Assembly (NCBI GenBank): GCA_018335585.1
Contig: JAGXRZ010000053.1
Coordinates: 89,189 to 124,091 of the forward strand
DNA from: Selenomonadales bacterium
GTDB lineage: Bacteria > Bacillota > UBA994
Length of the DNA stretch: 34,903 nt
Direction of reading: 5' to 3'
Part shown: positions 1-34,903 of the stretch, piece after piece
Position numbering within the stretch: the first letter of the stretch is position 1
Layout of the letters: the number at the start of each line of letters is the position of its first letter
The notes under the pieces: generated by a model
Database searches by the model: none
What the model was told of the DNA's origin: nothing
Seen by the model: only the letters and a program-made list of their open reading frames with translations
Made by a program: the position numbers and the translations under genes

Positions 1-70
1 ACTTAGCGGTGGTTCTAATTTCATGTGGTAGGCTTCTGCCCCCCTGTTTTTGAAAGGCGGTACAGCACGT

Positions 71-1369
71 ATGTCGCTTAAGTTGCGCCTATATGTCTAT
101 GCGGTAATTGCGCTCGCTCTCGTTGCCTTGGTATCCCTAGGCCTGCCCACAGATCTCTCCAGCGTTCGGGCCATTGCTGTCTATGCTGCCATGGCTATTC
201 TCTTTGAGGCCTTAGCGATCAAGGCACCCTTTGCTAGCGTGACGGTGTCAGTTGGGTTTGTACCAACCTTGGCCGCCGCCTTGGCCTATGGTCCATTGGT
301 TGGCCTTTGGGTAGGAGTTCTGGGAAGCCTCAACTGGCATAGCCTCAGAGGCGGCAAGCCTCTCTATCGTAATGCCTTTAATGCGGCACAGGCGGGGTTA
401 GCAGGGGCTGCAGCGGGTTGGGTATGGCAGAGGAGTTGGGCTGGGGGAGCAGTACTCCTAACGGCCGAGAGCATTGCTAGCATGGTGTTAGCATTCCTTG
501 TCTATTTCGTAGTTAATGCTGTGCTCCCGCTTACCGCAGTGGCCATTCAGAGAGGTCGCAGTCTCTTAGAAATTTATCGCCCGTTAATTGGCTGGGCATT
601 GCCAACGTATTTTGCCACAGCACCGTTAGCTGCACTAATTGCGTTGCTCTACACTAGCGCTGGCTATATCGCGGTAGTGCTCTTTCTCTTGCCCCTGCTA
701 CTAGCCCGCATGTCTCTGCAGCTTTACCGCGATACGCGCCGCGGCTATATCGAGACGGTGCAAGCGCTAGCCGACGCTATTGATGCAAAGGACACCTACA
801 CCGGCGGCCACTCCGCGCGCGTTTCCTTTTACGCGCGCGAACTAGGCAGGAAGCTAGGGTGGCAGCAAGAGCGCCTCGAGCAACTCACTTTTATGGCCTT
901 GTTGCACGACATTGGCAAGATAGGTATTAAAGACCAACTCCTAAATAAGCCTGGCCGTTACAACGATGACGAGAAGCTAACCGTTAACAACCACGCCAGT
1001 TTGGGCGCGGATATTATCGGCAGAAGCACCCCTTTGCGCGTCATCGCCAACTACGTGCGCCATCACCACGAGCACTATAACGGTAAGGGTTACCCAAACG
1101 GCCTGCAGGGCGAGGATATTCCGGAGGGCGCGCGCATTATTGCCGTAGCCGACTGCTTTGACGCCATTACCTCCGTGCGCACCTACACTACCGCGCGGCC
1201 GGTGCATGCGGCGCTAGAGGAACTAAGGCGCTGTAGCGGCACCCAGTTTGACCCACAGGTAGTGCGGGCCATGGAGGAACTGATGCGCGAGCGGGGCGAA
1301 GTGGCAGCCGCAGTGCAGGAGGTAGCGGCCGCTAAAGCCAGCGTACTTGCGAGCCTGCAGAACGAGTGA
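71..1369 (+). CDS. HD-GYP domain membrane protein (probable c-di-GMP phosphodiesterase)
   Basis: Residues about 5-225 form a hydrophobic N-terminal region of several membrane segments (likely a membrane sensor). A C-terminal HD-GYP domain follows at about 230-410. The metal-binding motif HDIGK (HD at about 279-280) and the [12 protein letters not shown] motif (GYP at about 340-342) are intact, so the domain is expected to hydrolyse cyclic dinucleotides, usually c-di-GMP, in the cytoplasm. The HD-GYP signature often has D before GxGYP; here it is N, which is a tolerated variant. The ATG at 71 is chosen because AAAGGCGG lies 10 nt upstream; an in-frame TTG at 50 has no such site. Ligand and partners cannot be read from the sequence. 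It precedes secA, with a weak terminator-like hairpin between them. Confidence 0.88.
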
Positions 1370-1390
1370 TAGAATAATACCTGTCAGCCG

Positions 1391-1418
1391 AGCTTTCCTA
1401 GTGAAAGCTTCTTTTGTT
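1391..1418 (+). terminator. weak terminator-like hairpin between the HD-GYP gene and secA
   Basis: AGCTTTC (1391-1397) pairs with GAAAGCT (1403-1409) around a 5-nt loop and is followed by the T-rich tract TCTTTTGTT. The stem is short and A/T-rich, so it may only attenuate read-through into secA. Confidence 0.35.
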
Positions 1419-1433
1419 AAAGGGGGGCCTTTA

Positions 1434-4082
1434 GTGCTCAAGCTTATTAAGGACCTATTTGATTCGAACGCGCGCGAGATTAAGCGCCTGCAACAGATAG
1501 TAGACAGCATTAACATTCTCGAACCCGAGTATGTCAAACTAAGCGACGAAGCCTTGCGCGGCACGACGGCGCGCCTGCGCGAGCGCTTAGCTAACGGCAG
1601 CACACTCAACGACTTGCTCCCGGATGCGTTCGCTGCCGTGCGTGAAGCCAGCAAGCGCACTATCGGGCAGCGCCATTTTGACGTGCAACTCCTTGGCGGC
1701 ATGGTGCTCCACAGCGGGCGCATCGCCGAAATGAAGACAGGCGAAGGCAAAACCCTCGTGGCTACGCTCGCCGCTTACCTCAACGCCCTCCCCGGGCACG
1801 GCGTACACGTTGTAACGGTAAACGACTACCTCGCCCGCTTTCACAGCGAGTGGATGGGCCAAATCTACCGCTTTTTAGGCTTGGAAGTAGGTCTGATTGT
1901 CCACGGTCTTTCCTTTGCCGAGCGGCGCTCCGCCTATGCGGCCGATATTACCTATGGCACCAACAACGAGTTTGGCTTCGACTACCTGCGCGACAACATG
2001 GTCGCCGAGCCAAGCCAAATGGTGCAGCGCAAGCTCTTCTACGCCATCGTGGACGAAGTAGACAGCATTCTCATTGACGAGGCGCGCACGCCCCTTATTA
2101 TCTCCGGTCAATCCGAGGACTCTACCGACCTTTACTACCGCTTTGCCAAACTCGTGGCCTCCTTTCGCCCGGACGTAGACTACACCGTCGACGAAAAGCT
2201 AAAGACCGTCGCCGCCACCGAAGTCGGCGTGCACAAGGCCGAGCGAGCCCTAGGGGTAGAGAACCTCTACGACAACACCAATCTTACGTTGCAACACCAC
2301 TTAAACCAGGCTATCCGCGCGAAGGCCTTAATGAAGCTAGACCGCGACTACGTCAACCAAAACGGCGAGATTATTATCGTCGACGAGTTTACGGGCCGCC
2401 TGATGCACGGGCGACGTTACAGTGCGGGACTACACCAGGCCATTGAGGCCAAGGAAGGCGTCAAAATCGAAAAAGAGAGCCAGACGCTCGCGAGTATCAC
2501 CTTCCAGAACTACTTTCGCATGTACGAAAAGCTAGCCGGCATGACCGGTACCGCCGTAACCGAGGAAGAAGAGTTTCGCCATATCTACAAAATGGACGTC
2601 GTGGTGCTACCGACTCACCGGCCCATGGTTCGCCAAGACCTGGCCGACGTCATCTTTAAGACGGAGCGAGCCAAATACGCTGCCGTCGTCGAAGATATCG
2701 CCAAGCGCCACGCCACCGGTCAGCCGATGCTCGTCGGCACCGTGTCCATCGAAAAGTCCGAGCACTTAAGCGGCCTCCTCAAGAAGCGGGGCATACCGCA
2801 CCAGGTACTTAACGCCAAGCACCACGCGCGCGAGGCCGAAATAGTAGCCCAGGCTGGGCGCTACCGCGCCGTCACCATTGCCACGAACATGGCCGGACGC
2901 GGTACCGACATTCTGCTGGGCGGCAACGCCGAGTTTTTGGCCCGCCACGCTTTAGTGACCGAGGGAGTACAGCCTGAGGAGCTGTTTGCGCTCAGCTTGC
3001 GCCACGACGACGAAGCTTTAGCTCTTAAAGAGCGCTACCGGGCGGAGCTCGCGAAGTGGCGCCAAATAACCGAGGCGGAAAACGCCAAAGTACTGGCCGC
3101 AGGTGGCTTGCACGTCATCGGCACGGAGCGCCATGAGTCGCGTCGCATAGACAACCAGCTGCGCGGCCGCTCCGGCCGCCAAGGCGACATCGGCAGCTCG
3201 CAGTTCTACCTCTCGCTAGGAGACGACCTCATGCGCCTCTTTGGCGGCGAAATGATATCCACACTTATGGATAAGCTGCGCGTCGAAGAAGACATGCCGC
3301 TTGAGCACGGCATGCTTAGCGGGGCTATCGAACGGGCGCAAAAGCGCGTCGAGGGGCGCAACTTCGATTTGCGCAAGCACGTGCTCGAATACGACGACGT
3401 CTTAAACAAGCAGCGCGAAGTAATCTACCGCCAGCGCCGCGAAGCACTCACCGGTGAGTTGACGGGCGTAGCGGAGGGTATGCTGGATGAAATCGTGGAG
3501 CGCACCGTAGACGGCTATATCCCGGATAAGACGTATCCCGAAGAGTGGGACGTAGCTGGGCTTAAGGCCGCTCTCCTGGAGATAGTGCCCTTGCCGAACG
3601 TCGACGCAGAGACGTGGCGACAGTTTACCAAGCAGGGCTTAGCCGAAGAGCTTAAGGAACTTGCGCGCGGCGCGCTCGCGGCGCGAGCAGAGCATGTGGG
3701 GCTCGACATTTGGCATGACTTAAAGCGCGTGATCATCCTGCGCATGGTCGACACTAAATGGATGTCCCACCTCGATAACATGGACGAGTTGCGGCAGGGG
3801 ATTGGCCTGCGGGCCTACGGGCAAAAAGACCCCTTGGTCGAATACAAGCTAGAAGCTTTCGACATGTTTACGCAAATGATTGAAGAGATAAAAGCGGACG
3901 TAGTGCGTTACCTTTTCCGTGTGCAGGTAGTGTCCGAACCGCGTCCGGCACCCGCCGTAAGGGTTCAGCCTGCGCAGCGGCCTAGCGGTAAAGCGGCCGA
4001 GTCGGGGGCTATCGGCCGCAACGACCCTTGTCCCTGCGGGAGCGGAAAGAAATACAAGAAGTGCTGCGGCCGCGACGCCTAG
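1434..4082 (+). CDS. secA: preprotein translocase ATPase SecA
   Basis: SecA is the motor ATPase that drives unfolded preproteins through SecYEG. The GTG at 1434 is chosen: it follows AAAGGGGGG and begins the family-typical [18 protein letters not shown]-terminus, giving 882 residues. The open frame extends 29 codons upstream, but that part does not look like SecA. Visible features are Walker A GEGKT at about residues 103-107, the [19 protein letters not shown] block, [31 protein letters not shown], and the C-terminal zinc-binding SEC-C motif [17 protein letters not shown]. The protein looks complete. prfB follows after 18 nt with its own strong ribosome site; secA-prfB linkage is common in Bacillota. 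Confidence 0.98.
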
Positions 4083-4100
4083 CCACAAGGAGGAGCACGC

Positions 4101-5226
4101 GTGTTAAATACTGTGGAACTGCGGCAACTAGCGGAACGACTCCAAGTTAAATGCCAAGAACTCCGGGGGTCTCTTTGACCTCGAAGTAAAGCAGGAGCGC
4201 ATAGCAGCACTAGAAGCACAAATGCTCGCGCCGGATTTTTGGCAGTCGCAGAGCGCAGCGCAAGCCGTACTCTCGCGCCTGTCGTCCTTGCGCGGCGAGG
4301 TCGATAACTACGCGGCACTCGCGCGCGAAGCGGATGATTTAACCGAGCTCATTGCTTTGGCCGAGGAGTTAAGTGACGAGGAGGCACTAAACGAGGCAGC
4401 GCGGCGCCTGCCGCAAGCTTTAGAGCGTGCCTCGCAGCTTGAACTCAGCCTTCTCCTCGCGGGCCCCTACGACAGCCATAACGCCATCCTAGAGCTTCAC
4501 CCCGGCGCAGGCGGTGTCGACTCGCAGGATTGGGCGGCTATGCTCATGCGCATGTATATACGCTACTGCGAGCGCGCCGGGTTCAACGTGGAAGTGCTCG
4601 ACTATCTTGCGGGGGAAGAAGCGGGCTTAAAGAGCGTGTCCCTCTTGGTAAAGGGCGACATGGCGTATGGATACCTGCAGGCCGAACGCGGCGTACACCG
4701 CTTAGTGCGGCTATCTCCTTTTGATGCCGCCAACCGCCGCCACACTTCTTTTGCCTCGGTCTCGGTCTTGCCGGAGATACCGGAGGACACCGAGGTGGAA
4801 ATCGACTTAGAAGACCTGCGCGTCGACACTTACCGCGCCAGCGGCGCCGGCGGGCAAAACGTCAACAAGACCGATTCGGCCGTGCGCATTACCCACGTGC
4901 CGACCGGGATTGTGGTGCAGTGCCAGAACGAGCGCTCGCAGCTTAACAATAAGTCTACGGCCATGAGGATGCTAAGAAGCAAGCTTGTGGAGCTGAAGTT
5001 GCGTGCCCAGCAGCAAGAAATCGACCGCCTGCGCGGCGACGCCGGCGAAATTGCCTGGGGCAACCAAATCAGGAGCTACGTCTTTCACCCCTATAATATG
5101 GTGAAAGACCATCGCACTAACACCGAGACCGGTAACGTCGGCGCGGTGATGGACGGCGCGCTCGACATGTTTATTGCGAGCTTCCTGCGTTGGCAGGCCG
5201 AGCGCAACCGCAGCGTCAAGGAATAA
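4101..5226 (+). CDS. prfB: peptide chain release factor 2, expressed by programmed +1 frameshift
   Basis: RF2 releases the nascent chain at UGA and UAA. The gene is in two frames. ORF1 starts at GTG 4101 (AAGGAGGA upstream) and reads 25 codons to CTT (4173-4175), then meets TGA (4176-4178). A +1 slip on CTT continues as GAC (4177-4179) and runs to TAA at 5226, giving about 374 residues. The junction [13 protein letters not shown] matches RF2 proteins. A GGGGG stretch just upstream of the CTT-TGA site is the internal Shine-Dalgarno that promotes slipping in the known RF2 system. The tripeptide anticodon SPF falls at about residues 205-207 and the catalytic GGQ at about 250-252, so this is RF2 rather than RF1. 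Annotating only the long frame (ATG 4222) would lose the first 40 residues and the autoregulation. Confidence 0.97.
4164..4179 (+). promoter_or_regulatory. RF2 programmed +1 frameshift site
   Basis: The site reads CGGGGGTCTCTTTGAC: an SD-like GGGGG, a 3-nt spacer, the CTT slippery codon, then TGA C. It differs from the well-known E. coli RF2 site at two positions outside the slip core. When RF2 is scarce, ribosomes pause at UGA and shift +1, so RF2 regulates its own synthesis. Confidence 0.95.
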
Positions 5227-5290
5227 TAAAGGGATTCCCCGCTCTCTGTGGAATATTCACGCAATGAACCTAAAGTCAGGGGGGAGTCGC

Positions 5291-5980
5291 GTGAAAAAAG
5301 TCGCTATAGTATTGTCTGTACTGCTGATTCTGTTGGTGCTGGCGGAGGTGTCGGCACCGCGCCTGATTGCGCGCGGGTTGGAGCTAGGGTTGCGGCGCAC
5401 TTTAGGCACCGATGTAGAGATTAAGTTAGACGCATATCCTTCGCTGCGGCTATTGCTTGGCCATTTCGAAGAGCTTAGCGTAGTAGCCCGCGGCGTCAAC
5501 CTTGGCGGCTTAACCGTCGAGGAGTACACCTTAGCGGCAGAGCAGGTCACGGTAAACCTGCGCGAGCTCTTGGCGCGGCGTGAGCTCAGGTTTGTCAATC
5601 AAGGGCGCCTTACCGTGCAGGTAACCGTGGCAGAAGGCGAATTAAGCAGCTTCCTGCGGGAGAAAATGCCCGCACTCAAGGACTGGCGCGTGCAGATTAA
5701 CGCCGGCAACGCGGTAGTTATCGGCAAGATTCCCCTACAGGCATTCGACCTTGACGTGCGCGTGCACGGCAAGTTCCAGGCCCTAGGGAAAGAGAAAATC
5801 GCTTTTGTGCCGGAACGCGCAGAGGTGCAAGGCGTTGAGCTTCCCGCCGCACTTGTGCAGGCTTTGCTGCAGGACGCTCAGTTCTACATCGACCTTAAAG
5901 CCGCGCCTATGCCGCTTGAGCTCATAGATGTTAAAATGGAACCCGGCAGACTTATCGTCCGCGCCCGCGTGCTCGACTGA
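5291..5980 (+). CDS. DUF2993 (LmeA-like) membrane-anchored protein
   Basis: The 229-residue protein starts with one hydrophobic helix (KKVAIVLSVLLILLVLAEV), which is a signal anchor. A DUF2993-like domain follows, with the family pattern of a basic amphipathic helix, a YPSLRLLLGHFEEL segment and repeated beta strands ending VKMEPGRLIVRARVLD. In actinobacteria the related LmeA binds phospholipid and acts on envelope glycolipids; the role in Bacillota is not settled, so only an envelope or lipid-binding role is inferred. GTG 5291 is chosen for the AGGGGGGA site 5 nt upstream; ATG 5264 is possible but has no good site. Its stop codon TGA lies at the left edge of the repeat cluster described below. 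Confidence 0.8.
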   Translation: MKKVAIVLSVLLILLVLAEVSAPRLIARGLELGLRRTLGTDVEIKLDAYPSLRLLLGHFEELSVVARGVNLGGLTVEEYTLAAEQVTVNLRELLARRELRFVNQGRLTVQVTVAEGELSSFLREKMPALKDWRVQINAGNAVVIGKIPLQAFDLDVRVHGKFQALGKEKIAFVPERAEVQGVELPAALVQALLQDAQFYIDLKAAPMPLELIDVKMEPGRLIVRARVLD

Positions 5981-6064
5981 AGCAAAAGGCGAAGCAAAAG
6001 GGACGGAGCTTTTTGCTTCACAAACAGGTGAGTGCCGGGAGGGTTCCTAGCTCCTAGCTGCTGG
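5979..6064. repeat. dispersed hairpin repeat, copy 1 (AAAAGGGACGG family)
   Basis: A 31-bp unit at 5991-6021 is identical to 9268-9298. Its arms GAAGCAAAA and TTTTGCTTC pair perfectly around a loop carrying GGGACGG. GAAGCAAAAGG is also partly duplicated just before it (5979-5989), overlapping the TGA stop of the DUF2993 gene. An 18-bp block at 6047-6064 (CTAGCTCCTAGCTGCTGG) is also shared with 9316-9333, so the whole stretch of about 75 bp is one repeat with internal divergence. Confidence 0.85.
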
Positions 6065-6287
6065 CTGGTTTACAGGAAGAACCGTCAGACGGTGCGAAAA
6101 GCCTTGATTTTGTGTAGGGACGTGCCTATGGCACGTCCGCGGACGTGCGAAACGCACGTCCCTACAACACCTTTGTCGCCTGCTGGTTTCTATCAGCAAG
6201 GGTTCGCCAGGTTTTCGCACACCCTACCGTCCCTTTTGGGTCTGGTAGCTGGACAGCCCCCCAAACTAGACTAGGTGGTGTACTTTT
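6022..6287. other. repeat-filled gap between the DUF2993 and DUF5693 genes
   Basis: No credible gene is seen. The palindrome at 6113-6166 is flanked by further imperfect inverted sequence: GACGGTGCGAAAAGCC near 6088-6103 faces GGTTTTCGCACACCCTACCGTC near 6210-6231. CCGTCCCTTTT (6227-6237) is another reverse copy of the AAAAGGGACGG core. The layout suggests one repeat nested inside another. No clear promoter was found, although the wall-polymer operon must start here or upstream. Confidence 0.6.
6113..6166. repeat. BIME/REP-like palindromic element
   Basis: Outer arms TGTAGGGACGTGC (6113-6125) and GCACGTCCCTACA (6154-6166) are perfect inverted repeats of 13 bp. The centre is a perfect 18-bp palindrome, GCACGTCCGCGGACGTGC (6131-6148). 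The sequence can also fold as two adjacent hairpins, GGACGTGCC-TAT-GGCACGTCC and GGACGTGCG-AAA-CGCACGTCC. No gene lies in it. Such GTAGGG palindromes are intergenic repeats in many bacteria. Confidence 0.85.
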
Positions 6288-8183
6288 TTGCGGAAAGTCG
6301 TGAGCCTAATCGCGCTCCTTGCCATAGTGGCCACGGGGCTAATCCTTGTGGAGCGACACCAAGTCGAAAGCGAAAATCGGCAAGTGGCGCTGTTTATGGA
6401 CGGCACCGAGCTCTTGTTCCGCTCCCGTCTGACAGGCCTCGACCTGCAGGCTTACCTGCACGAGCTCAAGGCAGCTGGCCTCTACGGGGTGGCGAGCCAC
6501 GTCGTGGCTCTGCGGGATATGGTGCCGCTAGGCGACATTGACATTCACGCGGCCGGGGCCGAAGCCCGCGCCGCTGCCGATGAGTTAGGGCTTAGGTGGC
6601 CTAATCCCACCCAAACTCTGCTCCACGTGAAGCGCCCCGAGCTGGTCGCCCCCCTTATCGCCTTGGTCGAGCGCTTGTCAGGCGATAGGCTGGAGACGAC
6701 TGTGTTTGGCCATGTGATATACACAGAAGTCCCCTACGAGCGCCTGCGCCGCGCCTCACTTGGCTTCCCCAAAGACTTGATGGCTGCGGTCCGTGCGGCC
6801 GGTCTTACTTTCCTGCCCGTGTTCTCTCCTTTTTCGGGCAGCACCGCCGCCGAGTTCGCAGCTTTTCTTGATACCGGCGAATTTGCCGGCGTAATGTTTA
6901 CCGGCAACCGCATTGCCGAAAACCTTGCGGGTAGCGACTTGCTCAGCGAAGTAATAGCACGGCGTGGGCTTACTTTCTATTGGTTGCAGCGCGCCGACAC
7001 ACTTAGGAGCTATGTGCCGCTTGAGGGTGTAGAAGACGTTCTCACCCCAACCACGCCCATTGTGCGTGCCTACCGCATTTCGCGCGCCGAGACTAACAAC
7101 CCGGCCGTCACGCCGGAAAACATGACGGCGCGGTGGATAAACTCGATTACCGACTATAACGTCCGCGCCATCTACATGCGGCCGTTCTTCCGCGAACCGG
7201 ACATCGCCTACAACACCCACTACACACGCTACTTGGTCGCGGCCGTAGAGCGCCTAGGCTTAACGCTAGGCTCGGCCACGGGGTTCCGCAGATTTTTCCC
7301 GCATCCTTTGCTGCAGGCCGGAGTAGGTCTTGGAATTGGGTTGTTGTGCTATCTGTTGGCACTAAAGGCCAAAATCCCGCGCGTCTTGGCAAATCTCGGG
7401 CTTGTTGGTGTCGCGCTTTTGCAGATTGGCCTTTTTACGCCGTGGGCGCTTTGGGTAAGGCTTGGGCTTGGGCTTATCGGTGCGGTAGCCGCAAGTTTTG
7501 CCGCACTGGCATTCTTTCGCGATTGGAAGTGCCCGTGGCAAGGCTTCTTCCTGATTAACTTAACGACCACGCTTCTAGCCTTGCTGGTGGCCAGCTACCT
7601 CAGCGACTGGGAGTTTATCAAGGAGTTCCATTATTTTCGCGGCGTGAAGGTGCAATACTCGCTGCCGATAGTGCTTTTTGCCGCTATGCTGTGGTTGCCG
7701 CGCCTCCGTCAACTGCCGCAGGAAATACTGGCCGAGATTCGCCGCTTTGGCCTGTGGAAGTCTTTAGCCGCAGTGCTCTTCCTCGGGGTGGTCTTCTACA
7801 TCTACCTGCGTCGCTCCGGCCACGCGCACGCCATAGGGCAGTTTGAGCTAAACTTGCGCTTCTGGCTAGATGAAGTCTTGGTGGCACGCCCGCGCTTTAA
7901 AGAAATGCTAGTGCACCCGGTGCTGCTGGTGGTTTTGTACTATCGCCAACGCCTGCCTCGCCTGATTATGGAGGGAGGCCTAGTGGCTTCCGTAATTGCA
8001 CAAGTCTCCATTGTCAATAGCTTTATGCACCTGCGCACGCCGCTGGCCATCTCTCTGTTGCGCGTTTTTCACGGGTTGTGGCTGGGCACACTACTTGGAC
8101 TAATGGCCCTAGGTGGAGTAGCCCTGCTGTGGAAGGGATATGAGGCCTATGTTGCGGGTGCGTGGAGGGCGGGCAAGCGATGA
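6288..8183 (+). CDS. DUF5693 family multi-pass membrane protein
   Basis: This 631-residue protein has one N-terminal membrane helix (about 2-20), a large probably extracytoplasmic domain (about 21-340), and then a run of about eight hydrophobic segments to the C-terminus. The pattern and sequence style fit DUF5693, a Bacillota family often found beside csaB; its biochemical role is unknown. The TTG at 6288 is chosen because AGGTGGTG lies about 8 nt upstream and the sequence begins with a normal signal anchor (RKVVSLIALLAIVATGL). Its TGA overlaps the ATG of the next gene (ATGA), so the two are translationally coupled. Context suggests assembly, export or control of a pyruvylated wall polymer. 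Confidence 0.75.
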   Translation: MRKVVSLIALLAIVATGLILVERHQVESENRQVALFMDGTELLFRSRLTGLDLQAYLHELKAAGLYGVASHVVALRDMVPLGDIDIHAAGAEARAAADELGLRWPNPTQTLLHVKRPELVAPLIALVERLSGDRLETTVFGHVIYTEVPYERLRRASLGFPKDLMAAVRAAGLTFLPVFSPFSGSTAAEFAAFLDTGEFAGVMFTGNRIAENLAGSDLLSEVIARRGLTFYWLQRADTLRSYVPLEGVEDVLTPTTPIVRAYRISRAETNNPAVTPENMTARWINSITDYNVRAIYMRPFFREPDIAYNTHYTRYLVAAVERLGLTLGSATGFRRFFPHPLLQAGVGLGIGLLCYLLALKAKIPRVLANLGLVGVALLQIGLFTPWALWVRLGLGLIGAVAASFAALAFFRDWKCPWQGFFLINLTTTLLALLVASYLSDWEFIKEFHYFRGVKVQYSLPIVLFAAMLWLPRLRQLPQEILAEIRRFGLWKSLAAVLFLGVVFYIYLRRSGHAHAIGQFELNLRFWLDEVLVARPRFKEMLVHPVLLVVLYYRQRLPRLIMEGGLVASVIAQVSIVNSFMHLRTPLAISLLRVFHGLWLGTLLGLMALGGVALLWKGYEAYVAGAWRAGKR

Positions 8184-9319
8184 AGGTGTTGCATATTAAC
8201 GGCGGCGGGGATACAGGTGGGGGCAAAAGCCACCTGCTTGCTCTGTTGCCGGAGCTCTGTAAACACGGCACCGAAGCAGAGCTTGCGGTCTTCTCTGACG
8301 GTTTGTTGGCAGAGGAGGCAGCCGCGCTCCGCGTGTCGGTCCATTGCCTTGGCGTTAAGCACATGATGTCGTTGACTCTGCTTAGGCGCCTCCGCCGCCT
8401 GCTCCTCACGCTCAAACCAGATATAGTACACACGCACGGCGGCCGGGCAAACTTCTATGGGCGTTTGGCCGCGCGGCTAGCCGGTATCCCGCTCGTGGTC
8501 ACCACGGTGCATAGCCACATTGATCTAGACTACGCGGCGCTCTTGCCTAACCTGTGGTTTTCCTCTGTCGACAAACTTACGCGGCCTTTAGCTGACCACT
8601 TTATTGCGGTCTCGCACGAGCTACGCACCACCCTGATTAGGCAGGGGATAGCGGGAGAGCGCATCAGCGTAGTGCACAATGGCATACCTGACGTATCGGT
8701 ATTGCCGCTCAAACTACAGGATGTGTTCGGGCTTACACCCGGTCCCGTGCTTTGCGCCGTGGGGCGATTGGTGCCCGTCAAACGCTTTGATATCTTGCTC
8801 AGGTCCATGCAGAGCGTACTGGCGCGTGTGCCGGAGTGCAAGCTTGTTATAGTCGGCGATGGACCACTAGAAGCGGAACTTAAGCACATGGCGGCAGAGC
8901 TTAACATCTCCCGCGCGGTAGTCTTTGCGGGCTATCGGCGCAATGCTAGAGCAATTATGGCCGGGGCAGATGTATTCGTCCTTTCTTCCGATATGGAGGG
9001 CCTGCCGATCGTTCTCCTGGAAGCACTTGCAGCCAAGGTGCCCATCGTCGCTACGGCCGTCGGCGGCATCCCGGAGATAATCGTGCCGCAGACCACCGGT
9101 CTTCTCGTCCCACCGCGTGACCCAGACAAACTCGCTGACGCAATAGTCCTCTCCCTACTCAATAGCGAGGCCTCCGCCTTGCGCGTAGAGGCAGGACATG
9201 CCTGGTTCAGCGCCCACGCCACCGCCCACGTCATGGCCGCAAAAACTGCCGCCGTCTACGCGCAGCTGAAGCAAAAGGGACGGAGCTTTTTGCTTCACGG
9301 GCAGGATGAGGGTTGCTAG
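8180..9319 (+). CDS. GT4-type glycosyltransferase with a repeat-derived C-terminus
   Basis: This 379-residue protein has the GT-B fold. The N-terminal half carries the loop INGGGDTGGGKSHLL and HTHGGRANFYGRLAARLAG. The C-terminal nucleotide-sugar domain has AVGRLVPVKRFD, the acidic EGLPIVLLEALAAKVPIVAT motif (E-x7-E), and AVGGIPEI. It is expected to add a sugar from a nucleotide donor to a lipid-linked wall polymer at the cytoplasmic membrane face. The start is the ATG in the ATGA overlap with the previous stop. The last residues, about QLKQKGRSFLLHGQDEGC, are encoded by the 31-bp hairpin repeat and its flank, so the natural end was probably near ..AAVYAQL. Donor and acceptor sugars are unknown. 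Confidence 0.9.
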   Translation: MKVLHINGGGDTGGGKSHLLALLPELCKHGTEAELAVFSDGLLAEEAAALRVSVHCLGVKHMMSLTLLRRLRRLLLTLKPDIVHTHGGRANFYGRLAARLAGIPLVVTTVHSHIDLDYAALLPNLWFSSVDKLTRPLADHFIAVSHELRTTLIRQGIAGERISVVHNGIPDVSVLPLKLQDVFGLTPGPVLCAVGRLVPVKRFDILLRSMQSVLARVPECKLVIVGDGPLEAELKHMAAELNISRAVVFAGYRRNARAIMAGADVFVLSSDMEGLPIVLLEALAAKVPIVATAVGGIPEIIVPQTTGLLVPPRDPDKLADAIVLSLLNSEASALRVEAGHAWFSAHATAHVMAAKTAAVYAQLKQKGRSFLLHGQDEGC

Positions 9320-9333
9320 CTCCTAGCTGCTGG
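9268..9333. repeat. dispersed hairpin repeat, copy 2, overlapping a coding 3' end
   Basis: The 31-bp hairpin unit (9268-9298) is identical to 5991-6021. It is followed by GGTT-CTAGCTCCTAGCTGCTGG-type sequence (to 9333) also shared with copy 1. It spans the stop codon of the glycosyltransferase gene (9317-9319). The copies differ by small insertions between the two shared blocks. Confidence 0.88.
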
Positions 9334-9352
9334 ATGTTGGCAGAGTAGACCC

Positions 9353-9380
9353 CGTGCTCCGTGCTTCGTGCTTCGTGCTT
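9353..9380. repeat. 7-bp tandem repeat (CGTGCTT x4)
   Basis: The order is CGTGCTC then three copies of CGTGCTT, head to tail, with no spacer. It lies in the gap between two glycosyltransferase genes, next to other repeats. Confidence 0.85.
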
Positions 9381-9420
9381 AGTAGAACGGCGGAGCGCGG
9401 GGCGTCGTGTAACTACATGA

Positions 9421-9470
9421 AACAAAAAGAACCGTCCCTTTTGTTTTCAGCTCATAGCTCAATGCTCACA
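9421..9470. repeat. inverted copy of the AAAAGGGACGG repeat plus AGCTCATAGCTC tail
   Basis: AAGAACCGTCCCTTTTGTT (9427-9445) is the exact reverse complement of 18633-18651. AACAAAA and TTTTGTT flank it and can pair. A tail CAGCTCATAGCTCAATGCTC resembles the CTAGCTCCTAGCTGCTGG tails of the other copies. The repeat stops just before the AGGAGG site of the next gene. Confidence 0.8.
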
Positions 9471-9482
9471 GGAGGTGCCGCC

Positions 9483-10622
9483 TTGCCTAAGCTGCCAGTT
9501 CGCACCATCGTGCTGTTTAGTGCCGTGCCTTGGGACGGCGTATTTGCACGCCCGCAGCAGCTTGCGCGCGGCTTTGTCGCTAATGGGGCGCGCGTCCTCT
9601 TTGTAGAGCCGAGCGCGAGTTTGCTTGCTCCGCTAAAGCGGCGGGAGTTGGCCAAGCATCCGTTTGGCAGTTCGCCGCGCTTTACCGAGGATGCCTTAGC
9701 CGTAGTTACCCCGCCGCTAGCGTTGCCGGGAGGGTACGCCGCCCGCGCCGTGAACAAGCTGAACCAAGCCTATCTCGCACGGTTCCTCCGGCGAGCGCTG
9801 CGTGAACTTGGGTGGCGTCCTACCGCAGTGTTGACACACCTGCCCGGCACGGCGGACTTCCCCGCACCGTGGCCGCTTGCCTACGACTGTGTGGATGACC
9901 ACGCCGCCTTTGCCGAGCTGTCGCCCCTGTGGCGGCGTGAGACTGTGCTGGCGATGGAGCAGGACCTCTTGCGGCGCGCGCGCTGCGTATATGCTTCCGC
10001 TGACGCTTTGGTTAAGCACTGTCAGAGGGTGCGGCCTGATACGCGGTATGTCGGAAACGGAGCGGCAGTCGCGCACTTTGCCACGGCTGCGAAGGGCAAA
10101 ACCGGCGCAAGCGGATTGGCAGGCCCGGTGATTGGCTTCTACGGCGGCCTCGGACCCTGGGTTGACGTCTCTTTAGTGTGCGAGGCGGCATTACTTGCGC
10201 CCGACCTAAGCTTTTTGCTGATTGGCCCCATCGAACTAGGTCTCCCGTGGCCTAAGCTTCCACCTAACGTGCACCACCGCGGCTTGACCCCTTACAGAGA
10301 ATTGCCGCGCTACCTTGCCGACTTTGATGTGGCGCTGATCCCGTTCAAAGACACGCCGGTGACACAAAGTGTAAATCCTATCAAGCTGTACGAGTACTTT
10401 GCCGCCGGGAAGCCGGTGCTGGTTACTTCTTTGCCTGAGCTGACGCGTTGGGAGGGCCTAGTCTACCCATTCTCGACAGCAGAAGAGCTGATACGCAGAG
10501 CGCGTGCTGCCCTAACAGAAGAACCGACGCTCGCGGCCAAGCGCCAGGCAGTCGCAGCGCAGCATACCTGGGAAGCAAAAGTCAGGGAGATGGAAGACTT
10601 AATGCGGGTGCATGGCATGTGA
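9483..10622 (+). CDS. TuaH-like GT-B glycosyltransferase
   Basis: The TTG at 9483 is chosen: CAGGAGGTG lies about 7 nt upstream and the protein then starts at the first beta strand (LPKLPVRTIVLFSAVPWDG), giving 379 residues. The frame is open further upstream, but that part is repeat DNA. Features are PWDGVFARPQQLARGF near the N-terminus, YDCVDDHAAF in the linker, FYGGLGPWVD at the start of the second Rossmann domain, and SVNPIKLYEYFAAGKPVL near the C-terminus, a pattern seen in TuaH-type transferases of teichuronic-acid-like polymers. It is predicted to be cytoplasmic and membrane-associated. The stop overlaps the next start (GTGA), coupling it to csaB. Substrate is not known. Confidence 0.85.
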   Translation: MPKLPVRTIVLFSAVPWDGVFARPQQLARGFVANGARVLFVEPSASLLAPLKRRELAKHPFGSSPRFTEDALAVVTPPLALPGGYAARAVNKLNQAYLARFLRRALRELGWRPTAVLTHLPGTADFPAPWPLAYDCVDDHAAFAELSPLWRRETVLAMEQDLLRRARCVYASADALVKHCQRVRPDTRYVGNGAAVAHFATAAKGKTGASGLAGPVIGFYGGLGPWVDVSLVCEAALLAPDLSFLLIGPIELGLPWPKLPPNVHHRGLTPYRELPRYLADFDVALIPFKDTPVTQSVNPIKLYEYFAAGKPVLVTSLPELTRWEGLVYPFSTAEELIRRARAALTEEPTLAAKRQAVAAQHTWEAKVREMEDLMRVHGM

Positions 10623-11686
10623 GTAGAGTTTACATAATGGGTTTTGTCGGAGCGGGCAACGCCGGAGACGAAGCCATCCTCGCGGGGACGCTTTATCTAC
10701 TTAGACAGCGCGGCGTTACGGATATCGGCGTGTTTTCGTGGAACCCCGGTGAAACTGAGCGCGTACACGGCGTAGCAGCCTACCCTGTACTGCCCGGACT
10801 TGCCGGGATTAAATCGTTTGCCGCAGTGCTTAGACGGGGCGACCTGCTGCTTCTCGGCGGTGGAAGCTTACTGCAAGACGGCGAGCCGCGCATAGTCCCT
10901 TTTTGGTTAGCGCGCGCTGTAGCCGCCAAAGCGAAGGGTTGCACGGTGGTGTTTCACGCCCAAGGCATCGGTCCGCTGCGTAGCCCCCTATCGCAGGCCA
11001 TGGTGCGTGTGCTAGTGCCGCTCGCCGCTGACCTTGTCACTACGCGCGACGTAGACTCGCAAAGGCTTGTCCGCTACGCCCGCCCACACTTAGTAGCCGA
11101 CCCAGCCCTCGCTCTGCCACCGCTGCTAGTGCCCAAACAGCCTAACCTAGCGGTCGTGGCGCTGCGCAAAAGCCGCGGGCGTGCGGCACAAGAACAAGCG
11201 CTGTCCCAAGCCTTAAATCGCGTCGCCGCGCAACATGGGCTGCGCTATGCCTTCCTCCCCATGCATCTTCCCGACGATATCCCCCTAGCCGAAGATTTCG
11301 CCCGCCGCTGCCAAGGCACGGTAATAAGCTATAACTCCCTAGAGGAGCTCCGCGCGAGCTTAGCGGCCGCGCGAATTGTAATCGCCATGCGCCTACACGG
11401 CGCGATATTGGCGGCAGGTGTCGGCACACCCGTCGTGGGGCTAGCCTACGACCCAAAGGTGCGAGCGTTCTTTCGCGGCTTAGGGCGAGAGAACGATGTC
11501 CTGCCGTGGGGGGACAGTTTCCGAGACGACATGCTGGTAACGGCAATCGATGCGCTTGCGGCTCTAGGCTGGGCGCCCACTGCCGCGACGGACGCGGCAC
11601 TCAGGCAGATGAGCGCTAGGGCGGCGCTGGCGGTAGATTTGGCACTGTCGTGCTGGAGGGGTGAACGCGATGAACTCAGGCGTTGA
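10619..11686 (+). CDS. csaB: polysaccharide pyruvyl transferase CsaB
   Basis: CsaB puts a pyruvyl ketal on the secondary cell-wall polymer that SLH-domain surface proteins bind. The 355-residue protein has the family start VYIMGFVGAGNAGDEAIL, LLLLGGGSLLQDGE, HAQGIGPLRSPLSQ, and the C-terminal block MRLHGAILAAGVGTPVVGLAYDPKV. The start is GTG 10619, inside the GTGA overlap with the preceding gene; ATG 10637 would cut the first beta strand. The 3' end overlaps the next gene by 17 nt. Its presence predicts S-layer or SLH-anchored proteins elsewhere in the genome. Confidence 0.92.
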   Translation: MSRVYIMGFVGAGNAGDEAILAGTLYLLRQRGVTDIGVFSWNPGETERVHGVAAYPVLPGLAGIKSFAAVLRRGDLLLLGGGSLLQDGEPRIVPFWLARAVAAKAKGCTVVFHAQGIGPLRSPLSQAMVRVLVPLAADLVTTRDVDSQRLVRYARPHLVADPALALPPLLVPKQPNLAVVALRKSRGRAAQEQALSQALNRVAAQHGLRYAFLPMHLPDDIPLAEDFARRCQGTVISYNSLEELRASLAAARIVIAMRLHGAILAAGVGTPVVGLAYDPKVRAFFRGLGRENDVLPWGDSFRDDMLVTAIDALAALGWAPTAATDAALRQMSARAALAVDLALSCWRGERDELRR

Positions 11687-12392
11687 TGTGCTAGGCTTTA
11701 AGATAGCGCCACTCACACTGACAGCGGCGGTAACACAGGTAGAGAACCTGATAGCGCACCGCCGCGGCCAGATTGTGACGGCTAACGCCGAAATTCTTTA
11801 TGCGGCCGCAACAGACCAAGCGCTAGGCGAGGTAGTCCACCAGGCCGAGCTGGTAATAGCCGACGGCATGGGGGTGGTGTTAGCCGCGCGCTTAACGCGG
11901 CAAGAACTGCCGGAACGAGTGAGCGGCTATGACCTTTTGCACGCCCTGTGCCAAAGCGCCGCCGCGCGTGCCCTCTCTGTCTATCTTCTGGGCGGGGAGC
12001 CTAGCGTCGCGGAGGCCGCGGCCGCACGCCTAAAAGAACTTTATCCTAGTCTGACGGTGGCCGGCACTCACCACGGCTACTTCGCCGATAACGAGAGCGA
12101 AGCCGTCATTTCTGCGCTTAAGTCCGCACGCCCAGACTTCCTGTTCGTAGCACTAGGCCTGCGGGGCGAGCACTGGATCTACAACTACAAAGCCCAGCTC
12201 CCCTGTCCGGCTATGCAGGTAGGGGGCAGTTTTGATATACTCGCAGGCAGGGCGGTGCGCGCGCCGCGCTGGATGCAGCGAAGCGGCCTGGAATGGGCCT
12301 ATCGGGTCTATAAAGAGCCCAAACGACTGAGGCGCATTTTTGCCCTGCCGTTGTTCGTCCTGAAGGTTTTGTTTAGAGGAGTGATCGCGTGA
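11670..12392 (+). CDS. WecG/TagA/CpsF family glycosyltransferase
   Basis: These enzymes add N-acetylmannosamine (or a related sugar) to undecaprenyl-PP-GlcNAc, the second step of linkage-unit synthesis for wall polymers. The 240-residue protein keeps T37 and N39 (TAN-E) and D65-G66 (ADGMG), with VSGYDLL and YLLGGEP. The usual LG-x-PKQE-W segment is instead LGLRGEHW at 162-169. The C-terminus has a basic, amphipathic membrane-binding tail (RAPRWMQRSGLEWAYRVYKEPKRLRR). ATG 11670 is chosen over GTG 11661 because TGGAGGG lies 9 nt before the ATG. The stop overlaps the transketolase start as GTGA. Confidence 0.9.
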   Translation: MNSGVDVLGFKIAPLTLTAAVTQVENLIAHRRGQIVTANAEILYAAATDQALGEVVHQAELVIADGMGVVLAARLTRQELPERVSGYDLLHALCQSAAARALSVYLLGGEPSVAEAAAARLKELYPSLTVAGTHHGYFADNESEAVISALKSARPDFLFVALGLRGEHWIYNYKAQLPCPAMQVGGSFDILAGRAVRAPRWMQRSGLEWAYRVYKEPKRLRRIFALPLFVLKVLFRGVIA

Positions 12393-13210
12393 ACACGGTT
12401 CTTCTGCGCGAAAAAGCGCAGCTTATGCGCAGGCTAATTATGCTGAGCACCGCCAGCGCCGGCTCAGGCCACCCCGGCGGCTCGTTGTCTTTGGCCGAAA
12501 TCATGAGTTACCTATACTTTTTCCAAGCCAAACTCCACCCCACCGACCCGCATTGGCCGGAGCGCGACCGCATCATCTTAAGCAAAGGCCATGCCGCGCC
12601 GGTACTTTATGCGGCCTTAGCCTGCCGCGGCTACATCAGCGAGGAAGAAACGCTAACGCTCCGGAAGCTAGGCTCACGCCTGCAGGGACACCCCGATATG
12701 CGCAAGCTCCCCGGTGTAGAAATGTCCACCGGCTCGCTCGGCCAGGGCCTATCGATAGCGAACGGCTTAGCCTTAGGGCTACGGCTGCAGGGACTGACAA
12801 ACAAGGTGTATGTTGTACTAGGCGACGGAGAGCTACAGGAAGGCCAAGTGTGGGAGGCCGCCATGACTGCCGCGCACTATCGACTCAGCAATCTAACGGC
12901 CATCGTCGATTACAACGGGCTGCAAATCGACGGCCATACCTCAGCCGTAAAGCGAGTAGAGCCGCTTGCGGATAAGTGGCAAAGCTTCGGCTGGCAGACA
13001 GTTACCGTCGACGGCCATTCGTTTACCGACCTTTACCGCGGCTTCCATGCCGAGCGCGACAACTGCCCGCTCGTCGTCATTGCCCGCACAATCAAGGGCA
13101 AAGGCGTAGACTACATGGAAGGCGTAGCCGACTGGCACGGTAAAGCGCCGACGATGGAGCAGGCAGAGCAGTATATACGTACAAGCGGAGGTGCCACAGA
13201 TGTCGGCTAA
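12389..13210 (+). CDS. transketolase, N-terminal (TPP-binding) subunit
   Basis: This is the first half of a split transketolase (273 residues), which transfers two-carbon ketol units in the pentose phosphate pathway. It shows SAGSGHPGGSLSLAEI, LSKGHAAPVLYAAL, and the thiamine-diphosphate motif GDGELQEGQVWEAAM..IVDYNGLQ. GTG 12389 overlaps the preceding TGA and is preceded by AGAGGAG. The 3' end overlaps the C-terminal subunit gene by 11 nt, supporting equal production of both halves. Linkage to the wall-polymer genes may be only an operon tail, or may supply sugar-phosphate precursors. Confidence 0.95.
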   Translation: MNTVLLREKAQLMRRLIMLSTASAGSGHPGGSLSLAEIMSYLYFFQAKLHPTDPHWPERDRIILSKGHAAPVLYAALACRGYISEEETLTLRKLGSRLQGHPDMRKLPGVEMSTGSLGQGLSIANGLALGLRLQGLTNKVYVVLGDGELQEGQVWEAAMTAAHYRLSNLTAIVDYNGLQIDGHTSAVKRVEPLADKWQSFGWQTVTVDGHSFTDLYRGFHAERDNCPLVVIARTIKGKGVDYMEGVADWHGKAPTMEQAEQYIRTSGGATDVG

Positions 13211-14144
13211 ACCGGAAGCGACGCGGGATGCGTACGGACGCGCCCTCATAACCCTTGGAGAAACCCGCCCCGATGTAGTGGTGCTTGATGCCGACCTCTC
13301 CAAGTCTACCAAGACGGCTAGTTTCGCGGCGAAGTACCCAGACCGCTTTTTTAACGTAGGCATCGCCGAGGCCGACCTCATGGGCACGGCCTGCGGTTTG
13401 GCTTTGGCTGGGCTTAAGCCCTTTGCCAGCACCTTCGCTATATTTGCCACCGGTCGCGCCTACGACCAAGTACGCAACAGCGTCACTTACGCGAGCCTCC
13501 CGGTAGTCATTGCTGCCACTCACGCCGGACTCACCGTAGGGCCCGACGGCGGTTCACACCAGTCAATAGAAGACATTGCGCTGATGCGCGTCCTGCCGGG
13601 AATGCAGGTATGGGTGCCGGCGGATGGCGAAGAAGCCTACCAGATGATTTTAGCAGCTGCCGAAGTTACCGCCGGGCCGGTGTATGTGCGCTTAGGACGC
13701 CAACCCGTGCCGCGCGTTGTGCCCGCAGGCTATGTCTTTACACCGGGGAAGGCCTGCGTTCTAGGTGACGCTGCCCCGGTAGCCATTATTGCCTGCGGGG
13801 TAATGGTGGAGGCGTCGCTGCAAGCGGCTCTGCTCCTTAAGCAGCGCGGCATAAATTGCCAAGTCGTCAATATGAGCAGCATAAAGCCACTAGACACAGC
13901 TACGCTCGCGTCAGTGGCCCAAAATAGTGAACTTATCGTTACGGTAGAAGAACACCTGGTAGCCGGGGGACTAGGGAGCGCCTGCGCAGAGTCGCTAGCC
14001 GCCGCCAAGTCCCGCCCGCCGCTAGTCATGGTAGGTGTGAAAGACCGCTTCGGCCAATCCGGCGAACCGCAGGAGCTTCTTGCCGCTTACGAACTAACGG
14101 CCGAGCATATCGCCGCACGCATAGAGAGAGCACTGTCTCGCTAG
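13200..14144 (+). CDS. transketolase, C-terminal (pyrimidine-binding) subunit
   Basis: This is the second half of the split transketolase (314 residues). It shows VVVLDADLSKST, the FFNVGIAEADLMGTACGLA block with the catalytic Glu, FAIFATGRAYDQVRNS, and THAGLTVGPDGGSHQSIED. It ends with the transketolase C-terminal domain (VVNMSSIKPLD, VTVEEHLVAGGLGSA). ATG 13200 is preferred: GCGGAGG lies 8 nt upstream, whereas GTG 13191 overlaps that site. Together with the upstream subunit it should form the active enzyme. The gene is convergent with RNase J, with only 11 bp between stops. Confidence 0.95.
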   Translation: MSAKPEATRDAYGRALITLGETRPDVVVLDADLSKSTKTASFAAKYPDRFFNVGIAEADLMGTACGLALAGLKPFASTFAIFATGRAYDQVRNSVTYASLPVVIAATHAGLTVGPDGGSHQSIEDIALMRVLPGMQVWVPADGEEAYQMILAAAEVTAGPVYVRLGRQPVPRVVPAGYVFTPGKACVLGDAAPVAIIACGVMVEASLQAALLLKQRGINCQVVNMSSIKPLDTATLASVAQNSELIVTVEEHLVAGGLGSACAESLAAAKSRPPLVMVGVKDRFGQSGEPQELLAAYELTAEHIAARIERALSR

Positions 14145-14155
14145 GCAAGCGTACG

Positions 14156-15814
14156 TTAATTCCTGTTTGCTTCTAATAGTACCGGCAGAATCATCGGACG
14201 ACGCCGGGTTTTTTCGTACAGAAAATTCGCCAGCGGCTCGCGGATGGCCGAGCGCAGCGCGACCCAATCTGTATGCTCCTGCAGCGCTTTGTGCAGGGCG
14301 ACGCTGACGTTGAGCTCGGCTTGACTAAGCAGGCCCTCCGACTCCTTCACATAGACGAACCCGCGCGAGATAATATCCGGCCCGGCGATAACCTTGCGCG
14401 CGCTGCGGTCGACTGTCGCCGCCACAACCATTACGCCGTCCGCGGCTAGCTGCTGGCGGTCACGCAGCACGACGTTGCCGACATCGCCTACGCCTATGCC
14501 GTCTACCAGCACCGACCCTGCCGGGACGCTGCCGACTACCCGCGCCGAGTCCTTGGTAAACTCCACCACTTGACCATTTTCGACACTTAGGACGGCAGAA
14601 GGGTCGTAACCCATAAGCTGGGCCAAGTCGCTAAAGGCAGCCTGATGCCGATATTCGCCGTGGCAAGGCACCATAAACTTGGGACGGGTCATGTTAATGA
14701 GGATTTTTAGTTCTTCGCGGCTGGCATGCCCGGAGACATGCACGTCGGCGATGCCTTGATAGATAACGCGCGCCCCTGCCTTAGACAAGCTGTCGATTAC
14801 TTTGCTTACCAGCTTTTCGTTGCCGGGCACCGGTGTAGACGAAAATATCACCGTGTCTCCCGGCACAATGTTAATGCGCGGATGCGAGCCGCTGGCCATA
14901 CGGGTAAGCCCCGACAAAGGCTCCCCTTGGCTGCCGGTGGAGACGATTACGGTGCGGTCGGCAGCTAAACTCTCGAGTTCTTCAATCTCAATGTAAGCGG
15001 AGTCGGGGTAGCTAAGATACCCTAGCTCCGTTGCTGTTTCTACGTTGCTAATCATGCTGCGCCCGACTACGGCTACCTTGCGCCGATAGCGCACGGCTGT
15101 ATCGAATACCTGCTGCACGCGGTGAATGTTGCTAGCGAAGGTAGCCACAATGATTCTGCCTTTAGCCTTGGCGAAAATGTCTTCGAAGACTTTGCCCACG
15201 TCTCGCTCCGACTTAGTGTAGCCCGGGCGATGAGCGTTAGTGGAATCGGACAGCATGCCAAGCACACCTTCGTTGCCGAGCCGCGTCAGCGTAAAGTAGT
15301 CGGTAACTTTGCCGTCCACGGGAGTTTGGTCAAGCTTAAAGTCGCCGGTATGGAGGATTGTTCCTACCGGCGTTTTTATGGCGAGCCCGAGGCTGTCCGG
15401 AATGCTGTGGTTGACATGGAAGCAGGTAATCTGGAAGCCGCCGATGCGCACGTCCTCACCGGCATGCACTTCGCGCAGCACAGCGTCAATGTTGTGCTCG
15501 TCGAGTTTAATTTTCAGCAAGCCAATCGTAAGGCGCGTGCCATACACAGGCACCGGCAGCTGCTTTAAGACATAAGGCAAGGCACCGATGTGGTCCTCAT
15601 GCCCGTGCGTGAGAAAGATAGCCTTTACTTTAGCTTGGTTCTCCAAGAGGTAAGTGATATTAGGGATAACATAGTCGACACCAAACATTTCGTCTTCGGG
15701 GAATTTGAGGCCGGCGTCGATAACCACAATCTCGTCGCCGTACTGATAGACGTACATGTTTTTGCCTATCTCGCCCATGCCTCCAAGGGGAATTAAAAGT
15801 AGCTTATCAGACAC
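14156..15814 (-). CDS. rnj: ribonuclease J
   Basis: RNase J is the beta-CASP metallo-beta-lactamase ribonuclease of Bacillota mRNA and rRNA processing (5'-3' exo and endo). The 552-residue protein has LIPLGGMGEIGKNMYVY, the zinc motif HGHEDH at 70-75, HTGDFKLDQTPVD, MLSDSTNA, and the beta-CASP region with STGSQGEPLSGLTRMA and HVSGHASREEL, then PCHGEYRH and the C-terminal domain. The GTG start at 15814 follows AGAAAGG. It is divergent from ftsE across 118 bp and convergent with transketolase, where no terminator is visible. Confidence 0.96.
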   Translation of the reverse strand: MSDKLLLIPLGGMGEIGKNMYVYQYGDEIVVIDAGLKFPEDEMFGVDYVIPNITYLLENQAKVKAIFLTHGHEDHIGALPYVLKQLPVPVYGTRLTIGLLKIKLDEHNIDAVLREVHAGEDVRIGGFQITCFHVNHSIPDSLGLAIKTPVGTILHTGDFKLDQTPVDGKVTDYFTLTRLGNEGVLGMLSDSTNAHRPGYTKSERDVGKVFEDIFAKAKGRIIVATFASNIHRVQQVFDTAVRYRRKVAVVGRSMISNVETATELGYLSYPDSAYIEIEELESLAADRTVIVSTGSQGEPLSGLTRMASGSHPRINIVPGDTVIFSSTPVPGNEKLVSKVIDSLSKAGARVIYQGIADVHVSGHASREELKILINMTRPKFMVPCHGEYRHQAAFSDLAQLMGYDPSAVLSVENGQVVEFTKDSARVVGSVPAGSVLVDGIGVGDVGNVVLRDRQQLAADGVMVVAATVDRSARKVIAGPDIISRGFVYVKESEGLLSQAELNVSVALHKALQEHTDWVALRSAIREPLANFLYEKTRRRPMILPVLLEANRN

Positions 15815-15864
15815 AGTTGAATCAACCTTTCTCGGAAATTGCCGTTAAATTACAGCACGAAAAA

Positions 15865-15894
15865 ACAGGAATTGAGGGGAGATTTGTCGAAAGC
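15865..15894 (+). promoter_or_regulatory. putative sigma-H promoter upstream of ftsEX
   Basis: ACAGGAATT (15865-15873) matches the B. subtilis sigma-H -35 consensus RnAGGAwWW exactly. After 12 bp, GTCGAAAGC (15886-15894) matches RnnGAATww with GAAA in place of GAAT. It lies 38 bp before the ftsE start. This is a consensus match only. Confidence 0.5.
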
Positions 15895-15932
15895 GTCACA
15901 GTAGAGCTCGTTCACACGAAAGGAAAGAGAGA

Positions 15933-16613
15933 ATGCTCGAACTTCGCAAAGTCACTAAGGCCTATCCCAACGGTCCGGTCGCGCTTAACGACGTCACTCT
16001 GAGCGTTGCCCAGGGTGAGTTTGTGTTCGTCGTCGGACAGAGCGGTGCCGGCAAGACGACGTTGACAAAGCTCCTGTTGCGGGAAGAAAAGCCGACGCAG
16101 GGTCAGATTATCTTAAATGGCCGCGACATAACCAAGCTGCGAGCGAGCGAAATCCCGTATCTGCGGCGGTCGATAGGGGTTGTTTTTCAGGACTTTCGCC
16201 TTATGCCGAATTGGACGGTGGAAGAAAACGTCGCCTTCGCCATGTTAGTCGTCGAAGCCTCCCCGCGGCTGATCCACAGGCGCGTCGCCAAGGTTCTAGA
16301 ACTCGTTGGGCTCTCACACAAAGCCAAGCAGTTGCCCGGCAAGCTCTCGGGCGGAGAACAACAGCGGGTAGCCCTTGCGCGCGCAATAGCAAACCAGCCG
16401 GCCTTCGTTATCGCCGACGAACCCACAGGGAATTTGGACCCCGAGACTGCCTGGGGTATTGTCAAACTGCTCCTTGAGATAAACGCCGCTGGTACAACTA
16501 TGCTAATGGTAACGCACGCGAAGCAAATTGTCGACTCTTTGCGCAAACGAGTTGTGGCCCTAGAAGGCGGAAGCGTCGTGCGCGACGAGGAGCGCGGTGT
16601 CTACCATGGTTAA
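15933..16613 (+). CDS. ftsE: cell division ATP-binding protein FtsE
   Basis: FtsE is the cytoplasmic ATPase of the FtsEX complex, which activates extracellular peptidoglycan hydrolases at division or during sporulation. The 226-residue ABC protein has Walker A GQSGAGKTT (35-43), FQDFRLMPNWTVEENV, signature LSGGEQQR (138-145), and Walker B VIADEPTGNLD. The ATG follows GAAAGGAAAGAGA. It overlaps ftsX by 8 nt, and the M23 hydrolase gene follows directly, the usual FtsEX partner. Confidence 0.97.
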   Translation: MLELRKVTKAYPNGPVALNDVTLSVAQGEFVFVVGQSGAGKTTLTKLLLREEKPTQGQIILNGRDITKLRASEIPYLRRSIGVVFQDFRLMPNWTVEENVAFAMLVVEASPRLIHRRVAKVLELVGLSHKAKQLPGKLSGGEQQRVALARAIANQPAFVIADEPTGNLDPETAWGIVKLLLEINAAGTTMLMVTHAKQIVDSLRKRVVALEGGSVVRDEERGVYHG

Positions 16614-17493
16614 ACCTCGCACCTTCGGCTATTTCTTTCAGTCTGCGGGCAGTAGCCTGATTCGCAACAGCTGGATGACGCTTGCCTCCATCGGCACTGT
16701 AGCCGTCGCTCTTTTGGTGCTTGGTGTTTTTATGCTGCTCGCGGTAAACATCGGCGCCATGGCTGCGCAAGTTGAAGAACAAGTCGAGCTTACCGCTTAC
16801 CTAGCCGACCTTAGCAGTCAGGAACGAGCTAGGCTGGAAAACGAGCTTAAAGCCATACCGGGCGTAGCCGCGGTTACCTTCGTCTCGCGGGAGGAAGCTT
16901 GGCAGCGCTTACTGGAGTGGTATGGCGAAGACCGCAACTTTCTCGCCGGGTGGGAGGAAGATAACCCGCTGCGCGAAGCCTTTGAGGTGCGCGCGGATTC
17001 TGCCTTCCGCATAGCGGATATTGCCAAGGCCGTAGCAGAGGTGCGCGGCGTCGAGGAAGTAGTTTACGGACGCGAAATCGTAGAGCAGCTTCTCTCTATT
17101 ACCCGCGCCGTGCGCCTGGTAGGGATAGGACTGATGGCGGGGTTAGCGCTCGCGGCCACGTTTATTATCGCTAACACCATCAGAATTACCGTGTTTGCGC
17201 GGCGCAGGGAAATCAGCATCATGCGTTACGTCGGCGCAACAGCCTGGTTCGTCCGCTGGCCCTTTGTTATCGAGGGGTTAGCACTTGGGATAATCGGCGC
17301 CATATTGGCTTCCTCGGTGCTGGCGTGGGGGTATTACTTTGCGGTGCGGTCGTTAGCCGCCGCCATTCCCTTTTGGCCCTTTGTCGCTCCCTGGCCGCTT
17401 TTGCAGCGCTTAGCGTTAGCGCTGGTTGGGCTTGGCGCGCTCATCGGTGTAGCCGGCAGCGGGATGTCCGTGCGACGTTATTTAGACGTGTAG
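16606..17493 (+). CDS. ftsX: cell division membrane protein FtsX
   Basis: FtsX is the four-pass membrane partner of FtsE. The 295-residue protein has one N-terminal helix (about 25-50), an extracytoplasmic domain of about 120 residues that should contact the murein hydrolase, then three helices ending with SGMSVRRYLDV. Conserved landmarks are the extracellular LKAIPGVAAVTFVSREEAW segment and FARRREISIMRYVGATAWFVRWPFVIEG. ATG 16606 is chosen; a GTG at 16597 lies too close to the GAGGAG ribosome site. Confidence 0.95.
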   Translation: MVKPRTFGYFFQSAGSSLIRNSWMTLASIGTVAVALLVLGVFMLLAVNIGAMAAQVEEQVELTAYLADLSSQERARLENELKAIPGVAAVTFVSREEAWQRLLEWYGEDRNFLAGWEEDNPLREAFEVRADSAFRIADIAKAVAEVRGVEEVVYGREIVEQLLSITRAVRLVGIGLMAGLALAATFIIANTIRITVFARRREISIMRYVGATAWFVRWPFVIEGLALGIIGAILASSVLAWGYYFAVRSLAAAIPFWPFVAPWPLLQRLALALVGLGALIGVAGSGMSVRRYLDV

Positions 17494-17504
17494 GAGGCGG
17501 GAAG

Positions 17505-18632
17505 ATGTTAAAGCGAATTCTGGCGGCGTTAGCGGTTGGCTTATTACTTCTACCGCTGGGCGTGGAAGCAACTACAGACCTCGAGGCTAGGCAGCGCGAA
17601 CGCCGTCAAGTGCAACAGCGCATGCAGGAAGCCGAACGGCGCGCCGCGGCAGCCGACCGGCAGGCAAGGAGCGTGCTCGGGGAACTGCAGACCATCGAGC
17701 GAAATATCGACCGCACTACGGCGGAGATACGCACGCTTGAGAGCAGGTTGCGCACCGCCGAGAGCGAGCTGCGGCGACTGACGCGGGAGCTAGACGACGC
17801 ATCGCGGCGTTTAGCGACGCGTAACGCACAGCTTGGCCTGCGCCTGCGAGCCTTGCATGAACGCGGCGCCGTGAGCTACCTGGAGGTGCTGTTCCAAGCC
17901 CGCAGTTTCGCCGACTTTATTAGCCGCTTTAGCCTGTTGCGGATGGTGATAAATCAGGATATCGCAATTTACCACGCAGTGCAAGAGGAACGTACCATCG
18001 TCGCCGAGCGCCGCGAAGAGGCCGAGGAGCGGCGCGCGGAAATTGCTTCGCTGCGCTCCGAAAAACAAGTACAACAGACTAGCCTGCAAAGCCGCGCCGC
18101 AAGTCGCACCGCTATTCTTAACAGCCTAAACCAGGACAAGCAGGCGGCGATTCGCGCTTACAACGAGCTCAACCGTCTAGCGGAAGAACTAGACCGCGTC
18201 ATCCGAGAGTTAGAGGCGCGTAACCGCGGCGTAGGCACAGGCACCTTTACTTGGCCTGTCCCGGGCAATACCCGCATTACCTCACCCTTTGGCTGGCGAG
18301 TACACCCTATCTTCCGCACGCGGGAGTTTCACAGCGGCATTGACATCGGGGCTCCTAGCGGACGCAACATCGTGGCTTCTGACGGGGGCACGGTGCTGTG
18401 GGCGGATTGGCTTGGCGGTTACGGCAGGACGGTTATCATCAGTCACGGCAACTTTTCCACCCTCTATGCCCATGCCAGCACCTTGTTGGTGGAGGAAGGG
18501 GACAAGGTGACCAAGGGCCAAGTAATAGCGCGTGTAGGCAGCACCGGGCACAGCACCGGACCGCACCTGCACTTTGAGGTGCGCAACCAAGCCGGTACGC
18601 GCCTAAACCCAAGCGACCACGTACGTCCCTAG
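17505..18632 (+). CDS. EnvC-like murein hydrolase with coiled coil and M23 (LytM) domain
   Basis: The 375-residue protein has a signal peptide (about 1-22), long coiled coils (about 25-120 and 160-240), and a C-terminal LytM/M23 domain (about 250-375). Unlike E. coli EnvC, whose LytM domain is degenerate, the zinc and catalytic residues are all present: H276 and D280 (HSGID) and H354/H356 (HLHFE). It may therefore cut peptidoglycan peptide bridges itself, controlled by FtsEX through the coiled coil, as in PcsB/CwlO-type systems. The ATG at 17505 follows TAGGAGGCG and begins 12 nt after ftsX. An earlier in-frame start inside ftsX is not credible. Confidence 0.93.
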   Translation: MLKRILAALAVGLLLLPLGVEATTDLEARQRERRQVQQRMQEAERRAAAADRQARSVLGELQTIERNIDRTTAEIRTLESRLRTAESELRRLTRELDDASRRLATRNAQLGLRLRALHERGAVSYLEVLFQARSFADFISRFSLLRMVINQDIAIYHAVQEERTIVAERREEAEERRAEIASLRSEKQVQQTSLQSRAASRTAILNSLNQDKQAAIRAYNELNRLAEELDRVIRELEARNRGVGTGTFTWPVPGNTRITSPFGWRVHPIFRTREFHSGIDIGAPSGRNIVASDGGTVLWADWLGGYGRTVIISHGNFSTLYAHASTLLVEEGDKVTKGQVIARVGSTGHSTGPHLHFEVRNQAGTRLNPSDHVRP

Positions 18633-18651
18633 AACAAAAGGGACGGTTCTT
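18633..18651. repeat. AAAAGGGACGG repeat core after the M23 gene
   Basis: AACAAAAGGGACGGTTCTT is a perfect inverted match to 9427-9445. It begins directly after the stop codon of the M23 gene, the same position relative to a gene end as copies 1 and 2. Confidence 0.85.
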
Positions 18652-18721
18652 CCTGGAAACTCTTCTTGGCGGCACCTCATGTAAAAGCCTTCCTATACAC
18701 ATGCGGTCTATTCCGCACTAG

Positions 18722-18730
18722 TGGTATAAT
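18722..18730 (+). promoter_or_regulatory. extended -10 promoter for the PDZ-uvrB genes
   Basis: TGGTATAAT is an extended -10 with a perfect TATAAT box 25 bp before the TTG start. No good -35 lies 17 bp upstream; instead there is a small inverted repeat, TGCGG-TCTATT-CCGCA (18702-18717), which could be a regulator site. Confidence 0.6.
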
Positions 18731-18755
18731 AGGCTAGACGGGAGGTGTCTCATTT

Positions 18756-19967
18756 TTGTTGCCGCTCGACGCCTTAGGGTTAGCTTACTTGCGTGCCTTG
18801 CCGCAGTTTCTAGTTACACCGCTCTTCTACGTCGTTCTCGCGCTGATAGTCTCCCAGTACATGCGCTCCGCACAGCTTGAGCGCAAGCTCTGGGGACGCC
18901 CGCGACTGCCGGTATGGAAGTTGCTTCTGCTGTCTTTGGTCTACGGTGTGGTAGGTGGTTTGCTCGGCAGCCTACTGCTTTTAGGAGTCGGTGTAGCACT
19001 GTCGGGAGGCTGGATGCTCTATGTCTGGATGGTAGCGTTAGCCTTGGCCTTTGTCTCGCAGAGGCTAATGTGCTTTGCCTACGCCGGAGGGATTGTGGCT
19101 CTAAGTTCGCTGCTCCTCGGTTGGCCGGAGCTTGACATCCCCGCGCTACTGGCCTTAGTTGCGCTGCTACACGCCGTGGAGAGCGTGCTAATGGTTCTAA
19201 GCGGTCACATTGGCGCAGTACCTGTCAGCGTTAAGAACTCGCTGGGGGAGATTGTGGGCGGCTTCAGCCTGCAGAAGTTCTGGCCGGTGCCTTTACTTGC
19301 CCTCGCCGTGATTCCCGGTGCCGTGCCGCCGGGGGTAGAAACGATTCCTATGCCTGACTGGTGGCCGCTCATTATGCCTGCTGGCATCGGGGCCGAATTT
19401 GGCTTGTGGATGATTCCGGTGGTAGCCGGCCTTGGCTACGGAGAACTCGCGATTACTACTTCACCTAAACAGCGCGCTCGACAATCGGCAGGGAAGCTGG
19501 CTCTCTTTAGCTTGATTCTCTTTCTCCTGGCGTGGCTGTCAACGCGCATGGCGTTATTCCTTTATGTAGGCGCTATTTTTGCGCCGCTCGGGCACGAGCT
19601 GTTAGTGTGGACGACAAATCGGCGAGAGATGCGGGGGAAGCCACTGTACGGCGGCACAGCCGCCGGCCTGCAGATCCTTGACGTGCTGCCGAGTTCGCCT
19701 GCCGCGCGAGCCGGTTTTAGTCAGGGCGACGTTATCCTCACGGCTGACGGCACGCCTATAGCCACGCCTGGGCAGCTCGACCTGTTGCAGAAATCGAGCG
19801 ACCGCGTGTTGCGCATTGAGACTACACGCGGAGCGCGCTACTTGCCAGCCGGGATTGGCTTTAAGGAGAGCGGTCTTATTCCTGTGCCTACGGTGGAAAC
19901 AGAGGCGTACTTGGAGACGCGTTTTGCGAGTCCGTTAGACTACTTGGCGCGGCTGTGGGGTAGGTAG
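18756..19967 (+). CDS. PDZ domain multi-pass membrane protein (MinJ-like)
   Basis: The 403-residue protein has about eight hydrophobic segments (about 15-280) and a C-terminal PDZ domain (about 295-370; [29 protein letters not shown]). Length, order of domains and position just before uvrB resemble Bacillus MinJ, which links DivIVA to the MinCD division inhibitor. No MinJ-specific residue was used, so the link is by architecture and context. The start is TTG 18756 (GGGAGGTG about 8 nt upstream); TTG 18759 is an alternative. It has its own promoter, separate from ftsEX. The stop is 2 nt before uvrB. Confidence 0.75.
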
Positions 19968-19969
19968 CG

Positions 19970-21952
19970 ATGTTTAAGCTACATTCTGATTTTCGCCCCA
20001 CCGGCGATCAGCCGGAGGCCATTGCCGCTTTGAGTGCCGGCATTACGGCAGGAGACAGGGAACAGACGCTACTAGGTGTAACCGGCTCCGGCAAGACATT
20101 TACCGTGGCCAACGTCATCGCCGAGGTGAAGAAGCCAACGCTCGTGCTTGCGCACAACAAAACCCTAGCGGCCCAGCTGTGTGGGGAGTTTCGGCAGTTC
20201 TTCCCTGAAAACGCCGTAGAGTACTTTGTAAGCTACTACGACTACTACCAGCCGGAAGCGTACATCCCGCGCACCGACACATACATTGAAAAGGATGCCC
20301 AAATCAACGAGGAGATAGACAAACTGCGCCACTCCGCGACTACCGCCCTGCTCGAACGGCGGGACGTCATCATCGTCGCCAGCGTATCGTGCATCTACGG
20401 CCTCGGCAACCCGGCGGAATACGCGGAAAACTCGCTTTCCCTGCGGGTGGGCATGCGGCGAGAGCGAGACGATATCCTGCGCCGCCTCGTGCAGATGCAG
20501 TACGCGCGCAACGACATAGCCTTTGAACGCGGTACCTTTCGCGTGCGTGGGGATAGCCTAGAGATTATTCCGGTATCCGAAATGGACAGAGCGCTCAGAA
20601 TAGAGTTTTTTGGAGACGAAATCGAGCGCATCACCGAAATTGACACGCTGACAGGCGAAGTGAAGGGCAGGCGGCATCACGCAGCTATTTTCCCGGCGTC
20701 CCACTTTGTTACCAGCCGGGACAAGCTGTATGCGGCCATCGAGCGCATAGAGGCTGAGTTAACAGAGCGGTTAACCGAACTTCGCGCGCGGGACAAGCTG
20801 TTGGAGGCGCAGCGCCTAGAACAGCGTTGCCGCTATGACCTTGAGATGATGCGAGAGGTTGGTTTTTGCTCCGGCATAGAGAACTACTCGCGGCACCTTG
20901 AAGGTAGGGCAGCGGGTACGCCTCCCTTTACGCTACTGGATTACTTCCCCGCGGACTTTCTACTGGTGGTCGACGAGTCCCACGTCACCATCCCGCAAGT
21001 GCGCGGCATGTACGCGGGCGACCGTTCGCGCAAGGAGACACTAGTCGAACACGGTTTCCGTTTGCCTTCGGCTATGGACAATCGTCCCTTGACGTTTGCC
21101 GAGTTTAAAAAACGCGTGCCGCAGTTGCTCTATGTTTCGGCTACGCCTGCCGATTACGAGGTGTCGCAGAGCTCGCAGGTAGTCGAGCAGGTAATTCGCC
21201 CCACAGGGCTGCTTGACCCACAGATTTTGGTGCGGCGGACGCACGGTCAGATCGATGACTTATACGGTGAGATTAGAGAGCGCGTAGCGGCTAGCGACCG
21301 AGTGCTTGTCACCACGCTAACTAAGCGCATGGCAGAGGATCTCACGGATTACTTCAAGGAAATGGGCATAAGGGTGAGGTATTTGCACTCGGATGTGGAG
21401 ACGCTCGAGCGCATGGCCATCATCCGCGACTTGCGTCTAGGCGAGTTTGACGTGTTAGTCGGCATAAACCTCCTGCGCGAGGGCCTTGACTTGCCCGAGG
21501 TGTCGCTGGTGGCCATTCTAGACGCTGATAAAGAAGGTTTTCTCCGCTCCACGTCTTCGCTTATCCAGACTATAGGCAGGGCAGCGCGCAATGAGCGCGG
21601 CAAGGTGTTGATGTATGCCGACAAAGTGACCGACTCTATGCAGCGGGCCATAGACGAAACTAACCGCAGGCGCGTGAAGCAACAGGCCTATAACGAGGCC
21701 CACGGCATCACACCGCATACGGTCAAGAAGCGAGTGCACGATATTATAGAGGCTACCATTGGTGCAGCCCCGGCCATCTCGGCTAAGCTCTCGGCCGGAA
21801 ATCTCGGCGCGATGACGCACAAAGAGCGCGTTGACGTCATCGGTAGAATCCAGCGCGAAATGAAGCAGGCGGCTAAGGAGCTTAACTTCGAGCATGCGGC
21901 TATGCTGCGCGACCTGCTGATAGAGCTGAAGGCGGGGCATTCAACTAAGTAG
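19970..21952 (+). CDS. uvrB: excinuclease ABC subunit B
   Basis: UvrB is the helicase-like damage-verification subunit of nucleotide excision repair and loads UvrC. The 660-residue protein is complete: Walker A GVTGSGKT (36-43), the beta-hairpin region [38 protein letters not shown], and the C-terminal UVR motif that contacts UvrC (residues about 618-655). The ATG at 19970 follows GTAGGTAG. uvrA often follows in Bacillota but does not here; the downstream DNA is decayed. Confidence 0.98.
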
Positions 21953-22226
21953 GCACGTAGTAGGCACGCAAACAGGCACGAATGAGTAAATTTACATGAT
22001 TAATCTGCTAATTATTGCATTATCGGCGCTGTCGTGCTGAGCAAACTAAGGCGCGGCTTGGCAGCGCTGAGCATGGACGATATCCATGCGAAATATAGGC
22101 CATAAACAGCGTGTGGCGAGCTTAAGCGGGAATGGGCTGGGTTTTTCTTTAGATGCGGCGCGTGATAGACTCTTTTTAGTTGCCGGTTGCCTCGGACTGA
22201 CCGGCTAAAAGGAGTTACGGATATCT
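21953..22226. other. gap after uvrB with gene remains
   Basis: AGGCACG occurs three times at about 12-bp spacing just after uvrB (21952-21980). An ATG at 21996 reads MINLLIIALSALSC and stops; an overlapping frame from GTG 22034 reads LSKLRRGLAALSMDDIHAKYRP to a TAA at 22105. Together they look like one small membrane protein broken by a frameshift, but this is weak. GCCGGT (22182-22187) and ACCGGC (22200-22205) can pair just before the ribosome site of the next ORF. Confidence 0.35.
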
Positions 22227-22457
22227 ATGTGCGTCTGCAAAGAAGTGCTGGCCTCTGCTGCGGCCGAGCGCGAGCTAAAGTTTCTGCGGCCCGACAAACC
22301 GCGCTTGGTTCTAGGCAATGGTCGCTCACTGCTGTTTCAGGTGGTGTTTGTCACGGAAGGCGGCAGCGGGAGGGAAGTGACGTTGTGCTGCGACTGCTGT
22401 CACTCCAAATGGGTCGCCAAAATTAACGGTCGCTATGAGGTATCCGCTCTGCAGTAG
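22227..22457 (+). CDS. small Cys-rich protein of unknown function
   Basis: The 76-residue ORF was not recognised. It has an N-terminal MCVC and a CCDCCHSKW cluster near residues 54-62, which could bind a metal. The middle has alternating beta-like segments (PRLVLGNGRSLLFQVVFVTEG). AAAAGGAG lies 12 nt before the ATG, somewhat far, and a strong terminator follows 26 nt after the stop, so this is likely a real short transcription unit. There is no signal peptide or membrane helix. Confidence 0.55.
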   Translation: MCVCKEVLASAAAERELKFLRPDKPRLVLGNGRSLLFQVVFVTEGGSGREVTLCCDCCHSKWVAKINGRYEVSALQ

Positions 22458-22483
22458 ACATGTGCCGCGCATACGGTCAAAGC

Positions 22484-22513
22484 AAAACAGCCGCTACGAG
22501 CGGCTGTTTTTTT
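22484..22513 (+). terminator. strong intrinsic terminator
   Basis: Perfect 12-bp stem AAAACAGCCGCT / AGCGGCTGTTTT with the 3-nt loop ACG, followed by further T's to 22513. It ends the transcript of the small Cys-rich ORF. Because the arms end in A- and T-runs it would also work in the opposite direction, for hicB. Confidence 0.92.
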
Positions 22514-22531
22514 GCGATAAGGACGGTGCCG

Positions 22532-22618
22532 TCAGTGCCCTCCCAGGTAAGCGCTCTGCACAGCCGGGTTTGCTGCGATTTCACCGGCGTCGCCCGCTAA
22601 GGCAATGGTGCCCGTAAA
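22532..22618 (-). pseudogene. 3' relic of a branched-chain amino-acid ABC transporter ATPase (livF-like)
   Basis: Read on the minus strand, this stretch encodes TGTIALAGDAGEIAAN followed by PAVQSAYLGGH and a TGA at 22534-22532. The ending ..NPAV-x-x-AYLGG is the characteristic C-terminus of LivF-type ATPases. Upstream of it (above about 22620) the frame no longer resembles the family, and no Walker motifs are present. It is therefore a leftover of about 28 codons from a deleted gene. Confidence 0.6.
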
Positions 22619-22683
22619 CCGATACGGTCCCAGGAGTATGGGTGAATCTACGTGCGAGCATGGCAGGTAGGCCTAGAGCAACT

Positions 22684-22704
22684 CTACAAACTCAACTTGC
22701 TCAT
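22684..22704 (-). pseudogene. possible hicA start remnant
   Basis: ATG at 22704 overlaps the hicB stop (ATGA) and reads MSKLSL before a stop. HicA toxins often begin MSKLP.. and sit next to hicB, so this could be the first codons of a deleted toxin gene. Six residues are too few for certainty. Confidence 0.2.
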
Positions 22705-22907
22705 ACGGCCACCACGATGGCCTCAAAACGCTCTTCTGGGACAGGCAATCCGTCCTCCTCTAAAGCCGTAACGTATCCCTGGATGGCCTCTCTAATATTA
22801 AGAATGGCCTTTTCCTTTGTCTCCCCCTGACTGACGCAGCCGGGCAGGCTGGGGCACTCCACCACCCACCAGCCATCTTCCCCCGGGTATACAATAACCT
22901 GCCTCAT
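22701..22907 (-). CDS. hicB: HicB-family antitoxin-like protein, no toxin partner
   Basis: The 68-residue protein matches the HicB partial RNase-H-like fold: VIVYPGEDGWWVVECPSLPGCVSQGETKEKAILNIREAIQGYV, ending LEEDGLPVPEERFEAIVV. HicB neutralises the HicA mRNA interferase and often represses its own operon; short versions like this lack a separate DNA-binding domain. AAGGAGGGG lies 6 nt before the ATG and a strong promoter lies upstream. No hicA of about 60 residues is seen on either side, so it is either an orphan or what remains of a pair. A non-toxin role is possible. Confidence 0.85.
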   Translation of the reverse strand: MRQVIVYPGEDGWWVVECPSLPGCVSQGETKEKAILNIREAIQGYVTALEEDGLPVPEERFEAIVVAV

Positions 22908-22945
22908 GATGTTCCCCTCCTTGGCGTGTTGGGATTATCTTGTAT

Positions 22946-22974
22946 ATTGTAGCATGGGCATCAACACATGACAA
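22946..22974 (-). promoter_or_regulatory. sigma-A type promoter of hicB
   Basis: On the minus strand: TTGTCA (22974-22969), 17-bp spacer, TACAAT (22951-22946), with TGC directly before the -10 (extended -10). It lies 38 bp before the hicB start. Confidence 0.8.
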
Positions 22975-23029
22975 TGACAACTACTGCCTTGTCCAAGACC
23001 CAGATTTCGGGGGGCAGCGGGTGGCTAGC

Positions 23030-23905
23030 CTAGCGGCACACATTAGGGGCCACAAACGACAGCCAGATGCCTGTCTTGTCGTCGCTGACTTTAGCTCGCG
23101 GGAAGCGCAGACATGCACGGTCTTCTTGCTCTTGCTCTAGTAGCCATTGTGCGTAGCTGGCTAGCCCCATGAGCTGCACATGAGCAATTACCTCAGGTAT
23201 CCCTAGCCCATCCTCATGTTCGGTTCCCGGGAAAGCTAGGCCGTCAGTCATTAAGAGCAGGGCCTGAACACTTTCCCTGCGTATGCGCCGAGAGCAAATG
23301 AAACTCTCTGCTTCCGGTTGCCCGTTCAGTACGCCGTAGCCACCTTGGGTGTTTGCTAGCTGCCTGTTTGCTAAGAGCCCCTCGCGAATGAAGGCATGGC
23401 GTTCATTAGCACATGAAAACACGCGCTCGTTAGCTTCGCGGCATCGCTCCCGCGTGATGCGGCTGACGCCTACCAGCTGGTTTGGGGTCGCGAGGGTCAC
23501 GCTGCCATCGGCCTGCACCAGTGCTAACACTGCGTCGCCAATCTGTGCCACCTCTAGGTAGTCCGCATGCAATCGCACCGCCGCGACACAGGCTCCCCAC
23601 CGCTCCTCAGGACGCGATACATCTATGCCAGCCGCGGTCATAGCGGTTCGCAACTCGTCGTTCGCGAGCTTCAGCACGGCTACAAGAGGCAGGGGGTCAT
23701 TAGCCCCCTGCCCAGCATAGTGTCCTAGGACTTCGGTGACTAGGCGAGCGGCAGCTAAGCCGCCGCTTTCGCCATTAGGTCCGCAGTAAGGGACAAGTGA
23801 GGTGGCGCCATCTACTACAGCGTAAAGCCCTTGCTGCTCTACTAGCAGATAAGTGTCTTCGTTACTAGCGGAGCTGCCTTGTACATGGACGACAGTGGAG
23901 ACCAC
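23030..23905 (-). CDS. PP2C-family (PPM) serine/threonine phosphatase-like protein
   Basis: PPM phosphatases remove phosphate from Ser/Thr with two metal ions. The 291-residue protein keeps the metal-binding aspartates in order: NED (D17), VVDGATS (D32), MTDG (D221) and DDKTG (D275/D276). It has no signal peptide or membrane helix. The start is GTG 23905, which shares one base with the stop of the upstream solute-binding protein gene (TAGTG); no good ribosome site is visible, so reinitiation is likely. A longer reading would overlap the upstream gene by over 100 nt. Pairing with a solute-binding protein suggests signalling linked to nutrient or wall-fragment sensing; the target is unknown. 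Confidence 0.82.
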   Translation of the reverse strand: MVSTVVHVQGSSASNEDTYLLVEQQGLYAVVDGATSLVPYCGPNGESGGLAAARLVTEVLGHYAGQGANDPLPLVAVLKLANDELRTAMTAAGIDVSRPEERWGACVAAVRLHADYLEVAQIGDAVLALVQADGSVTLATPNQLVGVSRITRERCREANERVFSCANERHAFIREGLLANRQLANTQGGYGVLNGQPEAESFICSRRIRRESVQALLLMTDGLAFPGTEHEDGLGIPEVIAHVQLMGLASYAQWLLEQEQEDRACLRFPRAKVSDDKTGIWLSFVAPNVCR

Positions 23906-25875
23906 TAGGGGCGAATAAACCAAGCATCGAGCTCCTCGGCGCCAATGGGCGACCACACCACTCCGCCTATCCTGTTCGACACGGCGGAAACGGCACTGCG
24001 CTGGAACAGCCAAATCCAGGGCACTTCTCGATTGAGAATCACATCGAGCTCATGGTAGATGCGCCGGCGTTCCGCTACGTCGACCGTGGCCAAAGCGGCT
24101 TCGGACAGCCTGTCTACTTCGGCATTGCGGAACAAGCCGCGGTTAAAGCCCGGCACATGGCCGGCCGCATTACGCTCAGCTTGGGAAGAGTGGAAGAAGC
24201 GGAAGACGTCTGGGTCCGGCCCGGGAGCCCAGCCGGTGATCATCATGTCGAACTGCGTGCGTCGCGAACGTTCGCCTAGTACCGCCCATTCAATCGTCTC
24301 CCCGATGGCCTCGACACCAACCAGCCTCCAGTAGCTGATGAGCATGGTCATCACATCCATGCGCGAAACGTGACCAGACTGCACCAGTATGCCAAAGCTC
24401 AGGCGCTGGCCATCTTTCATGCGGACGCCGTCCCGACTTCCCGCTGGGACTCGCCAGCCGGCGGCATCAAGCATTTGCCGCGCTCTTACTACGCTGTGCG
24501 TGTATGGGTCTAGCCCTGTAGCGCCATGTGCCCATGAAGTAGAAACTTGTGCGCTGTGCAGAACGCGCCCGAACCCGTTTAGCACTGTATTGACCATAGC
24601 CTGCCGGTCGATGGCCGTAACTAGCGCCTGACGTACCGCACGGTCTCTTAGGATCGGGTGTTCGAGATTGACGGTAATCGAGTCAAAACCATGTACCATT
24701 ATCTCTCTGAACTGCGCGCGGTGAGAGTGGTTGCGCTTGACGAGCTCGATGGCGTCCGGCGAAATCGAAGCCAAAAAGTCGATGTCACCGACTTCCCAGG
24801 CGGCTTGGCGCACGGCGTCATCCTGGAAAGTGCGAACCACCACTCGTTCAATGTAGGGGCGCGGGTTCTGGAAAAACTGCGGATTGCGAACTAACTCCAC
24901 GAACTGGCCGGTAACCCAACGCACAAAACGGTACGGGCCGTTGCCGATGGGACTGCGGCTAAAGGCATGGCCGCGCAGTTCGCGTACCGGAACGTTGCCT
25001 AGCAGATGGTGAGGCAATAGCCCCAAGCCAATGCGGAAGAGGAAGCTCGCGTCAACTTGCCGCATGCGGAAATCGACGGTGTGGTCGTTCACCACCACGA
25101 TTTCCTGCACATGCTGCACCACGGCGCGGCGTGGGCCGTCGTAATCGGCATGGGCGATGGTGTCAAAAGTGAACTTGACATCACGAGCGGTGACAGGCAC
25201 GTCATCCTGCCACCTAGCACGCGGGTTAAGCCAAAAGCGCCACGTAAGGGTCGCCTGGTCCCATTGCCAACGGTCGGCAATGGCGTTCATCGGCAAGCTC
25301 TCGACGTTCATGCGCACGAGGCCCCAGTTAGTGCGGCCGTGGATAAAGGCTGAGCCTGTGTCGGTCGACATAATGGGGTTTAGGATGATTGGGTCGGCTG
25401 TAGCACCAAAAGTAATCGTACCGCCTAGCGGTGGTGTGATGTAGGGAGTGTGGTTTATGCCAATCGTAACCCGGCCGTCCCAAGTAACTTCGGCCCCGAG
25501 CGCTTCTGCGACAAACCGCAGTGGTACTAAGGTGCGCCCGTTCACGATTCCCGGGGCGACATCTAGTGTGCGCGAGGGCCCGTTGACCCAAGCCGTACGG
25601 CTGCCGATGACTAGCACAATCGCTGACTCGCGGCGATAGGCGGTAACTGTGCGGGTAGCCTCGTCCCAGTGTACCGTCGCCCCTAGCGCCTCGAAGATGG
25701 CCCGCATCGGCACAAGTGCGCGGCCTTGCTCAATAACGGGGGGGACATCGAATTGCAGTGGCGCATTGTTGATGAGCACGCGCCAGGGGGTTGTTGCCTG
25801 TGCAGTGAAGTCGACAGCCGTCATCGTCGCTACCAAGGCGAGGATGAGAGTGGTGGCCAGCAGCCTCATTTTCAC
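23905..25875 (-). CDS. secreted family-5 solute-binding protein with N-terminal copper-amine-oxidase-N repeats
   Basis: The 656-residue protein starts with a signal peptide (about 1-28). Two copper amine oxidase-like N-terminal (stalk) repeats follow (about 31-140; each with a GRTLVPLRFVAEALGAEVTWD-like core). A full SBP family-5 (oligopeptide/dipeptide/nickel) domain occupies about 150-655 (GGTITFGATADPIILNP, VTARDVKFTFD, PIGNGPYRFVRW, RQALVTAIDRQ, YHELDVILNREVPWIWLF). There is no lipobox cysteine, so it is not a lipoprotein; the stalk repeats may hold it in the wall. GTG 25875 is preferred (AAGGAG upstream); ATG 25869 is possible. Ligand is unknown; muropeptides are a reasonable guess because anmK is divergent. 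No permease genes are in the window. Confidence 0.88.
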   Translation of the reverse strand: MKMRLLATTLILALVATMTAVDFTAQATTPWRVLINNAPLQFDVPPVIEQGRALVPMRAIFEALGATVHWDEATRTVTAYRRESAIVLVIGSRTAWVNGPSRTLDVAPGIVNGRTLVPLRFVAEALGAEVTWDGRVTIGINHTPYITPPLGGTITFGATADPIILNPIMSTDTGSAFIHGRTNWGLVRMNVESLPMNAIADRWQWDQATLTWRFWLNPRARWQDDVPVTARDVKFTFDTIAHADYDGPRRAVVQHVQEIVVVNDHTVDFRMRQVDASFLFRIGLGLLPHHLLGNVPVRELRGHAFSRSPIGNGPYRFVRWVTGQFVELVRNPQFFQNPRPYIERVVVRTFQDDAVRQAAWEVGDIDFLASISPDAIELVKRNHSHRAQFREIMVHGFDSITVNLEHPILRDRAVRQALVTAIDRQAMVNTVLNGFGRVLHSAQVSTSWAHGATGLDPYTHSVVRARQMLDAAGWRVPAGSRDGVRMKDGQRLSFGILVQSGHVSRMDVMTMLISYWRLVGVEAIGETIEWAVLGERSRRTQFDMMITGWAPGPDPDVFRFFHSSQAERNAAGHVPGFNRGLFRNAEVDRLSEAALATVDVAERRRIYHELDVILNREVPWIWLFQRSAVSAVSNRIGGVVWSPIGAEELDAWFIRP

Positions 25876-25902
25876 AATAGACACGCTCCTTCTTAATTTT
25901 GT

Positions 25903-25908
25903 TATGAT
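25903..25908 (+). promoter_or_regulatory. candidate -10 box for anmK
   Basis: TATGAT lies 41 bp before the anmK ATG. The only -35 candidate, TAGACA (25878-25883), has a long 19-bp spacer, so the call is weak. The 74-bp gap must also hold the divergent promoter of the solute-binding gene. Confidence 0.3.
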
Positions 25909-25949
25909 AGAGTCAAAGACTAGCATGCGGCGACTAGGAGGGCTCTTAA

Positions 25950-27134
25950 ATGGAATGGCTCCCACTTCACGTACTCAGTCTAATGAGTGGCACTGCGGCT
26001 GATGGAGTTGATGCGGTGTTAGCCAATTTTTCGGTCGAAGCGGGCAGGCTTCAGTGGTCGGTGGTAGCGCGTTCACGCGTAGATTATTCTCCCACGCTTA
26101 GGGCACGTTTGCTGCGAGCAATGCGCTCCACCTCCGGCAACGTCGCACTTATCACTGAGCTTCACGCCGAGATTGGACACGTCTATGCCGCCTTAGCCGG
26201 GAACGTGTGCGATAAGTTTGTCGTCGATTTGGTGTCACTGTCGGGGCAAACCATCTTCCATATTCCTCGCCTTGACCCAGAACGGGGCTTTACCGTAAAG
26301 AGCACACTCCAACTAGGCGAAGCTGCTTGGGTGCTTGAACGTTGCCGCGTGCCGGTCATCTGCGATTTTCGCCAGTCCGATTTGGCGGCGGGGGGTGAGG
26401 GGGCACCCTTAGTGGCGTTTGGGGATCTGCAGTTGTACCACAAACCAGGATCTGCGAGGGCCATCCATAACATAGGCGGCATTTCCAACTTAACCTACCT
26501 GCCGGCGGACGGCGATAGTAGCCAAGTATTGGCTTTCGATACCGGGCCGGGGAACTGCCTGTTAGATGAAGCCGCACAGCGGTTCTTTGGCCTGGCCTTT
26601 GATTGCGACGGTGCATTGGCAGCGTGCGGGAAGGTCAACTCGGCTCTTCTTGCCACCTGGCTGCATCACCCATATTTGCGGCTACCACCTCCTAAATCTA
26701 CCGGACGTGAGATTTTTTGTTTAGAACAGATGCTACAGTGCGCCGCTCAGGTCGAATGCACTAATTATGACCTTATGGCTACGCTGACAGCCTTTACAGC
26801 CGCGAGCATTGCCGCAGGCTACCGTGATTATGTATTGCCGCGCGGGCTAGACGAGGTGTTGGTCGCCGGCGGTGGTGCGTATAACCCTACGCTTATGCAA
26901 GCACTGCGCCAGTGTCTTCCTGTGCCTGTGTACACCTTTGAGGATATAGGTCTTGTTGCCCGTGACCGTGAGGCTCTAGCCTTTGGGGTAATGGCCTACT
27001 ATGCCTATCACGGGGTGGACAACACTTTGCCTCAGGTTACCGGGGCTGCGCACCCCGTAGTCGCGGGAAAAATGCTGTTGCCGTCAGCAGGAAGGCGGGG
27101 TGCTGTTGCTCGTTTGCGAGAGTCGCACCGGTAG
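25950..27134 (+). CDS. anmK: anhydro-N-acetylmuramic acid kinase
   Basis: AnmK cleaves the 1,6-anhydro ring of anhMurNAc with water and phosphorylates it to MurNAc-6-phosphate in the cytoplasm. The 394-residue protein has all the family blocks: SGTAADGVD (13-21), DFRQSDLAAGGEGAPLV, HNIGGISNLTYL, FDTGPGNCLLD, KSTGREIF, VAGGGAYNP, and EALAFGVMAYYAYHG. ATG 25950 follows AGGAGGG. The substrate arises from lytic transglycosylases, so the organism should make such enzymes. Its 3' end overlaps the nagZ 3' end by 51 bp, tail to tail. Confidence 0.96.
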   Translation: MEWLPLHVLSLMSGTAADGVDAVLANFSVEAGRLQWSVVARSRVDYSPTLRARLLRAMRSTSGNVALITELHAEIGHVYAALAGNVCDKFVVDLVSLSGQTIFHIPRLDPERGFTVKSTLQLGEAAWVLERCRVPVICDFRQSDLAAGGEGAPLVAFGDLQLYHKPGSARAIHNIGGISNLTYLPADGDSSQVLAFDTGPGNCLLDEAAQRFFGLAFDCDGALAACGKVNSALLATWLHHPYLRLPPPKSTGREIFCLEQMLQCAAQVECTNYDLMATLTAFTAASIAAGYRDYVLPRGLDEVLVAGGGAYNPTLMQALRQCLPVPVYTFEDIGLVARDREALAFGVMAYYAYHGVDNTLPQVTGAAHPVVAGKMLLPSAGRRGAVARLRESHR

Positions 27135-28628
27135 CTTGCCGACTGCGCTTTGTTGTCCTGACAGCAATTTGGCCAGCGCGGCAAGTGCCTGTAGTTCGGT
27201 GCTGTAGGTACAGACCTGTGTGGTGTGTGGGGGCGCGGCCGCTAGGTCGTAGGGCGCGCCTACGGCCACTACTATAGTGCGCAGAAAGCGACGTGCGATT
27301 TCCCGCATAGTAACCGCCTGTACTGCGTCCGTCGCCAGACCGCGTACCAAGACCACGGCCGTGTGGCACTCGCCCTGGGTAGGAGGTCCGTCACCTATTT
27401 GCAGGAGTCGGCCCAAGTTCTTGCGTGCATTGTGGAGCACCCCATCGTCGCGGGCGGCAACAAGCTTTACACCTTGGCAGTCGGGCAGGGGCAAGAGAGC
27501 TTGTGCGTCATGCACCACCGTAACAGCTGCGCCGTAAGCATTCTCCCGGAGCCGAGCAAAGGCGTCGCGCTCCGTGGCAGTAAGGGGCTGCTCTGCGCGT
27601 GTGCACCACCGCGCCTTAGCCGCGGCAATGCGGCCAAGTGCCTCGTCTATGCGCTGCATAGGCAGCTCGCCCGAAGCTAAAGCCTCGCAAATGGCAGCGT
27701 GTGTCGCCTGCTGCACTGCCGGGCTGTGGGAGATAAGTACCATGTCCGCCCCGGCCCTAAGTGCCAGCACCGCGCCACTAGCCGTGCCTACCCCCTTGGC
27801 GATAGCCGACATCTCCATACAATCGGTGAAGACTAATCTGCCAAATTGCAGCCTGTCGCGCAGGACCCCTTGGATTATCGCGGGGGAGAGAGTGGCAGGC
27901 TTATCTGGGTCTAGCGCGGGATAGACTACATGCGCCGTCATCAGGCCTGCAATGCCGTGGTGTATGCTATGGCGGAACGGCCCTAGCTCGATGCGAGAAA
28001 GCGCCTCTCTATCGCGCTCCACCCGGGGTAGCACAGCATGCGAGTCTTCCTTAGCGTGCCCATGACCGGGGAAGTGCTTGCCTACAGCCATAACCTGTGC
28101 TTCCGTCAACCCCTGCACTGCCGCCTGCCCGAGTGCGCCGACCCACTGCGCATCATCGCCAAACGACCGCACTCCGATGACTGGGTTCTCGGGGGTGTCG
28201 TTAACATCTAAGACCGGCGAAAAGTTGACATTGATGCCTGCGGCGGCAAGTTCCCTCCCTAGGGCGTAATAGATCTGCTGTGTGAAGCCTGTGTCCCCTA
28301 GGCCTAGACTAGCGGCCGAAAGGGCCATGGCTGGCGGCCAGCGCGGCACGTCTTTGCTGAGCCGGGAAACCGGCCCGCCCTCCTGGTCGGTGGCGATAAA
28401 GAGCGGCCACTGCGCTGACGATGTCTGTGCCATGCTTTGCAGTGCTGCCGACAGAGCGCGCACTTCCGCTAGAGTGCCTAGGTTGCGGCTAAAGTAGATG
28501 ACGCCGCCTACCCCAAGCTCTAGCACAGCTTCTCTGGCCGCATTAGGGTCAGGCGAAAGGAACCCACACATCATCACTTGTCCGGCCTTCTCGGCTACAG
28601 ACAAACGCGCAGGGTCAAGCTTACGCAT
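27084..28628 (-). CDS. nagZ: beta-N-acetylglucosaminidase NagZ (GH3), cytoplasmic
   Basis: NagZ removes GlcNAc from GlcNAc-(anhydro)MurNAc peptides. The 514-residue protein has a GH3 barrel (about 10-340) with ATDQEGGPVSRL, the catalytic His-Asp loop KHFPGHGHAKEDSH (184-197) and the nucleophile D269 in VFTDCMEMSAI. A C-terminal second domain follows (about 365-500), as in Bacillus NagZ. No signal peptide is present, unlike the secreted Bacillus enzyme, so it should act in the cytoplasm on imported fragments. The ATG overlaps the stop of the upstream murQ fusion by 8 nt (ATGCGTAA), so it is coupled. The last 16 residues lie in the overlap with anmK and look unstructured. Confidence 0.94.
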   Translation of the reverse strand: MRKLDPARLSVAEKAGQVMMCGFLSPDPNAAREAVLELGVGGVIYFSRNLGTLAEVRALSAALQSMAQTSSAQWPLFIATDQEGGPVSRLSKDVPRWPPAMALSAASLGLGDTGFTQQIYYALGRELAAAGINVNFSPVLDVNDTPENPVIGVRSFGDDAQWVGALGQAAVQGLTEAQVMAVGKHFPGHGHAKEDSHAVLPRVERDREALSRIELGPFRHSIHHGIAGLMTAHVVYPALDPDKPATLSPAIIQGVLRDRLQFGRLVFTDCMEMSAIAKGVGTASGAVLALRAGADMVLISHSPAVQQATHAAICEALASGELPMQRIDEALGRIAAAKARWCTRAEQPLTATERDAFARLRENAYGAAVTVVHDAQALLPLPDCQGVKLVAARDDGVLHNARKNLGRLLQIGDGPPTQGECHTAVVLVRGLATDAVQAVTMREIARRFLRTIVVAVGAPYDLAAAPPHTTQVCTYSTELQALAALAKLLSGQQSAVGKLPVRLSQTSNSTPPSC

Positions 28629-30618
28629 GGCCGGTCACCACTGCGTTAGCGAAGCGTGCCCGTAGCGAGTAGATGTCGGTGCTGTCTCGGCCTGCGTGCA
28701 CGCGATTAGTGAGCAGAATTATGCCGAGGTCGTGTGCCGGCGCGCACCACAAGCTAGTCCCCGTAAACCCCGTATGGCCAAAAGCGCCACACGAGAGAAA
28801 GTCTCCACCCGAGCAATGTGTGCGTGAGGGTAGCAGCCAACCTAAGCCGCGCGGCTCCGCACCGCCGACATGCGTAGCCGTAGCTAACGCTACACTGTGC
28901 GGTGAGAGAATAGCCTCGCCGCGGTGCCTGCCGTTGTTTAGCCATATGGCAGCATAAACCGCGATGTCCGCCGCGGTACTAAACAACCCGGCGTGCCCTG
29001 CCACACCGCCGAGGGCATGGGCATTTTCGTCGTGCACTTCCCCCCACATAAATCTGCCGTAGTCGCTGCGGTACTCGGTCGCAGCAGTGCGGCGTCGTTT
29101 TTCATGGCCAGGCAAAAAACACGTGTCGTCCATGCCTAGGGGGAGATAAATATTGTCGCGGGCAAAATCAGCTAGGCTCATGCCGCTGACTGCGCGCACT
29201 AGCTCACCGAGCATCATGAACCCGAGGTCGCTGTAGACTACGGTCTGGCCTAGTTGTTCCTGTTCACCCATCGGCAGTGCACAAATGTAGTCAATCATCT
29301 CCGCGGCCGACAAGTTGAGCTGCCAGAGGTGCAAGTGCGCAGGTAAACCGGAAGTGTGGGTCAGCAAGTGCCGCAGCGTAATCCTGCCCTTGCCTGCTTG
29401 GCCAAAATACGGCACAAAGAGCGCTAGCGGGTCGTCAAGCCGCACTAGGCCGCGCTCTACCAGCAGCAAAACAGCAGGCAGCGTAGCCATAACTTTGGTG
29501 AGCGACGCCACATCGAAAATGGTATGCAACTGCATTGGCAAGCGCTCCGGCGCCCTTACTGCTAAGCCAAAGGCGCGTATGTCTTCAATGCGGCCGCGAC
29601 GCAGCACAGCAGCCACAGCTCCGGGGATGCTACCCTCGCCGTTACCCACTGCCCGTTCCACAACCGCGAAAGCAGCTGCAAAGGGGGTGAACGATGCCCT
29701 GCGGCTCTGTGCGGGCGACTGCCGCTGTCCGCAGGCTAGGGAGATAGCTGACCTAATCGAGCCGCCGGTGTTCTGCAGCGCCGAGCGCGCTATTTCCGGG
29801 CGTTGCTCGGACAGCAGGGAGACAAGTGCAGTGTCTAACTCCCCGGTACAGTCGGCAAGCTGTTGCCTTGCTTTGTCCTCGGTAACCTCGGTTGCGGCGG
29901 TTAGTATGTCGATTGCCCGGCGGTTAAGCTTAGCGTTATGCGAGCTCGCCCCCGCCATTAGATTCGAGTAGGTTCGTCCAAGGGCAATCATGGACGCGGT
30001 GGAAATCATGTTAAGAATCAGCTTTTGCGCCGTGCCGTTCTTAAGTCTTGTCGACCCTGCCACTACCTCCGGCCCGACGTCAAAGCAAATGGACACATCG
30101 GCGAGCGTCACCAGGCGACCCGGCGCGCCCACCAAAGCTATCGTCTTTGCCCCTAGTGCGCGAGCTTCAGCCATTACACCCGCGACAAAAGGAGTCTGCC
30201 CCGAGGCCGCAATCCCGATAACGGCGTCCGCGGCTCCTATGTTTTGTTCGCGCGCAGCCGCCACACCGGCTGTTTGGTCGTCCTCGGCCTTTTCATCGGC
30301 GACCAACATCGTCTCTTTACCGCCCGAGATTAGCACAACAAAGCGTTTGCCAAGCGTGCCGAAAGTAGGCGGAAGCTCACTGGCATCAAGTACAGCCTGC
30401 CTTCCGCTGCTGCCTGCACCGGCGTAAAAAACCCGGCCGCCTGCTGTCAAAGAGGCTATAACTATCTCTGTCGCCTGCTTAATCGCCGGAAGTACCGCCG
30501 CCACCGCGGGTGGTACCTGAGCGTCCTCCTCGTGTATGGCGGCTAGCACTTGGTCTACCGACCACAGGTCAAGGTCAACCGTGCGCTGATTGGCCCGCTC
30601 CGTGCGTGGTTTATGCAT
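28621..30618 (-). CDS. murQ: bifunctional MurNAc-6-phosphate etherase / AmiE-like serine amidase fusion
   Basis: Residues 1-295 are a complete MurQ: SIS-domain GAGSSGR (67-73), ASELPPTF with E81, KAEDD with E112 (matching the two catalytic Glu of E. coli MurQ), and GSTRLKNGTAQKLILNM. MurQ removes D-lactate from MurNAc-6P to give GlcNAc-6P. After a linker (about 296-320) residues 325-665 form a beta-lactamase-fold serine hydrolase: SLTK (S372, K375), YSD (462-464) and HTG (615-617). It resembles Bacillus AmiE, the MurNAc-L-Ala amidase encoded next to murQ and nagZ. One uninterrupted frame encodes both. There is no signal peptide. ATG 30618 is chosen (GAGGGGGG 9 nt upstream); it overlaps the kinase stop by 8 nt. 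Confidence 0.92.
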   Translation of the reverse strand: MHKPRTERANQRTVDLDLWSVDQVLAAIHEEDAQVPPAVAAVLPAIKQATEIVIASLTAGGRVFYAGAGSSGRQAVLDASELPPTFGTLGKRFVVLISGGKETMLVADEKAEDDQTAGVAAAREQNIGAADAVIGIAASGQTPFVAGVMAEARALGAKTIALVGAPGRLVTLADVSICFDVGPEVVAGSTRLKNGTAQKLILNMISTASMIALGRTYSNLMAGASSHNAKLNRRAIDILTAATEVTEDKARQQLADCTGELDTALVSLLSEQRPEIARSALQNTGGSIRSAISLACGQRQSPAQSRRASFTPFAAAFAVVERAVGNGEGSIPGAVAAVLRRGRIEDIRAFGLAVRAPERLPMQLHTIFDVASLTKVMATLPAVLLLVERGLVRLDDPLALFVPYFGQAGKGRITLRHLLTHTSGLPAHLHLWQLNLSAAEMIDYICALPMGEQEQLGQTVVYSDLGFMMLGELVRAVSGMSLADFARDNIYLPLGMDDTCFLPGHEKRRRTAATEYRSDYGRFMWGEVHDENAHALGGVAGHAGLFSTAADIAVYAAIWLNNGRHRGEAILSPHSVALATATHVGGAEPRGLGWLLPSRTHCSGGDFLSCGAFGHTGFTGTSLWCAPAHDLGIILLTNRVHAGRDSTDIYSLRARFANAVVTGHA

Positions 30619-31558
30619 AGCCCACATCCCCCCTCTGCGTCTTGGCGTAGAACGCCCGCGCCAAACTAGCTGCCCCCTCACACGGCGGAACTAGCGAGAC
30701 AAACACCTTGGACAGAAGTAGTGCTTCCTGCAGTGACGCAGATACTCGCCCTACATACATCTCGTCGCGGAAGCAACCGCCGACAAGCGCGATGTGCGGC
30801 GCGTCAAGTGACAGGAGCTCGGCTACCTTTACCGCACGCTCGACGAGTGTCTCTGCGTGAGAACTGACAATGGCTGAGGATAGCGCATCTCCTGCCTTGG
30901 CCGACGAAAAGACCAACGGTGCTAACGCGGCCACCTCTGAGGTAGACATCTTCGCGAGGCAGGGTATGAGGTCGCGGGGAGCAGAGAGAGCAAGCCTAGT
31001 CATAAACCGCTCCAACAGCGGCGACTTTTCGCCCCGCAATCCCTCGTGCAGACGTATCGCTTGGCGTAGCGCCGTGAGCGCTATTGCGTATGCCCCGCCT
31101 TCGTCGCCTAGCAATGCGCCCCATCCGCCAAGACCGATAAAGGTATCGCCATTCCTGCCCAGGCAGTTTGAGCCTGTGCCGGCAATCACTACGATGCCGT
31201 TTTGGTCGCCGTGGGCCGCAGCGAGGGCCGTTCGGCTGTCTTCCGTAACTAAGAGCGGTGTGCCCGGCCACAGCAGCCGCAAAGCCTCCTGTGCAACGCG
31301 TCGCTCCTCGGCCCTGCCTACCCCGGCAAGACCTATACAAATGGCAGATAGCTGCTCGTCGTGTAGCGAGGCCTCTGCCAAGGCGGCAGTTAGAGCCGCG
31401 GCAACCGCATCCTGCATGGCCTGCTGCCCGCCGGCAGTGAAATGGTTAGCGGGGCCACTGCTACCCTTACCCAAAACAGCTCCGTAGGCATCGGTAATGC
31501 AAGCCTCGGTCTTAGTCCCGCCCCCGTCTACCCCCGCAAAAAAACCGGTCTGCCTCAC
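30611..31558 (-). CDS. BadF/BadG-family sugar kinase (MurK/NagK-like)
   Basis: This 315-residue ASKHA-fold kinase has phosphate-1 motif GVDGGGTKTEA (9-19), GLAGVGR, the DSRTALAAAHG loop, phosphate-2 motif IAGTGSNCLG, GGWGALLGDEGGAYAIA and the adenosine motif ALVGGCF. In this family Clostridium MurK phosphorylates both MurNAc and GlcNAc, and others act on GlcNAc. With murQ directly downstream, a MurNAc/GlcNAc kinase is the best reading. GTG 31558 sits in a GTGA overlap with the nagR stop, so translation is coupled. Confidence 0.87.
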   Translation of the reverse strand: MRQTGFFAGVDGGGTKTEACITDAYGAVLGKGSSGPANHFTAGGQQAMQDAVAAALTAALAEASLHDEQLSAICIGLAGVGRAEERRVAQEALRLLWPGTPLLVTEDSRTALAAAHGDQNGIVVIAGTGSNCLGRNGDTFIGLGGWGALLGDEGGAYAIALTALRQAIRLHEGLRGEKSPLLERFMTRLALSAPRDLIPCLAKMSTSEVAALAPLVFSSAKAGDALSSAIVSSHAETLVERAVKVAELLSLDAPHIALVGGCFRDEMYVGRVSASLQEALLLSKVFVSLVPPCEGAASLARAFYAKTQRGDVGYA

Positions 31559-32313
31559 TTTACCACCTCGATTACAAATCTGTAGCGATCCGCCCGATAG
31601 AGCGAACGCACATGTTCAAGCGGGACGTCTGCTCTGTCTAAGGTGGTGCGTTCGCGCGCCAGGAGAGGAGCCCCGCTGGCAATACCGAGCAGCTCTGCCT
31701 CGCGGCTTAGAGCGGAACGCGCCTCGAGCGTTTCGATGGCGCGGGCAAACTCAACATTATAGTGGCGGCGCAGTAGTTCGTACAGCGAGGTGCGGGCTAA
31801 ATCGAACTCTGCCGTCAAAAAGTCGGGGAACCGGCGGTAGGGCATGTGCGACACCTCAAGTGCCATGGGCTTATCATCTGCCAGACGCAGTCTCTCTAGC
31901 ACTATGACCTCTTCGCCGGGCGTGAGCCAGAGCGCCTGCGCTATGCGCTGCTCGGCCGCCTGCACACTGAGAGATAACACCACAGTAGAGGGGGATAACC
32001 CGCGCCTAAGCATGTCCTCGGTAAAACTGGTCAGCTTCGTTAACCCTTGCTCTAGTTTAGGCGGTGCGACAAAAGTCCCCAGCCCGCGTCTACGGATGAG
32101 CACGCCTTCGTTTACCAGTGCCGCTAGTGCTTGCCGCACCGTCAGTCGATTAATCATGGCCCATTCGGCGATTTGTCGTTCGGAGGGAAGCCTGTCGCCA
32201 CAGGAAACATGCCCTGTCTCAATCAGGCGCTTAATTATTGCCTGCAGCTGAAAGTACAGCGGTACGGGCGAGTCCGTCTGCAAAGTCATTTCTCCAAAAA
32301 AACTAGCCGTCAC
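31555..32313 (-). CDS. nagR: GntR/HutC-family regulator NagR
   Basis: The 252-residue protein has an N-terminal winged helix (PVPLYFQLQAIIKRLIETG, LPSERQIAEWAMINRLTVRQALAALVNEG, GLGTFVAPPK) and a C-terminal UTRA effector domain (about 95-250; FTEDMLRRGLSP, VIVLERLRLADDKPMALEVSHMPYRRFP). In Bacillus, NagR (YvoA) represses nag genes and responds to GlcNAc-6P or GlcN-6P. Here it is divergent from nagAB and first in an operon with the kinase, murQ fusion and nagZ. GTG 32313 is chosen (GGAAGGTGAG upstream); ATG 32289 is an alternative. Confidence 0.9.
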   Translation of the reverse strand: MTASFFGEMTLQTDSPVPLYFQLQAIIKRLIETGHVSCGDRLPSERQIAEWAMINRLTVRQALAALVNEGVLIRRRGLGTFVAPPKLEQGLTKLTSFTEDMLRRGLSPSTVVLSLSVQAAEQRIAQALWLTPGEEVIVLERLRLADDKPMALEVSHMPYRRFPDFLTAEFDLARTSLYELLRRHYNVEFARAIETLEARSALSREAELLGIASGAPLLARERTTLDRADVPLEHVRSLYRADRYRFVIEVVK

Positions 32314-32345
32314 TTACTCACCTTCCTGCCGGGAAAAGTCCTGCG

Positions 32346-32374
32346 TTGCCGGTAGCGTGCGTCAGTGCTATACT
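32346..32374 (+). promoter_or_regulatory. nagA promoter
   Basis: TTGCCG (32346-32351), 17-bp spacer, TATACT (32369-32374) preceded by TGC (extended -10). It drives nagA-nagB. Its -10 overlaps the NagR operator. Confidence 0.75.
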
Positions 32375-32394
32375 GGTATAGACCTCTAGTCCAA
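32367..32394 (-). promoter_or_regulatory. nagR operon promoter
   Basis: On the minus strand: TTGGAC (32394-32389), 16-bp spacer, TATAGC (32372-32367). The spacer contains the whole NagR operator, so the regulator should repress its own operon. The two divergent promoters face each other and overlap. Confidence 0.6.
32372..32387. promoter_or_regulatory. NagR-type operator
   Basis: ACTGGTATAGACCTCT agrees at 13 of 16 positions with ATTGGTATAGACAACT, a NagR/YvoA site of B. subtilis as remembered, and closely with the DasR-type ACTGGTCTAGACCA core. Its position in both promoters fits repression of both directions. Confidence 0.8.
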
Positions 32395-32470
32395 CAATTC
32401 GCGCTATGCCGACTGTTTCCTGCTGGCCATAATGGCATCACGCAAATTTCTTCTGCTGAGGAGTGAGCGC

Positions 32471-33604
32471 ATGAAAGCCATCGTGAACGCTGCTTTGGTG
32501 CTAGCCGACGAAGTGCTCCTAGGGCATAGCCTAGTATTTGGCGAGCAAATAGTGGCCCTAAGCGACGAGGCGCATCCCCCGACGGGAAGGTTTTCTGAGG
32601 TGATTGACGCGAGGGGCCTATTCGTCGCGCCGGGGTTTATCGACATACATGTGCATGGGTTTGGCGGCGGCGACACCCTTGACGCAGGAGGGCTGGGCCT
32701 CGTCAAAATGGCGCGCCAGCTCCCCTCTACAGGCGTAACTGCCTTTTTGCCTACCACCATCTCGTACCCTCTCCCGCGCCTGCGAGAGGTCCTCGGCCAT
32801 ATTCGGATAGCTGCGGGGGCTTCGTCAGGCGCAGCCGTTTTAGGCTGTCACCTAGAAGGCCCCTTTATTAGCGAGCGAGCTAAGGGGGCACACGACGCCC
32901 GCCACCTCGCTTTGCCTGTGCCGGAGCTGCTGGCCGAATTTAGCGACGTAACTAAAGTCGTTACACTCGCCCCCGAGTTGCCGGGTGGGGCGGAATTTAT
33001 AGTCCAGTGTATCGAGCATGGCGTTAAGGTTGCGGTTGGGCACACATCCGCCACGTATGAGCAAGCAATGGACGCCGTGGCCGGTGGGGCCTGTCTGTTT
33101 ACGCACGTCTTTAACGCGATGGCTCCTCTGCATCACCGTGAGCCGGGCGCGCTCGGGGCGGCACTCGACAGCGACGCCTACTGTGAACTTATCGCCGACA
33201 ACGTCCATGTGCACCCCGCCATGCAGAGGCTTCTGCTTCGCACTAAGCGCGCGGAGAGAATTGTTCTCGTTACCGATAGCACCATGGCCGGATTGCCTGA
33301 TGGCACTTACGAGCTATATGGCAAGACAGTGACCCTGCAGGGGAACGCCGTGCGTCTCCCTACCGGACAGCTTTTTGGCAGCGCCCTGACGCTAGACCGC
33401 GCTGTATGCAACTTTATGGCCAACACGGGGCTGTCTCTTCCCAAGGCGGTGCAGCTAGTTACAGCTAATCCCGCGCGCGTGCTTGGCCTGTCGCAGCGCA
33501 AAGGCCGCCTTGCTGTAGGACTAGATGCCGACATAACCGTTTTTGACCGGGACTTAAACATCAGCCAGACCTATGTGCGCGGCGAGTGCGTGTACAGGAG
33601 GTGA
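32471..33604 (+). CDS. nagA: N-acetylglucosamine-6-phosphate deacetylase
   Basis: NagA converts GlcNAc-6P to GlcN-6P and acetate, the step after MurQ. The 377-residue amidohydrolase has APGFIDIHVHG (HVH at 60-62), CHLEGPFISERAKGAHD, VAVGHTSATYEQA, FNAMAPLHHREPG, DNVHVHP and the catalytic Asp in LVTDSTMAG. ATG 32471 follows GAGGAG; an in-frame ATG at 32432 lacks a site and adds a non-homologous leader. nagB follows after 4 nt. Confidence 0.96.
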   Translation: MKAIVNAALVLADEVLLGHSLVFGEQIVALSDEAHPPTGRFSEVIDARGLFVAPGFIDIHVHGFGGGDTLDAGGLGLVKMARQLPSTGVTAFLPTTISYPLPRLREVLGHIRIAAGASSGAAVLGCHLEGPFISERAKGAHDARHLALPVPELLAEFSDVTKVVTLAPELPGGAEFIVQCIEHGVKVAVGHTSATYEQAMDAVAGGACLFTHVFNAMAPLHHREPGALGAALDSDAYCELIADNVHVHPAMQRLLLRTKRAERIVLVTDSTMAGLPDGTYELYGKTVTLQGNAVRLPTGQLFGSALTLDRAVCNFMANTGLSLPKAVQLVTANPARVLGLSQRKGRLAVGLDADITVFDRDLNISQTYVRGECVYRR

Positions 33605-33608
33605 GCAA

Positions 33609-34334
33609 ATGCGCAGTGTAGTAGCTTCCTCACACAGTGAGGCCTGCCTTTGGGCGGCACAGCTGGTTGGGCGCGCAGTGCGCGACAAGCCCGCCTGTGC
33701 CTTAGGGCTGGCGGCGGGTGAGACGCCCCGCCTTATGTACGCTGAACTGGTGCGTATGCACCGAGAGTCAGGCCTAAGTTTCGCACAGGCAACGGCCTTT
33801 GCTTTAGATGAGTACGTCGGGGTGGCGCCCGCTGACCCAGCTAGCTTCAGCTTCTTTTTATACCGCAATCTGTTAGGACAGGTGGATTTTGCTCCGCACA
33901 ATATCCATCTCATTGACGCTCTTGCTCTAGACGTCAACGCTGAGTGCGCGCGCTACGAGCGGCGAATTGCTGCGTGCGGCGGCATAGACCTGTTGATACT
34001 TGGTCTAGGGCAGAACGGCCATATTGGCTTTAACGAGCCCGGCACGAGCTTTGTGCAAGGTGTACACCGCGTAGGTCTTACCCAAGCAACGATTGCCGCG
34101 AATGCACGCCACTTTGCCGACCCTTCGCAGGTGCCGCGCTTCGCAATCAGCCTCGGCATTAGAAATATCCTCGAGGCCAAGAAGATTCTGCTTCTCGTAA
34201 GCGGCAAAAATAAAAGCGAGGCCCTGCGCCTAGCCCTCTGCGGCAGCGTAGACCCTCGCGTGCCTGCCTCTGTGTTGCAGACACACCCCGATGTCACCTT
34301 AGTGGCCGACCATGAGGCAGCTAGCCTTCTGTAA
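33609..34334 (+). CDS. nagB: glucosamine-6-phosphate deaminase
   Basis: NagB converts GlcN-6P to fructose-6P and ammonia, feeding glycolysis. The 241-residue protein has LGLAAGETPRLMYAEL, catalytic D67 in ALDEYVG, GLGQNGHIGFNEPG (132-145; H138 matches the E. coli active-site His) and ISLGIRNILEAKKILLLVSG. It is the short form without the long C-terminal allosteric tail of the E. coli enzyme. ATG 33609 follows CAGGAGGTGAG. Confidence 0.96.
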   Translation: MRSVVASSHSEACLWAAQLVGRAVRDKPACALGLAAGETPRLMYAELVRMHRESGLSFAQATAFALDEYVGVAPADPASFSFFLYRNLLGQVDFAPHNIHLIDALALDVNAECARYERRIAACGGIDLLILGLGQNGHIGFNEPGTSFVQGVHRVGLTQATIAANARHFADPSQVPRFAISLGIRNILEAKKILLLVSGKNKSEALRLALCGSVDPRVPASVLQTHPDVTLVADHEAASLL

Positions 34335-34604
34335 TGGCAGGCAGGCGAACTCTCGGGCTCGATAGACGTCGTTATATCATGGTCACCGGCAGGACCCAAA
34401 CGTGCTCTGTCAAAGGCAAGCGCGCCTTGGCTAGGCATATTACCGCTCCGGAACCGACTTTCTTGCTGGGATTGTTGTCTATGAGACGAAACGCCTTGAC
34501 CATTGACTTATGCCCGAGTTTAACAGATGCCAAGGGAACAAAATCTCCTGAAACCATTGTGGTTGCAGGAGATTTTGTCGGTACTGGCGGGTATAGAAAT
34601 GTAG
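34335..34604. other. gap between nagB and the transposase fragment
   Basis: No convincing gene is seen. A minus-strand frame from GTG 34608 (78 codons to 34372) overlaps the transposase stop as GTGA, but it reads through a strong hairpin and matches nothing recognised. The region probably holds the end of the insertion sequence; its exact border was not found. Confidence 0.4.
34538..34578. terminator. long hairpin, possible bidirectional terminator or IS terminal structure
   Basis: The arms at 34538-34556 and 34560-34578 pair over 19 positions with one mismatch around the loop TTG. Both arms contain the 13-bp perfect inverted repeat ACAAAATCTCCTG / CAGGAGATTTTGT. On the minus strand TTTTGTTCCCTT follows the stem, fitting a terminator after the transposase gene. 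Confidence 0.55.
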
Positions 34605-34903
34605 TCACATCTCTGTGGCTTTGTCGAGGCTGTATTTGAGGCGGCGCAGTTCGCTGGCCGTCGGCAACCTTAGGTCGCCTTTGATCCTGAGCGATTCAAG
34701 GATCACTCGCATGTCCTCATTTGGCTTGGTTAGACGATAGTACCCTGCGGGTAAAGCATCAGCTTGGAATGAAGCCAACGCCTTTTTGATCCGATCTGCC
34801 GATAGACCGGACTCCCAGCCATCCTCATTAAGCAGATCCTTGCCTTGAAAGTTCAAGATTTTGTATTGGATAAGTCGAATCATGGTCAAGGCTATGAAGC
34901 AGA
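34605..34903 (-). mobile_element. C-terminal part of an IS1634/IS4-type DDE transposase, cut by the window edge
   Basis: The frame is open to the window edge and reads CFIALTMIRLIQYKI, then GLSADRIKKALASFQADALPAGYYRL, then a C-terminal segment ending with a TGA at 34607-34605. The hydrophobic CFIAL..RL..YK helix after the catalytic Glu and the following short C-terminal region are typical of IS1634/IS4-superfamily transposases. DDE residues would be to the right of the window. More A/T-rich codon use than the nag genes supports foreign origin. Confidence 0.6.

What the first reader, a model, noticed from the sequence alone, without database searches (positions are those of the whole stretch)
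5979..9445. Family of AAAAGGGACGG hairpin repeats at gene ends
The core occurs at 5996, 6227 (inverted), 9273, 9431 (inverted) and 18637, always outside genes or at their 3' ends. Several copies have A-rich and T-rich arms that pair around the core, and CTAGCTCCTAGCTGCTGG or AGCTCATAGCTC tails. They may be mobile non-coding elements that also act as terminators.
Basis: seen in the sequence. Interest (0 to 1): 0.5.

Follow-up and report, generated by a model that had tools for sequence, protein, structure and literature searches.

The report
Transposase-linked hairpin repeats in a Bacillota
The repeated AAAAGGGACGG hairpins are very probably tiny non-coding mobile elements, of the REP kind, that were spread at gene ends by two matching transposases of the same genome; their fixed tag sits in the loop of the hairpin, not at its foot as in the best-known REPs.

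Summary
The core is real: 5 exact copies in the window (0.47 expected), 127 in the 2.34 Mb genome. 118 of the 127 belong to two 29-31 nt hairpins, A (..GGGACGGTTC..) and B (..GGGACGGAGC..). The genome holds RAYT-type (Y1/HUH) transposase genes bounded by inverted A or inverted B hairpins. A third family, C, has no RAYT found here but bounds one in two genomes of another genus. Across Bacillota, RAYTs of this kind are flanked by hairpins with the same GGGAC loop and arms that differ yet keep pairing. All three window sites lack the hairpin in sister species; of seven sites tested, four do, and three are older in the genus. The 6227 copy is the end of another repeat. The tails are heptanucleotide tandem repeats, a separate feature of the genus, not associated with the hairpins. 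A terminator scan gives nothing at four of the five cores, but B hairpins cluster on the sense strand at stop codons. Differences from known REPs: no 5' GTAG foot, invariant loop tag, mostly single hairpins rather than REPIN doublets, and RAYTs resembling subclass 2.1, for which no REP-like sequences had been reported. New variant of a known kind.

The parts
5991..6019 (+). B hairpin GAAGCAAAA-GGGACGGAGCT-TTTTGCTTC, 9/9 arm pairs, followed by the AC that 3' ends of B copies favour
5979..6001 (+). 12-nt partial duplication of the B left arm in front of the hairpin (the TGA stop of ORF 5174-5980 overlaps its start)
9268..9296 (+). B hairpin, 9/9 arm pairs; lies in the last codons of the glycosyltransferase ORF 8162-9319
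9419..9447 (-). A hairpin AAAACAAAA-GGGACGGTTCT-TTTTGTTTC, 8/9 arm pairs, inverted relative to 9268-9296
18631..18659 (+). degenerate A hairpin (3/9 arm pairs) overlapping the stop codon of the M23 peptidase gene 17325-18632
6227..6237 (-). core match that is not an A/B hairpin: end of another dispersed repeat
6082..6234 (.). dispersed repeat of about 153 bp with further copies elsewhere in the genome; holds a 54-bp palindrome (6113-6166)
6045..6059 (+). heptamer array TCCTAGC (the CTAGCTCC 'tail'), not part of the hairpin
9353..9380 (+). heptamer array CGTGCTT, 4 units

Best explanation
The AAAAGGGACGG repeats are REP-type mobile hairpins of about 29-31 nt, spread through ssDNA by cognate RAYT transposases (Y1 HUH nucleases with a C-terminal HTH-like extension). 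RAYT-A works on A hairpins and RAYT-B on B hairpins. Each RAYT probably recognises the folded hairpin through its paired arms, which are specific to the lineage, and its invariant GGGAC(GG) loop tag, cuts the strand near the foot and inserts copies, many of which survive beside stop codons. Shown: the copies, the gene-flanking inverted hairpins, the match between transposase type and hairpin type, the covarying arms, and sites that lack the hairpin in sister species. Inferred: that the RAYT binds and moves them, that the loop is what it reads, and where it cuts.
For: 127 exact cores against 3 for the control pattern: A 16-mer 45 exact, B 16-mer 73 exact. RAYT-A (C33/C52) lies between inverted A hairpins, RAYT-B (C60, C64) between inverted B hairpins. 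The RAYT match REP_Tyr_transpos (A over the cut-off, B below it), E. coli TnpAREP by sequence (4er8, the only PDB match at E up to 0.01) and by fold (4er8 is the top hit for a relative from the genus). Family C: 26 exact copies, 49 with up to 2 mismatches, here without a RAYT of its own; C ends flank a RAYT in G006 and G007. In 50 RAYT loci there are 89 inward-pointing GGGAC[GA][GT] motifs, at 40 loci (25 on both sides), against 14 outward at 10 loci (2 on both sides); requiring a stem of at least 5 pairs, 32 of 51 loci have an inward hairpin and 7 an outward one. Outer-arm pairing in the 77 distinct inward motifs: 260 of 462 cells against 107-143 when slid and 147 +- 10 when shuffled (0 of 2000). 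RAYT and hairpin distances correlate over 26 loci (r 0.39, 0 of 5000). Core copies are many only in the genus: 127, 39, 41, 24, against 0-7 in 37 other genomes. Window sites lack the hairpin in 2 of 2, 3 of 3 and 2 of 2 relatives that could be judged.
Against: No movement, binding or cutting was observed. Absence in relatives could in part be deletion. Two of seven sites outside the RAYT flanks carry the hairpin in all three relatives and a third in two of them (47 with 64), so not all copies are recent. The 26 loci were chosen for at least 5 of 9 arm pairs. 10 of 50 RAYT loci show no inward motif, among them two at 56-59% identity to the RAYT here (L108, L109). The 14 outward motifs also pair above their slid versions (46 of 84 against 16-26), so hairpins near RAYT are not all inward. 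B-type RAYT score below the NCBIfam cut-off. RAYT-A may be one locus: its C33 and C52 copies are identical over 2269 bp up to the end of contig C52, and C60/C64 also share flanking sequence.
Confidence: 0.85

Rival explanations
1. The hairpins are ordinary transcription terminators or mRNA 3'-end stabilisers, kept by selection and not mobile.
For: B copies sit on the sense strand at stop codons: 34 of 69 have a sense stop within -20..+60 of the core, against 6 with an antisense stop there; tandem copies lie in the sense of the upstream gene in 34 of 41 cases. The sense RNA hairpin of B is stronger (-14.1 against -9.1 kcal/mol). Two of seven sites are conserved in all three relatives of the genus, a third in two (47 with 64). 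One core, 18636, overlaps a terminator-like call.
Against: Near-identical primary sequence in dozens of copies, the match to RAYT flanks, sites without the hairpin in sister species, no terminator-like call at the four cores between 5979 and 9447.
Confidence: 0.1
2. The true mobile unit is a REPIN doublet (two inverted hairpins), and single hairpins are decayed remains, as proposed for Pseudomonas. This is a variant of the best explanation, not exclusive of it.
For: Neighbours within 120 nt are 15 '+-', 0 '-+' and 12 in the same sense over A, B and C; RAYT genes lie between inverted pairs.
Against: 63 of 69 B copies have no B neighbour within 120 nt, yet 58 of 69 have all nine arm pairs; no sequence beyond the 3' dinucleotide is shared around B copies.
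Confidence: 0.3
3. The hairpins are leftover ends (solo terminal repeats) of full RAYT elements that inserted and then lost the gene.
For: Ends and dispersed copies are the same sequence.
Against: No RAYT match lies on the window's contig C53, and relatives have only 15-29 bp at sites 2 and 3; only 2-4 RAYT copies against more than 100 hairpins.
Confidence: 0.05

Closest known systems
REP/BIME elements with RAYT (TnpAREP) of E. coli and Pseudomonas
   Same: Short dispersed hairpins mostly at gene edges; Y1 HUH transposase gene bounded by inverted copies; cognate pairing; sequence and fold match to 4er8
   Different: No GTAG/GTGG foot (3 of 69 B and 1 of 54 A copies have one within 6 nt); invariant tag in the loop; of the residues tied to GTAG reading in E. 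coli, W94, E100, H101 and R104 differ here, Q95 is kept (alignment, placed by eye, with PMC6006769)
REPINs (PMC3116915, passages read)
   Same: Close neighbours are often inverted '+-' pairs, never '-+'
   Different: Singlets dominate: 87 of 112 exact A/B copies have no other such copy within 300 nt; in P. fluorescens SBW25, 18% were singlets and 61% doublets
TIRYT/TIRtrons (PMC3733652), equated with TnpAREP subclass 2.1 in PMC6006769
   Same: Y---NP motif, long C-terminal HTH-like extension, gene between inverted repeats with a G-rich motif; PMC3733652 reports moderately abundant TIR families, one of them self-complementary
   Different: PMC6006769 reports no REP-like sequence near subclass 2.1 genes; the published motif is GGGGWSAS, here GGGACGG with hairpin arms and more than 100 copies
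CGTC-tagged REPs (PMC3733652)
   Same: The complement of the tag holds CGTC
   Different: CGTC lies in the loop, not at an unpaired end; those REPs had no transposase

Membership tests
REP element with cognate RAYT | 20-40 nt palindrome, high copy number, extragenic | tested here: met
   127 cores; folds better than shuffles, z -3.2 to -4.4 for typed A and B hairpins; mostly at gene edges on crude gene calls, 42 of 112 inside a called ORF
REP element with cognate RAYT | Y1 HUH transposase gene flanked by inverted copies | tested here: met
   Pfam Y1_Tnp; HUH and Y---NP motifs
REP element with cognate RAYT | 5' GTAG/GTGG tetranucleotide at the hairpin foot | tested here: not met
   3 of 69 B and 1 of 54 A copies within 6 nt
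REP element with cognate RAYT | RAYT residues tied to GTAG reading (W94, Q95, E100, H101, R104 of E. coli, per PMC6006769) | tested here: not met
   alignment to 4er8: Q95 kept, the other four differ (numbering placed by eye)
REP element with cognate RAYT | Movement by the RAYT | not testable with these tools
   only indirect: sites without the hairpin in sister species
REPIN | Replicative unit is an inverted doublet | tested here: not met
   no neighbour of the own family within 120 nt: B 63 of 69, A 31 of 56; met only in that 15 close pairs are '+-' and none '-+'
TnpAREP subclass 2.1 / TIRYT | C-terminal HTH-like extension after the Y1 core | tested here: inconclusive
   Helices 183-259 in the model; weak HTH matches, the commonest family in 4 of 12 members, best E 0.0013
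TnpAREP subclass 2.1 / TIRYT | Place in the published subclass tree | not tested
   reference sequences were not at hand
TnpAREP subclass 2.1 / TIRYT | TIR motif GGGGWSAS | tested here: not met
   Loop GGGAC in 26 of 26 chosen loci, then G in 24 and A in 2
Intrinsic terminator | G+C-rich stem followed by T-tract | tested here: not met
   None at the four cores between 5979 and 9447; one terminator-like call at 18624-18645 overlaps the fifth

The most novel reading that the evidence does not exclude
A RAYT lineage of Bacillota mobilises single 29-31 nt hairpins, recognised by an invariant GGGAC loop tag plus arms that evolve freely by compensatory change, so that the complete mobile unit is one hairpin and not a REPIN doublet; the RAYT class thought to lack REPs would then have them, with a different code of recognition.
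Probability: 0.4. Interest if true: 0.65.

Novelty: new variant of a known kind. Interest (0 to 1): 0.5.

Why it matters
In the papers seen here, RAYT/REP systems are described mainly with GTAG-footed hairpins. Three hairpin families with three matching RAYT types in one bacterial family, and arms that covary across species around a fixed loop, give a natural mutant series for how a Y1 HUH nuclease reads a hairpin. It would also assign a REP population to a RAYT class for which PMC6006769 found none, and it questions whether the doublet is always the replicative unit. If the sense-strand clustering at stop codons is functional, it is a route by which mobile hairpins become mRNA 3' ends.

Tried and rejected
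The tails as part of the element: rejected as a rule. In contigs C40, C52 and C53, 1 of 21 intergenic regions with a hairpin and 13 of 127 without one hold a heptamer array (Fisher p 0.69); 4 of 33 hairpins there lie within 150 nt of an array. Lagging-strand orientation bias: not supported (A 16 same, 13 opposite to the local majority gene strand; B 14 and 10). Rfam: nothing relevant in 5900-9600 (one sub-threshold match). The C46 Y1_Tnp match is a partial IS200/IS605-type gene beside an ORF that looks TnpB-like by eye, with no hairpin seen. Literature: the listings (some capped: 30 of 2,806 papers, 15 of 54, 20 of 23) showed no report of GGGACGG-loop REPs or of REPs with RAYT in Bacillota; Bertels et al. 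2017 is not held and enters here only through PMC6006769. Of the papers I read the abstract and sections 6 and 16 of PMC3733652, and passages of PMC6006769, PMC3116915 and PMC4692102; a term search of PMC2817692 for Firmicutes, Clostridi, GGAC and similar gave nothing.

Limits: 644 kb of the 2.34 Mb genome were read, partly chosen around hairpins, so counts on pairs, gene context, arms and heptamers are for that sample. Gene calls are crude longest-ORF calls. Rows dropped: 7 duplicate RAYT loci (6), and identical arms within (89 to 77), loci with fewer than 5 of 9 arm pairs. Sites C53:61938, 63562 and 65543 could not be judged. The C53:77610 site was judged from match coordinates, not from an alignment. 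At C64:3659 the hairpin beside that gene in G002 is the right-end hairpin of its RAYT, so G002 was not counted there. A first count of loci with inward motifs (36) was taken after identical arms had been dropped; one search gives 40 of 50.
Full report
The observation. Five exact AAAAGGGACGG cores lie in the window at 5996+, 6227-, 9273+, 9432- and 18636+ (0.47 expected, 0 of 100 shuffles with five), and 127 lie in the genome (control 3). 118 of the 127 belong to two hairpins. B is GAAGCAAAA-GGGACGGAGCY-TTTTGCTTC (16-mer: 73 exact, 81 with up to two mismatches, control 4). A is roughly RAAACAAAA-GGGACGGTTCT-TYTTGTTTY (16-mer: 45 exact, 59 with up to two mismatches, control 0; consensus by eye). 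Of 69 B copies read, 58 have all nine arm pairs and 39 are one identical 29-mer; A copies are more worn. Around B copies only two bases 3' of the foot are shared (A 48 of 69, then C 46 of 69), nothing clear 5' of it. The window copies at 5996 and 9273 are B, 9432 is A, 18636 is a worn A, and 6227 is the end of another repeat.

The transposases. PF01797 gives five matches in the genome. Four are RAYT-like genes: C33 and C52 (identical over 2269 bp up to the end of contig C52, possibly one locus seen twice) and C60 and C64 (a second type, 42-43% identical to the first). The C33/C52 gene is bounded on both sides by inverted A hairpins, the C60/C64 genes by inverted B hairpins. The fifth match, C46, is a partial IS200/IS605-type gene. 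RAYT-A passes the NCBIfam cut-off for REP-associated tyrosine transposase (85.1 against 80 bits), RAYT-B does not (65.1). By sequence the only PDB relative at E up to 0.01 is E. coli TnpAREP 4er8 (E 0.0005); the predicted fold of the RAYT of L041, a relative of RAYT-B (261 aa, mean pLDDT 87.5), has 4er8 as best match.

Relatives. Within the genus the core is abundant (127, 39, 41 and 24 in four genomes); in the 37 other genomes it occurs 0-7 times, although RAYT homologues occur in 19 of the 41, the own genome included. In the 50 RAYT loci examined, 89 GGGAC[GA][GT] motifs within about 450 nt point inward, at 40 loci (25 with both sides), and 14 point outward, at 10 loci (2 with both sides). 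Ten loci have no inward motif, among them L108 and L109, whose RAYT are 59 and 56% identical to one of the RAYT here. Without selection for pairing, the outer arms of the 77 distinct inward motifs pair in 260 of 462 cells (107-143 when slid; 147 +- 10 when partners are shuffled; 0 of 2000). The 14 outward motifs also pair above their slid versions (46 of 84 against 16-26). So the loop stays and the arms change together. Over 26 loci with at least 5 of 9 pairs, GGGAC is invariant and RAYT distance correlates with hairpin distance (r 0.39, 0 of 5000 permutations). Family C (TGTCG..GGGACGGAGGA..CGACA) has 26 exact copies here and 49 with up to two mismatches (18 of these with two, several in the form CTGACGG), and no RAYT of its own was found in this genome, while in G006 and G007, of another genus of the family, C hairpins bound a RAYT.

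Site occupancy. Site 1 (window 5971-6278) lacks the hairpin in G002 and G003, where other heptamer arrays stand instead; G001 could not be judged there. Site 2 (9258-9482) is 211-223 bp here and 29, 27 and 15 bp in G002, G003 and G001. Site 3 (18636) is 91 bp here and 29 bp in G002 and G003. C64:4499 lacks the hairpin in G001 (35 bp) and G002 (98 bp with heptamers). Against this, C64:6813 and C53:77610 (coordinates) carry the hairpin in all three relatives, and C64:3659 in G001 and G003, while in G002 the hairpin at that place is the RAYT's own right end. So of seven sites outside the RAYT flanks, four are lineage-specific as far as could be judged and three are older in the genus. The hairpins flanking RAYT-B on C64 are also present beside the RAYT in G002 (left, 1112) and G003 (right, 2184), so RAYT-B looks vertically inherited at one locus.

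Arrangement. Within 120 nt, neighbouring A, B and C hairpins are '+-' 15 times, '-+' never, and in the same sense 12 times. Yet most copies are alone: 87 of 112 exact A/B copies have no other such copy within 300 nt. In REPINs the doublet is taken as the replicative unit (18% singlets in SBW25; PMC3116915, passages read). Here nearly unworn singlets without a shared flank suggest that one hairpin can be the unit, at least for B; this is inference. B copies sit at stop codons on the sense strand (34 of 69 with a sense stop within -20..+60, 6 with an antisense one). I found no bias relative to the local majority gene strand, so the orientation goes with the neighbouring gene. The sense RNA of B folds better (-14.1 against -9.1 kcal/mol). 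A role at mRNA 3' ends is possible; termination in the classical sense is not supported at the four cores between 5979 and 9447, while a terminator-like site overlaps the one at 18636.

Mechanism. Most likely each RAYT reads its own hairpin in single-stranded DNA through the arms and the loop tag, cuts near the foot and pastes copies. The gene organisation, the cognate pairing, covariation and occupancy are shown; binding, cutting and the reading of the loop are inferred from the homology to TnpAREP.

Novelty. It works like REP/RAYT but fails the GTAG-foot test (4 of 123 copies). The RAYT resemble subclass 2.1 (TIRYT) in motif and extension, for which PMC6006769 reports no REP-like sequences and PMC3733652 reports inverted repeats with GGGGWSAS and some moderately abundant families. 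Placement in the published tree was not tested. I call it a new variant of a known kind. That I know of no earlier report rests on the listings only.

The tails. CTAGCTCC.., AGCTCATAGCTC.. and CGTGCTT.. belong to a striking excess of heptanucleotide tandem arrays: 141 arrays of period 7, with 51 unit types, against 9 of period 6 and 3 of period 8 in 644 kb. They were seen in all four genomes of the genus (2, 5 and 7 arrays in 18-20 kb of G001-G003), with 2 arrays in about 298 kb of twelve other genomes sampled. They do not co-occur with hairpins beyond chance. Heptameric excess is known from Xanthomonas and Nostoc (PMC4692102, passages read).

Noticed in passing
window 6045-6059, 9353-9380; G000 in general, e.g. 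C60:2038-2249, C64:6467-6783: Great excess of 7-nt tandem arrays (141 of period 7 against 9 of period 6 and 3 of period 8 in 644 kb), 51 unit types, strung together in patchwork islands; at site 1 different heptamers fill the same intergenic gap in sister species.
   Followed up: partly
window 6082-6234 with palindrome 6113-6166: Dispersed repeat of about 153 bp (several further copies at 81-94% identity) with a 54-bp palindrome that has dozens of matches in the genome.
   Followed up: no
G000 family C, e.g. C40:3291, C53:54070: Third GGGACGG hairpin family, 26 exact copies and 49 with up to 2 mismatches, no RAYT of its own found here; cognate RAYT in G006 C3 and G007 C124.
   Followed up: partly
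window 5979-6001; L181: Partial duplications of the left arm in front of hairpins (CAAAAG in the 24 nt upstream of 22 of 112 copies, 6 downstream, 4 for the reversed control); in G001 pairs of cores 15 bp apart.
   Followed up: partly
   Followed up: partly
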